In this document: in pieces, positions 1-64,000 of the stretch
Layout: each line of letters begins with the position of its first letter
How positions within the stretch are numbered: the stretch's first letter is position 1
IMG/VR virus record: IMGVR_UViG_3300030388_001525
Coordinates: 1 to 64,000 of that record
Origin: a virus
Direction: 5' to 3' (one strand)
Length of the DNA: 64,000 nt
Program-made: the position numbers and the translations under genes
Notes under the pieces: generated by a model
What the model was told of the DNA's origin: nothing
Database searches by the model: none
Seen by the model: the letters and a program-made list of their open reading frames with translations, nothing else

Positions 1-1331
1 TAAACATAAACTTTTCCCGCCACTACAGTTGTTGATCCAACATTAATTTTTTCTCCTTGACTTGAGTAATCTACGCTCCCTGTTACATTAAGCAATGTGT
101 TACTTGCCCATGTTCCTGCCGTAACTCTACCTGTTTCTGTTATTTGACTTTGGTCTAAACCTATTGTTCCTGTGCTTGTTATTGTCCCTCCTGTTATAGC
201 TCCTGATGTAGCTACAGAAGTTACTGATCCACCGCCGCTTGCATTTAAAGTAATTGTAGAATTACTACTTTGATTTACAGTAAAAGATCCTCCCCCCGTC
301 AATCCTGTTCCTGGATTAATTGTTATAGTAGCATTATTTGCGGCTGAAGGTATGGTTGGAAAAGTTGTTAAATCACCTTCTCCGTTTATATATTCTTCTG
401 TTTCTCCTTGAAAACTTATAGCTAATGTTCCTGAAGACGTTACAGGTGTTCCTGTAATTTGCAAAGCATCTCCCGCCGCAGACAATGCTACACTTGTTAC
501 GCCTGAAGATGTAACATAATTACTATTATTAGTCCATTGACTAATATTACCGCTTTTGTTTGTAAAAGTTTGTGTATTACTTGCTGTAGTAGTACCAGTA
601 TTAGTTGTATAACCAGCTCCGTTAGTTAATTGATTATTATCAGTTATGGAGTTAGTAAACGTAACAGTTTCATTAGATGATTGATTTAATGTAATTGTAC
701 CTCCTCCCCCTAAACCTGTTCCTGCTGTAAATGTAATTGTTGCATTATTTGCAGTGGGAGGTATAGTTGGAAAGGTTTCTAAATTACCATCTCCTGTTAT
801 ATACTGACTACCAGAACCTACCACATCTATAGCGATAGTTCCAGAACCTGTTACTGGAGAACTACCTACACTAAAAGCATTTCCTGTATGAGACACTCCT
901 ACACTTGTAACTGTTCCTGTTGTAGAGCTTGTTCCTGCACCTATATCACTTCTAACCTGAGCTGCTGTTCTTGAACTAATTACTCCACTTGAAGTAGTTA
1001 AAAATGTTGATGCAGTTGTGGCTATTGTAGGTACTGATCCTAATGTTACCGTACCTGCAAAAGTTGCATTGCGACCAGTGTAATCGCCATTATCTAAAGA
1101 TATTGAAGCAGTTGCTGTTCCACTTGCTTTAAATTGTATTAAATCAGGAGTGCTTTCATCGTAAAATATACCCCAAGTAGGGTATTGACCACTAACACGC
1201 CAAATTGTAGCATCTGGCGCTCCAGTAACTGCACCTTGTGATGGTCCAGTAAAAGAAGGAGCTGTTACATTACCTACAAAAGTTCCGCTTCCTGTTACCG
1301 CAAAGTCTGATAAAAAATTATTAGTAGCCAT
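1..1331 (-). CDS. Tail fibre / receptor-binding protein, N-terminal part (runs off the window edge)
   Basis: The frame is open from ATG at 1331 to base 1, giving 443 codons without a stop. The product is rich in Gly, Ser, Thr and Asn, as in phage fibres. It contains two copies of a module of about 88 residues, each with an FPTIP motif followed by ANNATITxxxGTGLxGGG. The visible end reads STTVVAGKVYV, which in many phage fibres precedes a C-terminal domain ending in a GYxxxxxxFxPDKTWV-type strand. That ending is exactly what lies at the other edge of the window (63808-64000), so I infer one gene across the ends. It is the last fibre gene of the leftward late block, 32 nt after another fibre gene. 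The exact role (receptor binding) is inferred from composition. Confidence 0.8.
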   Translation of the reverse strand, partial: MATNNFLSDFAVTGSGTFVGNVTAPSFTGPSQGAVTGAPDATIWRVSGQYPTWGIFYDESTPDLIQFKASGTATASISLDNGDYTGRNATFAGTVTLGSVPTIATTASTFLTTSSGVISSRTAAQVRSDIGAGTSSTTGTVTSVGVSHTGNAFSVGSSPVTGSGTIAIDVVGSGSQYITGDGNLETFPTIPPTANNATITFTAGTGLGGGGTITLNQSSNETVTFTNSITDNNQLTNGAGYTTNTGTTTASNTQTFTNKSGNISQWTNNSNYVTSSGVTSVALSAAGDALQITGTPVTSSGTLAISFQGETEEYINGEGDLTTFPTIPSAANNATITINPGTGLTGGGSFTVNQSSNSTITLNASGGGSVTSVATSGAITGGTITSTGTIGLDQSQITETGRVTAGTWASNTLLNVTGSVDYSSQGEKINVGSTTVVAGKVYV

Positions 1332-1337
1332 ATATTA

Positions 1338-1345
1338 CAAATATA
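1338..1345 (-). promoter_or_regulatory. TATATTTG octamer upstream of the fibre gene
   Basis: The minus strand reads TATATTTG, matching the TAnnTTTG -7 box of Bacteroidetes promoters. It lies only 6 nt from the ATG at 1331, so a transcript started here would be almost leaderless. No TTG is seen at the -33 position. Confidence 0.25.
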
Positions 1346-1363
1346 AGCAAATAAGGCTATAAC

Positions 1364-3877
1364 TTAAGATACTTTTTGTATATAAACTTTAGCTCCGTTA
1401 TTTGCGATTGGTGTGTTAGTTAGAATTCTTACGTTTGTTGCAGATGTTCTTTGTATTTCAGGAAATATTTGAGCATAGTTGTTTAGTATGTCTACAACTT
1501 GAACTATTACATCTTGTCCTAAAGAATGAGTTACATCTATTTGAGTTAAAGTTCCATTACCAATAGTTGCTACACCAGATAAATCTGCTACACATACATC
1601 TACTGCTGCACAAAAATCACTTACTTGTGAAGCTGTAATATTAATGTCTTGTTCACCTATTGAAGTAACTTGACCTGCAGAGTTTGTTGTTAAAGTAACA
1701 GTTTTAGCAGATGACCCTTGATTAGAAGCAGCCGCTCCATTGTCTAACGATATTGCTCCCCCTGCAGTTACATTTATATGTCCTGCTGTTGGAACACTAA
1801 CAAGTCCTACTGTTGTAGTTGTTGCTATGTCAATATTTGCTTGTACTTCTACAAAATCTGATTGTACAGAAGATCCTACAGCAGCAGCTGTAGTAGCAAT
1901 TACTTGATCACCAATTGATAAAGGTTCAGAAGCATTTCCAAAGAAATTACCCGCTACTGTTACAACGTAGAAATCACCGACAGCAATTGCTACTCTTCCC
2001 GAACCACTTGTTAGGTTTCCACCACCTACAATAGCACCAGTTGAAGCATTAAATCCTCCTTTAAATTCTAATAAACCTACTACAGCAGCATTTAACTGAT
2101 TTAAATTCACTGCACTTGTTCCTGCTGAACCAGCTGGTATTGTAAGTTGTCCTGTAATAGTTGCTGTTGTTCCAACTGTTAAAGATCCAGCTAAAGAAAT
2201 ACTATCGTCAAGATTTATTGTTAAATCATCTGTAGCTCCCGCAACAGTTGCAATATTTGTACCACCTATAAAAGTAGCTGTATTTCCATTTGTCACAGAT
2301 TGAGCAGAACCACTGTCTCCAGCTAAATTCCAAGAATCCATTGCTCCTGTACCTCCCGAGTAACTTATTGTTACAGCTCCACTTGAAGCTGAAACAGCTA
2401 TAGGTGATGTGCCTGCTAAAGATGTTACACCATCATTTGTTATTGTTACAGCACCAGTTGCTCCACTTACACTTATGCCTGTTCCTGCTACATTTGAAGT
2501 AACACCATCATTTGTTATTGTTAAAACATCTGTTGCACTTACCGCTGTAGTAATACCCGTCCCTCCTGTCGCTGTTACTGTATTTCCAGATGCAATAGTT
2601 TGTGATCCTGTATCGCCAGTCAAAGTCCATCCTGTATATGTTCCTGGTATTGCTGAAATAAGTTTAAATGTGTTATCACCAGCTAAATAAGTTGTTGCAT
2701 CTTTAGTACCTGTTGCAGATAAATCTAAAGTAACTGTATTAGTAGCACTAACTACACCTGCTACAAATGTTCCTCCTGCAATATCTACAGTTTCACCATT
2801 AGATACTGTTTGATTTGAACCAGAGTCAGATGATAAAATAAAAGAAGTCATTGTTCCAGCTCCACCATCAGAAGCCGAAGTAATTCTACCTTGTGCATCA
2901 ACTGTAATATTTGCAGAAGTATAAGTAGCTGCTGTTACAGCTGTATTGTCAAGTTTAATAGTTAAAATGTCTGTTGCAGATGCTGTAGTTGTAATTGCTG
3001 TTCCTCCTGTAAAGGTTGCATTATTACCGTTAGTAATAGATTGAGATCCTGTGTCACCAACTAAATTCCAACTACTCATAGATCCAGTTCCTCCTGTATA
3101 TGCAATAACAACACCATCAGTTCCGTTTCCAGTTGTAGAAATGTTAGATCCTGCAAGTACAGACAAAGTATCTGCATTAGCAATTGTAGAGTTTGTACCA
3201 GCTGAGCCTGCTAATGTAAAACTACTCATAGATCCAGTTCCTCCAGTGTATGAAATAGTAACTGACCCCGTTGAAGTGTCAACTGCTATAGGAGATGTTC
3301 CTGCTATTTCAGTTACACCTGAATTTGTAATAGTTGTTCCAGTTGCATTATTTTGCGTTGTAATACCTGTTCCACCCGCTATATCAACTGTGAGTCCATT
3401 AGTAACTGTAAGGCTTGTGCCTGAATCTGCTGTTAATATCCATGAAGACATTGTTCCTGGAGCAGAGCCACCAGTTACTGATGTAACATGGCCTTGAGCG
3501 TTTGTAATTATTTGACTTGGATATGCAAATGTTCCCGCTGTACCAAAACTATCATGATTAACAGTTAAAGTATTTCCTGAACGTGTTGAAGATAAAGCTG
3601 TACCACCCGCTATATCAACAGTAATTCCGTCAGTTATAACAGCATCTCCACCACTATCACCCGTCATAGTCCAACTTGACATTGAACCTGAACTTGTACC
3701 TACGGCAACCCAATTGTTTGAACCTGTATGATATTTCAGAACATTTGTATCTGTTCTATAGATTAGTTGTCCTTCTCCTGTTAATCCAGAAGGATCAGAT
3801 GTTTCATTATCAACTTTGAAGCTGATAAGCTCAGAGTTTTGGAGGTTGATGTTTGCAAAAAACTTTATATCTGCCAT
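1364..3877 (-). CDS. Repetitive tail fibre protein (837 aa)
   Basis: A fibre-like protein dominated by Gly, Ser, Thr, Ala and Val. Seven copies of a module of about 33 residues start near residues 64, 141, 215, 265, 341, 412 and 511. Their consensus is GxMxSWxLxGDSGS, then TVxNGxTVxxxGGTxI. Such repeats usually form beta-stranded trimeric shafts. The N-terminus (MADIKFFANINLQ) is the likely virion-attachment part. The last ~60 residues, from TQIDVTHSLGQ, resemble the C-terminus of the next gene (3896-4630) and may be a shared tip or trimerisation domain. The start is ATG at 3877, preceded by a T/A-rich gap. Antisense frames inside this gene are shadows of the repeats. Confidence 0.8.
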   Translation of the reverse strand: MADIKFFANINLQNSELISFKVDNETSDPSGLTGEGQLIYRTDTNVLKYHTGSNNWVAVGTSSGSMSSWTMTGDSGGDAVITDGITVDIAGGTALSSTRSGNTLTVNHDSFGTAGTFAYPSQIITNAQGHVTSVTGGSAPGTMSSWILTADSGTSLTVTNGLTVDIAGGTGITTQNNATGTTITNSGVTEIAGTSPIAVDTSTGSVTISYTGGTGSMSSFTLAGSAGTNSTIANADTLSVLAGSNISTTGNGTDGVVIAYTGGTGSMSSWNLVGDTGSQSITNGNNATFTGGTAITTTASATDILTIKLDNTAVTAATYTSANITVDAQGRITSASDGGAGTMTSFILSSDSGSNQTVSNGETVDIAGGTFVAGVVSATNTVTLDLSATGTKDATTYLAGDNTFKLISAIPGTYTGWTLTGDTGSQTIASGNTVTATGGTGITTAVSATDVLTITNDGVTSNVAGTGISVSGATGAVTITNDGVTSLAGTSPIAVSASSGAVTISYSGGTGAMDSWNLAGDSGSAQSVTNGNTATFIGGTNIATVAGATDDLTINLDDSISLAGSLTVGTTATITGQLTIPAGSAGTSAVNLNQLNAAVVGLLEFKGGFNASTGAIVGGGNLTSGSGRVAIAVGDFYVVTVAGNFFGNASEPLSIGDQVIATTAAAVGSSVQSDFVEVQANIDIATTTTVGLVSVPTAGHINVTAGGAISLDNGAAASNQGSSAKTVTLTTNSAGQVTSIGEQDINITASQVSDFCAAVDVCVADLSGVATIGNGTLTQIDVTHSLGQDVIVQVVDILNNYAQIFPEIQRTSATNVRILTNTPIANNGAKVYIQKVS

Positions 3878-3895
3878 AATTTTTTTTCTTTATTA

Positions 3896-4630
3896 TTAAT
3901 TAAATATTGCTTGTCCTGTAAATTGACTATTAAATGTCAATGTACATTGATTTATACTGTTGTACTCTACTTCGCACTGCACTTCTTCTAAAGCTCCGTC
4001 TATGACAGATACTGCTGGAAATTTTCCTAAATCGTGATTAACAACAAAAGTTGCGTTAGATGGAGTTAAGTTTACAACTTTGTTTTTATCTCCTGAACCA
4101 CTTCCATAGTCCAGCAAAGATATAAAATAATCTTGATTCTGTTCGAAGCCCCCATTACCTGCTACAAAGGTTAAAACTATGTCATAAAAGTTTGGCTCTG
4201 TTCCTTTTTGCGTTGATGATACCCATGAAAAAATTCCCCATTTTGATATGTCAGAAGTTTTTGATATAATTACTGTAGAGCCAACTAAAGGAGCTGTATA
4301 CCATGAAGACAAATCTACATTAGGGCTTCCTACTTGCGATTTGCTAATTCTAAAGCCAGTTACTACTGAAAATTGAACAAGCGCACCTCGTTGTGGGTCA
4401 AATGTAATACTTCCAGGATTTCTTACTGTTTGTCCTGGAACAGTTGGATTTATAATTTGATAATAAAAACGTGGAACATCTAATTGTATACGTGCATCAA
4501 GATTTAAAAAATCTGCAACAGATTGAGCTGTAAAGTTTTTTGTAGCATTTAAAAAGCTGGCATCTGTACCAATCCACTTATCATCTGCTTTTACTACTAC
4601 TTGATCTACATATGTACTAATTCTTGCCAT
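3896..4630 (-). CDS. Putative tail fibre / tip protein (244 aa)
   Basis: Begins MARISTYVDQVVVKADDKWIG and has no membrane segment. The C-terminal region (NHDLGKFPAVSVID, later SINQCTLTFNSQFTGQAIFN) parallels the C-terminus of the 837-residue fibre: NH/TH-xLG, a V-x-V-D strand, an SxNxxxLTxN strand and a final hydrophobic strand. I infer a short fibre or cap sharing a terminal domain with its neighbour. It begins immediately after the stop of the holin-like gene (stop 4631, start 4630 reading outward), so the two are probably co-transcribed. Receptor binding is a guess; its position between fibre and lysis genes fits. Confidence 0.6.
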   Translation of the reverse strand: MARISTYVDQVVVKADDKWIGTDASFLNATKNFTAQSVADFLNLDARIQLDVPRFYYQIINPTVPGQTVRNPGSITFDPQRGALVQFSVVTGFRISKSQVGSPNVDLSSWYTAPLVGSTVIISKTSDISKWGIFSWVSSTQKGTEPNFYDIVLTFVAGNGGFEQNQDYFISLLDYGSGSGDKNKVVNLTPSNATFVVNHDLGKFPAVSVIDGALEEVQCEVEYNSINQCTLTFNSQFTGQAIFN

Positions 4631-5032
4631 TTAATTATCTATTGATTTACCTTTTTCATACGACCTTCCCCCAAAATAGGCGGCAGTGATAGTTATTAAA
4701 AGTATTTTTAAAAGTTCTTTCCACTCGTCGTCTACTGCAAAGTTAATAAATCCAGAATCAATAAAGATAAGCAAAATAGTAGATACATATAAAAATATAA
4801 GTGTTAAGGGTCTGACTGATTTAGACAGATTGTTGTCGCTTGACATATCGTACCTCCATCTTTCAGTTACATTTTTTTGCTGTGACGATTCTGCATCCAT
4901 CAACATTTGTGTCATTTCTTTTTCAAATGCAGCCTTTTCTTCTTTTGTTTGAATAAACCTATCAGCAATTCCCGCAACTTTACCAGCAACATCCAATGCT
5001 CCTTTACCAAATAGCTTATGTAATATACTCAT
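4631..5032 (-). CDS. Holin-like membrane protein
   Basis: 133 residues. The N-terminal half is soluble and helical. It is followed by a WRYDMSSDNNLSKSVRPLTLIF segment leading into one transmembrane helix, then a second near ELLKILLITITAAYFGGRSYEKGK. The pattern 'SVRP-LTLIF ... ELLK-LL-AYFGGRSxEKGK' is typical of the holin family of gene transfer agents and many phages (Pfam GTA_holin_3TM), where the protein makes the inner-membrane lesion that releases endolysin. It lies about 700 bp downstream of the endolysin gene on the same strand, separated by four tiny basic ORFs. It overlaps the upstream gene by one base at 5032 (TAATG). Confident for the family; the timing role is inferred. Confidence 0.75.
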   Translation of the reverse strand: MSILHKLFGKGALDVAGKVAGIADRFIQTKEEKAAFEKEMTQMLMDAESSQQKNVTERWRYDMSSDNNLSKSVRPLTLIFLYVSTILLIFIDSGFINFAVDDEWKELLKILLITITAAYFGGRSYEKGKSIDN

Positions 5033-5286
5033 TATCTTCTTGATTTTTTACCAGCACACTTCCATCTCTTACGAGATAGGTTATTAGGAGTATTAGGATC
5101 ATTTCTTTTCCCTATGGGTAAGCCCATTTTTATGCCATAACTTCTGGCACAATAACTATCTCCTTTAGAAGTACCAGGCTTTACTCTTGATCCACCTCCT
5201 TTAGCTTGACCAGCTTGACCATAGCTTACCTTCTTACCACTTGAAGTAATTTTTACTTTTGCCTTCCCTCGTCTTGGTGTTGCCAT
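5032..5286 (-). CDS. Small basic conserved phage protein (84 aa)
   Basis: A very Lys/Arg/Gly-rich protein with the block KGDSYCARSYGIKMGLP followed by NNLSRKRWKCAGKKS. I recall this as a conserved hypothetical protein in many marine phage genomes, without an assigned function. The positive charge suggests binding to nucleic acid or packing inside the capsid; this is inference. Two Cys residues are conserved-looking, but too few for a zinc site. The start overlaps the stop of the next small gene by one base (TAATG at 5286). Confidence 0.65.
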   Translation of the reverse strand: MATPRRGKAKVKITSSGKKVSYGQAGQAKGGGSRVKPGTSKGDSYCARSYGIKMGLPIGKRNDPNTPNNLSRKRWKCAGKKSRR

Positions 5287-5417
5287 TACTTTTTGTTTTT
5301 CTTCGGAGTATGATTATATCCTTTTTTCTTTAAATTTAAATGGTCTTTCATAGTTTTAGCAACTTTGGTAATTCCTGTTTTGCTATACATATTATGTACT
5401 TTAAATTTTTTTGCCAT
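5286..5417 (-). CDS. Tiny basic protein (43 aa)
   Basis: ATG at 5417, stop at 5286-5288. It starts MAKKFKVHNMYSKTG and ends HTPKKNKK; about one third of the residues are Lys. No known domain. It is part of a run of four tiny basic genes (5032-5696) whose starts and stops overlap or almost touch, which supports translation-coupled real genes rather than chance frames. Confidence 0.55.
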   Translation of the reverse strand: MAKKFKVHNMYSKTGITKVAKTMKDHLNLKKKGYNHTPKKNKK

Positions 5418-5421
5418 TTTA

Positions 5422-5538
5422 TTAATATAGGTTAGTGCTTCGGTTTCTTCTTACCTTTGGCTTTGAGACAACAGTTTTTCTTTTTGATTTTACCATCGTT
5501 TTCCTTGTTGGTTTTTTTACTACTTTTCTTTTAGCCAT
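5422..5538 (-). CDS. Tiny Lys/Arg-rich peptide (38 aa)
   Basis: ATG at 5538, stop at 5422-5424. The sequence starts MAKRKVVKKPTRKTMVKSKR and is roughly half Lys+Arg, which recalls histone-tail or protamine-like peptides. Its ATG shares one base with the stop of the preceding gene (TAATG). Function unknown; neutralising packaged DNA is one possibility, not shown. Confidence 0.5.
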   Translation of the reverse strand: MAKRKVVKKPTRKTMVKSKRKTVVSKPKVRRNRSTNLY

Positions 5539-5696
5539 TATTTTTTGTTTTTAGGTAAAGTTTTTACTTTTCCATTTTCAGTACGAGCATATCTATTTTT
5601 TTCATTTTCCATGCTTGGAATTAATGTTCCACAGTATTTTCCAGCTCCATATTGCCAACATACTTTCTTTCCTTTTGTTCTTCCTTTTTCTGCCAT
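5538..5696 (-). CDS. Tiny basic protein (52 aa)
   Basis: ATG at 5696, stop at 5538-5540. It begins MAEKGRTKGKKVCWQYGAGK and continues YCGTLIPSMENEKNRYART. One CxW and one YC pair are present. It is Lys-rich like its downstream neighbours and is coupled to the next gene by a one-base stop/start overlap. Function not recognised. Confidence 0.55.
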   Translation of the reverse strand: MAEKGRTKGKKVCWQYGAGKYCGTLIPSMENEKNRYARTENGKVKTLPKNKK

Positions 5697-5716
5697 TTTA
5701 TATAAAGTTGTAAGTT

Positions 5717-6130
5717 TTAAATTTTTTCATATTCTTTTTTTGCGTTAAAACTTGGACAATTTTTTTTTGAAAAATCATTGTGTCCGTAAATAACAGCATC
5801 ACCATGCAAAAGTTTTAAAACTTTTAACAAAGATAATAAAGATTCTGATTGTTTTTTAGTCCTTGTGTCTTCCCACTCATCCATGTTTCTATCCATCCCT
5901 CCAATATAACAAATTCCTATACTTGATTTATTATGACCTCTGCAATGCGCGCCTGGAATTTCTATAGGTCTACCGTATTCTAAAGAACCATCCATTCTTA
6001 CAATATAATGATATCCTATGTCATCCCATTTGTTTCCTTTTACGTGCCATTCTCTTATTGTTGCAGCACTAAAGTCTTTTCCTACAGGAGTTGCTGAACA
6101 ATGAATAATAATCTTATCTATTTTTCTCAT
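5717..6130 (-). CDS. Endolysin: N-acetylmuramoyl-L-alanine amidase, T7-lysozyme type
   Basis: 137 residues, close to the T7 lysozyme size of 151. Amidase_2 features are visible: IIIHCSAT with H10, IGYHYIVRMDG with Y40, the AHCRGHN block with H62 and H66, and YGHNDFSKKNCPSF with H117, K123 and C125. H10, H117 and C125 correspond to the zinc ligands of T7 lysozyme, and Y40 and K123 to its catalytic Tyr46 and Lys128. The enzyme cuts the amide bond between N-acetylmuramic acid and L-Ala in peptidoglycan. There is no signal peptide, so release needs the neighbouring holins. It abuts a lipoprotein gene by a one-base overlap at 6130. No T7-type RNA polymerase is in the window, so the T7 polymerase-inhibiting role is not implied. 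Confidence 0.9.
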   Translation of the reverse strand: MRKIDKIIIHCSATPVGKDFSAATIREWHVKGNKWDDIGYHYIVRMDGSLEYGRPIEIPGAHCRGHNKSSIGICYIGGMDRNMDEWEDTRTKKQSESLLSLLKVLKLLHGDAVIYGHNDFSKKNCPSFNAKKEYEKI

Positions 6131-6576
6131 TATAGTTCTATGTTTTTAATCCATCTAAAAGTTTTCTTATACCACCTATTATCTTTTTTGTTTTGTATTG
6201 ATAAACAAACACCGCAAACTGAATCGGTTACTGTCATTCTTACTGTATCAATTATTGTTTGTAAAATAATTTTGTAATTATAAGGAACACTATCCTTGCT
6301 AATTTTCAATGTATTACGTTCGTACATATTACTTAAATTCCAAATGCTATCAGAATAAATTTTATGAATTTTTTTTATATCTCTTTTTTTCCTCCACAAG
6401 TCTTGTTCTAATAAAACTTTTTCTTCTCTATTATTTATTATTGTTTTCACCGTATTATCTACTGATAAAAAAAGACTGTCTACATTTTTAGGATAAATTT
6501 TTATTTCATCCAATTGTTTTTCAGATGACAAACAAGATGTTAATATAATAGATAATATAAAACATTTAATTTTCAT
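6130..6576 (-). CDS. Lipoprotein, outer-membrane spanin-like
   Basis: 148 residues, starting MKIKCFILSIILTSCLSSEKQ. The hydrophobic signal ends in a lipobox-like LTSC, so the mature protein probably starts at the Cys and is lipid-anchored. The rest is charged and helical, ending in a basic segment KTFRWIKN. Adjacent to the endolysin and overlapping a gene with one membrane helix plus coiled coil, it fits the outer partner of a two-component spanin, which fuses the inner and outer membranes at lysis. At about 130 mature residues it is long for an o-spanin, so another lipoprotein role is possible. Confidence 0.55.
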   Translation of the reverse strand: MKIKCFILSIILTSCLSSEKQLDEIKIYPKNVDSLFLSVDNTVKTIINNREEKVLLEQDLWRKKRDIKKIHKIYSDSIWNLSNMYERNTLKISKDSVPYNYKIILQTIIDTVRMTVTDSVCGVCLSIQNKKDNRWYKKTFRWIKNIEL

Positions 6577-6787
6577 TTAAGTTTTCTAAAGTTTCAATAA
6601 ATTTGTCATTAAGTTTTTTATAATCACTTCTTAAAACTACAACTTCTTCTTGTAAATTTTTAATTTGATTTGTAAGAGTTGTTTTATTATCTATATATAA
6701 ATAACCTATTGCAATAATGCAAAAAAACAATCCTCCTGCTAACGGATTAGCAGCAAAGTCTTTAAAATTTATTGGTGATTTCATCAA
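6566..6787 (-). CDS. Small membrane protein with coiled coil, inner spanin-like
   Basis: 73 residues: a short N-terminus, one transmembrane helix (PLAGGLFFCIIAIGYLYI), then a heptad-like coiled coil (NQIKNLQEEVVVLRSDYKKL). This N-in, C-periplasmic layout is that of inner-membrane spanins. Its 3' end overlaps the lipoprotein gene by 11 nt, as spanin pairs often do. It could also be an accessory or antiholin-like protein. Confidence 0.5.
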   Translation of the reverse strand: MMKSPINFKDFAANPLAGGLFFCIIAIGYLYIDNKTTLTNQIKNLQEEVVVLRSDYKKLNDKFIETLENLNEN

Positions 6788-6798
6788 TTATATTGATG

Positions 6799-6963
6799 TT
6801 ACTTCTTCTTAAACTTCCAATGATATAGTTTAAATAATGAAATAGATATAGCAAGAACTAAGGATATCATAGTTAAAATTTCATTAAAATCAGCTAAACT
6901 TAAACCTATAGCTCCAGCATTAGGCAAAACTACCTCAAGTGTATCTTTCAAATCGCTATTCAT
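6799..6963 (-). CDS. Small single-helix membrane protein, possible holin (54 aa)
   Basis: ATG at 6963, stop at 6799-6801. A soluble N-terminus (MNSDLKDTLEVVLPN) is followed by a hydrophobic helix (EILTMISLVLAISISLF) and a short basic tail (KLYHWKFKKK). The positive-inside rule puts the C-terminus in the cytoplasm. It is first in the lysis cassette, just upstream of the spanin-like pair and endolysin, which makes it a second holin or antiholin candidate beside 4631-5032. The similarity is only structural. Confidence 0.5.
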   Translation of the reverse strand: MNSDLKDTLEVVLPNAGAIGLSLADFNEILTMISLVLAISISLFKLYHWKFKKK

Positions 6964-6985
6964 TTCTTTTTTCAAAGTAAAGTTA

Positions 6986-7546
6986 TTACCATATTGCTAT
7001 ACAAGTCTTCCTTGCAGCAACTGTTGTTGAGGTTGACATTAGTTGAACTACTTGTATTGGTAAATAGTTTCCAACTTTAAAATTTTCAAAAGTAACAAAA
7101 TTTCCTGCTGTTGTTTTTACACGAATATTTACATATCTTGGATCAGCTACTCCAACACCAGGTGCTGGTGGATCAGTAGGCTGAATATCTTGTACTATAG
7201 TTGCGCTTGATCCAACATATAATAAACATCCTTCTGATGAATTAATTGGGCCACCTAAAAATATTTTATAGTCTTCAGCAGCTGCAAATATATTGTCATT
7301 TATTGATAATATAGTAGAACTATCTATTGCTACTACTGTAGTTGAAGTGTCGTCAGTGGTGTTATAAACTATATCCCCTATCGATACTGTGCTAAAATCA
7401 GCACCTACATCTATAAGTTTACTTGCCGTAGCGGTTGTTGTTGCTCCAATTAAAACTGGAAGACTTGGTGCTGGAATTAGAACTGAATCACTCGCTATCA
7501 CTTCTAATGATAATCCAGTGTTTACTGTAATTTTTGGGTATGCCAT
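6986..7546 (-). CDS. Virion structural protein with a VGDIVxNTT module (186 aa)
   Basis: Beta-rich, without membrane segments. Residues ~43-95 carry the module VSIGDIVYNTTDDTSTTVVAIDSSTILS followed by DNIF and a Y-x-I strand. The same module occurs three times in the 402-residue protein at 50874-52082 and once each in the proteins at 49855-50787 and 43845-48926. Its wide use in structural genes points to a virion component, perhaps a decoration or fibre-base protein. The remainder has a Pro-rich linker (PTDPPAPGVGVADPRY). Specific role unknown. Confidence 0.55.
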   Translation of the reverse strand: MAYPKITVNTGLSLEVIASDSVLIPAPSLPVLIGATTTATASKLIDVGADFSTVSIGDIVYNTTDDTSTTVVAIDSSTILSINDNIFAAAEDYKIFLGGPINSSEGCLLYVGSSATIVQDIQPTDPPAPGVGVADPRYVNIRVKTTAGNFVTFENFKVGNYLPIQVVQLMSTSTTVAARKTCIAIW

Positions 7547-7575
7547 TTTTTTATTTTAGAGGGTTAAAAATCTCT

Positions 7576-7755
7576 TTATTTACTATATGGGAAAGCTCTG
7601 TTAAGAGAATCCTTTCTTTTTGAGCAGCCACAATCGCCATTTGACATTGTTTCTACTATTTTTTTTATTCCTGTCGCTTTTGTGAATTTTTCAATTGTAT
7701 CACCCAAGCCTTTTGATTTAGATGGAGTTAACTCCGTTACTCTTGTTCTTTTCAT
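7576..7755 (-). CDS. Small conserved phage protein with a CxC motif (59 aa)
   Basis: ATG at 7755, stop at 7576-7578. Begins MKRTRVTELTPSKSKGLGDT and ends in GDCGCSKRKDSLNRAFPYSK. The DCGCxKRKxxLNxxFPY block is one I recall from small hypothetical proteins in Bacteroidetes phages. The Cys pair next to Arg/Lys suggests a nucleic-acid or metal contact, unproven. It heads a run of short basic genes. Confidence 0.6.
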   Translation of the reverse strand: MKRTRVTELTPSKSKGLGDTIEKFTKATGIKKIVETMSNGDCGCSKRKDSLNRAFPYSK

Positions 7756-7760
7756 TTAAT

Positions 7761-7898
7761 TTATTTACAACTACAAAGTTTGTTTGGACAAGAAGCTACA
7801 TTAAAGAGTAACTTAGATGCTAACCAATTCCAAGAACACTGGAATTTACACCATAAACTTTGTAATTTTAATCCTATTTTTTCTAATAATTTTCCCAT
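7761..7898 (-). CDS. Small Cys/Trp-rich protein (45 aa)
   Basis: ATG at 7898, stop at 7761-7763. Begins MGKLLEKIGLKLQSLWCKFQ and ends ASCPNKLCSCK, with five Cys residues. The N-terminal half is an amphipathic helix, so membrane-surface association is possible. It is tightly spaced with its neighbours (5 nt downstream gap). No family recognised. Confidence 0.5.
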   Translation of the reverse strand: MGKLLEKIGLKLQSLWCKFQCSWNWLASKLLFNVASCPNKLCSCK

Positions 7899-7899
7899 T

Positions 7900-8046
7900 T
7901 TAGTTTTTTCTTAAAGGATTATATTTTGGTCTTATAAAAACTCTTTGAGTACTATCTTCTTCAAGCTTTACGTTGACCTTTGCAATTAAATCTTCTTTAA
8001 CTGCTTTGATTTTTTTAGCCTTAACTGTTTCTTTTTTTTTAGCCAT
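7900..8046 (-). CDS. Small basic protein (48 aa)
   Basis: ATG at 8046, stop at 7900-7902, separated by one base from the next gene's start at 7898. Begins MAKKKETVKAKKIKAVKEDL and ends RVFIRPKYNPLRKN. The N-terminal half is Lys-rich. Function unknown. Confidence 0.5.
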   Translation of the reverse strand: MAKKKETVKAKKIKAVKEDLIAKVNVKLEEDSTQRVFIRPKYNPLRKN

Positions 8047-8067
8047 TATATTAAATTTTAATTAATT

Positions 8068-8214
8068 TTATTTTTTAGACATTTTTTTAAAAGTCTTAGC
8101 TAAAGTATATCTTTTAGAACCTGGAGGACATGATGAGCTGCCAAACTTTTTCCCTGTGCAGGGCTTGTCTGTTCTCATTCCTTTAACCGCTTTTTGTATC
8201 CAGTTATTAGCCAT
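8068..8214 (-). CDS. Small conserved phage protein with a SCPPGSKRY motif (48 aa)
   Basis: ATG at 8214, stop at 8068-8070. Reads MANNWIQKAVKGMRTDKPCT, then GKKFGSSSCPPGSKRYTLAK and a Lys-rich tail. This arrangement (WIQKAVKxMRxDKPCTGxKFGSxSCPPGSKRY) is one I recall as a recurrent hypothetical protein in marine phages. The two Cys are about 11 residues apart. The role is unknown; copy number and basicity suggest a minor virion or DNA-associated peptide. Confidence 0.6.
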   Translation of the reverse strand: MANNWIQKAVKGMRTDKPCTGKKFGSSSCPPGSKRYTLAKTFKKMSKK

Positions 8215-8216
8215 TA

Positions 8217-8408
8217 CTATCTTAAGTGATCGTGTCTAACCACTTTTGCTACATGTCTGTAAGACATTGACTTGTCCGCTCCATAAGCATGTCCATACAT
8301 TTTTGATGACATTGCTTTAGACTCATCTCTTCTACTTTTCATAGATTGAGATTTCTTTCCGTTGCTTGCTCCTAAATGTTCGTCAAGTCTTGAATTATAT
8401 CCTTGCAT
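8217..8408 (-). CDS. Small basic hydrophilic protein (63 aa)
   Basis: Begins MQGYNSRLDEHLGASNGKKS and contains KSRRDESKAMSSKMYGHAYG. It is strongly charged, with many His/Arg/Lys and no hydrophobic core, so probably disordered alone. It sits 2 nt from the next gene. Similar short 'RRDES' peptides occur in other marine phages, to my recollection. No function assigned. Confidence 0.5.
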   Translation of the reverse strand: MQGYNSRLDEHLGASNGKKSQSMKSRRDESKAMSSKMYGHAYGADKSMSYRHVAKVVRHDHLR

Positions 8409-8414
8409 AGTTTA

Positions 8415-8816
8415 TTACTTTTTATTATTTCTCTTATTAGTTCTTGCAATCTTTCTATTAGTTTTATTAACCATTCGTTGTGTTTTTCTTAATGCTGAAT
8501 TCCCACTAATAGTTCTTGATTTAGTTTTCGTTGTGTTTTTCTTAAGGTTTACTTTTGTTTTAGTAATATTACCTTTACCAGTTCGAACATTCAATTCAAT
8601 TGTTTTTTTCTTATACCCTACACCTCTTTTTGTATCGTTAGTTTTAGATACTTTAACATTCTCCTGTCCGTATATACCTAAATTCTTTGAAGTATTTGTA
8701 CTTCTGGCTTTACTTCTATTTTTATTAACTACACTTCTGGTAATATTACCTTTTTTGTCTTTATAAATTGAAGTTTTTGCAGTTTTCTTTGTTTTCTTTG
8801 TTTTAGGTACAGGCAT
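8415..8816 (-). CDS. Highly basic Lys/Thr/Asn-rich protein (133 aa)
   Basis: About a third of the residues are Lys or Arg, with runs such as KTKKTKKTAKTSIYKDKKG and a basic C-terminus RKIARTNKRNNKK. The composition resembles histone H1 tails or ribosomal-protein extensions, so DNA binding in the capsid or cell is likely, but no fold is recognisable. A TATATTTG octamer lies exactly 25 nt before the ATG (8842-8849), the same distance as before three other late genes. Confidence 0.55.
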   Translation of the reverse strand: MPVPKTKKTKKTAKTSIYKDKKGNITRSVVNKNRSKARSTNTSKNLGIYGQENVKVSKTNDTKRGVGYKKKTIELNVRTGKGNITKTKVNLKKNTTKTKSRTISGNSALRKTQRMVNKTNRKIARTNKRNNKK

Positions 8817-8841
8817 GATTTTTTTTTATTTTAATGTTAAA

Positions 8842-8849
8842 CAAATATA
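8842..8849 (-). promoter_or_regulatory. TATATTTG octamer, 25 nt before the start at 8816
   Basis: The minus strand reads TATATTTG (TAnnTTTG type). The gap to the ATG at 8816 is exactly 25 nt, as at 9381, 11739 and 62417. No -33 TTG is seen at 17-23 nt upstream, so if it is a promoter it relies on the -7 box alone or on another factor. Confidence 0.4.
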
Positions 8850-8856
8850 ATAATTA

Positions 8857-9192
8857 TTATTTATTATTTTTAGTTGGTTTTTTTGGTTTACTTATAATTA
8901 CAGGCTTAGTTCCGCTTGGTGTTACTATAGTTGGTCTTGGTGTTTGCGAGACATTTGGTCTGATAATAATTTGTGGATTGTAAGGTATAGAATTATAATA
9001 TGGTATAGTATTATTGTATTGATAAGAATTGTAAACTCTTGGTCGTAATGAATTTACGTCAATAATAACAGTGTCTCCTGCGTGTGTTATTCCTAATACT
9101 TTTACAAAGTGAAAGGACTCATGTGATGATGCGCATCTTGTAAGAATAGATGTGCAAAATAAAACAAACACTACTAATAATATTTTTTTCAT
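8857..9192 (-). CDS. Secreted or lipid-anchored Pro-rich protein (111 aa)
   Basis: Begins MKKILLVVFVLFCTSILTRC, a signal peptide with a Cys at residue 20; Arg at -1 makes the lipobox imperfect. The mature part contains HAGDTVIIDVNSL and a Tyr/Asn/Pro-rich stretch, then a C-terminal Pro/Thr/Lys-rich segment (SKPKKPTKNNK). It could be an envelope lipoprotein acting in superinfection exclusion or lysis, but only export is supported. Confidence 0.5.
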   Translation of the reverse strand: MKKILLVVFVLFCTSILTRCASSHESFHFVKVLGITHAGDTVIIDVNSLRPRVYNSYQYNNTIPYYNSIPYNPQIIIRPNVSQTPRPTIVTPSGTKPVIISKPKKPTKNNK

Positions 9193-9199
9193 AACCTCC

Positions 9200-9355
9200 T
9201 TAGTACATCTTTGAACCCATTTTCTTTTCCATCCCGTAAGAAGGATTGTTTTTTACTGATCCTTTTGTCATTCTTGCATAAGAATCAGCTTGAGCTTTTC
9301 CTACCGCATTGTAAGGAAATTGTCTTTTTTTTCCTTTTACTGTAACTGTTGGCAT
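9200..9355 (-). CDS. Small conserved basic protein (51 aa)
   Basis: ATG at 9355, stop at 9200-9202. Begins MPTVTVKGKKRQFPYNAVGK and ends GMEKKMGSKMY. Peptides of this type (VKGKKxxFPYxxxGxAxAxxYA) recur in marine phages, to my recollection. It is the first gene of this run of small genes and is preceded, 25 nt upstream, by a TATCTTTG octamer. Function unknown. Confidence 0.55.
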   Translation of the reverse strand: MPTVTVKGKKRQFPYNAVGKAQADSYARMTKGSVKNNPSYGMEKKMGSKMY

Positions 9356-9380
9356 AATCTAAGTTTTTTATTTATATTTA

Positions 9381-9388
9381 CAAAGATA
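9381..9388 (-). promoter_or_regulatory. TATCTTTG octamer, 25 nt before the start at 9355
   Basis: The minus strand reads TATCTTTG. It lies in the 52-bp gap between the divergent genes starting at 9355 (-) and 9408 (+), at the recurrent 25-nt distance from the ATG. No -33 motif seen. Confidence 0.4.
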
Positions 9389-9407
9389 CAAATTTAATTT
9401 AATAGAA

Positions 9408-9863
9408 TTGAGGAATAATAAACATACCCCATCACACAATTATTTAAAATACTGGAGAGTTATTAGATACTGGGCCAAGGCTAAATATGGCTTGACTACG
9501 CCAGATTTAGATATGATGTTCTTCTTGTATGGAGAAGACTATTTTAATAAAACTAAGTTTAAGGAATACGAAGAAGTTATGTCTTGGGATGTAAATAGAT
9601 TTGATTCTTTATTAAGTAATGGATGGATTACAGTGTGGAGAAGAAAAGCTGGTAAAGAAACAACATTATATCACCTTTCTTTTAAGGGAAAGAAAGCCAT
9701 AAACACTATATATAAAAAACTTAATGGTGAAGAGATTGGAGAATCACCTGATTACAATCCTTTGTTTAGAGTTAATGTAGGTTATATGGATAAAGTATAC
9801 CGAGATCAGATTTTAGAAATGAATAAATTTATAAAACTACAACGACATCTCTCTCTTGAATAA
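9408..9863 (+). CDS. Putative winged-helix (MarR-like) regulator, alone on the + strand
   Basis: 151 residues. The layout suits a winged-helix DNA-binding fold: KYWRVIRYWAKAKYGLTTPD as first helices, a helix starting DLDMMFFLYGEDYF, then VNRFDSLLSNGWITVWRRK and ETTLYHLSFKGKKAINTIY as recognition helix and wing. I recall similar proteins as conserved hypotheticals in marine phages. No ATG is in frame before residue 36, so the start is the TTG at 9408. It is the only + gene between 1 and 12259, and its end overlaps the groES end tail-to-tail by 35 bp. The position suggests a regulator of late transcription; this is inference. Confidence 0.6.
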   Translation: MRNNKHTPSHNYLKYWRVIRYWAKAKYGLTTPDLDMMFFLYGEDYFNKTKFKEYEEVMSWDVNRFDSLLSNGWITVWRRKAGKETTLYHLSFKGKKAINTIYKKLNGEEIGESPDYNPLFRVNVGYMDKVYRDQILEMNKFIKLQRHLSLE

Positions 9864-10086
9864 TAGTAACTGTTTCATTATTTAAAAGCATAGTGTGTCC
9901 TGCATTACGATCATAGTATACTAAATCATTTTCAGATATTATATCCACATTAGTACCTGGTGTAAGTATAATACCTTTCTTGTATCTAAAGTTATCCGCA
10001 TCTTCAGCTGACAAAAGAATACCTGAGTTAGTTTTTAATTCTTCTTCTACTGGTTTTATAACTATATATTTTCCTATTGCTTTCAT
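9829..10086 (-). CDS. groES: Co-chaperonin GroES-like protein
   Basis: 85 residues, slightly shorter than the usual 95-100 of bacterial GroES. The cpn10 barrel is recognisable: IGKYIVIKPVEEELKTNSG with the mobile-loop tripeptide in GILLS, then YKKGIILTPGT and DLVYYDRNAGHTMLLNNETV, ending IIQERDVVVVL. GroES caps the GroEL ring as a heptamer and closes the folding chamber. It follows groEL by one base on the same strand, the reverse of the usual bacterial groES-groEL order. T4 gp31 is the classical phage example of a co-chaperonin replacing GroES for capsid folding. Confidence 0.85.
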   Translation of the reverse strand: MKAIGKYIVIKPVEEELKTNSGILLSAEDADNFRYKKGIILTPGTNVDIISENDLVYYDRNAGHTMLLNNETVTIIQERDVVVVL

Positions 10087-10087
10087 A

Positions 10088-11713
10088 TTATTCTTCGTTA
10101 GCTCTTCTATGTGTTATTATTGCATTTGTACTTAAAATAGTAGTAGCTACTGATACTGCATTAGTAAAGGCATGCTTTGTAACTTTCAGAGGATCTATCA
10201 CCCCCATTTTAAACATGTCTCCATAAACTTCATTCTTAACGTCGTAACCTACATTATTAATTCCATCTATTTTATAAATCTCTAATTTTTCATCACTCAT
10301 AACTTCGTCTGGATTCATTCCAGCATTTATTAATATTTGTTCTAAAGGAGCTTTTAACGCTTTAGATAAAATTAATGATGCAACAAGTTCATTATGTAAA
10401 TCAGAATAATCATATGGTTTTTTTAAACTATCATGTAAAGTCCATAAGGCTAATCCTCCTCCTGCAACAATTCCTTCTTGTAAAGCACTGCGCACAGCGC
10501 ATACCGAGTCATCGACTCGGTCAAATTTTTCTTTTTGTTCTACATCTGAGTTACCACCAACGTATATGCAACCTATTCCTCCCGCTAAACTTGCTATACG
10601 TTCATTGATAAAAACTCGAGATGCTGTGTCTTTAGTATTTTTTTGCTGAACCTTTAACTCTTCTATTCTTTTTTGTATCTCATCAGAAATATCTGTCTCT
10701 TTTATAATAACAGTTTCGCTTTGCCCAACAATAATCTTGTCTGCTTTTCCTAAATCTTTAGGAGTTATTAAACTTAAGTCATCTCCAGTCTTTTCAGAAT
10801 AGTATTTAGCACCAACTGCAAGAGCTATGTCTTGCATTAACTCGTGCTGCTTGTATCCAAACTGTGGTGGTAAAATATTACAGAACTTTAAACCATTACG
10901 AACAACATTAGCAGCCAGGGTATTTATTACATTGGTTGTACATGTTCCGATAATTAAAAGCTTCTCATTATTATTAATGACATTTTTTAATACGTTCTCT
11001 AATTGTAAGATATTACTAATCTCACTATCACATACTAATATCTTTACATCTTCAAGAATACATTCATCCTTCTTTTGATTATTAATAAATAGATTAGAAG
11101 TATACCCTCTGTTTATTTTTATACCGTTTGTAACCTCTGCATAGGTATCCGAAGATTGCGAACGCTCAACTGTAACAACTCCATCTTTACCTACCTTATT
11201 GTAAGCATCAGTTATAATTTTTCCTATTGTCTTGTCGTTGTTAGCAGATATTGTTGCTACATCCAACAGCTTTTTTTTAGAAATTTTTTGTGAGTTTACT
11301 TTTAAATCTTTTAATATACTTTCTTTAAGTGTATTGATGTGTCTAATTACCTCAGTAATATTATGCGTATCCTTTAACAACTCTTGACCTGCATTAACTA
11401 TAGCCTCCGTCAAAACAATAGCTGTAGTTGTACCATCACCAGCTGAGTTAGCCGTTCTATTAGCAGCATCCTTCATCATTTGAATTGCTAAATTTTCTAC
11501 AGGGTCGTTTAACTCTATTGACCTTGCAACAGTAACTCCGTCTTTTGTTATAGTAATACTATTTGTATGTTGAGGTGATTCTATTAAAACTGTTTTACCT
11601 CGCGGGCCAAGTGTACTTTTGACTGCTTTAGAAATTGTAGTTATTCCTTTAATTAACTTTTGTCTTCCATGATCATCGAAGCAGATGTCTTTTGGAATGT
11701 ATCCTGAACTCAT
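10088..11713 (-). CDS. groEL: Chaperonin GroEL
   Basis: 541 residues, full family length. Hallmarks: STLGPRGKTVLI (33-44), KDGVTVARSIEL (57-68), the nucleotide loop AGDGTTTAIVL (91-101, D93 matching E. coli Asp87), VDDSVCAVRSALQEG with the Asp matching Asp398, and GIVAGGGLALW. The product is a double-ring ATPase that folds proteins in a closed chamber. The C-terminus ends RRANEE and lacks the GGM-rich tail of bacterial GroEL. The central apical domain is diverged from host-type sequences. Together with groES it forms a self-contained chaperonin operon, with a TATATTTG octamer 25 nt before the ATG. Few phages carry their own GroEL. Confidence 0.95.
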   Translation of the reverse strand: MSSGYIPKDICFDDHGRQKLIKGITTISKAVKSTLGPRGKTVLIESPQHTNSITITKDGVTVARSIELNDPVENLAIQMMKDAANRTANSAGDGTTTAIVLTEAIVNAGQELLKDTHNITEVIRHINTLKESILKDLKVNSQKISKKKLLDVATISANNDKTIGKIITDAYNKVGKDGVVTVERSQSSDTYAEVTNGIKINRGYTSNLFINNQKKDECILEDVKILVCDSEISNILQLENVLKNVINNNEKLLIIGTCTTNVINTLAANVVRNGLKFCNILPPQFGYKQHELMQDIALAVGAKYYSEKTGDDLSLITPKDLGKADKIIVGQSETVIIKETDISDEIQKRIEELKVQQKNTKDTASRVFINERIASLAGGIGCIYVGGNSDVEQKEKFDRVDDSVCAVRSALQEGIVAGGGLALWTLHDSLKKPYDYSDLHNELVASLILSKALKAPLEQILINAGMNPDEVMSDEKLEIYKIDGINNVGYDVKNEVYGDMFKMGVIDPLKVTKHAFTNAVSVATTILSTNAIITHRRANEE

Positions 11714-11738
11714 AGTAAATTTGATTTAATTATTTAAA

Positions 11739-11746
11739 CAAATATA
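11739..11746 (-). promoter_or_regulatory. TATATTTG octamer, 25 nt before groEL
   Basis: The minus strand reads TATATTTG, at exactly 25 nt from the groEL ATG. Downstream of the 11959-11988 terminator, it is the best candidate for a separate groEL-groES promoter. No clear -33 TTG at the usual spacing. Confidence 0.4.
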
Positions 11747-11885
11747 CAATTTATATTTCAACTTACATATGTTAGAATGTTGTTTTATTTGTTCTACTAT
11801 ACTACTATATAGTTTTATACTACTATACTATTCTTTTATTATTATAATAATACTTTATAATTAACATTAATATTAATATATATTA

Positions 11886-11940
11886 ATAAATAACTATAAA
11901 TCAAATAGTTATAAAAAATTAAATTAACATTAAATCAACA
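11886..11940 (+). repeat. 55-bp duplicated element, copy 1
   Basis: The element starts ATAAATAACTA, contains a 21-bp inverted repeat (11891-11911, arms TAACTAT/ATAGTTA), a 3-nt spacer, and then 26 bp (11915-11940) identical to 22263-22288. Copy 2 has the same total length and order. The flanking 11760-11958 stretch is extremely AT-rich and alternates TA runs, like a duplex-unwinding region. It lies in the 306-bp gap between the groEL start and the gene ending at 12020. No gene fits this gap. Confidence 0.7.
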
Positions 11941-11958
11941 CATTAATAACATTAAGAT

Positions 11959-11988
11959 AAAAAAAATAGGACTCCTTTAGGAATCCTA
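11959..11988 (-). terminator. Rho-independent terminator (- strand)
   Basis: On the minus strand, a stem TAGGATTCCT / AGGAGTCCTA (one G-U pair) is followed by a run of eight T. It lies 31 bp downstream of the gene ending at 12020, so it separates that gene's transcript from groEL-groES. Confidence 0.8.
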
Positions 11989-12019
11989 CTTCAATCAATA
12001 ATCAAAACAAAAGAAATTT

Positions 12020-12259
12020 TTAATATTCAAATATATTTCTATCTCCACTCATACGCATCTTAGCTCTTTCAATACCGTCTGCTATACAATCGATCTTATA
12101 TTGTTTTTTCATTTGCTGTCTATACATAGCAGCTTCTTCTAATCCTGAAATACCATCTGGTCTACTATTAATTAATCTACCGTCTTTTACGTAAAGTCCA
12201 TTTACATAGTCACTTGTTGTACTACTTGGGGAAACTCTTTTACCGTCTTTATATGCCAT
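12020..12259 (-). CDS. Hypothetical protein (79 aa)
   Basis: Begins MAYKDGKRVSPSSTTSDYVN and continues GLYVKDGRLINSRPDGISGL. The C-terminal half is a charged helix (EEAAMYRQQMKKQYKID). No known domain. It is monocistronic: a terminator follows at 11959-11988, and upstream lies the ~530-bp non-coding control region. A TATCTTTA box (one base off the late octamer) is at 12276-12283. Its place at the head of the leftward block suggests an early-late switch or delayed-early role, not shown. Confidence 0.55.
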   Translation of the reverse strand: MAYKDGKRVSPSSTTSDYVNGLYVKDGRLINSRPDGISGLEEAAMYRQQMKKQYKIDCIADGIERAKMRMSGDRNIFEY

Positions 12260-12289
12260 GATGTTTTATTTTTCGTAAAGATAATAAAA

Positions 12290-12790
12290 AAATTTTAGAT
12301 ACACCGAGCATGAGGGCTATAGTGGTTTATACGTGTGCTACCCCCCTCAAAGAAAACGATATTCTGTACAGATGTAAAGTAATACTTTGATTTTTTTCTG
12401 CAATGTTTTACCTTTTTTATTTGAGCAGCCTCAGCCTCATTAGGCCACGCCTCATAGCCCTCCTCGTTATCCCTCGTTATGTTGTGCCTTAGTATGACTA
12501 CTGATAGCACACACCTTCCCCTTCCCCTCTACCCCTATCAACTATCAAGAGTATAGTAGGGAGGCAGAGCCTTCCCTTAGTACCATCACGACATAGGATA
12601 CACATAAACAATTCATAGGGAAATCCAGTTGAGTACAAATCGCGTAAGTAACTGAAATCCAGAATGTTAGCAGTCGATATTTTACTGCTCTAAAACATTG
12701 TACTAAAAATAGTTTCCAAATAATGTATATATATACTACTAATGGGTAAATTATAATTATATTTACAATAGTTATGCACAGCGTGTGCAT
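12290..12790. other. Non-coding divergent control region, G/C-richer than its surroundings
   Basis: About 500 bp without a convincing gene. It contains a tandem CCTCGTTAT (12462-12470 and 12472-12480), AGCCTC repeats, a pyrimidine tract (CCTTCCCCTTCCCCTCTACC), a bulged hairpin at 12558-12577 (AGGGA-GGC / GCC-T-TCCCT) and an 8-bp inverted pair GTGTGCTA (12333-12340) / TAGCACAC (12505-12512) that could close a 180-nt structure. A minus-strand promoter candidate at its right edge would transcribe it. It may be a long leader or regulatory RNA, or the replication origin. The two open frames here look non-coding. Confidence 0.5.
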
Positions 12791-12791
12791 A
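12773..12791. promoter_or_regulatory. 19-bp palindrome, operator candidate
   Basis: Perfect arms TATGCACA / TGTGCATA around GCG. It lies between the - strand -7 box at 12801-12808 and the transcribed region, and 30 bp from the first early ATG, a typical place for a repressor dimer site controlling both directions. Confidence 0.45.
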
Positions 12792-12800
12792 TTTAACTAA

Positions 12801-12831
12801 CAAAACTAAGACCAATTATTATGCAAACAAA
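12801..12831 (-). promoter_or_regulatory. Bacteroidetes-type promoter candidate, leftward
   Basis: The minus strand has TTTG (12831-12828), 19 nt, then TAGTTTTG (12808-12801), matching the Bacteroidetes -33/-7 consensus with standard spacing. It overlaps the first early ATG at 12821. Transcription would start near 12795 and enter the non-coding region, leaving more than 500 nt before the first - gene. Confidence 0.45.
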
Positions 12832-13030
12832 TGACAACGCCTACCTTGAACTACTGAAAGGATTACCTTTCATCAAGCAGTCTCAATCAGAGGGACTAAT
12901 CAAGTCAACAACAGAGTTAATCTTGATAGATAACTTTACTGATATACCAACAATAAAATGCCCATCTGAAGTTCAGAATCAACTACGTTTCGTAGGATTC
13001 AAAGGAATAACAGATTACATATTTAACTAA
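12821..13030 (+). CDS. Hypothetical early protein (69 aa)
   Basis: The first gene of the rightward early block. Begins MQTNDNAYLELLKGLPFIKQ; a soluble mixed alpha/beta composition with no domain I recognise. The leader ACCAATTATTATG is typical of this genome. Its coding start overlaps a divergent promoter candidate, so expression of the two directions may interfere. Small first early genes of phages often encode host-takeover proteins, but nothing in this sequence shows it. Confidence 0.6.
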   Translation: MQTNDNAYLELLKGLPFIKQSQSEGLIKSTTELILIDNFTDIPTIKCPSEVQNQLRFVGFKGITDYIFN

Positions 13031-13060
13031 ACCTAATACAACAACTAAAAATTCAAAAAA

Positions 13061-13291
13061 ATGATATTAATAAAACAAAACCCTAACTCAGTACTATTAC
13101 AATTAACGAAAAGACAACTGAATATAATAGCCCAAAACTTAGATATGGTAATGAATCACGACTTGCAATATATGGATGAAAAAGAACATAATAAGTTAGC
13201 AATTCACGAAGACTGTGTCGCTATATTATCAGAATTACAGAGCATAGGAATATGGGGAGAGTATCCAAAATCAAATAATAACAAAAACTAA
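13061..13291 (+). CDS. Hypothetical early protein (76 aa)
   Basis: Begins MILIKQNPNSVLLQLTKRQL. Predicted mostly helical (LNIIAQNLDMVMNHDLQYM, then EDCVAILSELQSIGIWGEY). No membrane segment or known motif. A 30-nt A-rich leader (AATTCAAAAAAATG) precedes it; it is 13 nt from the next gene. Confidence 0.6.
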   Translation: MILIKQNPNSVLLQLTKRQLNIIAQNLDMVMNHDLQYMDEKEHNKLAIHEDCVAILSELQSIGIWGEYPKSNNNKN

Positions 13292-13304
13292 AACCAAAAC
13301 AATT

Positions 13305-13826
13305 ATGAAATTATCTACAAGACAAATACTAAAATTAGACTTATTTATGAATTCTAATCCATCACAAGAAGATGTCGAGCAATACTATATTAATAATATA
13401 ATGCCCTATGACTCTAAGCATTCAATTGCTGAAATCTTAGAGTTAGCTAAAGACAGTGCAATGAAAGACTATAATAGTGAAGCACTTTATAACCATCCTC
13501 TATATAATGTTGAGAACAAAGCATCTAATCCAACCCTTGACAATCCAATTTTTGATGGTGCTACCCAAAACATCTTAAACTTTAACTTTAGTGATGCAAT
13601 TAATAAATGGGTTATGTTCTCTTATAATTATAACATAGGCTCAGATGGTAAACCTACATTCTTTGAGGCATTTGGAGGCTCATTAAGAAATCATTTATAC
13701 ACCAAATGGAGTGGTTACTATAAGACAGAAGGAAGTGGTGGAGTAATGAATAGATTTTGGGCTGAATTAAGTTCAAATAATCAAGAAGTATTAGCTGATT
13801 GGATTAATAATAACTATAACCTATAA
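13305..13826 (+). CDS. Hypothetical early protein (173 aa)
   Basis: Begins MKLSTRQILKLDLFMNSNPS after the leader AAAACAATTATG. An acidic N-terminal part is followed by an aromatic/Gly-rich middle and end (FEAFGGSLRNHLYTKWSGYY, MNRFWAELSSNNQEVLADWI). It is soluble. I recognise no family. It lies between small unknown genes in the first early operon. Confidence 0.6.
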   Translation: MKLSTRQILKLDLFMNSNPSQEDVEQYYINNIMPYDSKHSIAEILELAKDSAMKDYNSEALYNHPLYNVENKASNPTLDNPIFDGATQNILNFNFSDAINKWVMFSYNYNIGSDGKPTFFEAFGGSLRNHLYTKWSGYYKTEGSGGVMNRFWAELSSNNQEVLADWINNNYNL

Positions 13827-13839
13827 AACATACACAATT

Positions 13840-14049
13840 ATGAATAATAAAAACTATAAATTCCAACTTTCAGATAATAATATCTGTGAAGTTTATTACG
13901 ATGAAATTAATGATGAGGGAGACCATTTTACACCACCTTATTACTCCATAGAGATAAATAAAATCACTTTAAATGGTGATGATGTAACGGACAGAATGGA
14001 GACATTTTACGATGAGATAGTAAGTTGCATAAACGAAAACAATAACTAA
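13840..14049 (+). CDS. Hypothetical acidic protein (69 aa)
   Basis: Begins MNNKNYKFQLSDNNICEVYY. Many Asp/Glu (YDEINDEGDHFTPPYYS, GDDVTDRMETFYDEI), few Lys; a DNA-mimic role is conceivable for such acidic early proteins but unsupported. Leader CACAATTATG. Confidence 0.55.
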   Translation: MNNKNYKFQLSDNNICEVYYDEINDEGDHFTPPYYSIEINKITLNGDDVTDRMETFYDEIVSCINENNN

Positions 14050-14062
14050 TAAATTAAATAAT

Positions 14063-14548
14063 ATGAAACTAATAACAAAAACAGAATTTTTAAGCCGAGT
14101 TAAAGTGGTAAACTATAAGCAATCAAGAGGACACGATGCCCCATCATATGAATGGGATATCAAGTTCGACAACAAGAAAGTATGCAATTGTTGGGATGAC
14201 TCTTATGGTGGTGAACTAAATGTAACCAACTACGACAATCATTCAATAGAAGAGATATATAAGACAATTGAGCCTAAGTCATTGTGGGATGAAGAATACC
14301 AATGGACAACATCTCTTGAACTTTTAATGTCAGATTGTGCTACCATACACATAAATCAATTAGAAGAAAAGAAAGGAGTTCTTGTTGGAACTAAGAGCAA
14401 ATATATGATTCATGGATACAATAAATCAATACCATTTTTAATCAAAAGAGGTAATGCATATTGGATACAAGAAATCATAAATGGAATATCGGACAAATCC
14501 ACGATACTAAATAAGGATTATTTACTTAACTTAAAATTCACTATATAA
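14063..14548 (+). CDS. Hypothetical early protein (161 aa)
   Basis: Begins MKLITKTEFLSRVKVVNYKQ. Contains aromatic segments HDAPSYEWDIKFDNKKVCNC and WDEEYQWTTSLELLMSDC. The first half could be a small alpha/beta domain. Its last base overlaps the next start (TAATG at 14548), so the two are translationally coupled. No family recognised. Confidence 0.6.
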   Translation: MKLITKTEFLSRVKVVNYKQSRGHDAPSYEWDIKFDNKKVCNCWDDSYGGELNVTNYDNHSIEEIYKTIEPKSLWDEEYQWTTSLELLMSDCATIHINQLEEKKGVLVGTKSKYMIHGYNKSIPFLIKRGNAYWIQEIINGISDKSTILNKDYLLNLKFTI

Positions 14549-14784
14549 TGAGAGATAATAATGTATTAAACCTAACACCAAGTAAAATAAAAACTTGTGT
14601 GGACAAGCACATCGGAAATCAATTAGATTTTGCTTTTAATGACATCGCAAAAGAGTTAAATTTAGATTACATAGACCAATTTGACTTTCAACAAATCGAG
14701 CAAGTAAAGAACCTTAAAGCAAAGGTACTTTTAGAGATTCTAAGCCATTGTCATAGAGTATACAATCTCCGTAAGAGATTCTAA
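14548..14784 (+). CDS. Hypothetical helical protein (78 aa)
   Basis: Begins MRDNNVLNLTPSKIKTCVDK. All-helical prediction with FAFNDIAKELNLDYIDQFDF and a basic C-terminus RVYNLRKRF. The IAKELNLDYID stretch looks like a helix-turn-helix, so DNA binding is possible but weak. Last gene before the structured leader at 14789-14854. Confidence 0.5.
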   Translation: MRDNNVLNLTPSKIKTCVDKHIGNQLDFAFNDIAKELNLDYIDQFDFQQIEQVKNLKAKVLLEILSHCHRVYNLRKRF

Positions 14785-14788
14785 CTAA

Positions 14789-14854
14789 CCTCCACCTATA
14801 ATAGCCTTGCATAGAAATATGCGAGGTTTTGGTGGTAAAGGGCAATAGTGCCTT
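14789..14854 (+). ncRNA. Structured intergenic RNA element 1 (before the C5 methyltransferase gene)
   Basis: A 9-bp stem CCTTGCATA / TATGCGAGG (14805-14813, 14818-14826, one G-U) is capped by a GAAA tetraloop and followed by TTTT. An outer CCACC / GGTGG helix (14792-14796, 14831-14835) encloses it. A second hairpin GGCA-ATAG-TGCC (14841-14852) follows. The GGCAATARTGCC hairpin and the A-rich leader after it recur at 16674-16686. It may be a terminator plus a translation leader, or a protein-binding RNA. Confidence 0.55.
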
Positions 14855-14871
14855 AACATAAAACAAACAAA

Positions 14872-15648
14872 ATGAAAGTATTAGAATTATTTAGTGGCTC
14901 ACGTAGTATCGGCAAAGTAGCTGATGCACGTGGCCATCAAGTATTCTCGGTAGACAACGTAGCGTATCCAAATACAAATTGGGTTGGAGACATATTAGAT
15001 TGGGACTACAGACTAAACGAGATGCAATCAAGAACATTAAAAGAACTATACATACCCGATGTAATATGGGCATCACCACCTTGTACAGATTTCTCAGTAG
15101 CTTGTATAGGAAAGAAATGGATTAGTGGCCACGAGTATAAACCAAAGAACGCAGATTTACTTGGAATTCAAATCCTAAACAAAACTATTAGGATAATTCA
15201 GTTTTACTTAGAAAAAAATCCTAACCTTATATGGTACATAGAAAATCCAAGAGGAAAAATGAGAAAATCTCCTATCTTTTCTAAAATTGATCACCGAAGA
15301 GAAACGATAACTTATTGTCAATATACAAGTGGAGATGAATTACCACGTATGAAGCCTACAGACATATGGACTAACGACTTTGGATGGACTCCAAGAGTGA
15401 TGTGTAAAAATGGTGACCCTTGTCACGTATCTGCTCCAAGAGGAAGTCAAAGTGGAACTCAAGGTCTTAAGGGCAATCACGAAAGGAGCAAGATACCAAC
15501 TGACTTATGCAAAGTTATTATAGAGTCGGCTGAGGAAGAACAAGGACTTAATTCTAACTATCCACAAGAATATACTTGTTGTGGTGATGAGGTTGTAGAT
15601 TGGGTAGAGGATTACAGAGTATGCCCAACTTGCAAAGAACATATATAA
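14872..15648 (+). CDS. DNA (cytosine-5) methyltransferase-like protein 1
   Basis: 258 residues. Motif I LELFSGSRSIG (4-14) binds AdoMet. Motif IV WASPPCTDFS has the nucleophile C71. Motif VI IENPRGKMR (122-130) has the ENP triplet. The downstream half is shorter than in full restriction-type enzymes, with no obvious large target-recognition domain. The C-terminus has Cys pairs (C236-C237 and C251/C254) that could bind zinc. It would methylate cytosines in phage DNA, most likely to escape host restriction. It starts after the hairpin leader at 14789-14854. A second protein of the same type follows at 16997-17647 after a similar leader. Confidence 0.8.
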   Translation: MKVLELFSGSRSIGKVADARGHQVFSVDNVAYPNTNWVGDILDWDYRLNEMQSRTLKELYIPDVIWASPPCTDFSVACIGKKWISGHEYKPKNADLLGIQILNKTIRIIQFYLEKNPNLIWYIENPRGKMRKSPIFSKIDHRRETITYCQYTSGDELPRMKPTDIWTNDFGWTPRVMCKNGDPCHVSAPRGSQSGTQGLKGNHERSKIPTDLCKVIIESAEEEQGLNSNYPQEYTCCGDEVVDWVEDYRVCPTCKEHI

Positions 15649-15677
15649 ATAATAACTAACTTAAAACAAATATAATT

Positions 15678-15929
15678 ATGAACAAATTAACAAATCTCTA
15701 TAACAAATTTAGACACAACCTTGATGCTTATGACAATTGCGTTATTAATAAAGAATACTTTATTAATAATATGACAAAGGTCATAGAAGATTTCGAGCCG
15801 AATAAAGAAAATGCTGACATAATAGCTAATAAAGTTGTGCAAGAACTATGTGATGTAGGATTAGTAAACTCAGATAATATAAGTGAGATTACAAATATGA
15901 TTACAAACAAATTAAATGAAACACTATGA
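15678..15929 (+). CDS. Hypothetical helical protein (83 aa)
   Basis: Begins MNKLTNLYNKFRHNLDAYDN. Predicted helices throughout (YFINNMTKVIEDFEPN, ADIIANKVVQELCDVGLV, ISEITNMITNKLNETL), acidic, soluble. The end overlaps the next start by 4 nt (ATGA). No family recognised. Confidence 0.55.
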   Translation: MNKLTNLYNKFRHNLDAYDNCVINKEYFINNMTKVIEDFEPNKENADIIANKVVQELCDVGLVNSDNISEITNMITNKLNETL

Positions 15930-16105
15930 ATTATATAATAGAATTACGAGAGTATACAGATAGTGGTGATTACATTTCAAACGATTACGAGTTTGAGACT
16001 AAAACTGAGGCAATGAAATTTGCACGTGAAAACCGAAATGAAGTTTTTAAAATCTTAGAATATGAAGATGGTAAGGACTATAACCCTAAAGAATTAAGCT
16101 TATGA
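15926..16105 (+). CDS. Small hypothetical protein (59 aa)
   Basis: ATG at 15926 overlapping the preceding stop as ATGA; stop TGA at 16103-16105. Begins MNYIIELREYTDSGDYISND and continues YEFETKTEAMKFARENRNEV. The pattern beta-strand, turn, strand, then the helix TEAMKFARE resembles small phage proteins with a ferredoxin-like half. Coupled to both neighbours. Confidence 0.55.
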   Translation: MNYIIELREYTDSGDYISNDYEFETKTEAMKFARENRNEVFKILEYEDGKDYNPKELSL

Positions 16106-16239
16106 TGACTAAAGAACAAATGGATTCAGATGATGCATTACTGATTTGGATACAACGCTTGAAACAAGCATTAAAGAGTGGAGATGTAATGTATGCAATG
16201 GAGTGTGATAAAATGATATATAAACTTAAAAATAAATAA
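16102..16239 (+). CDS. Small helical protein (45 aa)
   Basis: ATG at 16102, overlapping the previous stop by 4 nt. Begins MMTKEQMDSDDALLIWIQRL and ends MIYKLKNK: two helices, amphipathic. One base separates it from the next gene. Function unknown. Confidence 0.5.
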   Translation: MMTKEQMDSDDALLIWIQRLKQALKSGDVMYAMECDKMIYKLKNK

Positions 16240-16240
16240 A

Positions 16241-16489
16241 ATGAAAGATTTAAATAAATTCGAAGCAGAACAACTACTGCACTTAGCACAAAAAATAGTT
16301 GATTATGGATACATTAATGAATACGAACACTATTGGGAAACGATAGAAGATGTTGGTAAGACAAATGAGATGGGAGGAATGAAAAATACTGAAGATTGGT
16401 TAGACCAAGATAAGTTAAACAAAAGCAATCATATCTTTAAATATTTTTATGCATTAGACAAGTTTATTAATAATCTAAATTCAAAATAG
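16241..16489 (+). CDS. Hypothetical helical protein (82 aa)
   Basis: Begins MKDLNKFEAEQLLHLAQKIV. Helical and acidic, with aromatic residues (YINEYEHYWETIEDVG) and a C-terminal FKYFYALDKFINNL. Soluble. No family recognised. It is followed after 2 nt by a small membrane peptide. Confidence 0.55.
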   Translation: MKDLNKFEAEQLLHLAQKIVDYGYINEYEHYWETIEDVGKTNEMGGMKNTEDWLDQDKLNKSNHIFKYFYALDKFINNLNSK

Positions 16490-16491
16490 TT

Positions 16492-16605
16492 ATGAAAGAT
16501 TTATGGAAATACTTTATAAAATATCCAATTTTATTTTTATTTGATTTGTTGATATTGTTAACGATTGTTGTGTTTTTCTACATATTAATATGGATAGTTT
16601 ATTGA
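16492..16605 (+). CDS. Small membrane peptide (37 aa)
   Basis: ATG at 16492, stop TGA at 16603-16605. A short basic N-terminus (MKDLWKYFIKYP) is followed by one hydrophobic helix of ~25 residues (LFLFDLLILLTIVVFFYILI). Such early membrane peptides can alter the host envelope or exclude other phages; nothing specific is visible. Its stop lies inside the TTGAAC repeat. Confidence 0.5.
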   Translation: MKDLWKYFIKYPILFLFDLLILLTIVVFFYILIWIVY

Positions 16606-16621
16606 ACAAGTTTTGAACGAG
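16602..16621 (+). promoter_or_regulatory. Tandem TTGAAC half-sites, 11-bp period (copy 1)
   Basis: TTGAACAAG and TTGAACGAG are repeated directly with an 11-bp period, immediately before hairpin element 2. A near-identical pair (TTGAATAAG twice) lies at 17782-17801 before element 3. One-turn spacing suggests a protein binding one DNA face. Confidence 0.4.
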
Positions 16622-16628
16622 ATCTCGA

Positions 16629-16686
16629 CACCTTATGCCCCACTATTAATCGTAGTGGGGTTTTGAGGTGCAAGGCAATAATGCCC
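16629..16686 (+). ncRNA. Structured intergenic RNA element 2 (before the second methyltransferase operon)
   Basis: An outer CACCT / AGGTG helix (16629-16633, 16666-16670) encloses the 8-bp stem CCCCACTA / TAGTGGGG (16638-16645, 16653-16660), followed by TTTT. A GGCA-ATAA-TGCC hairpin (16674-16685) then precedes an A-rich leader to the ATG at 16707. The architecture and the GGCAATARTGCC motif match element 1. Confidence 0.55.
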
Positions 16687-16706
16687 TAATTTAACAACAA
16701 ACAACA

Positions 16707-17000
16707 ATGAAATTAAATAAACTTTTTATGGACAATAGTCGATTTATAGAGATGATTGATATATTTACCACAAACACAATTAAAGAAAAATTCAATAACA
16801 ACGTATATAATGAGTTTGGAGATATGTATGAAGATGTCCAAGATGCTTATAACGAGTTATATGATGAGAATGAAGTACAAGCTAATATACTTGGGTTATA
16901 TTCTGATAACGATAAAGTTTTTTACACTGACGATCCTACAAAACAAGCAATTTTATCTCAACAAGAGGTAAACAGAAAACTTTCAAATAAAAAACAATGA
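16707..17000 (+). CDS. Hypothetical acidic protein (97 aa)
   Basis: Begins MKLNKLFMDNSRFIEMIDIF. Very acidic in the middle (NEFGDMYEDVQDAYNELYDE, NEVQANILG) with a short basic C-terminus. It overlaps the start of the methyltransferase-like gene by 4 nt, so the pair is translationally coupled and may act together, for instance as modifier or inhibitor of a restriction function. That is only inferred from position and charge. Confidence 0.55.
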   Translation: MKLNKLFMDNSRFIEMIDIFTTNTIKEKFNNNVYNEFGDMYEDVQDAYNELYDENEVQANILGLYSDNDKVFYTDDPTKQAILSQQEVNRKLSNKKQ

Positions 17001-17647
17001 AAAAAATACTTATAGCTTGTGAAGAATCACAAACGATTGCAAAAAAATTCAGAGAGAAAGGTTATGAAGCTTATTCTTGTGACTTGGAGAATTGTAGTGG
17101 TGGAAAACCTCAGTATCATATTAAAGGTGATGCACTAAAAGAGGCCTATAGTGGAAAATATCATTTAATGATTGCACATCCTCCTTGCACATACTTAGCA
17201 GTAAGTGGTGCAAGATGGATGTATAATAAGGATGGTAGTATAAACAAACAACGCAAAGAAAACCAAGAAGAGGCTTTAAAGTTTGTTCAGAAACTATTAG
17301 ATGCACCAATCAAACACATTGCTTTGGAAAATCCAATTAGTGTAATATCTACCCAGATTAGAAAGCCAAATCAAATAGTACAACCATATTTCTTTGGAGA
17401 CAAAGCATCCAAATCAACTTGCTTGTGGTTAAAAAACTTACCATTACTTGTTCCTACTAATATAGTAAGTAAAGGAGAGTTTTTTGAATGGGTGGATAAA
17501 AATGGGAAAAAGAAAAGACAAGCCCAATGGTATATGGATGCGTTGGCTAAAGCTAAGAGTCCAGAAGAGAGAAGAACTTTGAGAAGTAAGACTTTTGATG
17601 GAATGGCTGAAGCTATGGTAGAGCAGTGGAAGTTCATATTAAGCTAA
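16997..17647 (+). CDS. DNA (cytosine-5) methyltransferase-like protein 2
   Basis: 216 residues. Begins MKKILIACEESQTIAKKFRE, an unusual motif I (ACEESQ) followed by a CDL acidic pair. The motif IV equivalent is AHPPCTYLAVSGARW with C64, and the ENP triplet is at 111-113 (LENPISVIS). QPYFFGDKASKSTCLWLKNL is characteristic of this phage family, usually annotated as a C5-cytosine methyltransferase. It lacks a recognisable target-recognition domain. Because motif I is divergent, activity on cytosine is probable but not certain. It is the second such protein in the early block. Confidence 0.7.
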   Translation: MKKILIACEESQTIAKKFREKGYEAYSCDLENCSGGKPQYHIKGDALKEAYSGKYHLMIAHPPCTYLAVSGARWMYNKDGSINKQRKENQEEALKFVQKLLDAPIKHIALENPISVISTQIRKPNQIVQPYFFGDKASKSTCLWLKNLPLLVPTNIVSKGEFFEWVDKNGKKKRQAQWYMDALAKAKSPEERRTLRSKTFDGMAEAMVEQWKFILS

Positions 17648-17716
17648 AAACGGAGATACCCAAGTATCAAGTGATAGGAGAAAGTCTCTTAGAACGCGTT
17701 TATGAAGGCCGTTTTT
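17646..17716 (+). ncRNA. Multibranched RNA / terminator-like element
   Basis: An AAAAACGG / CCGTTTTT closing helix (17646-17653, 17709-17716) encloses the hairpins GATAC-CCAA-GTATC and AGGAGA-AAG-TCTCTT and an AACGCGTT palindrome, and is followed by a T-rich run. It overlaps the stop codon of the methyltransferase-like gene. It could terminate this operon or be an independent structured RNA. Confidence 0.45.
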
Positions 17717-17776
17717 TAAAAAAATCAATAAAATGAAAGAATAACAACGCAAAGTTAGTTATAAGGATAATTTAAC

Positions 17777-17820
17777 TATATTTGAATAAGTTTTGAATAA
17801 GTAATTGTTTGTTAGTTTTG
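17777..17820 (+). promoter_or_regulatory. Early promoter candidate with tandem TTGAAT half-sites
   Basis: TTTTG (17791-17795), 17 nt, then TAGTTTTG (17813-17820) fits the Bacteroidetes -33/-7 promoter. The start would be near 17826, so the hairpin at 17829-17867 would be at the 5' end of the mRNA. The tandem TTGAATAAG pair (17782-17801) overlaps the -33 element, as an operator or activator site would. A further TATATTTG lies at 17777-17784. Confidence 0.5.
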
Positions 17821-17828
17821 TTACTCAT

Positions 17829-17867
17829 CACCCCACTATGTTTTGATCGTAGTGGGGTTTTGGGGTG
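17829..17867 (+). ncRNA. Leader hairpin element 3
   Basis: The stem CCCCACTA / TAGTGGGG (17831-17838, 17850-17857) repeats the stem of element 2 with a longer loop. CACCCC (17829-17834) can instead pair with GGGGTG (17862-17867), so two exclusive folds are possible. It is the 5' leader of the gene at 17902 if the promoter above is right. Confidence 0.45.
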
Positions 17868-17901
17868 AAAATCAAATTTTATATTAATTTAAATCAAAAC
17901 T

Positions 17902-18774
17902 ATGCCTAATCACGTACGTTGTTACATTACAACAACAAAACAAAATGTAATCAAGATTAAAGAGTTAATTAAAGACAAAGAAAATGGTCTTGCTGAAGCT
18001 TTAGTCCCAATGCCCCAAGAAATTAGAAACACAGATAAATCTTTTCCCAAAGAATTTGGTAAAAAACTTAACAACGATAGTGCTAAGTTAATCGATAAAT
18101 ATCGCTTTGACAATTGGTATGATTGGTCAGTCCAGAATTGGGGAACTAAGTGGGGATGTTATGAAAATGAAATTGAAGACAAGTATTATTCTTTCACAAC
18201 TGCTTGGTCACCATTAGATGAAGATATCATTGAAAAATTAGCCAAAATAATTCCTAACTTTAGCTATATGTATGAAGAAGAAACGGGATGGGGTGGAGCA
18301 ATGACATTTGAAAATGGGGTTTGTATACATCGAATGGAATATGACTCCCCACAATTTGATGAAGAAGTGTACTTACTTATTAATAAGGATGGCTATGTAA
18401 TAAAATACGAGGATTTAGGTCAATCTTGGGTTCAGATAGATGAAGAGTTGATATGGGTAGGATTAGCAGAACTTTCTTATCTTAAAGAAGAACATACAAC
18501 CGATGAAGGTACGTTTAAGGTAGGATACTACCACGCTTATTCATTACAAGAGTTTGCTGGGGATACATTAGAAAGTTCTATAATAGACATTTGCAAGAAT
18601 AGTAAAAAGCTACCAGATTATAAATCATTTTATAATAGTGGAATTCCAAAAGATACACCTAAAACTGAGCCATTTGAATTTCAATGGAATAGTGGAGAAG
18701 GTAGTGAAGACCATAACATTAAAACTATATCGACAAAGATAGAAGTAGAACGAAACCCTATAATATGGGGATAG
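17902..18774 (+). CDS. YubB/DUF1281-like (Api92-type) protein
   Basis: 290 residues. Begins MPNHVRCYITTTKQNVIKIK, the typical 'MPNxVxxxxTI' start. LVPMPQEI, NWGTKWGCYE and FTTAWSPLDEDIIEKLAKIIP are the conserved blocks of the YubB ferredoxin-like domain found in plasmid and phage proteins. The conserved core is residues ~1-140; the C-terminal half is diverged. The biochemical role of the family is not known to me. Proteins of this type often sit in early or accessory phage regions. Leader AATCAAAACTATG. Confidence 0.65.
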   Translation: MPNHVRCYITTTKQNVIKIKELIKDKENGLAEALVPMPQEIRNTDKSFPKEFGKKLNNDSAKLIDKYRFDNWYDWSVQNWGTKWGCYENEIEDKYYSFTTAWSPLDEDIIEKLAKIIPNFSYMYEEETGWGGAMTFENGVCIHRMEYDSPQFDEEVYLLINKDGYVIKYEDLGQSWVQIDEELIWVGLAELSYLKEEHTTDEGTFKVGYYHAYSLQEFAGDTLESSIIDICKNSKKLPDYKSFYNSGIPKDTPKTEPFEFQWNSGEGSEDHNIKTISTKIEVERNPIIWG

Positions 18775-18797
18775 TATTAACCATTAAAAACTCACCA

Positions 18798-18956
18798 ATG
18801 AACGAATTAGAACATATGATTTTAAATGAAAAGCTTAAAGAAAAACCAAACTACGACTACATACGTTGGTTACAACAATTAAGTTTGGATTGTTTAAAAG
18901 AAATAGGAAAACCCTTTCCTAAATACTCTAATAATAATTTTGTTATACCAAAGTAA
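18798..18956 (+). CDS. Small hypothetical protein (52 aa)
   Basis: An ATG at 18798 gives MNELEHMILNEKLKEKPNYD; an upstream ATG at 18765 in frame would add 11 residues but overlaps the preceding gene. The helical, charged N-terminal half contains the LNEKLKEKPNYDYIRWLQQL segment. Function unknown. It is followed by the structured RNA candidate at 19001. Confidence 0.5.
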   Translation: MNELEHMILNEKLKEKPNYDYIRWLQQLSLDCLKEIGKPFPKYSNNNFVIPK

Positions 18957-19000
18957 TACCTTATTTTTGCTATGGTTATTAAGTTTTATGTGTAAAAGTA

Positions 19001-19092
19001 TGGGGTAGATTGAGGGATATTCCCACTTAACTTTATGGGTGAATAAGATCATCCGTTAATTTTATTATTGTCTTTCTACCCCAACTTTTTTT
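19001..19092 (+). ncRNA. Three-way-junction RNA candidate with terminal U-run
   Basis: The 9-bp closing stem TGGGGTAGA / TCTACCCCA (19001-19009, 19075-19083) encloses a GGGA-TAT-TCCC hairpin (19014-19024) and an 8-bp hairpin ATGGGTGA / TCATCCGT (19035-19042, 19049-19056, with G-U pairs). An ACTTTTTTTT run follows. The stretch has no ORF, fills the 150-bp gap between two early genes, and ends like an intrinsic terminator. I do not recognise a known riboswitch or ribozyme core. Confidence 0.55.
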
Positions 19093-19104
19093 TATTAACT
19101 ACCT

Positions 19105-19320
19105 ATGAATTTATCAGAATACCTTATCGAAGAAGTAAAAAGAGACAGAGAGTTTAAAGCAAACTCCAGTAAGAATTTTATTAATCTCAATGACTACTTT
19201 AAAAATAGTGGAAAGACAGAAATAAACACTAATCTAAAGTACATAACTCCTAACTATAGAGCAAATAAAATTACCCATATCAACAACGATATGTCTAAAT
19301 ATAAATTAAATAAACATTAA
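19105..19320 (+). CDS. Hypothetical protein (71 aa)
   Basis: Begins MNLSEYLIEEVKRDREFKAN. A helical start, then an Asn/Lys-rich region (SSKNFINLNDYFKNSG, ITPNYRANKITHINND). Probably partly disordered. It starts 12 nt after the U-run of the RNA element, so that element may control it. No family recognised. Confidence 0.5.
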   Translation: MNLSEYLIEEVKRDREFKANSSKNFINLNDYFKNSGKTEINTNLKYITPNYRANKITHINNDMSKYKLNKH

Positions 19321-19324
19321 TTAA

Positions 19325-19564
19325 ATGAAAAACAATGAAAAAGATGATGACAGAGTTCCTCATTATTATAAAGGAATAAATAAAGAACGTAATTATCAAG
19401 CAAGGTATGTGGTAAGCGATTTTGATTGCACTTATAATATTGGGACTGCCGTAACTTATTGCTTACGAAGTTCACGAAAACACGTGACACCAATCGCTGA
19501 TCTTGTCAAAGCAATTGCACATTTAGAATTTGAAATAGAAAGAATTAACGAAAAATATAATTAA
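19325..19564 (+). CDS. Small hypothetical protein (79 aa), DUF3310-like context
   Basis: Begins MKNNEKDDDRVPHYYKGINK. The block YNIGTAVTYCLRSSRKHVTPIADLVKAIAHLEFEI recalls small phage SaV-like proteins (DUF3310, 'HYxxGxxE...LGNAVKYLwRaGkK....DLxKAxxYLe') of unknown function. The alignment is good in the middle and weak at the N-terminus. It ends directly before the DnaA-like gene (stop, then ATG). Confidence 0.55.
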   Translation: MKNNEKDDDRVPHYYKGINKERNYQARYVVSDFDCTYNIGTAVTYCLRSSRKHVTPIADLVKAIAHLEFEIERINEKYN

Positions 19565-19861
19565 ATGAAAAAAGAAATATTTGATAAATACGCTACTGCA
19601 ATAGCAGAGCAATTTCACCTCAACTTAGATGAGATGTTTGATAAATCCAGGAGAAGAGATTTAGTAGATGCTCGACAACTACTTTTTTACTTATGTCTTG
19701 AAAGACCAATTAGAGTCTCTTATGTACAGAAGTTTATGGAAGACAACGGATGCAAGATTGCACATTCCACAATTATACATGGATACAAACAAGCTAAAGC
19801 TTTAATAGACGCAGATAAAGATTACTTGCATATGATTGAAAAAATTAATAAAGAATTTTAA
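19565..19861 (+). CDS. DnaA domain-IV-like DNA-binding protein 1
   Basis: 98 residues. DLVDARQLLFYLCLERPIRVSYV followed by HSTIIHGYKQAKALID is the DnaA C-terminal helix-turn-helix signature (R-x-VxARQ-xxYL ... HSTVxHxxxxI) that contacts DnaA boxes. The AAA+ ATPase, domain I and domain II are absent: the protein is the DNA-binding part alone with ~35 N-terminal residues. It could occupy origin or operator DNA, competing with or recruiting host DnaA. It lies just before the recombination genes and overlaps the next start by one base. Confidence 0.7.
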   Translation: MKKEIFDKYATAIAEQFHLNLDEMFDKSRRRDLVDARQLLFYLCLERPIRVSYVQKFMEDNGCKIAHSTIIHGYKQAKALIDADKDYLHMIEKINKEF

Positions 19862-20259
19862 TGAAGTACACCCTAAAAGATATAGTTAAACAAGCTTTAG
19901 AGGATAGGTCATCAGTGATGAGTACCCTTCCTCAAGGTTTTAGTGTTATTGGATTAGGGGTGAAGTTACAGTCATTTCCAAGCCAAACGGAAATTCTTAA
20001 CTGTTCAAAAGGAGGGGATTACTTTAAAGAAATAGAAATATCAGAGTATAATTATTTTTTTAATAATGGATGGAAAAAAGGAAAACTTAAAGTGGCTATA
20101 AACAACTGCCTTTATAAGTTAGACTTGATAGAAGTTAGAATGAAGGAAGAAATGAACACAAGAAAGAATGATAAACACATTCAAAATTTAAAAACAAGAA
20201 GAGAGAATGTTCTTGTTAAATATGCTAAACACAATCAAAAATTAAATCAATTAAATTAA
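19861..20259 (+). CDS. Hypothetical protein with C-terminal coiled coil (132 aa)
   Basis: Begins MKYTLKDIVKQALEDRSSVM. The second half is a charged coiled coil (LIEVRMKEEMNTRKNDKHIQ, VLVKYAKHNQKLNQL). The middle has an ISEYNYFFNNGWKKGKLK segment. It is coupled to the DnaA-like gene (TAATG) and 5 nt before the ERF gene, so it may be a recombination or replication accessory. No family recognised. Confidence 0.5.
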   Translation: MKYTLKDIVKQALEDRSSVMSTLPQGFSVIGLGVKLQSFPSQTEILNCSKGGDYFKEIEISEYNYFFNNGWKKGKLKVAINNCLYKLDLIEVRMKEEMNTRKNDKHIQNLKTRRENVLVKYAKHNQKLNQLN

Positions 20260-20264
20260 ATCAA

Positions 20265-20918
20265 ATGGAAAACAAAAAAAACATTTTCAAAGCCCTTGCT
20301 GACTTTCAGCAAGAATGTCCTGTTTTATTAAAAGAAACAGATGGTTATGGATACAAGTATATTAAACTTGATTACATAATAGCACAGATTAACCCTCTTT
20401 TAAATAAACATAAATTAGGTTTTACTCAACTTATTGAAGATAATGGGATAACAACACTTTTGTTTCATCATCCAAGTGGTGAAAGTATTCAATCACACGC
20501 AGTGATTCCAGAATGCTCAATGAAAGGTATGAATGTATATCAATCAGTAGGAAGTGGAATTACTTATTACAGAAGATATATGTTATCTTCAATGTTAGGA
20601 ATTATTAGTGATGCTGATACAGATGCTAAAGTTTATACAGATACTCCTAAAAAAACTCCTAAACAACAAATTTTTGAAAACAAAAACGTACAACGATTAG
20701 TTAAAGATTTTGATTTGGATGTGGAAAATGCAGTAGTTACATCTGGATTAACCCCTTTGGAAGTAGGTGATGAGAATTGGGAAGTAGTTATAAATTATAT
20801 GAATACTCATCCCGATGCAGTTGGTAAGTCTTTGTCTTTGATTGTGAAAAATCTACAAAAGAAATACATTATATCTAAATCGGTTAAGAAAAGCTTGTCG
20901 CAAAATATCAAATCATAA
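20265..20918 (+). CDS. ERF-family single-strand annealing protein
   Basis: 217 residues. The N-terminal ERF core is clear: FKALADFQQECPVLLKETDG, YKYIKLDYIIAQINPLL, then SVGSGITYYRRYML with the G-x-x-x-TYxxRY motif, and GIISDADTDAK. ERF proteins form rings on single strands and anneal them during phage recombination and repair. The C-terminal third is variable and helical. Its stop shares a base with the exonuclease start (TAATG), giving the usual annealase-exonuclease pair. The pair would recircularise or concatenate phage DNA. Confidence 0.85.
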   Translation: MENKKNIFKALADFQQECPVLLKETDGYGYKYIKLDYIIAQINPLLNKHKLGFTQLIEDNGITTLLFHHPSGESIQSHAVIPECSMKGMNVYQSVGSGITYYRRYMLSSMLGIISDADTDAKVYTDTPKKTPKQQIFENKNVQRLVKDFDLDVENAVVTSGLTPLEVGDENWEVVINYMNTHPDAVGKSLSLIVKNLQKKYIISKSVKKSLSQNIKS

Positions 20919-21655
20919 TGGATCTGCACAAAATCCTGGAAAAGTTAAATTGGGATAAATATTATTATGGTGAGTATGGTCAGCAATGGTTATCTAATTC
21001 TGACATCTTTACATTATTAAACGATCCATTGTCTTTTAGAAAGCCAAAAGAACAAACTAAAGCTATGCTTGAAGGTAGATACTTTCATACTGCAATTTTA
21101 GAAAAACATAAGTTAAAAAACTTTAAAGTTGTTGATTTTACAAGCAGAAATACAAAAGCATATAAAGAATTGTTAGTGGAAAACAATAATGAAATGATGT
21201 TGTTGCAAAAAGAAAAAGAGAATCTTGATGTAATGGTTAAAGTTATTAAAGACAATAAAGAGATGGCTTCTGATATATTTCATTTTGACAATAAATTTGA
21301 AGTTCCAATGATAAACAATATAATGGGATATGCTTGGAAAGGGAAGGCAGACATTATAACTCCTGAAAAAATCATTGATATTAAAAGCAGTTCTGACATA
21401 AAAAAATTTAGATATTCAGCTTCTAAATATAATTATGATAGTCAAGCTTATATATATCAAGAGTTATTTCAAAAGCCTTTAGAGTTTTATGTTATAGACA
21501 AAACAACTCATCAATTAGGCATTTACAAGCCTTCTAATGACTTTTTAATACGTGGACAGCAAAAGGTAGAGAAAGCCTTAGAAATACACAGCAGATTCTT
21601 TAAAAACGATGCTGTGGAGGATATTAACCAATACATTCATTATGAAATACTTTAA
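20918..21655 (+). CDS. PD-(D/E)XK exonuclease, RecE/Cas4-type
   Basis: 245 residues. Conserved blocks: LEGRYFHTAILEKH near residue 55, YAWKGKADIITPEKIIDIKS holding the metal-binding Asp and the DxK core, and YDSQAYIYQ with the Q-x-x-x-Y motif. This matches phage exodeoxyribonuclease VIII-like enzymes (PDDEXK_1/RecE C-terminal type), which resect duplex ends to make single strands for the annealase. It is coupled to the ERF gene by one base. The last 14 nt overlap the next small gene. Confidence 0.8.
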   Translation: MDLHKILEKLNWDKYYYGEYGQQWLSNSDIFTLLNDPLSFRKPKEQTKAMLEGRYFHTAILEKHKLKNFKVVDFTSRNTKAYKELLVENNNEMMLLQKEKENLDVMVKVIKDNKEMASDIFHFDNKFEVPMINNIMGYAWKGKADIITPEKIIDIKSSSDIKKFRYSASKYNYDSQAYIYQELFQKPLEFYVIDKTTHQLGIYKPSNDFLIRGQQKVEKALEIHSRFFKNDAVEDINQYIHYEIL

Positions 21656-21806
21656 AAAGTTATGGGATTTAATTCCTAATAAAACAATAAATAATACTAT
21701 TATGTGGATTCAAGTTCCAATGTCTGCTAATAGTGTCGATGAAAAGATAGATATAATCATCGCGACAATAAATCAATTGGAGCAAAATATTAAATTAAAT
21801 AAATAA
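21642..21806 (+). CDS. Small hypothetical protein (54 aa)
   Basis: ATG at 21642 within the end of the exonuclease gene gives MKYFKKLWDLIPNKTINNTI; a start at 21609 is possible but overlaps further. The C-terminal half (DEKIDIIIATINQLEQNIKL) is a likely coiled coil. It sits between the exonuclease and the SSB-like gene, so a recombination accessory is possible. Confidence 0.45.
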   Translation: MKYFKKLWDLIPNKTINNTIMWIQVPMSANSVDEKIDIIIATINQLEQNIKLNK

Positions 21807-21808
21807 TT

Positions 21809-22072
21809 ATGAGTGAATCAAAGTATGAAATCAAAGTTGGTACATTTTCTCTATTCAAGAACGAGAAGAAAACTGCCGACAACAACCAACCACATTACAA
21901 TGGTAATGGTAAAGATTTAAATGGAAACGATTTCCAAGTGTCTGCTTGGTTAACGACAAGTAAATCTGGAATTAAATATTTCTCTTGCAAACTACAAGAG
22001 CCATATAATGCTAACAATTCTAATAACAATGAAGATAACGCAGCCTCTGTGGAAACAGATTTGCCCTTCTAA
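21809..22072 (+). CDS. SSB-like / DUF736-type protein with an SSB-like C-terminal tip
   Basis: 87 residues. The front part reads VGTFSLFKNEKKTADNNQPH, then FQVSAWLTTSKSGIKYFSCK: short beta-strands as in small OB-like phage proteins (DUF736-type). The end is Asn/acid-rich and finishes ETDLPF, close to the DDDIPF tip with which SSB recruits repair and replication proteins. After ERF and the exonuclease, a single-strand-binding role is plausible. Too small for a full canonical SSB. Last gene before the terminator. Confidence 0.55.
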   Translation: MSESKYEIKVGTFSLFKNEKKTADNNQPHYNGNGKDLNGNDFQVSAWLTTSKSGIKYFSCKLQEPYNANNSNNNEDNAASVETDLPF

Positions 22073-22090
22073 CCATTAGATTTATTAAGA

Positions 22091-22116
22091 AAGGGGGCTT
22101 ATGCCCTCTTTTTTTT
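22091..22116 (+). terminator. Rho-independent terminator of the first early operon
   Basis: The stem AAGGGGGC / GCCCTCTT (one G-T pair) with loop TTAT is followed by T8. It lies 19 bp after the SSB-like gene stop and before the AT-rich region and primase-helicase gene, so the early block has at least two transcription units. Confidence 0.85.
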
Positions 22117-22233
22117 GCTTTTATAATGTTGATTTAGTCCTTCTATATTTAATTATATATAATTTATATACTCTTTTATTTTTATTTATTATTATTATTA
22201 ACTAATTTTCAACATTAAAAGTAAAGAATATAT

Positions 22234-22288
22234 ATAAATAACTAATTATTAATTAGTTAGCTAAAATTAAATTAACATTAAATCAACA
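22234..22288 (+). repeat. 55-bp duplicated element, copy 2
   Basis: Same order and length as 11886-11940: ATAAATAACTA, a perfect 21-bp palindrome (22239-22259, TAACTAATTA-T-TAATTAGTTA), a 3-nt spacer, then the identical 26 bp (22263-22288). It ends 13 bp before the primase-helicase ATG. The preceding 22140-22233 stretch is almost pure A/T, similar in style to the region left of copy 1. Confidence 0.7.
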
Positions 22289-22301
22289 TAAAACCAACAT
22301 A

Positions 22302-24713
22302 ATGGAAATAACCATCTTTAAAGACATCAAAAATACCTCACAACCATTTTACCGAGAGGTCGAAGTAGTATTAACAAGAATACAACAAGGAGCAACAAAA
22401 GATTTAGTAAAAAGTATAAGAAAAGAAAAAGACAAGTCAAAAAGAAATATATTAAAGCAATCATTACCAGCTATATGTTTTAGTGGACAATTTACAAAAA
22501 GAAATGATGCATCATTAACTGAACATTCTGGACTTATATGTTTAGACTTTGATGGATACACGACAACAAAAGATTTATTGCAAGAAAAAGAAAAGATATC
22601 CAAAGATGGTTATGTATATTCTGTTTTTATAAGTCCAAGTGGTAAAGGACTTAAAGTATTAATTAAAATACCAAAGGATAGTCTTAACCATAAAAATTAT
22701 TTTTATTCTTTAGAAAAACATTTTAATTCAGATTACTTTGACAGAACATCTAAAAACATATCTCGAGTATGTTATGAATCTTACGATCCTTTAATATTTA
22801 TAAATCCACAATCAAGCTTGTGGGATAAAATTATAGAGCAAGAATATACAGAAGTATCTAAAACACAAGGAGTTGTTACTATCCCAGTAAGTGATGAGAA
22901 TAAAATTGTAGAGATTTTAGTTAAGTGGTGGGAGAAAAAATATGGAATGATAGATGGTGAAAGAAATAATAACGTATACATTTTAGCTTCAGCTTTTAAT
23001 GACTTTGGAGTTAATCTAAACCTGGCTAAATATGTAATGAGTTCTTTTTCCTCTAAAGACTTTCCTTCATCAGAAGTTGATAGAACTATAAAATCTGCAT
23101 ATGCTCAACAACAAAACTTTGGTACGAAGTTTTATGAAGACGAAGAAAAAGTAAATATGATTAAGCATAAGCTTTTAAGTGGTGTAACAAAAAAAGAAAT
23201 TAGATCTCAGTTAGTTGATGACAATATTGAGGTCTCAGTAATAGAAAATGTCATTAATAAATTAGAAGAAGAACATAGCAATAATATATTTTGGACTAAA
23301 AACGAAAAAGGCGTAATTAAAATAGTCCATATATTATTTAAAAATTTCTTGGAAGACAATGGATTTTATAAATTTAATCCTGAAGGAAGTAAAAACTACG
23401 TATTTGTAAGGGTGACTAATAATTTAATAGACCACACCTCTGAAAAGGAAATTAAAGATTATATTTTAAATTATCTTTTAGAAATTGATGATTACACTAT
23501 TTATAATTATTTTGCTGAACATACAAGATACTTTAGAGAAGAGTTTTTAACCTTACTATCTTCAATAAATGTTTTCTTTATAGAGGACACCAAAGAAACT
23601 GCATATTTATATTATAGAAATTGTGCAGTATCAATTAAATATAATCAAATAGAAACTATAGATTACATTGACTTAGGTGGTTATGTGTGGAAGGATCATG
23701 TAATAAACAGAGATTTTGATTTATGTGATGTAGGCACTTGTGATTACAAAACATTTATTTCCCATATATGTGGTTCTGATTCATCACGAATAAAGTCTAT
23801 GGAAACAACGATAGGATATATGTTGCATGGATGGAAAAATTTAGCATATTGCCCAGCAGTGATTTTAAATGATGAGGTAATAACTGACAATCCAGAAGGA
23901 GGTACAGGTAAAGGTTTGTTTATGAATGCACTAAGTCATATGAAAAAGTTAGTATTTATTGATGGTAAGTCTTTTAATTTTGAAAGATCATTTGCATATC
24001 AAACTGTAAGTGCCGATACTCAGATTTTATGTTTTGATGATGTGAAAAAATACTTTGACTTTGAAAGGTTGTTTTCTGTTATTACGGAAGGGCTAACCCT
24101 TGAGAAGAAAAATCGTGATGCGATCAAGATACCATTCAATAAATCTCCTAAAATAGCTATAACTACCAACTATGCTATAAGTGGAGAAGGTACAAGTTTT
24201 GAGAGAAGAAAATGGGAGTTAGAGTTGGCTCAACATTACACAAAAGAATATACGCCTTTAGTTGAGTTTGGTAGACTTATGTTTGGAGAATGGAACGATG
24301 AAGAGTGGTGTCAATTTGACAACTATATGATTAAGAATTTACAAAACTATCTTGAAGTAGGATTATTAAAAAGTGAATTTGTTAATTTAAAAATTCGAAA
24401 ACTATCTGCTAAAACTGGACATGATTTTATAGAGTGGTGTGGACTATTAGGCGAGACTGCATATCAAGATAAGCTTAAATTTAATGTAAAGGTTTATAAA
24501 AATGATTTATACAATGATTTTGTTGAAGAAAACCCAGACAGATCCTCACGAGGTAAAATGACAATTAGTAGAACAAGATTTTATAAATGGCTTACATCTT
24601 ATTCAGTATACAAGTATAGTTGTGAACCACAAGAGGGCAGAGATTCAGTTGGTAAGTGGATTAAATTTGTTAATATTCATAGCAAGGAGTCAAACGGAAA
24701 GTTAAAACTATGA
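22302..24713 (+). CDS. Primase-helicase fusion (VirE/BT4734-type AEP primase + SF3 helicase)
   Basis: 803 residues. Residues ~45-170 resemble the BT4734/VirE N-terminal primase domain: HSGLICLDFDG with the metal-binding D82 and D84, FISPSGKGLKVLI (110-121) and NISRVCYESYDP. Residues ~200-270 form a PriCT-like helical domain. Residues ~480-680 are an SF3/D5-type helicase with Walker A GGTGKG (533-538), Walker B ILCFDD (575-580) and the sensor KIAITTNYAIS. It should unwind and prime the phage origin. No phage polymerase is encoded in the window, so a host polymerase would extend. It overlaps the DEAH helicase by 4 nt. Confidence 0.85.
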   Translation: MEITIFKDIKNTSQPFYREVEVVLTRIQQGATKDLVKSIRKEKDKSKRNILKQSLPAICFSGQFTKRNDASLTEHSGLICLDFDGYTTTKDLLQEKEKISKDGYVYSVFISPSGKGLKVLIKIPKDSLNHKNYFYSLEKHFNSDYFDRTSKNISRVCYESYDPLIFINPQSSLWDKIIEQEYTEVSKTQGVVTIPVSDENKIVEILVKWWEKKYGMIDGERNNNVYILASAFNDFGVNLNLAKYVMSSFSSKDFPSSEVDRTIKSAYAQQQNFGTKFYEDEEKVNMIKHKLLSGVTKKEIRSQLVDDNIEVSVIENVINKLEEEHSNNIFWTKNEKGVIKIVHILFKNFLEDNGFYKFNPEGSKNYVFVRVTNNLIDHTSEKEIKDYILNYLLEIDDYTIYNYFAEHTRYFREEFLTLLSSINVFFIEDTKETAYLYYRNCAVSIKYNQIETIDYIDLGGYVWKDHVINRDFDLCDVGTCDYKTFISHICGSDSSRIKSMETTIGYMLHGWKNLAYCPAVILNDEVITDNPEGGTGKGLFMNALSHMKKLVFIDGKSFNFERSFAYQTVSADTQILCFDDVKKYFDFERLFSVITEGLTLEKKNRDAIKIPFNKSPKIAITTNYAISGEGTSFERRKWELELAQHYTKEYTPLVEFGRLMFGEWNDEEWCQFDNYMIKNLQNYLEVGLLKSEFVNLKIRKLSAKTGHDFIEWCGLLGETAYQDKLKFNVKVYKNDLYNDFVEENPDRSSRGKMTISRTRFYKWLTSYSVYKYSCEPQEGRDSVGKWIKFVNIHSKESNGKLKL

Positions 24714-25957
24714 AGTTAAGACCATATCAAAAGGAGTTAGTAAAAAAAGGACTGCAAGTTTTAAAAGACCATAGGTTTATATATTTAGCTATGGAAGTAA
24801 GAACTGGTAAAACTATAACCTCTTTAAAAATGTTTAGTCATTTATGGAACAGAGGGTATGAAAAGCCCAAGCGTTTATTGTTTGTTACAAAAAAGAAAGC
24901 GATATCCAGTATTGAAAAAGATTACGATGCATCTGAATCAAACTATGATATAATGATAACTAATTATGAATCTTTACATAAAGTTCCATTAAAAGGTTGG
25001 GATGGAGTAATTTTAGATGAAGCTCATTCTATGGGGGCATTTCCTAAACCAAGTAAAAGAGCAAAGCTGGTAAGAGATATTTTATTTAAATCAAAACCAT
25101 ATGTTATTTTATTATCAGGAACTCCAACTCCAGAATCATATAGTCAGATGTATCATCAAGTGTATGGTATTATAAATAATCCTTTTAAAAGTTTTAAAAA
25201 CTTTTATGCTTTCAGTAAAAAATATATTAATGTTAAACAGAAAAAGTTAGGTGGGATGATTATTAACGATTATAGTCAAGGATCAGAACTTATTTTACAC
25301 CACATGAAGCCTTTTGTTTTGTCTTTTACACAAAAGTTAGCTGGTTTTGAATCAACAATAGATGAAGAAATTTTATATGTGTCTTTACAATCTCAAACTA
25401 CAAAACTCATTCAGAGATTAAAGAAGAATTTAGTAATTGAGGGCAAGGATGAGGTTATCTTGGCTGACACTGCCGTTAAGTTAATGATGAAAATTCATCA
25501 ACTTTGTTCTGGAACTGTCAAGTTTGAAAGTGGAAATGGTATGGTTGTAGATTTTAACAAAGCTCATTTTATATTTAATAAATTTAAAGAACGTAAAATT
25601 GCTATTTTTTACAAATTTACCAATGAACTTAAAGCTTTAAAAGAGGTTTTTAAAGATAATTTGACTACAGATTTAGAAGAGTTTGATTCTACAGATAAAA
25701 CAATTGCTTTACAAATTGTGAGTGGTCGTGAAGGAATAAGTTTAAAAAATGCAGAGTGTTTAGTCTATTATAATATAGATTTTTCTGCTACATCTTACTG
25801 GCAATCAAGAGATAGAATGACAACTCAAACCCGAAAGTATAATAAAATTTATTGGATTTTTTCTTCTGGAGGTATTGAGGATAAAATATACAAAGCAGTA
25901 GTAAAGAAAAAAGATTATACATTGAATCATTTTAAAAGAGATTTATTAAGTTTGTAA
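24710..25957 (+). CDS. SNF2/DEAH-type helicase
   Basis: 415 residues, compact for SF2. Motif I is EVRTGKT (29-35), motif II LDEAH (102-106), motif III LLSGTPTP (134-141). The second RecA fold has LQIVSGREGISLKNA and the motif VI region YWQSRDRMTTQTRKY. RPYQKELV at the N-terminus is a Q-motif-like start. The protein is a dsDNA translocase or helicase, likely for replication restart or recombination, since a VRR-NUC nuclease follows after one base. The same helicase-nuclease pair is common in phages. Confidence 0.85.
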   Translation: MKLRPYQKELVKKGLQVLKDHRFIYLAMEVRTGKTITSLKMFSHLWNRGYEKPKRLLFVTKKKAISSIEKDYDASESNYDIMITNYESLHKVPLKGWDGVILDEAHSMGAFPKPSKRAKLVRDILFKSKPYVILLSGTPTPESYSQMYHQVYGIINNPFKSFKNFYAFSKKYINVKQKKLGGMIINDYSQGSELILHHMKPFVLSFTQKLAGFESTIDEEILYVSLQSQTTKLIQRLKKNLVIEGKDEVILADTAVKLMMKIHQLCSGTVKFESGNGMVVDFNKAHFIFNKFKERKIAIFYKFTNELKALKEVFKDNLTTDLEEFDSTDKTIALQIVSGREGISLKNAECLVYYNIDFSATSYWQSRDRMTTQTRKYNKIYWIFSSGGIEDKIYKAVVKKKDYTLNHFKRDLLSL

Positions 25958-25958
25958 A

Positions 25959-26198
25959 ATGACAGAGCAACAAATCCAATCTAAAAGAATAAAACAATTA
26001 GAGTCAGAAGGATATTATGTGCTTAAGTTAATTAAAACAAACAAGAATGGTATTCCTGATTTATTAGCGATACCACCTAATTGTGAAGTTTTGTTTAGTG
26101 AAGTCAAAAGACCAAAGGGTAAGGTGTCAGCAATACAAGAGTATAGAATAAAAGAATTACAACAACATGGAGTCAAGACAGAGATATACAGAGGTTAA
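25959..26198 (+). CDS. VRR-NUC nuclease
   Basis: 79 residues, typical of standalone VRR-NUC. Catalytic elements: the QIQSKRIKQLESEGYYV helix, NGIPDLLAI with D34, EVKRPKG with E48-x-K50, and a SAIQEYRIKELQQHGVK helix with the conserved Gln. Enzymes of this family cut branched DNA (Holliday-junction-like or flap). The gene lies 1 nt after the helicase gene, suggesting joint action on replication intermediates. Confidence 0.85.
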   Translation: MTEQQIQSKRIKQLESEGYYVLKLIKTNKNGIPDLLAIPPNCEVLFSEVKRPKGKVSAIQEYRIKELQQHGVKTEIYRG

Positions 26199-26511
26199 AG
26201 ATTATGATGTTGATGATTTTTTTTTAGAATCACTACAAGATTTTGAATTACCTATAGCAATTAAGATTGCAATGTTTCTTGAGGAAAACAAAATTGAAGT
26301 ACAAACAAATAATTTAGTTTCTCACGTTTTAGGTGGTTTAATAATTTACAATGAAGAACCAATTACTTTTGCAATTGAAATAGTAAAATCAGGATCTGAA
26401 TATATGGTGTTCACAGATATCAAAGAAATATCAATGGATGAATATTTAGATTTAATAAATTTAAATTTATATGTTAAATCAAATGAATTTTGTAAAGATA
26501 AACAGGCTTAA
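26167..26511 (+). CDS. Hypothetical protein (114 aa)
   Basis: Begins MESRQRYTEVKDYDVDDFFL; the start overlaps the nuclease gene by 32 nt, and no later ATG leaves a sensible protein. An acidic helical N-terminal half is followed by beta-strands (GGLIIYNEEPITFAIEIVKS). Soluble. Coupled to the next gene by overlap. No family recognised. Confidence 0.5.
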   Translation: MESRQRYTEVKDYDVDDFFLESLQDFELPIAIKIAMFLEENKIEVQTNNLVSHVLGGLIIYNEEPITFAIEIVKSGSEYMVFTDIKEISMDEYLDLINLNLYVKSNEFCKDKQA

Positions 26512-26911
26512 AGGAATTGTCAATAATGTATTTAAAACAAATGTTGACAAAAAAAGCAGAGAAAGTTTAATTATAGAAGCTCGTGCAACATGTTATAAAA
26601 TAATGCGTGATGAAATGCGTATGAGTTTAGCAGAAATTGGTAGGTACTTTTTAAAAAGTCATGCAACTGTTTTACATGGAGTAAAAGAATACCCGTACAT
26701 GTTAAAGTTTAAGCCTGATCTTGTTTTAAAATACAAGGCTTGTATTAATTTGTGGAGAGAAAACGAAGCTTCGTTCAATATAGAGAAAGAAATCGTTGAT
26801 ATATTGTTAATAAAAAAATCAGTCACTGATTTGCAAAAGTCAAATTGTTTGTTATCTTTAGCTGTAACCCAACTTAAAGACGAAGTTATTAAATTAAAGA
26901 AGCTACAATAA
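26471..26911 (+). CDS. DnaA domain-IV-like DNA-binding protein 2
   Basis: 146 residues. RESLIIEARATCYKIMRDEM, MSLAEIGRYFLKSHATVLHG and KEYPYM form the DnaA C-terminal domain (REIxxARxxxxYlxR ... LxxIGxxFxxxHsTVlHg). The ATPase domain is missing. The C-terminal ~60 residues are a coiled coil (LLSLAVTQLKDEVIKLKKLQ), so it likely oligomerises. A later ATG at 26483 is an alternative start. It is the second such protein in the window, in the replication operon, and may bind the phage origin or the duplicated 55-bp elements. Confidence 0.7.
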   Translation: MLNQMNFVKINRLKGIVNNVFKTNVDKKSRESLIIEARATCYKIMRDEMRMSLAEIGRYFLKSHATVLHGVKEYPYMLKFKPDLVLKYKACINLWRENEASFNIEKEIVDILLIKKSVTDLQKSNCLLSLAVTQLKDEVIKLKKLQ

Positions 26912-27102
26912 TGCCCAAAATTGCTAAAGAAGATGTTAGTGCTATTAGTCACATAAATTATGTATCTAATAGTATTCACGACTTTGGAGATGAGCTATAT
27001 GAGGATTTAATGGAAAGAGACCACGAGAAAGCAAAGAAGAAAGCTCAAAATTTAATAAAAATTCTTGCTGACTTAATCCAATCCTTAACCGATGAAATAT
27101 AA
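26911..27102 (+). CDS. Small helical protein (63 aa)
   Basis: Begins MPKIAKEDVSAISHINYVSN and continues IHDFGDELYEDLMERDHEKA, ending in a long helix LIKILADLIQSLTDEI. Acidic and helical. It is coupled at both ends (TAATG at 26911, 11-nt overlap with the phosphoesterase gene). Function unknown. Confidence 0.5.
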   Translation: MPKIAKEDVSAISHINYVSNSIHDFGDELYEDLMERDHEKAKKKAQNLIKILADLIQSLTDEI

Positions 27103-27817
27103 CGAAGACGAAATCAGACCAAGATTGTCTGGCAACAAAAGAAAAGCATTTGAAAATTTAAATAAGAAAGAACGCAGAATTCTTGTGATTGGAGATTTAC
27201 ATGCTCCTTTCGTGTTACCAGGATATTTAAATCACTGTAAAGAAGTTTACTCCAATTTCAATTGTAATCAAGTAATTTACATAGGAGACATTTTGGATAA
27301 TCACGCTTTTTCTTATCATGAGCCAGATCCAAACGGACTTTCGGCAGGTAATGAATTGATTAAAGCAAAAAAGTATATAAAAGAATGGTATCAAGCTTTC
27401 CCAGAGGCTGATGTTTTAATAGGAAATCACGACAGGATGGCTTCCAGGAAGGCAATGACTGGAGGTGTGCCTTCGGCATGGATTAAGTCCTACAACGAGG
27501 TCTTAGGTACTCCTAAATGGAATTGGTGTGAAACTATAGTGTACGACAATGTACTTTTTGAGCATGGTGAGGGAGGTCAAGCAGCCAGAAAAGCACAAAA
27601 CAATATGATGTCAAGCGTTTGCGGTCATACCCACACAAGTGCTTATGTTCAGTGGTTCGTTGGAAAAAAATTCAAAGTTTTTGGAATGCAAATTGGCTGT
27701 GGCGTGGACAGCTCCAGTTACGCCGCAGCATATGCTCGCAACTTCAAAAAACAAGCAATTGGATGTGGAGTAGTAATTGGTGGGCATACCGCTATAAATT
27801 GTATGATGAGCTTATGA
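27092..27817 (+). CDS. Metallophosphoesterase (calcineurin-like)
   Basis: 241 residues. All motifs of the family are visible: GDLH (34-37), GDILDN (65-70), GNHD (111-114) and CGHTHT (177-182). The two-metal site hydrolyses phosphoesters; phage members include lambda-type protein phosphatases and nucleases acting with SbcC. There is no ATPase partner here, so a stand-alone phosphatase, a 2',3'-cyclic phosphodiesterase or a DNA 3'-end processor are all possible. It overlaps the next gene by 4 nt (ATGA). Confidence 0.85.
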   Translation: MKYNEDEIRPRLSGNKRKAFENLNKKERRILVIGDLHAPFVLPGYLNHCKEVYSNFNCNQVIYIGDILDNHAFSYHEPDPNGLSAGNELIKAKKYIKEWYQAFPEADVLIGNHDRMASRKAMTGGVPSAWIKSYNEVLGTPKWNWCETIVYDNVLFEHGEGGQAARKAQNNMMSSVCGHTHTSAYVQWFVGKKFKVFGMQIGCGVDSSSYAAAYARNFKKQAIGCGVVIGGHTAINCMMSL

Positions 27818-28224
27818 ATAAACAATTAGCTAAAGAATTAAATGTATTTGCAATAGAAGTTGCTAAAAGATTTTCTTTTAAAAATAGAGAAGGAAACGTG
27901 TCTAATGAAAAGTTTGAGGTAAATGAAGTTATTCCTACTTCAGACCAAACAGCTGTTGTTTTTTTTAAAAAGAACACAGCTAAATTAGGAATGGGTTTTT
28001 TTTATTATATAGGACGTGGATCATCCAAAGGATGGAAATATTTTTTTCCAACAGACTCACACATAGTAGGGATGATGGCTTCTCAATATTATAAATTAGA
28101 AGTTGAAAGACATAATTTTGGTAAAAACTTTGAAAATATTCCTGAATCTACTCCATTAGTAGATCAATACAATCGTAACAGATCAGTAGATAACCATATA
28201 TCACACAAATCTCAAATTAGTTAA
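27814..28224 (+). CDS. Hypothetical last early protein (136 aa)
   Basis: The start is ATG at 27814 (ATGA overlap); it begins MNKQLAKELNVFAIEVAKRF. A compact alpha/beta middle (TSDQTAVVFFKKNTAKLGMG, FYYIGRGSSKGWKYFFPTDS) is followed by a polar tail. The NTAKLGMGFFYYI piece is conserved-looking in phage proteins of unknown role. It is the final + gene and overlaps the last - gene by 8 bp. Confidence 0.6.
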   Translation: MNKQLAKELNVFAIEVAKRFSFKNREGNVSNEKFEVNEVIPTSDQTAVVFFKKNTAKLGMGFFYYIGRGSSKGWKYFFPTDSHIVGMMASQYYKLEVERHNFGKNFENIPESTPLVDQYNRNRSVDNHISHKSQIS

Positions 28225-28465
28225 TTAACTTGTCTACTTCTTTTGCGTTAACTAATTCTTGACACTTTTCATATTCTTCAGTAGAAATAAAATAATCGAT
28301 TAACACATCATATGCATCACCTTCCATTACTTTAATAGGTTTGTATGGATGAAATAAAACAGCTACATCATCTTTGATTTCTAACAATTCCTCGAAAGAT
28401 TTTTGACCTGTGATAATTTGATAGCTATCAATCATCATGTCTCTATCACTATTATGGTTGTCCAT
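28217..28465 (-). CDS. Hypothetical last late protein (82 aa)
   Basis: Begins MDNHNSDRDMMIDSYQIITG and contains VAVLFHPYKPIKVMEGDAYD and a helix EEYEKCQELVNAKEVDKLI. Soluble and acidic. It overlaps the giant protein gene by 14 nt upstream and converges with the last early gene (8-bp overlap). No family recognised. Confidence 0.6.
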   Translation of the reverse strand: MDNHNSDRDMMIDSYQIITGQKSFEELLEIKDDVAVLFHPYKPIKVMEGDAYDVLIDYFISTEEYEKCQELVNAKEVDKLIN

Positions 28466-31400
28466 ATATACTTTCTAAATATTCTTTACGTCTTTTCGCT
28501 TTTTCTTTACGTCTTCTCGTTTTTTCAGCTTCATAGTATTCGTTTTTAGCTTCATTAACTTGTTCTTTATATCCTGGAATATATCTCTTTTTTTCAGCTT
28601 CTGTTAATTTTAACTTTGGCGACTTACCTCTATCTTGCATATAATTACTATATCCCATTAATTTTAATAAAGCCTCACCAAAACCTTCAGCCTCACCTAT
28701 AGTAGACAAGTTACCAAATAATTTTTTAACTTGATTAGCAGGTATTCCTGTTAGTTGAATAAACTCTATATAGAATTTATCCATATTTTTCTTTCTTGTC
28801 TTTTCAGTTTTAGCTGCTCCTGCTGCGGTATAAAGAACACCTAAACGAGTTATAACTTCTAATGCAGGTAAACTATCTGGAACAGCTCCCCATTTCTTAC
28901 CTAACGCAAGATCTTTTAAGCCACTTAATGCACTCCCTAATAAAAATATTGCATTTAAATTACCTAAAATAGCAGCTGTTCCTAATTCTTTTTTGTCTTC
29001 ATCATCTAAACTTCGAAGAAGTCCAGGGAATCCTTGAGATGCGTATTGAAACAAAACGGGCATAGCAAAATGATAAAGCAACAAAGTTCTTACGTTTTGT
29101 GTTACAGTTCCTTTACCTGCACTCCTATCCCATGCAGCAAGTTTTCTGTATAAATTTCTTGTAGCTACAACCTCTCTTCTAAAATATTGTTTTGGTGTTG
29201 TTAAAAACATATTAAAAGCCCTATACAATGGCCCTTGTGTTTGATAGTAATCTTTATCTTGTAAGTCGTATGATTGCTGAGTTTTTAATGCATCTTTTTC
29301 AAACTTAATAATTGCATAATCTATTGCAGCTTGGTCATTAACTTTAGCACCAGGATTGTTTTTAACATACTGATCTTTATAATATAAGTAATTAGGAATT
29401 CCACCAATAATAATAGCACCTTTATCACCAGTCATTGTAGTTAACATTAAAATTTTTGTAATTTTATTTAACTGATCAGAACCTGCAAATGGAAACATTT
29501 TTTTAAACTTTGCATCTTCATAGTTTTCAATATTTCTTTCAATCGGTGTTCCTTCAATTTTAATCTTCTTACCATCTACAATTTGATAATAACCATATCT
29601 ATCTTGTAAGACTACAGAGTTATCCATCATTTCACGATAGACACCACTGACTCCTTTTTTTCTTGAGAATGCCCCTATAACAGCTTTAGAACCATATTTA
29701 ATCCAATTCCCATACCCTATGTCGTTTCCAAAAGTAGGAATAGATGTAAGCTGTTTAGCCACTAATGTAAAGTTAGCTCCTAATCTTGATAAAAGAAAAG
29801 TAGTATTTATTGCATTAAGCCATTTCACTTGCTTTACACCTAACTGACTACCTTTGTTAGCTATTTTCTTTATAGAATCTTCAATGAACATATTTACATC
29901 TTGTCCATGAAGTTCTCTTATTGCTGTTTTTACAAGAGGATCAACAAAAAATTTATTTACATCCCTAACAACTTCTCCATAAGCAGCAAAATATTCCATA
30001 TCACGTGTGTAATTTAATAAAGAGTTATCTCCATCAACTCCTATCACAGCTTCACTACTTTGTCTTCTTGCTAATGTAGAATTAGCTTGTACATTAAAAT
30101 AAACATTATTTCCTCCTTCATCTAATATTGACAACCCTTCAGTATCTTCTGGGTTTTCTCTATACAACCTTCCACCATAATACGGATTAGACGGCATTGA
30201 AGTTCTGTAAAGTTTTTGATATGTTTGATTGTAATGATCATACTGCATAGGAAAATATACTTCTGTTTGCCAATCTGCCCATTTTTTTACATTTTCAGTT
30301 AAAGCATTTTCTATACTTTTTAAAGTTTGATCAGCTTCATTTTTTAATTTTACATTTTCATATAATATATCACCCGTATTACTTACAACAATATTACCTT
30401 TAGAATCATATTTAGGAAGATTTATTATCAAAGAGCTAAAAGTATTTTCTAATGTTTTACTGTTACCTTCTTTTATGTTTCCGTTTTTATATCTTAGATT
30501 AGGATCTTTAAACTGATTGTAATAGTAATACATTTGATTTTGACTTATTAAAATAGAATTATCTAAAATCTGTTGTTCTAACTTAGCAATCAAATCTTCT
30601 TGTAAAGTAGTTGATAATGTCTTATCTTTTTTTACTTTTTCTATTTCTTGTCTAAGTCTTTTTTCTCCAATTTTACTTCTTACAATTCCATAATCTTCAG
30701 TAATACCATTCTTTTTTACTTCTTTTCTATACTTAGACCCATATATTTCTTCAAGCTTTACTTGAACAATAGTTTGGTTTCGAATTTGTCTACCTTTAAA
30801 TACTCGTGTTGCAGCTCTTATACCATCAGCCACAAATTCTTGTAAAAATCCCCCAAACAATTCACCAGATGACATAGACACTCTATCTAACAAACCTGAT
30901 AAATCTTCAGCTGATTGAATAAAAGATGTATCTAAAGCGTTTAATATTTTTTTAGTTATAGCAGCACCTACTTGTTGTACACGTTTTATTTTAGATGGCG
31001 TACCAGGTAAATTTTTACCTTGAGTTTCCAACATCGTCTGAGCAATCTTTTTTTGTTCGCTAAAATTATTTATTTGTTTATCTCTCACAGCTTTTTTCAA
31101 AGCGTTACTTTGTTTTTGTGTAAGACCTTTATCTTTTTCTTTTACATACTTGTCAATAATTTTTCCTAACTCATTGTTTTGTCCTTGATTTTCTTCTATA
31201 ACAACTTTTAAAGCTTCTTCAAATGTTAAATCTCTCCACTCAATATCTAATCCAAGAATTTCTTTTATACCAAGTGAAAGATTTCTACGATATTTTAATC
31301 TATCAACTCTTAATTGTTCTTGCATTTCTGAAACACCTTCTACTTGCAAAACTCTTAATCCACTTATTATATTGTCTAATTGCTCTGTCAAACCTGCACT

Positions 31401-34400
31401 ATCAAGGTCAGATAATTGAGCTTCTAATAATTTCATAGATAAATCTATATCGGCTAACCTTGCGTTTTGTTCTGGTGTAGCAACCTCATCATTAGTTTTC
31501 TTTAACAGCTCATCATATTCTTCTCTTAATTTTGTTATACGTGTGTTTATAACATTAGTATTTACTACTCCTTGCTTGTTAGTAATTTTTAAAAGATTAG
31601 TTTTTATATAGTCAAGACGTTTTCTTACATTTTCACTTATTCTTACACCTTTAAATCTTCCTCCTTCTATCTTAGTAGATTTGAGATTTATTATTTTATT
31701 AATAGTTTTGTTAAGCTCTATATTAGCTTTTGTAGTAGCTATCTTTAAAATCTCTTCTACCACTGCAGGAACTTCGGCTTTAGTTTTTAAAGCAGTTATT
31801 TTATCTATTAAAACACCTATCTCTCCTTTAGTATAATCTACATTACGAGGAATAACATTTCTAATATAATTTCTTAAAAATACTTGAATTTCTCTTAATT
31901 GAAGTTTTGCAAACTCTTTATCTTTTAATACTTTAGTAAGTTTCTTTACATTCTCAGCATTGTAATAATTTGGTGAAGGATTTAAAGCCAACATAACATC
32001 TCTTTCTAATAAAACTGATAATGAAGTGTTTACTCCAGCAGATTTAAACTCTGATGTTGATCTCATATATTCTAAAACCTCATCAACAATTTGTTCTTGA
32101 GACTTTATAATTCTGGTTTTCATACCAAACTCAGTAAATGTTATATACCCTTTATCAGTTTGCTTTTTCTTAGAATTTTTTTCTAATTTTTCATTGTAAG
32201 ATTCATCGATTCTTTTTCGATTTATTAATTTAACATATTTAGAAGTTACCTTCATTAATAATTGTAAACCACTTTTTATTCCTCCTGGTAGATTTGCAAA
32301 GCTTTTAGGCATTACTTTAAAATAATCTTGAGTAGCAATCTCTAAAGCGTCTGATATTTCTTTTCTACCAAACCCTCTTCTTCTTAAGTATCTTGCTATT
32401 GTGTCTCTTTGAAAATTAGCATCTATGGCTTTACCTACTATGCTAAGTATATCATTGTCGTTTTTAAAATAGTTTTCACTCTCAGAACCATCTTCAATTC
32501 GTGATGACTTTTTATTAAAATCACCTGCTACTTTAACTGGATTAACTCTTTTACCTCCTAATTCTCTAAAATAATAACCATTTAGTTCTCTCGATCCATA
32601 ACTATAAAAAGTTGGAACAGGTTCAAGTCCTAACTCTTCTGCTTTTTTCTTAAATTGATATTCATTAAAATTAAGGTTGTTAATTATACCCGTCTTTTCA
32701 TTCATATCATAAGATTTAGCAAAGTCATATCTTAATCGAGCAATACTTTTTGTTTTTTTCCCTGGTTCTACTACAAGAGAATTGTAAAAATTTATTAAAT
32801 CAGCTTTTTTAGATGCATCATTTTGAGCATCTTGCCACTTATCCATGTACATGTCAAACATTTTGCTTGACCTTTTTTCAAAACTTGGCTCAACTTTTTG
32901 GATTTCGGATTTTACAGTAGCTACTTTAGGGCCTGAGCCTGCACTACTGGAAACATTAGATGTCTCAAAGTTTTTAGTATTTTCTCTGGTAGAAACATTA
33001 GGCCCTGATTTATTGTATTTAGTATACGAATCAGTAACCTCAGTACTTTGATAAAAATTTGTAGGCTGTACAATAGCATTTACTTTAGCTTTTACTGTCC
33101 AAGCAAATGATGGATGATAATCTACATCTCCCTTTTTTGGTTTAGTCGGAGTTTCAAAAGTTGTATTGTCAAATTCAATAACACCTATAATATCAAAAGC
33201 ACTACTTCCAACATTCATAGGGTCTTCTAATAATTCAGCAAATTGAGTTTTGTTTTTAACACCTAAATGTTTTTGAACTTTTTCATTAGCGGCAATTTTA
33301 TCATTTAATATCTTCCTTAATTTTGGTGAAAAATTATTATTAATATCTAACTCATCTACGAGTTTCTTTGGGTTTTCTATGTACGTGTCTAAGTTTTTTA
33401 GTTCTTCAAATTTACCAGTCTTATCAGCATTTTTTGCGTTTTTATTAAATATAGCTAAAGCTGTTTTACCATTTTTACTTTCTAAACCACTATTAAAACT
33501 TTCAATTAACTCTTCATTAGTTAATACGTTATTATCTAATAATTTTTCAGTTAATTGCTCAAAAATATTTTGTTGAAATTGCCAAGAACCATCTTTAGTT
33601 CCTACATGTGGGGCAAATAAATTAGCTTTACCTTCTACCGCACTTTTAATAAATGTTTCAGCTTGTGCTTTAGTATTAAAAGCAGCAATATTAGATACAT
33701 CACCTATTTTTAGATTTTGTTTTTCCATCATTAATGGAACGTAATTTTTACCTCCTTCTAAATCTAATACAATGCCTCCACCTATATCAGTAAGTCCAGC
33801 ATTAGTAAAGTCATACATATTAGTAACAAATTTTTGTCCTTCAAATGCTTCTAAAGATTTCATCGTAATGTACTTATTAAAAGCTCTCGGGTCATTAGAA
33901 ATATTGGGTGCAGCTGTAGACTTACTTGACTTTTTAATATCTAATTTTCCTACTTGACCACCTTCTCCTTGCTCTTGCTCAACGTCTAATTCTGATTTTA
34001 CAAGTTTTTGCAAAGGCTCAAGATCAGTCTTACTAACTTTGTCTCCTGTATCAAGCTTCACAGCTAAAGAAGTCATCATATCTACTATTTCATTATCAGA
34101 TGCGGTCAACACATTAAACCCTAATCTTTTTAAAGCTTTTTGAGCTGCTTCTGGAAGTTTGTTTATTATAGCATCTATAAATCTTCTAACTACACTTTTG
34201 TTTTTACTATCTAAAGTTTTGTAATTTTCAGATATAATTCTAAATATTTCAGCTAACTCTTCTTCGCTTACTTCTTCTTTTGCATAATTACCTTTTCTAA
34301 TAAACTCATCAATAGCAATCTGATTTGTTTTAGAAAGTCTTCCAGAATTTTTAATAATTTCAAGCATTCTATTAGTAACATTTCGGGCTACTATACTGTT

Positions 34401-37400
34401 TCCTCCTAAGTTTCTAACGCTTTCTATAAGAACTGCGTGAAAAACTTCATGAGCAATAACATTTTTACCAGATTTCGCAGCCTCAGTAACATTTATATAT
34501 ATAGTCTTATTAGCTGGGTTATAAGCACCTGATTCTATAAATTTAGAATTAAGATTAGCAGCAACTTCATTATACACATCAGAATTTTCTATGAGTTGTA
34601 TTTTTACTTGTTTTAAAATAGGAAGTTTGCTTATAAATCTTGCTGCTTTTTTTGCTCTATCAAAAATTTTTAATCGTCCTTGTCTATTCTCAGGGTTTTT
34701 AGATTTATTCTTAGAATTTTTTTGTAAATTTTTATAAGGTTTTTTCTTTCCCTTAACTGGGTCTCCAAAGATTTGTTCTATATCTTCATCTTCTTTTTCT
34801 TCCCTTGCTATTTCCTTTTTGGTCTTCTTTTTACCTTTAGTTTTGTTTTCTTCTTGGCTCTCAACGGCAGGCTTCCCTTTGGTGTCTCCTTCTCCCACCT
34901 CTTCGCTATCTCGGGCAGGTTCTGATACATCCAAGCTCTCTGTTTTTGACTTAAAAATGGCATCTTTTTCTTTTTTTATTTGTTTACGTGTAGGTTTTTT
35001 ATTTCCTTTTTCTTTTAAAGAAGCTATAGCTTCTTCGTCTGTTGTCTCTTGTACAACCTCGTCTATGTCACCTTCAACTATCTCTTCATCTATTTGATCT
35101 TCTACATTTTCTTCTGCTAATTCAACTAACGCTTTATCAATTGCCTCAACTTCACTTTGTTCTTTTACTGTTAGTTCTTTTTCTTTTCCGTCAATAATAA
35201 CATTTAGTTCTTGTTTTCTTAAAACTAATGATAAAGCTTTTCTTCGATTTTCAGGAGTTAAATCAGTTTGAACACCCATTGAATTCATTGCCCCTGTTAA
35301 CCTTTCAAAATTATATACCTCAACATCAGCATCAGCTTGAGTTTTATCTCCGTTTATAACTTGATTTTGTAATTCAAGCATAAACAGTTTTTTAAAACCA
35401 TGATAATCGTTTTTGTTTTGCACCATTCTTTCAAACAGTCCATACGTTTCATCACTGATACTCTCAAGATTATCTCTTGTTGTTGCGTTATATATTGCTC
35501 CTACTGAAGATATTGCTGCTCCTCCTATGGCTTCTAATAAAGAAGATTTTGCAATTTGCTTATAATATTCTGAACTAAATGCTTCGGGTGTTTTAAATTT
35601 ATCTTCACCATCAACTAAATTAAATAATCTTTTTATATTAATTTCTGAAATTTCTTGTAACAATCCTGTTTCTGCTTCTGCTATAGCTCCCGCTGTAATA
35701 TACAAACTTGCTCTTTTAACTGGGTTTGTAACTACATCTGTAACAATGTCTGTAAATCCTTTAGCCGTTGTTCTTCTTGTAGTTTGTCCTAATGCAGTTT
35801 TTAAAGCTGCACCAATAAAATTCTGTCCTTGTTCTAAATTTCTAAAACCAGCAACTTCTAAAATAGAACTTGTAATAGCGATTGGTAAAATAGCCATTTT
35901 CTTTTGTTGTTCACTTACAAATTGAAAATTAGGATTATTTTCCATTTCTTTATTTAAACCATCTGTAATAAACATTGACATCTGTATTGACCTTTGCGCT
36001 CCTTGTCGAGATGTCATATATTTTAATGCATTCCTAAACATCGGTTTTAATCCTGCAACAGCTTTAATAGGATTTTTTCTTCCTTTACCCCCCAATGTTA
36101 TCATTGCTGGTAAACTTTCAATACCTCCTAATATTCCTTTCCAAACAAACCATTTGTTTTTCATATTAGCATCAGCTTCTTCTGACACATCAGAGCTTCC
36201 AAGAACATCTGTAAATATATTTCTTACACCATTAAAGTATTTCCCTCCCATGGCATCTTCTTCATAACCTGCTAAAAGACCGTCTTCATTTTTACCTAAT
36301 TCATCTGTTCCTTTAATAAATCTTTTGTCTCTTTTTAATCCTTGATCTCGAGCTAATTCAGAATATTTATTTAAATTAATCTCTCCTTTGGGTGTAAATA
36401 GTATGCCGTCTTCAGGACTTTCAATTGATGTCTTTTGTTTTACATTTCCCAATAATGTAATTATTTTTTTAATTGTTTCAAATTGGTCGTCTGAAATATT
36501 TTTTAAATCAAAATTTTCAGTTTCAGAAAAATTTCTTAAAACTGCATTATACACATCAATATTTTCATTTTCAATAACTTTCATAAAGTCCAACCTAAAT
36601 TCTGGTTTAGATTGAGTCAGTCCTTCTTCTCTACCAAAAGCTTCAGTAAAATCTTGTATTCCAGGTAAAACAGGCATGCCAAGAATTTCTACACCTTCAT
36701 ATAAAACGTCCATTACACCCCCCGAAATAGATGCTAAAATCCCACCAACAGTATCTAATAAAGCATTTACAATAGCACCATCGAAATCAAATTGACTCTC
36801 TTTAAAAGTTACATATTTACCTGCCTCAAAAGAAATTTCTTCGGTTTCTGTTTTAAATTTTGACAACTCATTGGTTAATAGTTCTCTTCTTTTTTCTAAT
36901 AACTCTCTATTTTCAGTGTGTTCATTAAAAGATTCTACAAACTCTGGGTCTTCATACATTGCAGCATCTGCTTGTTCAAAAATTAAACTTTTTGAATCAA
37001 ATTCTGTTTTTAAAGCAATATATTCTTTTTGTCTTTCTATAAAGCCAGTTTGCTTTTCTTGTAGCTTGTTAGTAGCTTCTTGAACTTGCTTCATGCTAAA
37101 ATATTTTTCAGCATTTTTTGTTTGTTGTTTCTCTAAATCTAACTCACGAGACTCTTGAGTCATATTGTTACGCATAAAATCTCTTAGCTTTTCAGCTTGT
37201 TGAGTTTCCCCATCAAATATATTACCGAATACAGGGTCTAAATTTATAGTTGTTGTTTCTCCGTTAGGTGCAGTAACACTCATGCCATCAAGGCCGTCCC
37301 AAAAACTACCACCTTCTTCAAATTTAAAACCATATTCTCCAAACAAATAATTTAAACGTGGAACAGCATCTTGCTCTTCTACATCAATTTGATATTCGTT

Positions 37401-37904
37401 TATAGTTGCTAATGATTTTTCAAATGCAGTTGCTCCTTCGGGAACTACAATGGTTTCTAAATTAGATTTTTCTTTAGGTTCGTATGAAACATCAAGTGCT
37501 TCCGTTTTTCCTGAATATTTGTTTGAACCAGAGGTTAAGTCACTAAACTGAAACTCTTCATTTCTAATTTCTTGATTTTTATACCCTTGATTATCTCTAA
37601 GCAGTGTTTTGAATTCCGATGAACCATCCTCGCCATCTGATTCCAAATTGTCTTTTTTTTTTAACTGACCCTCTGATACTAATGAATCAAAATTATTTGA
37701 ATATTGTTTTCTCAACATTGACTCCGCAACTACAGATCCGTTAGGAGTAACATATAGTGTGTTACCAGTATTTTCTTCAGAAGCAGCTTCTTCTACTAAC
37801 TTTAATGTTCCGTCAGCAATTAATGCATCAAATTTTTCTCCATAATTATCCCTTAAAACTTGTTCTTCAACTATTTGACCGTTTGGAGTTTTGTATTTAT
37901 TCAT
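28452..37904 (-). CDS. Giant polyvalent / putative ejection protein (3150 aa)
   Basis: The largest gene in the window. Residues 5-37 and 52-83 are two copies of a small motif (TPNGxxVxExxLRxxYxxxFDxL). Around 380-410 is a Gly/Ile-rich hydrophobic stretch. A Lys/Glu-rich linker spans about 940-1070. A zincin-like HEVFH (H1152, E1153, H1156; VIAHEVFHAVLIE) suggests a metallopeptidase. Then come a conserved alpha/beta region, long coiled coils and a C-terminal region with LGANFTLVAKQLTSIPTFG, amphipathic/hydrophobic helices and a basic tail. It follows 250- and 815-residue proteins in an order recalling T7 gp14-gp15-gp16, so I infer it is injected with the DNA. It could also be a multi-effector (polyvalent) protein acting in the host. 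Confidence 0.75.
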   Translation of the reverse strand: MNKYKTPNGQIVEEQVLRDNYGEKFDALIADGTLKLVEEAASEENTGNTLYVTPNGSVVAESMLRKQYSNNFDSLVSEGQLKKKDNLESDGEDGSSEFKTLLRDNQGYKNQEIRNEEFQFSDLTSGSNKYSGKTEALDVSYEPKEKSNLETIVVPEGATAFEKSLATINEYQIDVEEQDAVPRLNYLFGEYGFKFEEGGSFWDGLDGMSVTAPNGETTTINLDPVFGNIFDGETQQAEKLRDFMRNNMTQESRELDLEKQQTKNAEKYFSMKQVQEATNKLQEKQTGFIERQKEYIALKTEFDSKSLIFEQADAAMYEDPEFVESFNEHTENRELLEKRRELLTNELSKFKTETEEISFEAGKYVTFKESQFDFDGAIVNALLDTVGGILASISGGVMDVLYEGVEILGMPVLPGIQDFTEAFGREEGLTQSKPEFRLDFMKVIENENIDVYNAVLRNFSETENFDLKNISDDQFETIKKIITLLGNVKQKTSIESPEDGILFTPKGEINLNKYSELARDQGLKRDKRFIKGTDELGKNEDGLLAGYEEDAMGGKYFNGVRNIFTDVLGSSDVSEEADANMKNKWFVWKGILGGIESLPAMITLGGKGRKNPIKAVAGLKPMFRNALKYMTSRQGAQRSIQMSMFITDGLNKEMENNPNFQFVSEQQKKMAILPIAITSSILEVAGFRNLEQGQNFIGAALKTALGQTTRRTTAKGFTDIVTDVVTNPVKRASLYITAGAIAEAETGLLQEISEINIKRLFNLVDGEDKFKTPEAFSSEYYKQIAKSSLLEAIGGAAISSVGAIYNATTRDNLESISDETYGLFERMVQNKNDYHGFKKLFMLELQNQVINGDKTQADADVEVYNFERLTGAMNSMGVQTDLTPENRRKALSLVLRKQELNVIIDGKEKELTVKEQSEVEAIDKALVELAEENVEDQIDEEIVEGDIDEVVQETTDEEAIASLKEKGNKKPTRKQIKKEKDAIFKSKTESLDVSEPARDSEEVGEGDTKGKPAVESQEENKTKGKKKTKKEIAREEKEDEDIEQIFGDPVKGKKKPYKNLQKNSKNKSKNPENRQGRLKIFDRAKKAARFISKLPILKQVKIQLIENSDVYNEVAANLNSKFIESGAYNPANKTIYINVTEAAKSGKNVIAHEVFHAVLIESVRNLGGNSIVARNVTNRMLEIIKNSGRLSKTNQIAIDEFIRKGNYAKEEVSEEELAEIFRIISENYKTLDSKNKSVVRRFIDAIINKLPEAAQKALKRLGFNVLTASDNEIVDMMTSLAVKLDTGDKVSKTDLEPLQKLVKSELDVEQEQGEGGQVGKLDIKKSSKSTAAPNISNDPRAFNKYITMKSLEAFEGQKFVTNMYDFTNAGLTDIGGGIVLDLEGGKNYVPLMMEKQNLKIGDVSNIAAFNTKAQAETFIKSAVEGKANLFAPHVGTKDGSWQFQQNIFEQLTEKLLDNNVLTNEELIESFNSGLESKNGKTALAIFNKNAKNADKTGKFEELKNLDTYIENPKKLVDELDINNNFSPKLRKILNDKIAANEKVQKHLGVKNKTQFAELLEDPMNVGSSAFDIIGVIEFDNTTFETPTKPKKGDVDYHPSFAWTVKAKVNAIVQPTNFYQSTEVTDSYTKYNKSGPNVSTRENTKNFETSNVSSSAGSGPKVATVKSEIQKVEPSFEKRSSKMFDMYMDKWQDAQNDASKKADLINFYNSLVVEPGKKTKSIARLRYDFAKSYDMNEKTGIINNLNFNEYQFKKKAEELGLEPVPTFYSYGSRELNGYYFRELGGKRVNPVKVAGDFNKKSSRIEDGSESENYFKNDNDILSIVGKAIDANFQRDTIARYLRRRGFGRKEISDALEIATQDYFKVMPKSFANLPGGIKSGLQLLMKVTSKYVKLINRKRIDESYNEKLEKNSKKKQTDKGYITFTEFGMKTRIIKSQEQIVDEVLEYMRSTSEFKSAGVNTSLSVLLERDVMLALNPSPNYYNAENVKKLTKVLKDKEFAKLQLREIQVFLRNYIRNVIPRNVDYTKGEIGVLIDKITALKTKAEVPAVVEEILKIATTKANIELNKTINKIINLKSTKIEGGRFKGVRISENVRKRLDYIKTNLLKITNKQGVVNTNVINTRITKLREEYDELLKKTNDEVATPEQNARLADIDLSMKLLEAQLSDLDSAGLTEQLDNIISGLRVLQVEGVSEMQEQLRVDRLKYRRNLSLGIKEILGLDIEWRDLTFEEALKVVIEENQGQNNELGKIIDKYVKEKDKGLTQKQSNALKKAVRDKQINNFSEQKKIAQTMLETQGKNLPGTPSKIKRVQQVGAAITKKILNALDTSFIQSAEDLSGLLDRVSMSSGELFGGFLQEFVADGIRAATRVFKGRQIRNQTIVQVKLEEIYGSKYRKEVKKNGITEDYGIVRSKIGEKRLRQEIEKVKKDKTLSTTLQEDLIAKLEQQILDNSILISQNQMYYYYNQFKDPNLRYKNGNIKEGNSKTLENTFSSLIINLPKYDSKGNIVVSNTGDILYENVKLKNEADQTLKSIENALTENVKKWADWQTEVYFPMQYDHYNQTYQKLYRTSMPSNPYYGGRLYRENPEDTEGLSILDEGGNNVYFNVQANSTLARRQSSEAVIGVDGDNSLLNYTRDMEYFAAYGEVVRDVNKFFVDPLVKTAIRELHGQDVNMFIEDSIKKIANKGSQLGVKQVKWLNAINTTFLLSRLGANFTLVAKQLTSIPTFGNDIGYGNWIKYGSKAVIGAFSRKKGVSGVYREMMDNSVVLQDRYGYYQIVDGKKIKIEGTPIERNIENYEDAKFKKMFPFAGSDQLNKITKILMLTTMTGDKGAIIIGGIPNYLYYKDQYVKNNPGAKVNDQAAIDYAIIKFEKDALKTQQSYDLQDKDYYQTQGPLYRAFNMFLTTPKQYFRREVVATRNLYRKLAAWDRSAGKGTVTQNVRTLLLYHFAMPVLFQYASQGFPGLLRSLDDEDKKELGTAAILGNLNAIFLLGSALSGLKDLALGKKWGAVPDSLPALEVITRLGVLYTAAGAAKTEKTRKKNMDKFYIEFIQLTGIPANQVKKLFGNLSTIGEAEGFGEALLKLMGYSNYMQDRGKSPKLKLTEAEKKRYIPGYKEQVNEAKNEYYEAEKTRRRKEKAKRRKEYLESIYGQP

Positions 37905-37917
37905 ATTAACCGTTTTC

Positions 37918-40365
37918 TTATTTCTTTTTTCTTCTTTTTAGTTCCTCTTTATAAATTTTATCATCTTTAAGCGCTAATTTATACATAAGAGAAATCTCAG
38001 CAAAAGTTTCTTTCTTTGATTCTGTTGTCCAATCTTTTAGAGGTACTCCTTTTACATTCTTTATTGCCTTAGAAATTAAATTTCTGTTTGGATATTCACC
38101 ACGAGTGTATCCTGGAATAAAAAATTCGTAACTATTTTTTGCTAAATTTACATTCAGAATCGGTTGTAAATTACTTAAACGTTCTTTTTCAATTTCACTT
38201 AAATTTTCTATTACATCTAATAGTGCTGTCGATTCAATAGCTTCTTGTTGTGGAGTTAAGGGATTAGTTCCACCACTTCCAGGAGTTCCACCACTTCCAG
38301 TATTTTCATTTGGTTCAATTACTTCTGTTGAATCATTATTGTTTGTGTTGTTTTCCTCAATAATATCATTGTTTGTTTTAACGCCGTAAATGTCAACTTT
38401 AGTTTCATTAGATTTAGTACTACTGTTTCTAATAGCTTCATCATAAATATCAAAAATAACATCCTCTATTTTTTTAGTATTACCTCCACCCGCTAATCCT
38501 TCTACGTCTACTTTTCTTGATATACCACCTCCAGCTGACCCTAAATTGATTGTTAATGTTTCTCCATCATATTCTACACTAATTTCACTATCTTTTCCTG
38601 TGCCTTTCAATAGTGCTTTTAAAGCCGTCTTAACTGCAGGAGCAACTTCTTTAGTTTCACCTTGTGAATAATTGAAATTTTTTCCACCTTCATTTCTAAG
38701 AAATTGGCTAACTGTTTTCATCTCATCATCAATATAAATAATTCCACTATTTCTGTCATAAATCTCAGGCTTTACTCTCGGGAGGTCAAAATTTAATGGA
38801 TTACCTACAGAAACTCCTCCTGTATTATCGCCCAAAGAACCATAATACGTTTCAAAGTCTTGATCTCCTGGAGTAATAATAGAGAACATAGCCTCATGAA
38901 GTGCTTTAGTTGAGTCTCCAGACTTATAATTAATAGGATTAGACTTAAAGCTATTACCATTTTCATCTTGGAAATTAATAATATATTGATTACCTTTTCT
39001 TTCTATACCCACTACAGTGTTTGTGCCTCCTATAGATGTATTATAATCATTTACTCTTCTAACTAACAACCTACTTTGTGTTTCAAATTCTGTTCCATCG
39101 GCAGTAGTAAATAATTTTTCCATTGCTGTAGAATATTCAGAAAGTCTATTAGCTTTTTTGCCATCAATTTTTTTATAATTTAAATATGCAGTATTAGGAG
39201 CTGTAGTTTCAACACTACTATCTATTTGACTATTAATAGCTTGGTCTATCGCAAGATCAGCTTTAGCTTTTAATCCACTCATATTACTATATGAAACTTT
39301 TCCGTTTTTATAGTTCACATAAATTAACTTGTTTACATCTACGTCTTCTCCATATCTTTCTTTAGCATCTTCTAAATTTTCAGCTATTTGATAACCTCCA
39401 ATTGTAGTTAATACTTGTACAATTTCAGCATTAGATGTAGCTAATTTATCTTTTAAAATTTGTGCTGTTTCTCTTATTGCACCCCCTTCTGTTTTATCAG
39501 TTGAGCCTGGCGCTCTTTTAATATCGCTTATTTTTGTAGTAACACCCGTTTCAATATTAAAATATGACCTTACATATTCTCCTAAAAGATTTACTTGATC
39601 ATTAATCGCTTTAGTTGTGTCTATTTCAACACCCGTTTCTCCTTGATACTTAAACAGTTGTGATAAAGCAGATACAGAAATTCTATCTCCACTAAAATCA
39701 TCCACATCAGCATATTTAGGATTATTTTTTACCCACTCTTCTGCATCTTTTTTATCAATAGCCGAAGGATCTACTATGTTGTCTCCAGCAGATCGTTCAT
39801 TCGCAAGAGCTATATTAGCCTCCTCTATAGTTGTAATATTTTTACGTTTAGCGTATTCTATTCTACCATTTTTACCTACAACAATTTTAACACCCTCTAA
39901 ACCACCATACTTAGTTAGCTTATCGTATATTTCAATTTCAGTAGATGTTGCTTTACCTGAATCTATCTTAGCTTTAGTTTGTGTCGCCCATTTACCCATG
40001 CCTTGCATCATAGTAGATGTTGTCTTAAAATCAGCTTTTTGATTAGTTTGAAATAAACTAAAATCTTCTACACTCATGATTCCTTTTTTCACTAAATCAT
40101 ATCTGTTTGACAAATCTTTCATTGAACCTTGTGCCGCTTCCACTAACATCCCTTGTACAGTTAAATTGTCTGATTGAGGAATGTCACTGAGTTTATCTAT
40201 TGATGTTTTGTACTCATCCGCCACAGCTTTTTTACGCAATTGTCTTTTATCAATTGCCCCTTGTATATTAGAGGAAAAATCTTTAGCTACTGAACCCCAA
40301 TCAATTTGATCATTTGATCCTTTATCTGGAGTTAAATTGTAATCTGATACTCTTCTTGTAGACAT
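37918..40365 (-). CDS. Putative internal virion (ejection) protein (815 aa)
   Basis: Begins MSTRRVSDYNLTPDKGSNDQ; largely helical and coiled (DKRQLRKKAVADEYKTSIDK) with a Gly/Asn/Thr-rich hinge (TGSGGTPGSGGTNPLTPQQE) and a Lys-rich C-terminus. No membrane helix. Size and position (after a 250-residue helical protein and before the 3150-residue protein) parallel T7 gp15, a trans-periplasmic conduit component. No sequence homology to gp15 is claimed. Confidence 0.6.
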   Translation of the reverse strand: MSTRRVSDYNLTPDKGSNDQIDWGSVAKDFSSNIQGAIDKRQLRKKAVADEYKTSIDKLSDIPQSDNLTVQGMLVEAAQGSMKDLSNRYDLVKKGIMSVEDFSLFQTNQKADFKTTSTMMQGMGKWATQTKAKIDSGKATSTEIEIYDKLTKYGGLEGVKIVVGKNGRIEYAKRKNITTIEEANIALANERSAGDNIVDPSAIDKKDAEEWVKNNPKYADVDDFSGDRISVSALSQLFKYQGETGVEIDTTKAINDQVNLLGEYVRSYFNIETGVTTKISDIKRAPGSTDKTEGGAIRETAQILKDKLATSNAEIVQVLTTIGGYQIAENLEDAKERYGEDVDVNKLIYVNYKNGKVSYSNMSGLKAKADLAIDQAINSQIDSSVETTAPNTAYLNYKKIDGKKANRLSEYSTAMEKLFTTADGTEFETQSRLLVRRVNDYNTSIGGTNTVVGIERKGNQYIINFQDENGNSFKSNPINYKSGDSTKALHEAMFSIITPGDQDFETYYGSLGDNTGGVSVGNPLNFDLPRVKPEIYDRNSGIIYIDDEMKTVSQFLRNEGGKNFNYSQGETKEVAPAVKTALKALLKGTGKDSEISVEYDGETLTINLGSAGGGISRKVDVEGLAGGGNTKKIEDVIFDIYDEAIRNSSTKSNETKVDIYGVKTNNDIIEENNTNNNDSTEVIEPNENTGSGGTPGSGGTNPLTPQQEAIESTALLDVIENLSEIEKERLSNLQPILNVNLAKNSYEFFIPGYTRGEYPNRNLISKAIKNVKGVPLKDWTTESKKETFAEISLMYKLALKDDKIYKEELKRRKKK

Positions 40366-40369
40366 ATTA

Positions 40370-41122
40370 TTAGTTTAATATTAAATTTCCATCCTTATCT
40401 ACAGAAATTCGATTCACATCAAATTCGCCATTAATTTCATTTTTAGGAACATTATCCAAAATAAAAGCATTAATTTGTCCTTCATCAAATTTTTCAAAAG
40501 TAGTGTTAGGGCTATCCATTAATTTTTTAGCAAGATCTGATGAAGCTTTAGCAGTTTTACCTTTTCCATATAATGGAGCTGCATTAGAAGCTGTAGCTGC
40601 GGCTTCTCCGATAGAAGATATACCTGCAATTACTGCCGCGTTTGCATTTTCTTTTAAATCTTGACCTTCTTGAGCAAATTGTTTTGCTTGACCTAATCCT
40701 AAATTTACAAAATCTTGATTGATTGAGTCACGCTTATCAGCTTTCATTTTTCTATTCTCATATAAATCTTTTTGTAAACTAATACGCATTTTTTCATTTT
40801 GAAGACCAGCCACTTGACCTACAGCACCAACACCTGCTGCTAAGTTTCTTGGGTCTCCTTCCTGTAAAGCTTGAATAGATGTTTGTTGACCTAAGAGGTT
40901 CATTTGGTTTTGCTTATCATAAGCATCTAAAGGTACATTTAATCCTTCGTACACATTCATTTCCATTCTTTTTTTAGCCGCATCCATCAAGGCTTTGGAT
41001 TTACGAACTGCAGATTCGGAAGCTTTTCTTTGCTTTGCTGCTGATCCAAAAGACATACCAGCTGAAGTCAAAGATGTGACTGCTGATACTCCTGCTAATA
41101 TTAATGCTGCTGTACCTGACAT
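40370..41122 (-). CDS. Putative internal virion protein with hydrophobic N-terminus (250 aa)
   Basis: Begins MSGTAALILAGVSAVTSLTS, an Ala/Gly/Ser-rich hydrophobic helix, followed by long helices with Lys/Met (KALMDAAKKRMEMNVYEGLN, MRISLQKDLYENRKMKADKR). The same layout (small-residue N-terminal segment plus coiled coil) is seen in T7 gp14-like internal proteins that insert in the outer membrane during ejection. It is followed after 4 nt by the 815-residue gene. Assignment by layout only. Confidence 0.6.
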   Translation of the reverse strand: MSGTAALILAGVSAVTSLTSAGMSFGSAAKQRKASESAVRKSKALMDAAKKRMEMNVYEGLNVPLDAYDKQNQMNLLGQQTSIQALQEGDPRNLAAGVGAVGQVAGLQNEKMRISLQKDLYENRKMKADKRDSINQDFVNLGLGQAKQFAQEGQDLKENANAAVIAGISSIGEAAATASNAAPLYGKGKTAKASSDLAKKLMDSPNTTFEKFDEGQINAFILDNVPKNEINGEFDVNRISVDKDGNLILN

Positions 41123-41129
41123 AATTTTT

Positions 41130-41624
41130 TTATTTTTTAATTTCTAATTCTTTATAATTGTTTGCATAAATATCTAATTCTGCATCTTTTACATTTGTAG
41201 CATTTGTTTTATATACACACGTCCATATACTATCTTTATGCACATAAAAAACTCTTTGAGTCCCTTTCTGTGTAAAAACAGTTGTAGGAGCTTTTAATCT
41301 TTTAACTTCTCCTTCATCTGTAATATAAGAGACTTCACCTTTTAATAAAAAAGATGGATGCTGAGTCCTATGTATCATACTTACAATAAAAGCACCTTTT
41401 GGCATAAACATCTCTCTTGTATACATACCTCCTTCAAATTTATGTTTTAATGGTGCGACTTCTTTTAATCCTTTACTTTGCTCTTCTCCTGCTTTGTGTG
41501 TTAAAGCTCCGTCTATTTTTTCTATTTGTAATTTAAAGTCATCTATTTTCTTGTATAAAACACCTGGGGCTTTTGATATATTGCCTAATATGTTTTCCGC
41601 AATTAAAACTTCTTTGTCTTTCAT
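41130..41624 (-). CDS. Cupin-like virion-associated protein (164 aa)
   Basis: I place the start at ATG 41624 (MKDKEVLIAENILGNISKAP); an upstream TTG at 41642 is less likely. MYTREMFMPKGAFIVSMIHR, HPSFLLKGEVSYITDEGEV and FTQKGTQRVFYVHKDSIWTC form the two cupin motifs (strand-Gly-strand pairs with His). Small cupins in this position are frequent in marine podoviruses, to my recollection; their role (adsorption, assembly scaffold or sugar binding) is unknown. Two TAnnTTTG octamers lie just upstream. Confidence 0.65.
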   Translation of the reverse strand: MKDKEVLIAENILGNISKAPGVLYKKIDDFKLQIEKIDGALTHKAGEEQSKGLKEVAPLKHKFEGGMYTREMFMPKGAFIVSMIHRTQHPSFLLKGEVSYITDEGEVKRLKAPTTVFTQKGTQRVFYVHKDSIWTCVYKTNATNVKDAELDIYANNYKELEIKK

Positions 41625-41629
41625 TTTGT

Positions 41630-41647
41630 CAAATATAAGCAAAGATA
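41630..41647 (-). promoter_or_regulatory. Paired TATATTTG and TATCTTTG octamers before the cupin gene
   Basis: TATCTTTG (41647-41640) and TATATTTG (41637-41630) lie 15 and 5 nt from the ATG at 41624, next to the start of the ejection-protein set. The doubled box is unusual in this window; the second would give a leaderless mRNA. Confidence 0.35.
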
Positions 41648-41655
41648 CAAAAAAT

Positions 41656-42465
41656 CTATGGAAAGCTTTTCATAACACTTCCTGATACAGCAAACAGTTC
41701 TACTGGAACAGTAGCAGTGTTTTTTAATATAAATTGCAAGAAATATCCTCTTGCTCCTTGAGACTCTGCTACAGGGTTTTTTATAAACAAAACTTGTTGT
41801 GCATTTATAGCTGCTGTTCCTGAATTATTAATAGTAATACTGTAAGCTCCCGCTACATTATTAACACTTGTAATCACACCCATTAAATCGGGTGTTGGAG
41901 AAACTGCAGGTGGTTGTGTGATAGTGGTTTGAAAAGCAGAATCACCAATACTTATTATACTACCTAATGCAGTGTTAAATGTTATAACACATGTTCCTGT
42001 TCCTGCACCTGTAACAGAAGTAGATTGACCTAAACCATGAGATGATCTTAGTCGCCAATTAACTACATTACTTAAATTTCTTATATAAGAAAACCACTCC
42101 CCTTCTTTTTCTTTAAAGTAAGTAGAAGCCATTGATCCTGCGCTTAAATCTGTTATTAAACTTTCTACTGACCAAGCTGCTACTGAAGTATCTCCAGAAG
42201 TAGTGTTAGACTCATAAGATAAAGTTTTATATAATTTTATCTCTAAAGGCTTTTGATTTAAAACTCCCGTTATTGTGGAAAAAGATTGATTACCATAATA
42301 ATTATTTCTTAAAGGGTTTACATTATGTCTAAACAAATTACCTCCTTGAAATGTGTATAAATAACTATTCATACCTTTAATATACTCAGGGAAATATGAG
42401 TAAAATGAAGGCCACCCTTCTGATGTAGGATTGTAAGTTACTGTTGCTAATACGTCTACTGCCAT
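41656..42465 (-). CDS. Tail-associated structural protein (269 aa)
   Basis: YNPTSEGWPSFYSYFPEYIK, then FQGGNLFRHNVNPLRNNYYG and ITGVLNQKPLEIKLYKTLSY: this series resembles the C-terminal part of crAss-type tail-stabilisation proteins, where 'WPSFYSYxP ... LYxHN..xxRNxFYG' recurs. The rest is beta-rich. Here it is a separate gene just downstream of the large stabilisation gene and a Cys-rich protein. It is likely part of the tail hub or muzzle. Confidence 0.65.
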   Translation of the reverse strand: MAVDVLATVTYNPTSEGWPSFYSYFPEYIKGMNSYLYTFQGGNLFRHNVNPLRNNYYGNQSFSTITGVLNQKPLEIKLYKTLSYESNTTSGDTSVAAWSVESLITDLSAGSMASTYFKEKEGEWFSYIRNLSNVVNWRLRSSHGLGQSTSVTGAGTGTCVITFNTALGSIISIGDSAFQTTITQPPAVSPTPDLMGVITSVNNVAGAYSITINNSGTAAINAQQVLFIKNPVAESQGARGYFLQFILKNTATVPVELFAVSGSVMKSFP

Positions 42466-42474
42466 AGTTTTATT

Positions 42475-43833
42475 TTATAAAGGTTGACAAGAGCTACCAA
42501 TACATTCAAAAAGTGCTGAGATATTGTTACCTGATGTTATTTGCATTATTCTAAAAGGCCCAGTTTGAGTGTCAGTACTTGTAGCTGCATATGCATAAAA
42601 CCCTACACCTAATGCTGCTCCCGCTATTACATCACCTATACCAACATCTAAATAAGAATCGCATGTGCTTGTTTCACGTTGAAGTGGAATTGTTCTATTA
42701 GTTCCATCACAAAACGTATCACATACAGTTTGAAAACTTGATATAAATATTGTATTTGTACAAGCTGCGCAATCTGCAATAGAAGTAATAATACCATCTG
42801 TTGAAACTACTATAGATTGATTTTTTATTAAACCACCAATTATGTTGTTTATAGCGTAAACTCCTGCGGGTAATTGAGTAACACCATAAGCATCTGTAAA
42901 AACCCAATCATGTAATCCCATTTCAGTATCTGGAGTTGCAGCAATTGTAGGTGATATAACAGAGTTACCTAACGTATTTACACCTACATGATAAATAGTT
43001 GTATTTTTTGAAGCTAAACATGCAACACCAATACTACCAGATTCTGCTGTTGCAGTAAATCCAGTTAATAAAGTTGGGCAATTAACTGCAAAAGAAAAAA
43101 ATGTATTACTACAAGGTGCTGAAATCTCTATATCTACTGAAGTGTCTGTTGAACCTACTGGAACAGGAACTACCATAGTAGCATTGTATGAAGCAAATGG
43201 TATTGTAGGAAGAGGGCCAGAACAATCATTTAAAGTTTGATCTCCTGTAGAATTACCTCCCCACGCAGGAATATTTTGCAAAGCTCCTGATGCAGAAAAC
43301 GCACCACTTTGATATACAAAAACTGGTTGATTTGGGTTTGAAACACCATCACTTCCAAGTGTTTGTGATAATCCATCCACACCATATAAATTAACATCAC
43401 ATGTAGCACAACAAAGACAATCTGTTGCAGCCCTTCCGTAACCACCAATATATCCTTGTAAATAACCTCCTAAAAGTGATGAGTATTCAGATGCTGATAC
43501 TCCGTCAAAAGTCCAAGTTAATTTATCTGGAACAGGGTTGCTATTATTACCTGCATTAAAATTAATAACTGCTGCTCCCGTTTGAGTTCCAAAACTAAAT
43601 GTAGCTTTATATATTCCTGTATTTCCTGAAGCTGTTATTACAGCACCACATGGTATAGAGCAATCACTACAAGGTTGAGCTGCTAATAAAACACTATTAA
43701 CCATTTCTCTAAAGTTTCCTCCTTGCGAATACCACCCATCAGCTGCAACTATTGTTAATGCTGCATCGGTGTATATGTTTGTGCAAGTTAAAAAATCTAA
43801 CCCATCATAATAATATTGTCCGTAAGTTGCCAT
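42475..43833 (-). CDS. Cys-rich tail-surface protein (452 aa)
   Basis: About twenty Cys, many in pairs: QPCSDCSIPCG, TDCLCCATCDVN, IADCAACTN and CDTFCDG. The remaining sequence is Gly/Ser/Thr-rich and beta-stranded, like a fibre. The pattern of Cys pairs also occurs near the C-terminus of the 1693-residue protein (DACCECIVPCVSW), so the two may interlock or share a metal-binding or disulphide fold. Probably an exposed tail component; no recognised enzyme domain. Confidence 0.55.
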   Translation of the reverse strand: MATYGQYYYDGLDFLTCTNIYTDAALTIVAADGWYSQGGNFREMVNSVLLAAQPCSDCSIPCGAVITASGNTGIYKATFSFGTQTGAAVINFNAGNNSNPVPDKLTWTFDGVSASEYSSLLGGYLQGYIGGYGRAATDCLCCATCDVNLYGVDGLSQTLGSDGVSNPNQPVFVYQSGAFSASGALQNIPAWGGNSTGDQTLNDCSGPLPTIPFASYNATMVVPVPVGSTDTSVDIEISAPCSNTFFSFAVNCPTLLTGFTATAESGSIGVACLASKNTTIYHVGVNTLGNSVISPTIAATPDTEMGLHDWVFTDAYGVTQLPAGVYAINNIIGGLIKNQSIVVSTDGIITSIADCAACTNTIFISSFQTVCDTFCDGTNRTIPLQRETSTCDSYLDVGIGDVIAGAALGVGFYAYAATSTDTQTGPFRIMQITSGNNISALFECIGSSCQPL

Positions 43834-43844
43834 ATCTATTTAAT

Positions 43845-46800
43845 TTAACAATTATTTATTAATACTACCACACTATTTGCATCAAGTTGTAAAACTTGAT
43901 TAGTATTAAACTTGTAATATCCTGGTGTCATTCTTGTTGCTGCTCCATCACAATCACTTGTTAACCAACATAAATCACCTATAGTTGGTAAAGAACCTTG
44001 TCCTGTAAAGTAATATGTTTGATTAATTAATTGTTGACACGCAGTAGTTGGGTTTGTATTTACTTGCGACCCTAACCAACTCACACATGGAACAATACAC
44101 TCACAACAAGCATCAGCCGAACTAATTGAACTATAACATAAAAACTGAGCTGATATAGTTCTTAAATCATATATTAAATACAAATATTGATTACCTAATG
44201 GTAAGCTTGTATTTATTTGTTGTCCTCTAAAAACTGAAGGTATTGGATTGTTTACTGTAAGTTGATTTAAACTTTGTGACAATAAATCAGCAATCTCTAT
44301 TTGATTATTTGCATACAATGTATTTGAAGATAACCAAGATATTTTATCAGCAGAAATGTCAAAATCAAAATTGTCTGTATTAATTTTGTTTGTTTGAACT
44401 GATAAATTAACTCCGCTATAAGGAAAAATACCACTTGACCTTACGCCTGTTTGAGCATTCCATAAAGCTGCTATAGTTGGGTCATTATTTAATACAGCTG
44501 GAGTACTTGAAATAGCACTCACTTGAGCTGTGTCTTGCCAAAACCATTCTACGTGTATTTGTTTGTTTGCATCATTTTCAGCGTTTAAAACCACTTGTAT
44601 AACAGTTATTTCAACTTCTAATGGACAAGCCACAGTTATTTCAAAATCAATCACGCCACTTGGTACTAATTCAACAGAAATTAAATTAGGTTGAGCTGAT
44701 GATTTAGGAATTGTAATAGTATAAGTTCCAGGGCCTGTTACTGGATTTGGTGTTGTAGTAAAAGTTACACCATTCCAAACAGCTGTTAATGCTCCTGCTC
44801 CTGAATTAACTATAAATGTAATAATTACATCGCCAATTAAACTTCCTACATCAGAAGTAAATGAGTATACCGAGCTAAGAGCTGCATCTTGAAGCTTTAC
44901 ACCACAAGGGATAGGAGGGTCAGGAAAAGGGATTTTAATTCCGTTTGTTGACAATACATACTCATCCATGTAAGGATCAAAACCACCTAATTTTTGAGTT
45001 TGTAATTGCTCAAAGAATTGATCTCTAAACCATGAACGCATACCACTATCAGAGATAACCTCTAACCTATCATTTGTTCCTACACTTCCTGTTAGTTTTA
45101 TAACTGCACCTCTCTTAGTGTCTGTAAAATACATATCGTAACCATATGCAGCAAAACTTTCTGGATTAAAACTATTACCATATTCTTCAATTCTTGCAAC
45201 TTGCTCACCTAAAACTTCAGGTACAGAAGTAACAATACCGCCTCCTATAGCATCTGTTAATATATTTTTCCCTGCTAATACATAAGATATTCTGTCTTCT
45301 TGTAATACTAATATGTCAGTACGTCTTGCGTGCAATAATTGTATTTCACCAAAAAATGTTTCACAGTCTTTAAAGTTTACTAAACCTAAATTAAACTCGT
45401 TTAAATTGTTAAAGTTTGCAGGGCCACTAAATATTCCACTATAAGTTAATCCAGCAAATCTATTTGCTTCTTTAAATTCTTGATTAGATACTGCTAAAAC
45501 TCTTTCACCTAAATTCATAGACTGACCTTCAATCATATCTAAGATTTTAAAACTTTCTACTCCGTTGCCAAATGAATAACAATTAATAAATGGCAATCTA
45601 AGTGTGTTTCCTTGTGTGGAATCTTGATTAATATCATTAGAATTTTTAGTATGTATAATTGTATATTTTTGTCCTATTGTTAAAAATATATCTGCATCTA
45701 ATGTTAATGTTGATGAAGAGTTAACAACTGTAACTTTAGCTGTTGTTGCTGGAGAAACAGATGTGTTGTAAATAAAATCACCAACTTTAACAGTTACTGA
45801 AAAAGATGCTAAAGTATCTATTAACTCGTTAGTATTTATAGATGTAGCACTACCTACAGCTACTTCATTTCCAGCAGCATGAAAACCTGATATAACTGGA
45901 TAACTTACAGATGAATCGTAAAACAATTCTGAATTAGCATCACCAGGATCAGTTTCAAAAATAAGCAAATCACCTCCTTGTATTATTTCTACCGTAAGTC
46001 TTGAAACAGCATTTTTACCACTGGCTCTTCTAACACCACCGTTCCAACATAATGATAACGGAGAAGTAGGATCAGTTGGATCAACTCTTGCAAATTGAAA
46101 GTTACTTATCCACATATTTGCAGGACATGCACCTTGAAAGTTTGTAGGATTTGGAACTCTTTGAAGCCCGTTTATGTCGCAACTTGATACGCTAACTTGA
46201 CTTGATTCAAGACCTACTGTAGATTGAAACTGACATCTTAAAGTACCGCCATTATTTGTTTGTCCTGAATTTACTCCAGAATCAAGATCAGGAGATGCAG
46301 CAATCCACCAATAATATAAATCATCAAAATTTTGTGAAACAACAAAATTAGCTTCATATTTATACGTAATTTCTTCTACATTACTACCACCCTCTTTTCT
46401 ATTCATTTTATATTGCAATCGAATTTGAGTTCCAGCAGGAATACTAATATTTGTAAGAGTTCCAGTAGAACCTCCAAGAACGTAATTTTGATCGTAGAAT
46501 AAACTAATTTGTGCAGAATTCTCTCTTGAGGTTGTAGTTGCTTTTCGAGATTTTTGAGAAATCCAGTTTGAAGGAGTTAAATCACTATCTATAGCAAAAG
46601 TAGTAGGGTTTAAATTCATATAAAAACCTGTTTGTTGCTCAGCAGGAATTGCTAACGCTCCTGCAAAATCTTTTGGTTGTGCCGCAGCGGATAATACTTC
46701 TATTTTAACCTCTGTGTTAACTGGCCCGTCAGCATCTACTTTTACAATTAATAAATCTCCTGTTTTAACTTTCTCTTGATTATCTCCTTCTAACTTACAC

Positions 46801-48926
46801 CATATAGTTCCGTCAATTGCTTGAATAAAAAAGTTTGTATATACAGTATTATAACCACCACCACTTGGCTTTACAACATATTTCCATCGTTTAGCCCAAT
46901 ACGGAGCAAAACTTTCTAAACTAACTTGTAATTTGTTTTTTAATGTAGAAAATTGTGGAGGAATAAATCTTGTATTATCTCTTGATACTAAAACAGTTGA
47001 AGCTCTTGCGTACTCATCCATGTAAACTAAACCTACTTCATAATCTCTATTACTATGTAAGCTTCCTTGATCAGAATCTGTTGTAAATTGAATTGTAGCA
47101 TCTGATATTGTAAAATATTCGTAACTACTAATTATTGCGTTTGAAGCTGAATTACTTGCTATAGTTTTCATAGCTATACATGATAAACTAAATGTTGTAG
47201 ATGTAGATGTTGATCCTGGAGAAATTTTAAATCCTTGTTGATTTGTAGAACTTCCTATTGAACTAATATCTTTAGCAAATCCAACTTGAGGTATATATGC
47301 AACATTAAAACTATCTGTTAATGAAAAACCTGCGGAGGCTGTAGCCATTGGTTGGAAATTTACTCCTTCAACAGTTCCTATAGCATTTTGAAAATCTGTT
47401 GATGCAATAAAATCAAACACAGCTGTAGTCCCTGCATATGTTGTAGTTAAATCTACAAAACACTCTACCTCTATAGTTCCGCTTGTAATAGTCTTACTCC
47501 ATGGTGTACAAGGGCCTGAAGGCAGATTTGAATTTGTACAAGTAGTATTAACTCCTGTAGATAAATCTGCTGACTCTGCTTGTTTAAGATTAGATGTTAA
47601 AGCAAATTTTATAAGCAGTTGTGAACCAGAAATTAATTTATCTGCTATACTACCTAAATCTATTAATGCTGAAGCTTGTTGAATTTGCGTATTTACAAAA
47701 GGATTAATATCATAATCTACTGTGTCTAATGTAGGATAAGGTATATAAAAAACTCCTACTTGTTCACTTTTGTTTGTTACAGAATAATTTGGTGTTATGA
47801 TAGACCCTTCACTTGATCCTCGAGAAATGTTATATCCATCTATATAATTTCCATAAACTAAACGATTAGCCATTATTGTTTGAGCTTTAGCTAATCTTGG
47901 AACATTATCATATAGTCTTAAAATTTCATCACTTCCTAATACTGTATATATTTTGGCATTAGAAAAAGATATTGTTCTATCTTGATTGTCCCCCCATCCT
48001 AAGTCAATTTTATTATATCCGTCAATTTTAAAAATAATTGAACTGTTAGAAAACTTATACAAAACATCAACCTCAATAACTCTATTAGAACCAGTATTAA
48101 AACTAATTTCAGCACCATTAAATCTATTTTGCATAGACTCATTGTTAAAGTTTTCAAAACTGAACTGAAACACTCCAGGCTGAAAAGCAGGTACTGTAAA
48201 TAAAGAAGTTGCACTATATTCTGAATTAAGATATCTATATCTATAAGCAAAACTTATAAATTTATCTTCCATATAGTTTTCTTGATTCGGCAATTTAGTT
48301 AACCGAACAAATGGTGAAGTTAATGTTTCAGATTCTGGATTTACAACAATATCTGGATTTTGATATCCAGGGGGTTTTACAATAACTGACAAATCTTCTT
48401 CGACTAAAGTATCTATAGCCGTAGCTGACGCAGGTTCAGGATACTCAAAGTTTATATTTATTTTTCTTGGAGGATTAAAGTCATCTGTAAAAAACAATAA
48501 ATTATCTATTAAGCTTACTCCTGTAATTAAATACAAAGGATTAAAATTTAATACACTTGTGCTTTGTACATGATAACGTGTAACAGTCGTAACTGTATTA
48601 TAAGATACAATTAAATCAACTCTTCCTGGAGGCGATGGTGCTTGAGTGTGAGCAGGATCGTGAACAAACCAATACATAGTTTCATTCATACCATCCTCTA
48701 ATGCACCAAGACATCTTGCTTCTGATGACAATAATACGTTTCTAAAACGCAATTGTGTTAAAGGTAAATTACCTACAGAGTTTTCAACCGCACCTATTTC
48801 TGTCGTTTCTGTAGCACCTAAACGCACATTTAAAGCATCAACGTATTCTCCTGGAGGAACTAATCGCTCATCCACACTTTTATTCATTCTACCTTTTACA
48901 AAGGTTGCAATGCTTTTTATATCCAT
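43845..48926 (-). CDS. Tail stabilisation / muzzle-like protein (1693 aa)
   Basis: The N-terminus MDIKSIATFVKGRMNKSVDE followed by RLVPPGEYVDALNVRL is the conserved start of phage tail-stabilisation proteins (P22 gp10-like, crAss stabilisation protein). LITGVSLIDNLLFFTDDFNP and RLVYGNYIDGYNI are also typical of the beta-propeller body. Around residues 1034-1090 it holds one VGDxIYNTS module, and near the C-terminus Cys clusters and a fibre-like domain. It closes the tail at the distal end. It lies between two ring-type proteins upstream and the Cys-rich tail protein downstream, with 1-12 nt spacing. Confidence 0.8.
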   Translation of the reverse strand: MDIKSIATFVKGRMNKSVDERLVPPGEYVDALNVRLGATETTEIGAVENSVGNLPLTQLRFRNVLLSSEARCLGALEDGMNETMYWFVHDPAHTQAPSPPGRVDLIVSYNTVTTVTRYHVQSTSVLNFNPLYLITGVSLIDNLLFFTDDFNPPRKININFEYPEPASATAIDTLVEEDLSVIVKPPGYQNPDIVVNPESETLTSPFVRLTKLPNQENYMEDKFISFAYRYRYLNSEYSATSLFTVPAFQPGVFQFSFENFNNESMQNRFNGAEISFNTGSNRVIEVDVLYKFSNSSIIFKIDGYNKIDLGWGDNQDRTISFSNAKIYTVLGSDEILRLYDNVPRLAKAQTIMANRLVYGNYIDGYNISRGSSEGSIITPNYSVTNKSEQVGVFYIPYPTLDTVDYDINPFVNTQIQQASALIDLGSIADKLISGSQLLIKFALTSNLKQAESADLSTGVNTTCTNSNLPSGPCTPWSKTITSGTIEVECFVDLTTTYAGTTAVFDFIASTDFQNAIGTVEGVNFQPMATASAGFSLTDSFNVAYIPQVGFAKDISSIGSSTNQQGFKISPGSTSTSTTFSLSCIAMKTIASNSASNAIISSYEYFTISDATIQFTTDSDQGSLHSNRDYEVGLVYMDEYARASTVLVSRDNTRFIPPQFSTLKNKLQVSLESFAPYWAKRWKYVVKPSGGGYNTVYTNFFIQAIDGTIWCKLEGDNQEKVKTGDLLIVKVDADGPVNTEVKIEVLSAAAQPKDFAGALAIPAEQQTGFYMNLNPTTFAIDSDLTPSNWISQKSRKATTTSRENSAQISLFYDQNYVLGGSTGTLTNISIPAGTQIRLQYKMNRKEGGSNVEEITYKYEANFVVSQNFDDLYYWWIAASPDLDSGVNSGQTNNGGTLRCQFQSTVGLESSQVSVSSCDINGLQRVPNPTNFQGACPANMWISNFQFARVDPTDPTSPLSLCWNGGVRRASGKNAVSRLTVEIIQGGDLLIFETDPGDANSELFYDSSVSYPVISGFHAAGNEVAVGSATSINTNELIDTLASFSVTVKVGDFIYNTSVSPATTAKVTVVNSSSTLTLDADIFLTIGQKYTIIHTKNSNDINQDSTQGNTLRLPFINCYSFGNGVESFKILDMIEGQSMNLGERVLAVSNQEFKEANRFAGLTYSGIFSGPANFNNLNEFNLGLVNFKDCETFFGEIQLLHARRTDILVLQEDRISYVLAGKNILTDAIGGGIVTSVPEVLGEQVARIEEYGNSFNPESFAAYGYDMYFTDTKRGAVIKLTGSVGTNDRLEVISDSGMRSWFRDQFFEQLQTQKLGGFDPYMDEYVLSTNGIKIPFPDPPIPCGVKLQDAALSSVYSFTSDVGSLIGDVIITFIVNSGAGALTAVWNGVTFTTTPNPVTGPGTYTITIPKSSAQPNLISVELVPSGVIDFEITVACPLEVEITVIQVVLNAENDANKQIHVEWFWQDTAQVSAISSTPAVLNNDPTIAALWNAQTGVRSSGIFPYSGVNLSVQTNKINTDNFDFDISADKISWLSSNTLYANNQIEIADLLSQSLNQLTVNNPIPSVFRGQQINTSLPLGNQYLYLIYDLRTISAQFLCYSSISSADACCECIVPCVSWLGSQVNTNPTTACQQLINQTYYFTGQGSLPTIGDLCWLTSDCDGAATRMTPGYYKFNTNQVLQLDANSVVVLINNC

Positions 48927-48927
48927 A

Positions 48928-49851
48928 TTACTTTAACCACTTATCTTTACCTCTCATACTCATTAGAAGTCTTCCAGGATGTATGTTACTTAATCTTATT
49001 TTTGCATTTCTTAACAAAGAAGACTTGTCTTTTCTTGCTCTATTTACAATATATTCTTGTATTCCTAATTTACCGTTTAACAATGAATATCTTACATAAG
49101 CATATATGTATTCTTCAAACAATTTATTCACTTGTACATTAGCATCATTTCCATTTTCCATACCATCAGAAACATACTCTAATACAGCTGTTCTACCTGA
49201 CATAGATGATTCAAAATTAATTACACCTGCTTGTTTGTTAATGCTAAATGTCGGATTTGCATTAGCAGTTTCAGTATTTAAACCAAATCTACCTCCAACA
49301 GAATAGTCAAAAAACCAACCACCATCTAAAAAATATCCTAACGAGTTATGATAAGGACTATCAGTATTTAAATATATTGTTTTTTTAGTTCCGTTTAATC
49401 TATCTTGATCTACAGTAGATTGTTCTGGTTTTAAAACATTACCATCTTGATCAAATAAAATTCTTGCATTGTTATCTTGTAAATATGCCCCTGCCCAATT
49501 AGATTGTATGTTTTCAGTTAAGGGATATAATGTTCCATTTATATACATAGATAATCTAACCCAATTAACATAATCTTGTGGTAATATAAATCTTAAATCT
49601 TCTCCAACTTCAAGTTCTAATATTTTAATTTCTTTCATCGCATCGTAATTCAATTCTTGAATTCCACGTTTTGCGTAAAATAATACTTGATATCTATTAA
49701 GATTGTTTAATAATTCATGATTACCTTGATACATTAACATAAAGTTATTTACAATATCTTTTAAATTAACATACTGATATGAACCCCAATTTTCATTTTC
49801 GGGATTTGCTCCTCCATTTTCGTAATATTGATAATCTGTAATATATGCCAT
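48928..49851 (-). CDS. Ring / tail tubular protein (307 aa)
   Basis: RYQVLFYAKRGIQELNYDAM, KILELEVGEDLRFILPQDYV and NWVRLSMYINGTLYPLT form the recurrent signature of tail-tube or ring proteins of crAss-like and related podoviruses (fold related to P22 gp4 / T7 gp11). The helical N-terminus packs on the portal ring and the beta part forms the tube. It follows another ring-like gene with 3 nt gap and precedes the stabilisation protein by 1 nt. Confidence 0.7.
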   Translation of the reverse strand: MAYITDYQYYENGGANPENENWGSYQYVNLKDIVNNFMLMYQGNHELLNNLNRYQVLFYAKRGIQELNYDAMKEIKILELEVGEDLRFILPQDYVNWVRLSMYINGTLYPLTENIQSNWAGAYLQDNNARILFDQDGNVLKPEQSTVDQDRLNGTKKTIYLNTDSPYHNSLGYFLDGGWFFDYSVGGRFGLNTETANANPTFSINKQAGVINFESSMSGRTAVLEYVSDGMENGNDANVQVNKLFEEYIYAYVRYSLLNGKLGIQEYIVNRARKDKSSLLRNAKIRLSNIHPGRLLMSMRGKDKWLK

Positions 49852-49854
49852 CTC

Positions 49855-50787
49855 TTATGTTGTTTGTTGTGACTCGCTGTTTAATTCATTTGTTCCAAAA
49901 TCCACCACATCAGATTCTCTAATTTCTATTCCTATGTATTGACAAATTTTTGCAACTAAAGTTGGCTCGTCGGAAAGTGGCAATTCAAAATCTTGATAAT
50001 CAGGTTGTTCGAAAAATACAGGTTCACCACCTGTAATAAGTGAGAATGTCCATTTTGGTGGTTTAGGATATCTTATGTATTGCGATTTTATACTTGAAGC
50101 TCCTAAAATACTTGTTGGATATATAGTGACAGTATTTCCATTTAAAACATACGCAGGAAATTGATTAGATGGTGCTGTTAAAGGTGAGCTTGTTAAATAA
50201 AATAATTTATTTTGACTGACTCTTTCTACCTCACTAACATTAGTATTAGTGTAAACAACATAAGCATCGTTTAAGTTCATTATGTTTGCGCTTATAGAAA
50301 GCACTGTCGAGCTATCTACAGCCGTTACATAGCACTCTTGTAGTGTAGTAGTGTTAACGATAATACTGCCAACTGGAGGCGTTGTTGGATTTGTTAAAAC
50401 AGAAAACGAAGCTGTAGAGTCTGTTAATTTAAAAGCCGCAACAACTGTGTTTGTTCCTGTAGCTATTGAGTTTGGATAATAAAATAATTTATTTATTAAA
50501 TAATAATCAGATGGTAACGTATAAGTGTTACTCACTACTTGTGTTAAAAAAACATCTTGTGAAAAAAACTCAATAACTTCTACTAAACCTTTTACTATAT
50601 CAGCATAACCAGTTCCAGAAATACGAGCATTTTCTTTTACAATCCAACTATTATATTGATAGAAATAATCCTCAAACATATCCATTTGAGCTTGTTGACA
50701 ATATAAATTAAAATCTTGCGGGCCAATATAGCCGTAGTTGTTTTTATTAGCAATAGCTAATACTGTATTTCTTACATCATCTATCAT
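49855..50787 (-). CDS. Ring / head-tail connector protein (310 aa)
   Basis: Begins MIDDVRNTVLAIANKNNYGY. IGPQDFNLYCQQAQMDMFED and YTLPSDYYLINKLFYY match neck/ring proteins placed just after the capsid genes in crAss-like and Cellulophaga podoviruses. Residues ~121-180 are a VGDIV-type module (VGSIIVNTTTLQECYVTAVD). The DYxxxxxFYYxxxxx block is shared with the next gene. A terminator at 50813-50849 and a TATCTTTG box upstream make it the first gene of a transcript. Confidence 0.65.
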   Translation of the reverse strand: MIDDVRNTVLAIANKNNYGYIGPQDFNLYCQQAQMDMFEDYFYQYNSWIVKENARISGTGYADIVKGLVEVIEFFSQDVFLTQVVSNTYTLPSDYYLINKLFYYPNSIATGTNTVVAAFKLTDSTASFSVLTNPTTPPVGSIIVNTTTLQECYVTAVDSSTVLSISANIMNLNDAYVVYTNTNVSEVERVSQNKLFYLTSSPLTAPSNQFPAYVLNGNTVTIYPTSILGASSIKSQYIRYPKPPKWTFSLITGGEPVFFEQPDYQDFELPLSDEPTLVAKICQYIGIEIRESDVVDFGTNELNSESQQTT

Positions 50788-50804
50788 AATAAAAAAATTT
50801 AATA

Positions 50805-50812
50805 CAAAGATA
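50805..50812 (-). promoter_or_regulatory. TATCTTTG octamer before the ring-protein gene
   Basis: The minus strand reads TATCTTTG, 17 nt before the ATG at 50787 and immediately after the terminator U-run. It probably restarts transcription for ring and tail genes. No -33 TTG is seen. Confidence 0.35.
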
Positions 50813-50849
50813 AGAAAAAAAAAAGAGGTTACTTTTTTTGTAACCTCTT
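50813..50849 (-). terminator. Rho-independent terminator (- strand)
   Basis: Perfect 10-bp stem AAGAGGTTAC / GTAACCTCTT (50823-50832, 50840-50849), followed on the - strand by ten or more T. It lies 25 bp after the stop of the 402-residue protein gene. Confidence 0.85.
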
Positions 50850-50873
50850 CTTTATAATTTGTAATTTACTACT

Positions 50874-52082
50874 CTAAGCAATAACTACAGACGCAGCAAC
50901 TACTTGCGATCCGTCAAATATTGGCATTAAAACTACAGAATATGCTTCAGGGCCTTGTGGCAAACCAATGCCTATTGCTCCCGCTATTAATGCGTTTTCA
51001 ATAGCCGCTGCAACAATTCTTGTTCCTGAACCTCCTGCATCACTATGATTAATTGTAGCTGTAACCGCGTTAGCATAAGTTATTACAGTTGTAAAATTAG
51101 ATGCTCCTCTTCCAACTCCTATCAAATCAGCTGTAGACAAAAGTTGTCTTTTTTTACCTACTTGATCATCAATTCTAAAAGCTTGACCAGTAGCAATTAA
51201 TGGTGCTTGTACAGTTAATCTAAAGTCGTCTTGTATTGAAACAATACCTTCAGAATCAAGAGCAGTTGTATTAAACACAATATCATCTAAAGTAACCGAA
51301 GTTAAAAAAGATTGTGTTGCATCATACACTTGAACAGCTAAACATTCAATTGTAAAGGTATCATTAAATAAAGTTGAACTGTTAAAAATATCAGATGTTA
51401 AAGTTAATGATGTTTCGCCAATTAATGCAGCAACAGTAGTTTGTGTACCAGCAGTTGTGTTTTTAACTATATCTCCAACTCTAACTTTACGAGCTGTAAA
51501 TGTAGCTCCTACACTATCTAAAACAAACTCTTTTCTTACAGCATAAGCTTCACCTCCCTCTGGAAATCCTTCACCAGCTAAAATAAGTTGAGTTTCTATA
51601 GTTGGTGTAGTTAAAACAGTTCCTTGAGATGCAGACGTAACATTATAAACAATATCTCCTGCTACAATTCCATCTGTAACAAAAGTAGCGGCTGCATCAT
51701 TTAATTGATTACCAAGTGTAAGTGCAGTTACTGTACCTACAACATCACCTGAACCACCATTTATAGTAAAAGTATTACCAATAGCATAGCCTGCGCCACC
51801 TGCCACTATTACTACTGAATTAACTTCAATTACACCACCTGCTTCTGTATAAGTAACTGTTAGGTTACCATCACCACCACCAGATGTAACTGTAGTTGCT
51901 ACCCCTGCGCCTGAAACGGGATATCCTGTTCCTCCCGCAACATTGTTTGCGGTGGAAACTATTCCTGCATTAGCGTTTGTGCCTGATGCAATTGGAGAAG
52001 AAGCTCTTGCTAAAATTACAAGTGCTTGTACTCCGTTTGCGGCTGCTTGCGCTAATGGTATTTCTATGTATTTAGCTCCCAT
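50874..52082 (-). CDS. Virion structural protein with tandem VGDIV modules (402 aa)
   Basis: Gly/Thr/Ala-rich and beta-stranded. Three copies of the ~55-residue module occupy residues ~127-182, 187-246 and 251-304 (AGDIVYNVTSASQGTV, VGDIVKNTTAGTQTTV, LDDIVFNTTALDSEGIV). Residues 30-125 form a Gly-rich repeat (GGTGYPVSGAGVATTV, GGAGYAIGNTFTINGG). It lies between capsid and ring genes, so a head decoration or head fibre is plausible. No enzyme motif. Confidence 0.6.
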   Translation of the reverse strand: MGAKYIEIPLAQAAANGVQALVILARASSPIASGTNANAGIVSTANNVAGGTGYPVSGAGVATTVTSGGGDGNLTVTYTEAGGVIEVNSVVIVAGGAGYAIGNTFTINGGSGDVVGTVTALTLGNQLNDAAATFVTDGIVAGDIVYNVTSASQGTVLTTPTIETQLILAGEGFPEGGEAYAVRKEFVLDSVGATFTARKVRVGDIVKNTTAGTQTTVAALIGETSLTLTSDIFNSSTLFNDTFTIECLAVQVYDATQSFLTSVTLDDIVFNTTALDSEGIVSIQDDFRLTVQAPLIATGQAFRIDDQVGKKRQLLSTADLIGVGRGASNFTTVITYANAVTATINHSDAGGSGTRIVAAAIENALIAGAIGIGLPQGPEAYSVVLMPIFDGSQVVAASVVIA

Positions 52083-52086
52083 ATGA

Positions 52087-52368
52087 TTAAGCGTTTGCTA
52101 TTCCTGATGGAGCTAAAGGCAATGCAACTGGAAACTGAGATTTTTGCCAGCTTGTTGCTAATGCTTGTTCCATTGCGTCTATAATTGCATCATATACGTT
52201 AAAGGCTGTTTGAGCAACTGTTGTTACCGTAGTAACTGTTCCGTCAGAATATGTTAATGATACAATAGTTCCAGCACCACCTGCGTCTGTTGTTACTGTT
52301 TTTAAACGACTAAGGCTAATCAACTGACTTGACTTAGGCGCATTTGTAATTAAAAGAAATTTTTCCAT
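52087..52368 (-). CDS. Small structural protein (93 aa)
   Basis: Begins MEKFLLITNAPKSSQLISLS. Beta-rich with a Gly turn (TDAGGAGTIVSLTYSDGTVT) and a C-terminal helix (YDAIIDAMEQALATSWQKSQ). Such short proteins beside the major capsid gene are often head-decoration or tail-completion proteins. It precedes the 402-residue gene by 4 nt and is preceded by a TATCTTTG octamer. Confidence 0.55.
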   Translation of the reverse strand: MEKFLLITNAPKSSQLISLSRLKTVTTDAGGAGTIVSLTYSDGTVTTVTTVAQTAFNVYDAIIDAMEQALATSWQKSQFPVALPLAPSGIANA

Positions 52369-52400
52369 TTTATAAAAAGGTTTTAATGGTTAATAAAAAA

Positions 52401-52408
52401 CAAAGATA
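52401..52408 (-). promoter_or_regulatory. TATCTTTG octamer before 52368
   Basis: The minus strand reads TATCTTTG, 32 nt upstream of the ATG at 52368, in the 43-bp gap after the 252-residue gene. No -33 motif. Confidence 0.35.
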
Positions 52409-52411
52409 AGA

Positions 52412-53170
52412 TTATTTTTCATCTTTATTTAAGTACTTTTTTAAAAGCTTATATGTTTCAATTCCGTCATCAGATTGAAAATAAGAAGCCACAATATAAC
52501 TTGGCTCTTCTCCAAATGGAACAGTTAACATTTTTTGTTTGTTTTTAGGTAAATTGAAATAAACATCTTTATTGTTATTTCTTATAGCTATAACTCCTTT
52601 GTCAAAAAGTTGAAAAACAGAATCTTGTAAATCTAACATTGGGTCATCCAATATTCCTAAAAAATCTTCTGGTTCATTTTTTGAGTACATTAAAATGTCT
52701 CTTTTTAATTCTGGTATTGTCATCTTGTCTACGTGCGCACCCATGATAACTCTACAAACCATAACTAATTTTTCTGTAGATAATTCTTTAGCAACTATTT
52801 GAGCATCTAATGCTCTTTCAACCCAAGCTAATTCTTCAGATGCATCTTTTTCTGCATCTATTTCTTCAAATAACATTCCGTTTTGAGGGTGTAATGCTAA
52901 AAAGTGTTGTAATACTTGATTGGTTGCTTCAACGAATAATAATCCATCTTCAAAAACTACTGGCTCTAATATTGCATTTCCATCTTGCTCATCTTCAAAT
53001 GGGCTTTTTTGATTTCTTGCATAACGAAGAGGTTTATTTATTCCTTTTTCATCATCAAAATGTAATAAAGGGGATCTGGATGAATGTCTTGATGCTAACA
53101 TGTACGATAAAGGTTGTCTATCGTTTTTTAATCTGTAATTTTTACTTACGTACTTATTTTGTTTTTTCAT
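52412..53170 (-). CDS. Conserved hypothetical protein next to the capsid gene (252 aa)
   Basis: Begins MKKQNKYVSKNYRLKNDRQP. KPLRYARNQKSPFEDEQDGN, AILEPVVFEDGLLFVEATNQ and LQHFLALHPQNGMLFEEID form a conserved block I recall from marine Bacteroidetes phages and some crAss-like genomes. The rest is helical and acidic. It lies directly after the capsid terminator. A head-assembly or capsid-interacting role is likely but unproven. Confidence 0.6.
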   Translation of the reverse strand: MKKQNKYVSKNYRLKNDRQPLSYMLASRHSSRSPLLHFDDEKGINKPLRYARNQKSPFEDEQDGNAILEPVVFEDGLLFVEATNQVLQHFLALHPQNGMLFEEIDAEKDASEELAWVERALDAQIVAKELSTEKLVMVCRVIMGAHVDKMTIPELKRDILMYSKNEPEDFLGILDDPMLDLQDSVFQLFDKGVIAIRNNNKDVYFNLPKNKQKMLTVPFGEEPSYIVASYFQSDDGIETYKLLKKYLNKDEK

Positions 53171-53192
53171 AATAATATAATTTAATTTAATT

Positions 53193-53227
53193 TAAAAAAA
53201 ATAAAAGGGGAGGATAAATCCTCCCCT
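53193..53227 (-). terminator. Strong rho-independent terminator after the capsid gene
   Basis: 9-bp stem (A)GGGGAGGA / TCCTCCCC(T) at 53206-53227, then on the - strand TTTTATTTTTTTT. It is the strongest terminator of the late block and lies 16 bp after the capsid stop, as in many phages where the capsid needs its own mRNA level. Confidence 0.9.
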
Positions 53228-53243
53228 ATTATTGTTGTTGCTC

Positions 53244-54689
53244 TTATTGTTGGAATAAGAAGAAATTGTTTGCACCTAAAGTACATACAGCTCTTTCTGA
53301 CAAGAAGTTTACTTGCATCTCATCAACATCAGATGTTCTTGCACCACCAGCAGAACCAGTAATCCAAGTTTTATATCTTCTGTCTTCAGTTTCAGATGCT
53401 CTGTATCTTACATGTAAGAAAGGTCTCTTAGCGTTCTTACCTAAGATTTGGTCATATACTGATGTAGAACCTGCAGGAACTAAAAGTCCGTTTACAGATC
53501 CAGCAGCAATACCACCTCTCATAGTAGGATCGTTTAAGTATTTCCAATCAGACTTGTAAAAGTCATAACCTCTTCTAAATCCTGTAAATCCAAGATTTAA
53601 AGCCATGTCTTTATCATTGTCAAATAAACCATATGAAGTACCACCCGCTCCGTAAGAGTTTTGTGCTGCTAACATATCGTCAATATCAAATGAGAATTGT
53701 CTGTTTACAAATATTACATTTTCCTCTATAGCTCCTTGCTTATCAAGTCTTTGAATAACTGAATCGAATCCTGCAAGAGTAGTTGGATTTCCACCTCCCC
53801 ATACATTTCCTCTGTTATTAACTACAAAGAAAATTCCTTCAGAACCAGCATTTACTTCACCTGTTCCCGCTACAGCAGCAGTTGTTAATGCAGTTTCTGC
53901 ACCTGAACCATTTACCGCAGGTACTGCTTCAATCATTGCTGTTTCTAAGTAATCTTCAAAACGTAATCTTGTGTCATGCTCAGACTTTAAATACCAAAGG
54001 TATCCACTTGCTCCATTTTCAGATGTTACTTCAACCCATCCAATTTGTGCCATATCAGAACCATTTACATTGTAAGTGTCTTTTAGGATAATTGGTTTGT
54101 TGTTGAAGAATAAATCATCAGACTCTAAAGAACCATCCATTCCAGCAGCTCCTTTTTTGAATTCAGATCCATAAATAAACATCGTGCAAGCTGTTGCAGG
54201 AATTAATTGTGTTGCTTCATAAAAAGCAATAGTAACAACATTAGCTACTCCACCAACTTGTACAGCTGTTACAACACCTTTATTAGTAAGTGTTGATCCA
54301 GGTGTATTGTCAGATATCATAAGCGTTTGTCCAACTCTTACTGCTGGAGTTGTAGCTCCTGTTACCAGTAAAGGATTGAAAACGTCATTGATAGTAAAGT
54401 TAGCTTGTGTGTTAACACCCGCTGTACCATTATTTGTTACGTTTGTGTATTTAATATGAAGTCTACCTTGTTCAGCCCATTTTATCATGTCTGAATTTGT
54501 AGGCATTTCTGCACCAACCATTCTTAGGAAGGATGCAATTGTTCTATTTCCATAACGCTCAAATTCTTTTTCATAAGTATCAGGAAGATACTGATTCAAA
54601 AAATTGAAATCAGTTATGTAGTTTGATTGTAAGGCTTGTTTTTGCGCACTTGGCTGCAATTGAAAGCCTGGGGCTGCTTGTACTGACAT
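53244..54689 (-). CDS. Major capsid protein (HK97-type, crAss-like)
   Basis: 481 residues, close to the ~490 of crAss-like capsid proteins. NYITDFNFLNQYLPDTYEKE at the front, LWYLKSEHDTRLRFEDYLET in the middle, then YGLFDNDKDMALNLGFTGFR, RRYKTWITGSAGGARTSDVD and EMQVNFLSERAVCTLGANNF are the conserved blocks. HK97 A- and P-domain features are inferred from family resemblance. Residues ~85-175 contain an inserted beta-module. It follows the scaffold-like and portal genes in standard order and is closed by a strong terminator. Confidence 0.85.
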   Translation of the reverse strand: MSVQAAPGFQLQPSAQKQALQSNYITDFNFLNQYLPDTYEKEFERYGNRTIASFLRMVGAEMPTNSDMIKWAEQGRLHIKYTNVTNNGTAGVNTQANFTINDVFNPLLVTGATTPAVRVGQTLMISDNTPGSTLTNKGVVTAVQVGGVANVVTIAFYEATQLIPATACTMFIYGSEFKKGAAGMDGSLESDDLFFNNKPIILKDTYNVNGSDMAQIGWVEVTSENGASGYLWYLKSEHDTRLRFEDYLETAMIEAVPAVNGSGAETALTTAAVAGTGEVNAGSEGIFFVVNNRGNVWGGGNPTTLAGFDSVIQRLDKQGAIEENVIFVNRQFSFDIDDMLAAQNSYGAGGTSYGLFDNDKDMALNLGFTGFRRGYDFYKSDWKYLNDPTMRGGIAAGSVNGLLVPAGSTSVYDQILGKNAKRPFLHVRYRASETEDRRYKTWITGSAGGARTSDVDEMQVNFLSERAVCTLGANNFFLFQQ

Positions 54690-54709
54690 AATTTTTTAAT
54701 TTTTTTAGT

Positions 54710-55828
54710 TTATAATTTTTTAATACTTCTTATTTTGAGTCCTCTTCCACTACTTGTATCTCCTACGCTTCTGATTTTTAGCCCGTCCTTATTATACGAT
54801 GTGTTTGTTTGTCTTACTTCCATATCTATGTTTTTAGACTTTTTAGCCACATCATCAACAGTATTAGCTACACCTTGTTCGTAAAAGAATTGCGCAAACT
54901 TATTTGGATTCATAGCCATCGCTAATGAGCGATGATAACCCTTTGCATCCTTTATAAAACCTTTATCATCAGTAAATTTATTTACCCAATTCTGAACGTC
55001 TTTTTGAACACTTTTTAATTCGCTTGCATCACCTGGCTTAAATGTAAAATCTTTTTCTCCTACGTTGAACTCAAAACCTTTGAACTCATCGTTGAAAACT
55101 TCATTAGTTTTCTCAAGAAACCAATCATACCTTTTAGCAGATAACTCTTTAACAGTTTCTGATTCGTCTTTATAACTTTTATAAGCATTAAGATTTTTCT
55201 CCTGATCTTCTGATAATCCACCCCCACTTGACTCAAGAGGGATTTTATATTTATCTTTTTGTTCATTTAAAAACTTCTTCGCTTTCGCAAGTTCTCTTTT
55301 TTTAGCTAATTTTGCTTTCTTCACATCTTTAACCTCATCTAAATCTTCGTCATAAGAAAATTTATCTTCAATTAAATCTTGAATATCCATAGAGTCTAAA
55401 CCATCTTCGGTAGACTTATAGTAATTAGCCAACAACTGATCGTCTTCCATAGATTCATAGTCTTTTTGCAGACTAACAAAATCCTCTATGCCACGACCTG
55501 TTTCTTTTTTGTATTTAAAATATGCAGATACATCTTCTGGTAAATCGTCATTGTCTTTTGTTTGCGCAAACAATTCATCTACAGAAGATATGTCCTTGTC
55601 ATACCTATTTTTAATATAAGAAAGAACATCTTCGTCATTTAACTCTGACGATGGAGTTTCTTCTTTTACAACCTCTTGGTTTTCAACTACTTCTATTTTT
55701 TCAACAGGTTGTTCTTTGTCTTGAGGAGAGTCTTCAAACTTTTCCTCATGTTTTTTTAATAGATCTGATTCTATTTCTTGAGTTGATTTTTCTTCTTTAA
55801 ACTCAACATTTTTTACTTTAATGTCCAT
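54710..55828 (-). CDS. Scaffold-like protein (372 aa)
   Basis: Very acidic N-terminus (VENQEVVKEETPSSELNDED) and long charged helices, then a basic C-terminus with the duplicated motif GLKIRS (twice). This is the classical make-up of phage scaffold proteins, whose C-terminal basic helix binds the capsid protein. It lies between portal and capsid genes, as expected. No protease motif visible. A TAACTTTA box, one base off the late octamer, lies 26 nt before the ATG. Confidence 0.65.
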   Translation of the reverse strand: MDIKVKNVEFKEEKSTQEIESDLLKKHEEKFEDSPQDKEQPVEKIEVVENQEVVKEETPSSELNDEDVLSYIKNRYDKDISSVDELFAQTKDNDDLPEDVSAYFKYKKETGRGIEDFVSLQKDYESMEDDQLLANYYKSTEDGLDSMDIQDLIEDKFSYDEDLDEVKDVKKAKLAKKRELAKAKKFLNEQKDKYKIPLESSGGGLSEDQEKNLNAYKSYKDESETVKELSAKRYDWFLEKTNEVFNDEFKGFEFNVGEKDFTFKPGDASELKSVQKDVQNWVNKFTDDKGFIKDAKGYHRSLAMAMNPNKFAQFFYEQGVANTVDDVAKKSKNIDMEVRQTNTSYNKDGLKIRSVGDTSSGRGLKIRSIKKL

Positions 55829-55877
55829 TTGATTTAATTTTGTGTAAAGTTAATATTTATTTATTTAATTTTTCAGA

Positions 55878-58313
55878 CTATCTTGGGTCAAACTCAGCTA
55901 AATCAAACCCATCTAAACTATCTTCGTTTGATTCAAAGTTTATTGAAGGTAAATTTCTTTTTCTCTGTTCAATCATTGCTGACTGTTGAGATGCTTGTAA
56001 TTTAGTTCTCGTGTCTTTAGAATCCTCCCTTTCAGTTTCTCTTTGTTGTAATTGAGATTGTTCAATTCCTTTTAACTGCATTTGATAATTAAATTCAGTC
56101 TCCATTAATTGTTTTTTCAATTCTGCCTCTGCTTTTAACTTTTCTATTTCAAAAGAAATATCTGCTTGTCTGTATTGCATTTTTGCTTGAGACTCCATTT
56201 GAATTCTTTGCATTTCCATTTGAGCTGTAGCTTGCTGAGCTTGAATTTGCATTTGAGCTTTAATTTGCTGTTGTTGCTGCATTTGCACTTGTTCGGCTTC
56301 TTGTTTTTGTTTTCTTTTTAGCTTCAACAATTGATTAGCCATTTTAATGTTTTTTAACTCTCTAACATCAATAGCATCTTCTAAGTTTATATCTTGTTTT
56401 GATAAAGCCATTTGTATATTAGCTTCTAACATTGCTTTTTGCTCTTCATCTGGTGCTAATTCAATAAAAATTCCAAAGTCATGTAGATATAGGTTTTTAA
56501 TATCTTCTAATAATTTTACATTATATTTTCCAATCTGCATTGCAAATTGATCTGCAAAATCAGAATACTCTAAAATATCAGCTGTTCTAATTGACATTGC
56601 TTCAGCTAAAGTTTTAGTTATATATAAACTTGCTTGAAGTATATGTCTTGTAGCTGTATTAGAATTTAAAGCTGCAAGTTTTTGAACACCAACTAATGAA
56701 TTTGGATCTGGCGTACTACCATCTCGAGCTTCGTTTAATCCAGTGCATTGTCTAATCATATCTAAATAATGATTATAGTTTCCAATAAGCATTTGCATTT
56801 TATTAGCTCCACTGGAAGCAGTCAACTGCTGTATAGGAACTCTTGCATTATTAAATTCTCCATCTTGAGTAAAACTTCTACCAACTACACTACCTGTTTG
56901 AAAGTAAAGCCTTAATGCATCTTCAGGATTATAAGCGTTTCCTGTTCCTAAGTCAACTTCATTTAACCCATCAGCATCAATAAATACACCATCTGGAACT
57001 ACTCTTGAAACTACTTGTTGAATTTTTAAATGAGTCATTTGAATCAAATCAGCAAAAGGAATCATTCTTCTAACTAAAGATTCAATATTTCCCTTGTACA
57101 CACGCGGCGCGCATGCGATGTAATTAGGTAAAGCATATTGAGATGCAGAATTAGGTCTTACCATATTCTTAGCCATCTCCCACTTTAACATAATGTTAGT
57201 TCCCATAACCATTACACCTTCATACCACACATCTATTTTTCTTTCAACTTTTTCAAACTTCCCCTCATCCATCATTTCTTGTGGTGGGTTGAATTGGTCA
57301 TCTTTTTCTACAACTTTAAAATTACCATCAGGTGTTTCTTTTTTCTTATATACAAAACTATTTGTAGTTTTATAATTAAAATACATTAATGTACACGTGT
57401 CTCTGGAAAACATACTGTTCTCATAAAACTGAGCAACATTAAAGTAGTCATACCATGCTTGACTATACTGACTTATTTCAGCCATATCATCAGTTGTTAT
57501 GTCTGGATCAATCTTAACTAATTCTGTTAAAGGAACAGTTTTAATTTCTCCCCAATAAAAACAATCTTTAAAATAAGGATCTTCAGTGTAACTATAAACT
57601 ACATTTGCTGGGTCTACATAATCAATTACAACTCCTTGACCAAGCTGAAATTGATGACGTGTAACTCCAACACCTATTGTAGCTATGTCATAATCAACTC
57701 TTTTTCTTATATCGTTATAATGATTTTGAGCAAACAAAGTGTTGATTGCTTCTTCTTCTGCTATCTCAATAGCTGGTTTGTACTTCATGTTTATATACAA
57801 AGCCATTTCTTCATCCGTTTCTGGAACTTCTTCATCAGGCATTGTAAATGCATTAACCCCAAAGTCTTCTTGTATTTGCCTAAACAATGGAGCAGCAATC
57901 ATATTATCTTGAACTAATTGTTGAAACTCACCTCTACGTTCAGCTGACAATGCATCTTCTGCATATGCTTTAACATCAAATAATCTGTCAGACATTCCAT
58001 TTACTACAATGTCTACAAATTTAGGTATGATAGCTATTGGTGTCCAATCTAAATTTAAATAACTTAAATCTCCATCTATAGCTAATTCATTTTTATATTT
58101 AGCTACAGACTGTTCACCTCGTGCATACAAACGTAGTTTGTTGAATTCTTGCCACTGGCTGTAGAATCTGCACTGATTACTGTCTTTTCTAAACCACTCG
58201 TATTGTATAGCCTGACCTATTTGTAAACCATACTCAAGTGTTTGTTTAGTGGCATCCGAAACAAATTGATCTGGAAAGGCAGTAGACTGTAAATTTATTG
58301 TTACATCTCTCAT
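55878..58313 (-). CDS. Portal protein
   Basis: 811 residues, the size of crAss-like and P22-type portals. Motifs include GVGVTRHQFQLGQGVVIDYV, DPANVVYSYTEDPYFKDCFY and GLNEARDGSTPDPNSLVGVQ with the clamp-region helices. The C-terminus is a Gln-rich coiled coil (KQEAEQVQMQQQQQIKAQMQ), the barrel/crown seen in P22. The dodecamer forms the DNA channel for packaging and ejection. It overlaps the terminase gene by 4 nt. Confidence 0.85.
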   Translation of the reverse strand: MRDVTINLQSTAFPDQFVSDATKQTLEYGLQIGQAIQYEWFRKDSNQCRFYSQWQEFNKLRLYARGEQSVAKYKNELAIDGDLSYLNLDWTPIAIIPKFVDIVVNGMSDRLFDVKAYAEDALSAERRGEFQQLVQDNMIAAPLFRQIQEDFGVNAFTMPDEEVPETDEEMALYINMKYKPAIEIAEEEAINTLFAQNHYNDIRKRVDYDIATIGVGVTRHQFQLGQGVVIDYVDPANVVYSYTEDPYFKDCFYWGEIKTVPLTELVKIDPDITTDDMAEISQYSQAWYDYFNVAQFYENSMFSRDTCTLMYFNYKTTNSFVYKKKETPDGNFKVVEKDDQFNPPQEMMDEGKFEKVERKIDVWYEGVMVMGTNIMLKWEMAKNMVRPNSASQYALPNYIACAPRVYKGNIESLVRRMIPFADLIQMTHLKIQQVVSRVVPDGVFIDADGLNEVDLGTGNAYNPEDALRLYFQTGSVVGRSFTQDGEFNNARVPIQQLTASSGANKMQMLIGNYNHYLDMIRQCTGLNEARDGSTPDPNSLVGVQKLAALNSNTATRHILQASLYITKTLAEAMSIRTADILEYSDFADQFAMQIGKYNVKLLEDIKNLYLHDFGIFIELAPDEEQKAMLEANIQMALSKQDINLEDAIDVRELKNIKMANQLLKLKRKQKQEAEQVQMQQQQQIKAQMQIQAQQATAQMEMQRIQMESQAKMQYRQADISFEIEKLKAEAELKKQLMETEFNYQMQLKGIEQSQLQQRETEREDSKDTRTKLQASQQSAMIEQRKRNLPSINFESNEDSLDGFDLAEFDPR

Positions 58314-60553
58314 CTATTAAGTAATTGACTTACTGAACTTTTATTATTATATCTTGCAAAGTTAATGCTTATTTTTGATTGTTTTTGAACTGGAGTATAC
58401 ATATGTTTTTGATTAGCCATAATAGCAAGTCCAGAACTAATTGATGCATCAAATTTAGTTCTATTACTAATATCAAATCTTGCCCAATCTGACAATGTTC
58501 GTTCAAAATACATTTCTCCCATATCTTCTTTTGTTCTATAATCTCCAGTTAAATCTAACCCTATATGTTTTTCTATATAAGACTCTATAGCTGAAGCGTG
58601 AGACTGTTTAACATCTTCAGATGTGTTAGGTATTCCTCCTAACTCTTTTTCTGTTTTAGACAACTTATTATATCTTTTATCTGGTCTGTTCAGACAGAAT
58701 CCTCTATACCCACGATTTTTAAAATGATATAATAAACGTGGTTTATTATTCTCACACAAAATAGGCATTCCATAAAAAACACAAGCCATCAAAACTTCTT
58801 CAAAAAATATTTCTGCTGTTTGTGGTCGTGCAATGTATTCTAAAAAAAAATTATTAGAAGGAGCATCATCCATATTAAATTTAGTCATACCATGTAAAGA
58901 ACCATTAGACCCTTTACCTACAACAACACCAGATATATCATAAGAATCACAACCAAATGAACCTACATGTTCATTACCAGGATATTTAGTATTATTCTTT
59001 TCTATTACCCTGTTTTGCAATCCTTTTCTTGGTGTCCAAGTTACAAAAAATCTTCCGTTTCTATTTGGACTCCAAATTACTTTAGAATCTTTAATTCCAT
59101 CTTGCCATCTAAATGAACCTTGAGTAACATAATGTGCTTTAATTAATGAATCGTTATAATCAATTTGTTGATATATTTTAGTAAGATTAAATAAAGATTG
59201 TTTACTTTCATCTCTAAATGCATGAGATTCAGTACGAGGGAATTGTCTATAAAATTCATTTAATGCATCAGGATCTTGTGATAAAGAATCAACTTCGTTT
59301 TGCCAATAATCGATTGCTCCAACATTAATAGATTCACCATCGATACCTACACATGATTTTTTAGGTGTGTAAAAAACTGGCATTCCAAACTTATCTATGT
59401 ATCCTTCAAAATTCCATTCCATAGGAACAAATAATTTGTATAAACCTGATTTTGTTTGGCCATTTTGATTTCGGTTAGTGCAATCAGAATCTTCAAATAA
59501 TTTTTTAAAATTATTCCCTCCTTTATCTAATGCATTGGATGTTGAACCCATTAAACACTTTCCAATTATTTTACTTCCTAAACGTAAACAAGTTTTAGTA
59601 ACACGCCAATTGTTTAAAATGTTATCTGGTCTTTCCCACTTACCACTTTCATCGTGCAATAGAAGTTGTAATTTTTCACCATCATAACTGTTATCTCCTG
59701 TGTTTTTCCAGTCAATTGTAGTGTCTAAACCCTCTAACTCCTCTTCACCTAAATCATACATATTTTTTTTAGTAATCTTAGACGCAGGAACTCTATATGC
59801 TAATTCTGTTTTAGGCTTATCCATACCATCTTGAATAGGTTTAAAAAAGAAAGGATAATTATTTGATATTGGGACAACCTTATCTGTAAACATTTTTTTT
59901 GCATCAGCTCCAGTTTTAGAGAGTATACCTATACGTGAATCTTTAGATATAGTAGCTTTGTTTACTCCTTCACACGAAGCCATAAATGAAAAGCCAGAAC
60001 GTCTAATTTTTAAATAACACATTCCAAAACTTCTTTTGTCTAACTTACAGGCTTCCCAAAACAAATAAAATATTCGATTTGCTTCTCTAAAATCTGGATT
60101 ACCTATGTCAATTTTAGTCCATTGCAAATACATGTAATGTGTTCCCGTCAAATATGTGGTAATTCCATTGTTTAAAAACCAATGTCCTTGCTCTCTTCTA
60201 TCAAACTCTTGTTCTATGTAATCAACCCATTTAGATTTAAATGTAGCAGATGTTTCGTGCCACTGAAAAATACTTTGAACTCTACTTAATTCTTTAGGTA
60301 GTTTTTCGTTTGACCATGTTTGATTTTCATTACTGAGATTGGATTTAAGAATTGGAGTTTTAGGTAACGCGACATTTAATCCACTTATATTATAAATATC
60401 TCCTATTGTACCATCTTTAGAAATAATGACAATGTCATACTTTTCATTATATCCTGGTAACCATGATCTTGCTCGGTTTTTATTAGTTCTGACCGATTTA
60501 GATACTAAATCATTTTTTAAAGTATAAATTTTATTTTGACCTTGACTCTGCAA
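58310..60553 (-). CDS. terL: Terminase large subunit
   Basis: 747 residues. Motor part: KIRRSGFSFMASCEGVNKAT holds a deviant Walker A (RRSGFSF) and QLLLHDESGKWERPDNI a Walker B (LLHDE). KCLMGSTSNALDKGGNNF is the coupling motif. The nuclease part starts at SFGCDSYDISG and has ILCENNKPRLLYHFKNRGY. The deviant Walker A without GKS/T is also found in crAss-like terminases. It drives DNA into the prohead and cuts concatemers. It overlaps the small subunit candidate by 23 nt. Confidence 0.85.
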   Translation of the reverse strand: MQSQGQNKIYTLKNDLVSKSVRTNKNRARSWLPGYNEKYDIVIISKDGTIGDIYNISGLNVALPKTPILKSNLSNENQTWSNEKLPKELSRVQSIFQWHETSATFKSKWVDYIEQEFDRREQGHWFLNNGITTYLTGTHYMYLQWTKIDIGNPDFREANRIFYLFWEACKLDKRSFGMCYLKIRRSGFSFMASCEGVNKATISKDSRIGILSKTGADAKKMFTDKVVPISNNYPFFFKPIQDGMDKPKTELAYRVPASKITKKNMYDLGEEELEGLDTTIDWKNTGDNSYDGEKLQLLLHDESGKWERPDNILNNWRVTKTCLRLGSKIIGKCLMGSTSNALDKGGNNFKKLFEDSDCTNRNQNGQTKSGLYKLFVPMEWNFEGYIDKFGMPVFYTPKKSCVGIDGESINVGAIDYWQNEVDSLSQDPDALNEFYRQFPRTESHAFRDESKQSLFNLTKIYQQIDYNDSLIKAHYVTQGSFRWQDGIKDSKVIWSPNRNGRFFVTWTPRKGLQNRVIEKNNTKYPGNEHVGSFGCDSYDISGVVVGKGSNGSLHGMTKFNMDDAPSNNFFLEYIARPQTAEIFFEEVLMACVFYGMPILCENNKPRLLYHFKNRGYRGFCLNRPDKRYNKLSKTEKELGGIPNTSEDVKQSHASAIESYIEKHIGLDLTGDYRTKEDMGEMYFERTLSDWARFDISNRTKFDASISSGLAIMANQKHMYTPVQKQSKISINFARYNNKSSVSQLLNR

Positions 60554-60806
60554 ATCCCTTTGGTGTGTTATTAGTTTTTATATCAACTCCGTCTAACAAA
60601 TTTTCTTCTTCTTGTATTTTTTTAATAATTTCAAAAGCATCCATAATACAAAGCTTTTTAGTAGCAGCAGCATTTTTTAATTTATCAGCTGCCAATTCAT
60701 CTTCTTTGTCATATTTTATAATATCTTCTTTCGCAACTTTAATCAACTGTATAACTGCTATTTCACCTGCTTTTATTATTTGAGATTTAAGTTCTTTTAC
60801 ATCCAT
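60531..60806 (-). CDS. Small helical protein, candidate terminase small subunit
   Basis: 91 residues, all helix: MDVKELKSQIIKAGEIAVIQ, LIKVAKEDIIKYDKEDELAA and KLKNAAATKKLCIMDAFEII. It lies immediately before terL and overlaps it by 23 nt, the usual place of terS. It lacks a clear helix-turn-helix, so DNA recognition would be different or absent. I recall similar small proteins before terL in marine Bacteroidetes phages. Confidence 0.5.
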   Translation of the reverse strand: MDVKELKSQIIKAGEIAVIQLIKVAKEDIIKYDKEDELAADKLKNAAATKKLCIMDAFEIIKKIQEEENLLDGVDIKTNNTPKGFAESRSK

Positions 60807-60808
60807 AT

Positions 60809-61372
60809 TTAAAAAACTAATGTAATATTATTAGTAAACATTCTGTAAAGTTTTTCCCCATCAACTTCAAATTCATATTCAGAGTCTGGTTGATAACTAA
60901 CCTCATCTCCTATTTTTAATCCTAAACTTAATAATTCTTTGTTTATATATTTAATAGTTCCAAATAAATGTTCTTCAGATCCTTTTTGAAATAAAAATTT
61001 TTCTTTTATTTTTGCGGGTTTTATAAAACAATATTTATCATATCCCATCCAACTGTTTTTTCTTTTAAATAAAAAAAACTGATCAGAATCTATAAAAAAT
61101 AAATTTTCTTTGAAATAGCTTTTTCCGCTTTTTCTTTGGCCATACATATCATTGTAAAACTTAAAAACATTGTGGTGTACTAAAAGAGTATCTCCTTTTT
61201 GCACATCCCCATTGTAATTTATAGGAAGTTCTACAACTTCAGCATAACGATTTGAGACTTTATGATCTTCTTCAGAAGTGCTTGTAATAAAATTAACTTC
61301 TCCTAAAGTTTTTAAATTATCATATCGTCTATTGTTGAGTGGCTTAACAATAAATGAATATGGTGATTGCAT
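60809..61372 (-). CDS. Double cpn10-like (GroES-fold) protein
   Basis: 187 residues. The first half (IVKPLNNRRYDN, then NRYAEVVELPINYNGDVQKG, DTLLVHHNVFKF) and the second half (GTIKYINKELLSLGLKIGDE, VSYQPDSEYEFEVDGEKLYR) each show the cpn10 pattern: K-P strand, G-x-V, then V/L-x-x-GD-x-V/L-x-Y and a closing strand. I infer two GroES-like barrels in one chain. A phage co-chaperonin with capsid function (as T4 gp31) would fit its place in the packaging module. Confidence is moderate because the mobile loop is hard to place. Confidence 0.5.
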   Translation of the reverse strand: MQSPYSFIVKPLNNRRYDNLKTLGEVNFITSTSEEDHKVSNRYAEVVELPINYNGDVQKGDTLLVHHNVFKFYNDMYGQRKSGKSYFKENLFFIDSDQFFLFKRKNSWMGYDKYCFIKPAKIKEKFLFQKGSEEHLFGTIKYINKELLSLGLKIGDEVSYQPDSEYEFEVDGEKLYRMFTNNITLVF

Positions 61373-61596
61373 TAAAAATTTATATTATATTCTAAAGATA
61401 TTGGCAGTGTTGTTTTAAACTCTTTCCAAACTAAAATTTCGTTGTTTTTTTCTACCCAAATTTTATAAGATTTTGTCTCCAAGTCATTTTGAATAAGATG
61501 AATTTTATAAGACCCACCTAAAACTTCTTGACCAACAATGTAATGCATAGCTCCAGACTTATAGTCTGCTCCTATTGAAATTTTTCGTATGTCCAT
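61372..61596 (-). CDS. Small conserved phage protein (74 aa)
   Basis: Begins MDIRKISIGADYKSGAMHYI and continues VGQEVLGGSYKIHLIQNDLE, ending VWKEFKTTLPISLEYNINF. This full pattern is one I recall from marine Bacteroidetes phages as a hypothetical protein. Beta-rich, no charge bias. It shares one base with the double cpn10-like gene (TAATG). Role unknown; in the packaging module. Confidence 0.6.
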   Translation of the reverse strand: MDIRKISIGADYKSGAMHYIVGQEVLGGSYKIHLIQNDLETKSYKIWVEKNNEILVWKEFKTTLPISLEYNINF

Positions 61597-61597
61597 T

Positions 61598-62116
61598 TTA
61601 AAATGTTGAAAGTGTAAGAACTCGGTATCTAAGATTAACTTTTAAAATACCATCTCCTACAGTAGCGTTAACTCCTGCATTTACTAAAGTAACACTTGTA
61701 TTAATTTCGCAATTCACATCGTCAGAAGACATGTGTTGCGCTTTGTCTGCAACAGTATTTAAAAAAGGTGTACTTAAAGTCGCCCAAGAAGCAGCTCCTT
61801 GTTTTACAGAAACTGAATTTGGAAAGTCATACGCTGTAACACCAGCGTCTAAAAAAGTAAATACGCTCAATACATCAATAACTTTGCCAGCTCCTGGTGC
61901 AGCTATTAAAGTAATAGGTGTTCCAGTCAAAGCTTTTAATTGTGCGGCAGAAATCGCTATAGTAACATTATTAAACTCAACTTGAAATAAATTGCTCAAA
62001 GCAGTTAATGTACAAGTTTTTGTTGCTAAATTGCTATCGTTATCAGTTAAAACAAAATAATCTGTTAGTACTGGAGCTATAGCAGGATAAGCGGCTTTGT
62101 TACTGATTTTTGACAT
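61598..62116 (-). CDS. Virion structural protein (172 aa)
   Basis: Begins MSKISNKAAYPAIAPVLTDY and contains FVLTDNDSNLATKTCTLTAL, a start common in phage head-fibre or tail-tip proteins. The second part is beta-stranded (SAAQLKALTGTPITLIAAPG, INTSVTLVNAGVNATVGDGI). No membrane segment. It lies between the coiled-coil protein and small conserved genes ahead of terL. Head fibre or decoration is a reasonable guess. Confidence 0.6.
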   Translation of the reverse strand: MSKISNKAAYPAIAPVLTDYFVLTDNDSNLATKTCTLTALSNLFQVEFNNVTIAISAAQLKALTGTPITLIAAPGAGKVIDVLSVFTFLDAGVTAYDFPNSVSVKQGAASWATLSTPFLNTVADKAQHMSSDDVNCEINTSVTLVNAGVNATVGDGILKVNLRYRVLTLSTF

Positions 62117-62391
62117 TATACTTTTTTTAAATTTTTGTTTTCAACTTCTTCTTTATCTGCTTCAGCCTCTTCTTTAGATTTTACTTCTCCAGTTTTTAAA
62201 TTTATTACTGAGTCTTGTCCAAACTCCTCAATTAATTTAGCTTCTAATTCTGCAAATTTTACTTGAAACTGCTCAAGTTGTTTTACCATTAAAGATTGCT
62301 GAAAAGTAATATCACCTAAAGATAATTTAGCTTTATTAAACTCTCCTTGTAACCCTTGTACTTCATCTAATTGAATTTTACTTAATTTCAT
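62116..62391 (-). CDS. Coiled-coil protein (91 aa)
   Basis: Long heptad pattern: MKLSKIQLDEVQGLQGEFNK, LGDITFQQSLMVKQLEQFQV, FAELEAKLIEEFGQDSVINL, then an acidic tail KSKEEAEADKEEVENKN. Such short coiled coils in phage are assembly or chaperone adaptors. It overlaps the next gene by one base and has a TATCTTTG octamer exactly 25 nt before its ATG. Confidence 0.55.
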   Translation of the reverse strand: MKLSKIQLDEVQGLQGEFNKAKLSLGDITFQQSLMVKQLEQFQVKFAELEAKLIEEFGQDSVINLKTGEVKSKEEAEADKEEVENKNLKKV

Positions 62392-62416
62392 TTAATTTAA
62401 TTTTAATTATTAAACC

Positions 62417-62424
62417 CAAAGATA
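62417..62424 (-). promoter_or_regulatory. TATCTTTG octamer, 25 nt before the start at 62391
   Basis: The minus strand reads TATCTTTG at the same 25-nt distance as at 8842, 9381 and 11739. It could start the packaging/head transcript. No -33 TTG at 17-23 nt. Confidence 0.4.
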
Positions 62425-62439
62425 ATACTTTTTTTTTAA

Positions 62440-63225
62440 TTATACTATGCCATTGACATCGTCAGCTTGAGGCGTTTCAGTTCCTTGTAAATTAATTGAA
62501 TTTACTTGCCAGAGAGTAAACGCAGAAGCAGCTGCTGCGGTAATTCCATTTATAGTATTTCCATATCCAGCTACCTCATAAACTAATTGTAATTTGGGCA
62601 TAAAACTTCCAGAAGTATTAAAATAAACACCATTGGTGGCTGAAGTGCTTGAACCTGGTGAATCTTCAATATAATCAAAATTATAATTAACTAAAGCACA
62701 AACTAATTGTTTAGGGTTTGAATTGTTAATTTTACCAATAGCTGTAGAGTTTAATTGAAAATCATTTTCTCCTGAATTACCTGTACCCGCATTCCATGAA
62801 GAAAGAGCATCACTACCTCTTAAGTCAGATGAGTACTGATCTTCAAAAGCCGCTGTACTAAAATCGTTAACACTTAAAGCTGAACCTCCGTTAGTTCCAA
62901 AAGCTTTGTTTGATTCTGTTAATGTTACTGCTTGAGTTCCTGCACTACCAACTCCATTAACCGTAAAAGTTCCTGCACTTACTACAGCTCCTAAAGGCAA
63001 TGAACTACAATCAAAGTAAAAAAATGATCTCGTACATGAAAAAGTTTCGTTACTTCCTCTGTCAACAAATGATTGCGCTCTTATAGCTATAGATTGATTA
63101 ACACCTGAACTTACAGTAGTTCCTGTACTTGAATTAATTACATCATCCCAGTCTTGAGCAGAACTACCTGTTTTTAAAACAGACCCTTGTCTATTTGACG
63201 TTACGTTAATTGTAATTTCAGCCAT
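62440..63225 (-). CDS. Virion structural protein, beta-sandwich type (261 aa)
   Basis: Begins MAEITINVTSNRQGSVLKTG. SFVDRGSNETFSCTRSFFYF, DCSSLPLGAVVSAGTFTVNG and PKLQLVYEVAG give a jelly-roll-like order (a DNRF/TGF-like sandwich) found in fibre and carbohydrate-binding domains. The last part is fibre-like. No catalytic motif. It lies between the methyltransferase and the coiled-coil gene. Confidence 0.55.
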   Translation of the reverse strand: MAEITINVTSNRQGSVLKTGSSAQDWDDVINSSTGTTVSSGVNQSIAIRAQSFVDRGSNETFSCTRSFFYFDCSSLPLGAVVSAGTFTVNGVGSAGTQAVTLTESNKAFGTNGGSALSVNDFSTAAFEDQYSSDLRGSDALSSWNAGTGNSGENDFQLNSTAIGKINNSNPKQLVCALVNYNFDYIEDSPGSSTSATNGVYFNTSGSFMPKLQLVYEVAGYGNTINGITAAAASAFTLWQVNSINLQGTETPQADDVNGIV

Positions 63226-63227
63226 AA

Positions 63228-63797
63228 TTAAAATTGTTTTTTTGGTAAATAATATTCTGAATAATTAAAATACAGATTAGGATTAGGTTTAACTGGTATA
63301 ACATCATAACTATCAGCTTTAATATTTAATTGATTGTCTTTTTTATTATAGCTATTCCACCAAGTTGCTAAACCATTTTTTTTCATCAAATATTTAATTA
63401 TATCTTTAAACTCTGCACCGTTTTTATTATAGCCCCACGTGTCAAAAAATAATCCATCATATGCACTTAAAAAATTTCTTACATCATACCAATCTCCTAA
63501 AATAATATTTACATTAGGTTTGTCTTCAGCCCATTCTTGTGCTTTATTATATACTTGAGGATGACACTCTACAATAGTATGTGATTTAATATTATTAGCT
63601 TGTATATAATCTGCGCTTATCCCCATACCAAAACCTATTTCTAATATATCCCCACCATTTGAACAAATATAATCAGCATGAGCTTTCATAATTGGTTTCT
63701 CCCAATCCATCATTATATAATGAGTTTCTTGTGTGTCTGGATCTATATAGTATATAGAATTTTCAGTAAATGTAAGATTACGATTTATAAATTCCAT
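63228..63797 (-). CDS. SAM-dependent methyltransferase (guanidinoacetate/RMT2-like)
   Basis: I place the start at ATG 63797 (MEFINRNLTFTENSIYYIDP); a longer frame beginning upstream overlaps the fibre gene and lacks an A-rich leader. IMMDWEKPIMKAHADYICSN and GGDILEIGFGMGISADYI (motif I) followed by HTIVECHPQVYNKAQEWA match class I enzymes of the guanidinoacetate / arginine N-methyltransferase (RMT2) type. LGDWYDV and FFDTWGYN are the later motifs. It stands alone among virion genes, so it may modify a structural protein or host target. The substrate is unknown. Confidence 0.75.
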   Translation of the reverse strand: MEFINRNLTFTENSIYYIDPDTQETHYIMMDWEKPIMKAHADYICSNGGDILEIGFGMGISADYIQANNIKSHTIVECHPQVYNKAQEWAEDKPNVNIILGDWYDVRNFLSAYDGLFFDTWGYNKNGAEFKDIIKYLMKKNGLATWWNSYNKKDNQLNIKADSYDVIPVKPNPNLYFNYSEYYLPKKQF

Positions 63798-63807
63798 AAT
63801 AAAAGTT

Positions 63808-64000
63808 TTATGGGCTTGCAATAAGAACCCAAGTCTTATCTGGATCAAAATAAAATATTGTAGTACTGTATGCATAACCAACTATTCTTGCATATCCATC
63901 TGTAGGTACTGTAGTTGTTATATTACCGCTTGTTGTTAAATAAGCAGCTTGACCATTAGCAGTAACTGATTGCGCACCATTTACTAAGCCTTGAACAATC
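63808..64000 (-). CDS. Tail fibre C-terminal part (runs off the window edge)
   Basis: An open frame reads from 64000 to the stop at 63808-63810: QGLVNGAQSVTANGQAAYLT, then PTDGYARIVGYAYSTT and FYFDPDKTWVLIASP. This is the usual end of phage fibres whose preceding part reads VVAGKVYV, the sequence at the left edge (base 1). I infer the same gene, about 443 + 64 codons plus a short missing piece. There are 10 bases between its stop and the methyltransferase ATG. Confidence 0.75.
   Translation of the reverse strand, partial: IVQGLVNGAQSVTANGQAAYLTTSGNITTTVPTDGYARIVGYAYSTTIFYFDPDKTWVLIASP

Follow-up and report, generated by a model that had tools for sequence, protein, structure and literature searches.

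Background

The origins of iteron plasmids contain tandem direct repeats arranged in helical phase together with an AT-rich unwinding region, and they are assisted by IHF or HU (PMC4980987). In bacterial oriC, the basal unwinding system consists of a pair of DnaA boxes and of DnaA-trios (3'-GAT-5') (PMC8287927). In E. coli DnaA, base contacts are made through residues 432-435 and 438-439, and D433 is part of a dyad that is conserved in cellular DnaA (PMC5043019).

The element described here, which is found twice in a phage genome, resembles the origins of pSC101, P1, R6K and RK2 in its phased tandem repeats, its AT-rich region and its IHF-like core. It differs from them in that its sites are short, the 7-bp core lying in repeats of 11 bp as against 17-22 bp, in that there are two copies per genome, and in that the site sequence diverges fast between relatives. 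No winged-helix Rep was recognised in the phage; the candidate is instead a protein with the fold of DnaA domain IV. Like the basal unwinding system of oriC, the element has two boxes in tandem next to an AT-rich tract, together with an IHF-like site and, in some cases, CTA repeats, but its sites do not fit the DnaA-box pattern TTWTNCACA and the phage has no match to the DnaA ATPase. The candidate protein, here called A, shares its fold with bacterial DnaA domain IV (1J1V, 3PVP), although unlike cellular DnaA it is a stand-alone polypeptide, and it is variable at the position aligned to D433.

The sequence analysed, referred to as the window, comprises 64,000 nt of the IMG/VR record IMGVR_UViG_3300030388_001525, the whole of which (G000) has 65,376 bases. 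G000 encodes GroEL, GroES, an Erf-type annealing protein, an exonuclease, a primase-helicase and two DnaA domain-IV-like proteins, and it has a match to a P22-like portal just below the Pfam cut-off. A named relative, MW202828, is an environmental podovirus with a circular genome. A megablast search of the replication region against named phages gave no match, and Elemovirus phages have only part of the primase in common; in the part of them that was read, neither DnaA nor groEL is annotated.

Results

Organization of the duplicated element

A preliminary description of this DNA had reported a duplicated 55-bp block at 11886-11940 and 22234-22288. The duplication is real: 47 of the 55 positions are identical, and both blocks contain the exact 26-mer AAAATTAAATTAACATTAAATCAACA, which is the longest exact direct repeat in the window. 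In dinucleotide shuffles no such repeat is expected by chance, even with 3 mismatches allowed. The unit, however, is longer than 55 bp. Each copy extends over approximately 100 bp (Table 1). Besides a central motif and an AT-rich tract, it contains four 7-bp sites whose register is the same in both copies, with gaps of 63, 11 and 11 bp between successive site starts; the first two 11-bp direct repeats are those covered by the 26-mer. The locations given earlier were also correct, one copy being upstream of groEL and the other block ending 13 bp before the ATG of the primase-helicase gene; the last primase-side iteron ends 1 bp before this ATG. Both copies have the same orientation, but the groEL-side copy faces minus-strand genes. 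Both copies, as well as most of the relatives that have the primase-side element, show direct sites in tandem at about one helical turn, spaced 11 bp apart.

Table 1. Positions of the two element copies and of associated genes in the window
Feature	Position	Strand	Remarks
groEL	10088-11713	-	first element copy upstream of its start
AT-rich tract, groEL-side	11806..11925	.	8.3% GC, lowest 120-bp window in 64 kb; candidate unwinding region
Upstream site TTAACAT, groEL-side	11861..11867	+	register as 22209-22215
Core AATCAAATAGTTA, groEL-side	11899..11911	+	perfect match to IHF consensus WATCAANNNNTTR
Iterons, groEL-side: TTAACAT 11924, TCAACAC 11935, ATAACAT 11946	11924..11952	+	11-bp spacing
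Protein A, stand-alone DnaA domain-IV-like, 98 aa	19565..19861	+	Pfam Bac_DnaA_C 2e-9; candidate site binder
AT-rich tract, primase-side	22140..22259	.	9.2% GC, second-lowest region
Upstream site TCAACAT, primase-side	22209..22215	+	
Core TATTAATTAGTTA, primase-side	22247..22259	+	1 mismatch to IHF consensus (C to T)
Iterons, primase-side: TTAACAT 22272, TCAACAT 22283, CCAACAT 22294	22272..22300	+	11-bp spacing
Primase-helicase	22302..24713	+	BT4734-like_N, DUF5906; PriCT_1 below cut-off; leader holds second copy
Protein B, second DnaA domain-IV-like, 146 aa	26471..26911	+	weak coiled-coil matches at C-terminus

Central core and AT-rich tracts

The blocks had been described as carrying a 21-bp inverted repeat whose pairing was under selection. 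The inverted repeat is perfect in the primase-side copy only, and the groEL-side copy has just 7-bp arms. Across a dereplicated set of 57 elements, pairing between the arms covers 3.84 of 7 positions, and random re-pairing of arms gives 3.75 (sd 0.07); pairing is at the random level, the claim of selection on symmetry is not borne out, and we rejected the palindrome as the functional unit. What is conserved in the middle of the element is the asymmetric sequence AATCAATAAGTTA, which fits the IHF consensus WATCAANNNNTTR, with the qualification that column conservation of this core is inflated because the best match was chosen in each element. The consensus is present in 25 of 48 groEL-side elements versus 4.9% of shuffles, with overlap of the iterons excluded. 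No HU or IHF gene was found in G000.

The left flanks of both copies are extremely AT-rich, as previously stated, and the two 120-bp windows of lowest GC content in the 64 kb are those at the two elements. Runs of the trinucleotide CTA on one strand, reminiscent of DnaA-trios, are seen in the AT-rich tract of groEL-side elements, both here (11790-11840) and in L146, L148 and L159. CTA hexamers number 1.29 versus 0.21 in shuffles, and at least two are present in 12 of the 48 groEL-side elements. Compared with the basal unwinding system, the trinucleotide repeats are thus restricted to a minority of elements. The minimum of the GC skew is 1.2-1.7 kb away from the element, near a switch in gene direction; since the skew tracks gene direction, it was discarded as evidence for an origin.

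Recurrence in related phages

Absence of the element from close relatives with conserved flanking genes had been named as grounds for rejecting its proposed role, and we therefore looked for it in such relatives. The groEL-side copy withstood this comparison: nearly all relatives that could be read have the element upstream of groEL, sometimes with inverted sites and, in a few lineages, with an inverted core. The primase-side copy is missing in a set of relatives from several lineages. Many of the primase leaders, taken from viral contigs encoding the primase, have two or three iterons near the ATG and, separated from these by a middle region, one or two sites farther upstream. In L110, L112 and L113 an extra run of CTGACAT repeats follows downstream of the usual sites upstream of groEL, while L137 and L161 have another form of site at this location (ACGACAAC in L161) with the usual core.

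The type of site varies greatly between lineages, with TCAACAT, TTAACAT, TCGACAT, TTGACAT, GCGACAT, TCGTCAT, CTGTCAT, CTGCCAT, TTGGAAT, TGAACAT and TGAGCAT among others. Within one genome, the two copies agree in site type: the distance between a genome's own copies is 0.026 versus 0.186 when permuted (p<=1e-5; 17 genomes), and with 9 distinct genomes the exact p is 2.8e-6. The site lists for this and for the distance, column and tree tests described below were hand-picked from an automated listing and from the sequence itself, and involve some observer choice. The geometry outlasts these changes in sequence, with gaps of 8-9/52-57/11, 63/11/11 or 61/11; a minority deviates from it (L053, L065, L068, L076 and L078).

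The sites are largely confined to the elements. TCGACATA occurs seven times in the complete circular genome of MW202828 (60,850 bp), always at an element or near one: five occurrences are at the groEL-side element, the other two approximately 150 bp before the primase start. In two loci, all four occurrences of GCGACATA are inside the element, and in other loci the phage-specific 7-8-mers are mostly within it, with few outside. A search of a genome collection with protein A alone produced one distant match and one close relative (64% identity), the 61.6-kb contig L172. This contig, which is an out-of-sample case, carries both elements, with TCGACAT sites and gaps of 8/53/11. L172 (WLWP01000006.1) has been binned in a Pseudomonadales MAG yet carries these phage genes, probably through a binning error.

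Candidate binding proteins

The predicted structure of protein A (pLDDT 91.9) matched DnaA domain IV on DNA in Foldseek (3pvp, TM 0.80; 1j1v, TM 0.73), and its sequence profile matched 8btg with an E value of 3.7e-5. Protein A is present in every relative locus that reaches its position, and the primase loci without it end before that position. When the other proteins are taken into account, the partial correlation of site distance with A distance is 0.38, the highest of 14 families; the values for the primase, the protein encoded at 28217-28465 and protein B are 0.16, 0.30 and -0.15. In comparisons of phages with similar primases but different sites, protein A ranks among the most diverged proteins. 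Where primases are 80-82% identical but sites are CTGCC or CTGTC on one side and TTGGA on the other, A has only 49-53% in common, whereas pairs with the same site within either group have 79-87% of A in common.

Gene-tree parsimony is not discriminating, with the site classes requiring 13 changes on the tree of A versus 12-13 on the others, and L079 and L080 differ in site type though their A proteins are 78% identical. For these two reasons we regard A as the probable, rather than the firmly identified, binder of the sites. In a column-by-column test of association within A, the top columns, 44 and 34, seem to mark the TTGGAAT clade; columns 66 and 68, which align to DnaA 433 and 435, are significant but weaker. 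The position aligned to D433 is occupied by 12 residue types among the phages. Protein B was rejected as the binder, since no B was found in lineages that carry the element with TTGGAAT, GCGACAT or CTGCCAT sites, and since its correlation with site distance is negative; an exception is L056, which has both TTGGAAT sites and B.

Discussion

Phased iterons, an AT-rich tract, an IHF-like bend site, a protein of the DnaA domain-IV type and the adjacent primase-helicase gene all point to an element of the origin type. On balance, an iteron/DnaA-box-type origin of phage replication is in our view the probable function of the element, with the copy before the primase serving as a further origin, as a site that controls this gene or as both, and with a phage protein, most likely A, as the binder. 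Origins or binding sites for DnaA-IV-like proteins had been suggested in the preliminary description; with the iterons, AT tracts, IHF-like core and DnaA-IV gene this is still the best candidate, while the part of the argument that relied on symmetry fails.

Under the origin model, the groEL-side copy would be the general one, with the primase-leader copy acting as a second origin and/or in control of the primase gene. A phage DNA-binding protein, most likely A, would bind the upstream site, or a tandem pair of sites 8-9 bp apart, and the same protein would bind the two or three downstream iterons at 11-bp spacing. The two groups, 52-63 bp apart in most lineages, would be separated by about five or six helical turns, and the core between them may be where a host protein of the HU/IHF type bends the DNA. 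Opening of the AT-rich tract would follow, and the phage primase-helicase could be loaded. Protein A has no AAA+ ATPase domain and G000 has no match to the DnaA ATPase (PF00308); therefore melting must come from something other than A.

While we favour an origin, a regulatory role is the main rival for the primase-side copy. A phage regulator, either A or another protein, could use the element to control transcription of the primase operon and the groEL region, with no origin function at all. This would account for a primase-side copy that is in a gene leader and runs almost into the ATG, and for a groEL-side copy upstream of groEL and near divergent early genes, and DnaA, according to PMC8203912, can also serve as a transcription factor. 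However, the groEL-side copy, oriented as the primase-side one, faces minus-strand genes, the AT content at both copies is the most extreme in the window, and a long multi-site array with a phased IHF-like core is more origin-like than a simple operator. Moreover, origin function and autoregulation can coexist, as in iteron plasmids, and we consider control of transcription alone rather unlikely. It is also possible, if unlikely, that the element, whether an origin or a control site, is bound by a different phage protein, such as the primase-helicase or one of the small conserved proteins encoded at 19861-20259 and 28217-28465. This possibility overlaps with the other explanations, and our confidences in them therefore do not add up to one. 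The gene trees do not favour A over other proteins, and the 28217-28465 protein has a partial correlation of 0.30, but A occurs universally, its fold is a specific DNA-binding one and its distances best track the sites, and the primase is 80-82% identical between phages with unrelated sites.

Two other readings have little to recommend them. The resemblance of TCAACA to the TCCACA half of TTATCCACA, seen directly, might suggest ordinary DnaA boxes for the host DnaA, but none of the 19 TTWTNCACA matches in the window is in either element and their total is near chance. The divergence of the sites to TTGGAAT, CTGCCAT and TCGTCAT in related phages is likewise unexpected for a conserved host protein, making this reading very improbable. 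Still less probable is an attP, packaging or partition site. IHF-like cores with flanking arm-type sites do occur at attP and cos, but no tyrosine integrase (PF00589) match was obtained in G000, and the two copies are approximately 10 kb apart with neither adjoining the terminase genes, as placed by synteny with MW202828.

Taking the origin reading further, we tentatively propose that a widespread clade of groEL-carrying tailed phages may start replication by means of a DnaA domain-IV protein that stands alone and lacks the ATPase. The recognition helix of this protein and its boxes could diversify together from one phage to the next, giving related phages mutually exclusive origins. In the literature, our coverage of which was incomplete, we found no description of such an origin. 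If the proposal is true, recognition of DnaA-type boxes is separable from the DnaA ATPase and can be rapidly re-specified, these phages provide a natural series of matched protein-site pairs for decoding the specificity of DnaA domain IV, and the element may serve as an origin marker for a large group of uncultured phages. The proposal predicts that the A protein of each phage binds its own repeats and not those of another site class.

Other repeats were noted in the record. A 33-nt direct repeat (TTRATCGTAGTGGGGTTTTGRGGTG...), 85% identical between 16646-16678 and 17843-17875, is found between early-region ORFs, its copies being approximately 1.2 kb apart. The last 78 bases of G000, ending at 65376, are an exact repeat of window positions 897-974, which may reflect a circular or permuted genome whose ends overlap in the assembly, or else a repeat in a tail gene.

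Follow-up and report, generated by a model that had tools for sequence, protein, structure and literature searches.

The question raised by this locus is whether two truncated reading frames, one at each edge of a 64,000-nucleotide stretch of viral DNA (the window), are pieces of a single fibre gene on a circular genome. The window comprises positions 1-64000 of the 65,376-bp IMG/VR virus record IMGVR_UViG_3300030388_001525 and leaves 1,376 bases beyond it. It is a marine phage genome, probably most of it, and the hosts of the relatives indicate that the host is probably a member of the Bacteroidota. At the left edge, the minus-strand frame starting at 1331 stays open for 443 codons as far as base 3, where it ends in VVAGKVYV and is followed by 'ta' at bases 2-1. 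At the right edge, the minus-strand frame entering at 64000 runs to a stop at 63808 and has a fibre-type C-terminal end, GYARIVGYAYSTTIFYFDPDKTWVLIASP. The original prediction had described both frames in this way, and both were seen. It had further proposed that the edges are pieces of one fibre gene, with 30-60 residues between the two motifs, on a circular genome only slightly longer than 64 kb.

The last 1,376 bases of the record ruled out a direct join with this spacing. The right-edge frame stays open through the record end and amounts to 522 aa, about 459 of them outside the window. The 207 bases at the end of the record (65376-65170) correspond to window 974-768 at 95% identity and in the same reading frame, and the first 78 nt of this shared module are identical between the record end and window 897-974. 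Since the right frame extends so far and part of it is homologous to the left piece, the two edges do not follow directly on each other and the simple join is wrong. The ends of the record share no exact terminal repeat of 6 bases or more; the 78-nt exact overlap between an internal site and the end is found instead. IMG/VR classes the record as linear, which, like the missing repeat, speaks against a closed map. The features discussed here are listed in Table 1.

Table 1. Features at the edges of the window and in the neighbouring genes (positions in the window)
Feature	Position	Strand	Basis or comparison
Fibre frame at the left edge, 443 aa, no stop before base 1; carries the N-terminus of the fibre slot and the second-variant arm	3..1331	-	1-834 99.88% identical to G001/L081
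Shared fibre module, repeated with 95% identity at record 65170-65376	768..974	-	Sequence comparison
Proposed closing overlap, 78 nt, same sequence as the record's final 78 nt	897..974	-	Natural ORF across the join in L010
Right-edge fibre, C-terminal end (type M; the frame has 522 aa in the record)	63808..64000	-	AF2 model, structure comparison with VIA
Methyltransferase, relative of guanidinoacetate N-methyltransferase; E33 codon 63699-63701, D119 codon 63441-63443	63231..63797	-	
Carbohydrate-binding-module-like (CBM-like) protein, 261 aa; R56 codon 63058-63060	62440..63225	-	
P0003, 837-aa repetitive fibre-like protein; in relatives, next to the fibre slot on its upstream side	1364..3877	-	
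244-aa protein, left-side syntenic marker	3896..4630	-	
91-aa protein, right-side syntenic marker	62116..62391	-	
Terminase large subunit, used for placing the phage	58310..60553	-	

The phage was placed by its terminase. The nearest complete genome is Caudoviricetes sp. ctfjg026 (MW202828), whose terminase is 69.9% identical and which has portal and GroEL genes, a similar late gene order and a circular map, as which it was deposited. The Flavobacterium phages elemo (Elemovirus) have a terminase that is about 44.6% identical, and Cellulophaga phages are also near. Across the Elemovirus records listed, each of about 60 kb, the coordinates of the terminase gene vary from record to record, as would result from circular maps whose starting points were chosen arbitrarily.

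The junction was then analysed in the relatives by the gene content between the 244-aa marker on the left and a 74-aa marker on the right. Of 163 loci examined, 16 contained both markers in order, and in all 16 a single long ORF of 692-1574 aa came right after the P0003-like ORF and was followed by small genes. Two of these loci (L051 and L052) are near copies, the P0003-like gene of L046 was recognised by its place only, and in L025 the match to the 74-aa marker is partial and more genes follow. L011 and L016 have another long ORF later, beyond the 91-aa gene. The 66,825-bp record G002 is collinear with the window and continues across its junction; its own break lies near window 5.3-5.7 kb. 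The first 336 bp of G002 are repeated with 97.6% identity at its very end and at no other place in that record. The gene order across the junction is shared by the 16 spanning loci and G002. Together, the spanning loci, the end overlap of G002, the circular MW202828 and the scattered terminase coordinates in Elemovirus uphold the central claim: on a circular map the two edges lie next to each other, within one fibre-gene slot. What did not hold is that they are consecutive pieces with 30-60 residues between them. As a statement about the genome map, the finding is partly right and ordinary. In the 63,077-bp record G003 (L093 at its start, and L096), the first 159 bases recur at 94% close to the other end, as if the record were nearly closed.

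We consider it probable that the map is a circle of about 64.4 kb which the assembler cut inside one mosaic fibre gene, the left edge being a second variant common to another phage. The genome would close at the shared module, giving a circle of 65,376 less 974 bases, which agrees with the predicted length slightly above 64 kb. The closed fibre would be about 641 aa long (left part 119 residues, right part 522), and the second variant would comprise bases 1 to about 896, either as a real allele from recent exchange or as a chimeric assembly spur. Judged by alignment, a natural example of the proposed join is the single 675-aa ORF of L010, which matches window 1078-975, then the module, then record 65169-65067. 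The proposed joined sequence is 92.8% identical to L010 over 414 bp, and the left arm ceases matching soon after the module. However, a later part of L010 is similar to the left arm (window 498-228); left and right arms can therefore occur in one gene, which counts against the proposed join. In a collection from which near-identical records may be missing, exact-pattern scans found no other contig with the same N-terminus and one contig with the identical module (G004), but no independent copy of the closed gene.

The second variant was recognised in the record IMGVR_UViG_3300031687_000170 (G001, L081), which is identical to window 834-1 save one base (99.88% over 834 bp). Beyond the point corresponding to base 1, G001 continues with KVYVYSAGAW...NPDNTYITLS and a stop, followed by a 295-aa LamG-like gene, a label given from sequence appearance, since PHROGs offered only a weak family without function. 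This is the only known continuation of the left edge, and with its different C-terminus it speaks against the reading of the two edges as consecutive. The DNA of G001 is only 80% identical to the window in the terminase and 75% in the portal gene, while the left arm is 99.9% identical; G001 is therefore another phage.

Downstream of the fibre gene, the relatives carry one of two cassettes or other small genes. Cassette M consists of C-terminus M, the methyltransferase and the CBM-like protein, and cassette L of C-terminus L and the LamG-like protein. The methyltransferase and the LamG-like gene were together in 0/163 loci. In L018 and L020, DNA identity to the window is 89-96% in cassette M, 73-83% in the four genes that come next and 83-87% in the terminase. 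The cassette thus appears to have moved as a block. The shared modules in the fibre gene are probably crossover points, at which co-occurring phages would exchange the C-terminal part of the fibre and, with it, the genes that follow. Host-recognition modules are exchanged between distant phages, for example the Alteromonas phages A5 and V22, where a fibre and its accessory gene likewise move as a unit (PMC10579305). The partner gene is described there as a fibre chaperone (PMC10579305), whereas here it is the methyltransferase with the CBM-like protein, or the LamG-like protein. In 8 of 14 relatives' records (G001-G014) an end lies inside this same fibre gene, so assemblies tend to break there. 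The case is a warning that phage assemblies break at fibre genes and that two variants can become mixed there.

That the left arm is known to continue into C-terminus L and LamG would also fit a circular genome with two tandem fibre genes, of which the left would have C-terminus L and LamG, and the right C-terminus M and the methyltransferase. On this view, the module would be nothing more than a paralogous repeat. We regard this arrangement as unlikely, since the 16 spanning loci show only one long ORF between the P0003-like gene and the small genes, and both cassettes occur together in none of the 163 loci. More doubtful still is one long fibre gene of at least 965 aa that contains both arms and the module twice, which would be the predicted gene with a much longer middle. 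Although ORFs of 692-1574 aa exist at this place and the 936-aa frame of G004 has two module-like stretches, the left arm stops at the start of the C-terminal domain that in G001 precedes the stop.

The left arm also bears on the idea that the record is a fully chimeric linear fragment whose edges are unrelated pieces of different phages, because its bases 1-834 are 99.88% identical to a contig with core genes only 75-80% alike in DNA. Against this, the flanking gene order on both sides matches that of the junction-spanning relatives, and we rate full chimerism as the least likely of these readings. The circular map cut inside one mosaic fibre gene is the reading that we keep.

The edge question itself settles the genome map only. 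The cassette found there matters more, for the arginine modification that it predicts; apart from one lone methyltransferase, it was not found in the GenBank phage records searched. When 50,697 GenBank phage records were searched with the right-edge fibre, the CBM-like protein of the window and four other queries, no match was obtained, and two methyltransferase queries gave a single one, LR745206. Many uncultured viral contigs carry the fibre, the methyltransferase resembling guanidinoacetate N-methyltransferase (GAMT) and the CBM-like protein as one module. A search of the open-access literature found no paper on such a phage enzyme or arginine modification.

By sequence, the only strong PDB family for the phage methyltransferase is guanidinoacetate N-methyltransferase (1xcj, 1p1b; phmmer E 2.6e-16, profile E 6e-20), and the matches in Pfam and NCBIfam remained below the cut-offs. 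The likeness extends over the methyltransferase core and includes the equivalents of E45 and D134 of the rat enzyme, which we take to bind the guanidino group. E33, aligned with rat E45, is kept in 65/65 unique sequences covering it (two more have a gap), and D119, aligned with rat D134, in 67/67. In contrast to guanidinoacetate N-methyltransferase, the protein here is phage-borne, has 189 aa and is encoded beside a fibre gene, and guanidinoacetate is probably not its substrate. The family is presumably also related to the fungal protein arginine methyltransferase RMT2.

A family scan of viral contigs gave 159 methyltransferase relatives, of which 80 were kept; with two in cellular genome assemblies this makes 82 loci, several of them near copies of one another. 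An upstream ORF is present in 78/82 loci and ends in the same fibre C-terminal domain by HMM in 72 of these 78. Among the others, the upstream ORFs of L199, L200 and L231 are alike by eye only, and those of L241, L248 and L258 are not alike. Wherever there is a downstream gene it belongs to the CBM-like family (81/81), that is, in all loci but L264. The terminase of 25 long contigs bearing the module is clearly related to that of the window in 16, a doubtful match in one and without a match in 8. The module is thus not tied to one backbone. In the uncultured phage LR745206 (634,780 bp) the same methyltransferase follows a different, 762-aa fibre-like ORF, and neither the fibre C-terminal domain nor the CBM-like protein was found beside it. 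The Chlamydiia locus L264 also has the methyltransferase without these two partners. Both loci speak against a strict partnership.

The AlphaFold2 model of the CBM-like protein (pLDDT 85.2) resembles the chondroitin sulfate CBM 8wab_B (Z 14.4, 3.2 A over 166 residues) and the alginate CBM 7vbo (Z 12.7, 3.2 A over 162 residues). In the model the protein thus has the fold of polysaccharide-binding CBMs, a fold that alone shows no function. Pfam CBM96 is matched weakly by 5/43 family members (E <= 0.01, best 1.2e-4) and not by the window protein. While the predicted fold is like that of 8wab and 7vbo, the protein here is encoded by a separate phage gene. Among 395 cellular genomes of the order, the CBM-like family was found in two, once on a known phage contig and once as a weak partial match (E 5.9e-5).

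The predicted model places R56 in the hairpin turn that connects strand 43-54 to strand 60-72. This residue was Arg in 63/63 copies beside a methyltransferase and in 0/7 copies without one in the first set. After a further scan the nonredundant counts, with two rows at contig ends set aside, were 65/65 for the linked and 0/19 for the unlinked copies. All 19 unlinked copies have Lys at the R56 column or the next and no Arg in the turn, and Lys is found at this turn in no linked copy. Of seven columns that are at least 90% conserved in the linked copies, R56 alone is absent from all unlinked ones; R66 is Arg in 84/84 CBM-like copies. In the 19 unlinked copies the fibre C-terminus lies directly upstream of the CBM-like gene (gaps -52 to 11). 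A methyltransferase elsewhere in the 24 records without a linked one was not found in a search run without a control; when 5 of these 24 records were searched again, none was found and 8/8 positive controls matched.

A tree of the CBM-like copies was built with the columns of the R56 turn omitted. Arg/Lys switches at R56 number three on the best tree and two to three in bootstraps, and one is forced by well-supported branches. Since the tree needs few changes, the R56 correlation rests on one to three independent events, and a pair test of R56 against the methyltransferase had too few pairs for significance. Nevertheless, the CBM-like proteins in the set are as little as 20% identical to that of the window, and the invariance of the apparently exposed R56 among such divergent proteins is itself telling.

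Gene linkage, enzyme family, kept catalytic residues, predicted fold and co-variation point to a reading that we advance tentatively, with somewhat less than even confidence. The phage GAMT-like enzyme may N-methylate R56 of the neighbouring CBM-like virion protein and so tune host recognition, whereas lineages without the enzyme carry lysine. The CBM-like protein would sit on the virion and bind a host polysaccharide, and methylation of R56 would tune or protect this contact. If true, one arginine of a phage adhesin would carry a defined methyl mark, set by a phage enzyme whose family is known for acting on guanidinoacetate.

The fibre C-terminal domain was analysed for a similar signal, but no Arg discriminating methyltransferase linkage was found in 55 linked and 19 unlinked rows; the one Arg that is invariant in the domain (profile column 90) occurs in linked and unlinked rows alike. 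The AF2 model of the last 160 aa (pLDDT 82.5) gave the best match to 8qsy_MJ (VIA; Z 10.0, 3.1 A over 110), and the 14 highest-ranking entries (lowest Z 5.9) all come from phage capsid shells, portal vertices or head fibres. With Foldseek, every E was above 0.001, and Phage_cement_2 was matched by 4/41 members of the C-terminal family. The predicted fold of this domain (window 63808-64000, in the record to about 64290) would be like that of cement proteins and of the phi29 head-fibre base, and by this likeness the right-edge fibre may be a head fibre instead of a tail fibre.

Elsewhere in the window, a GroEL-like protein is encoded at 10088-11713 and adjoins an 85-aa ORF at 9829-10086; the homologous ORFs are likewise adjacent in L016. 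An 803-aa primase-like protein at 22302-24713 combines a BT4734-like N-terminal domain with DUF5906 and a weak PriCT-1 match, and is adjoined by a helicase at 24710-25957.
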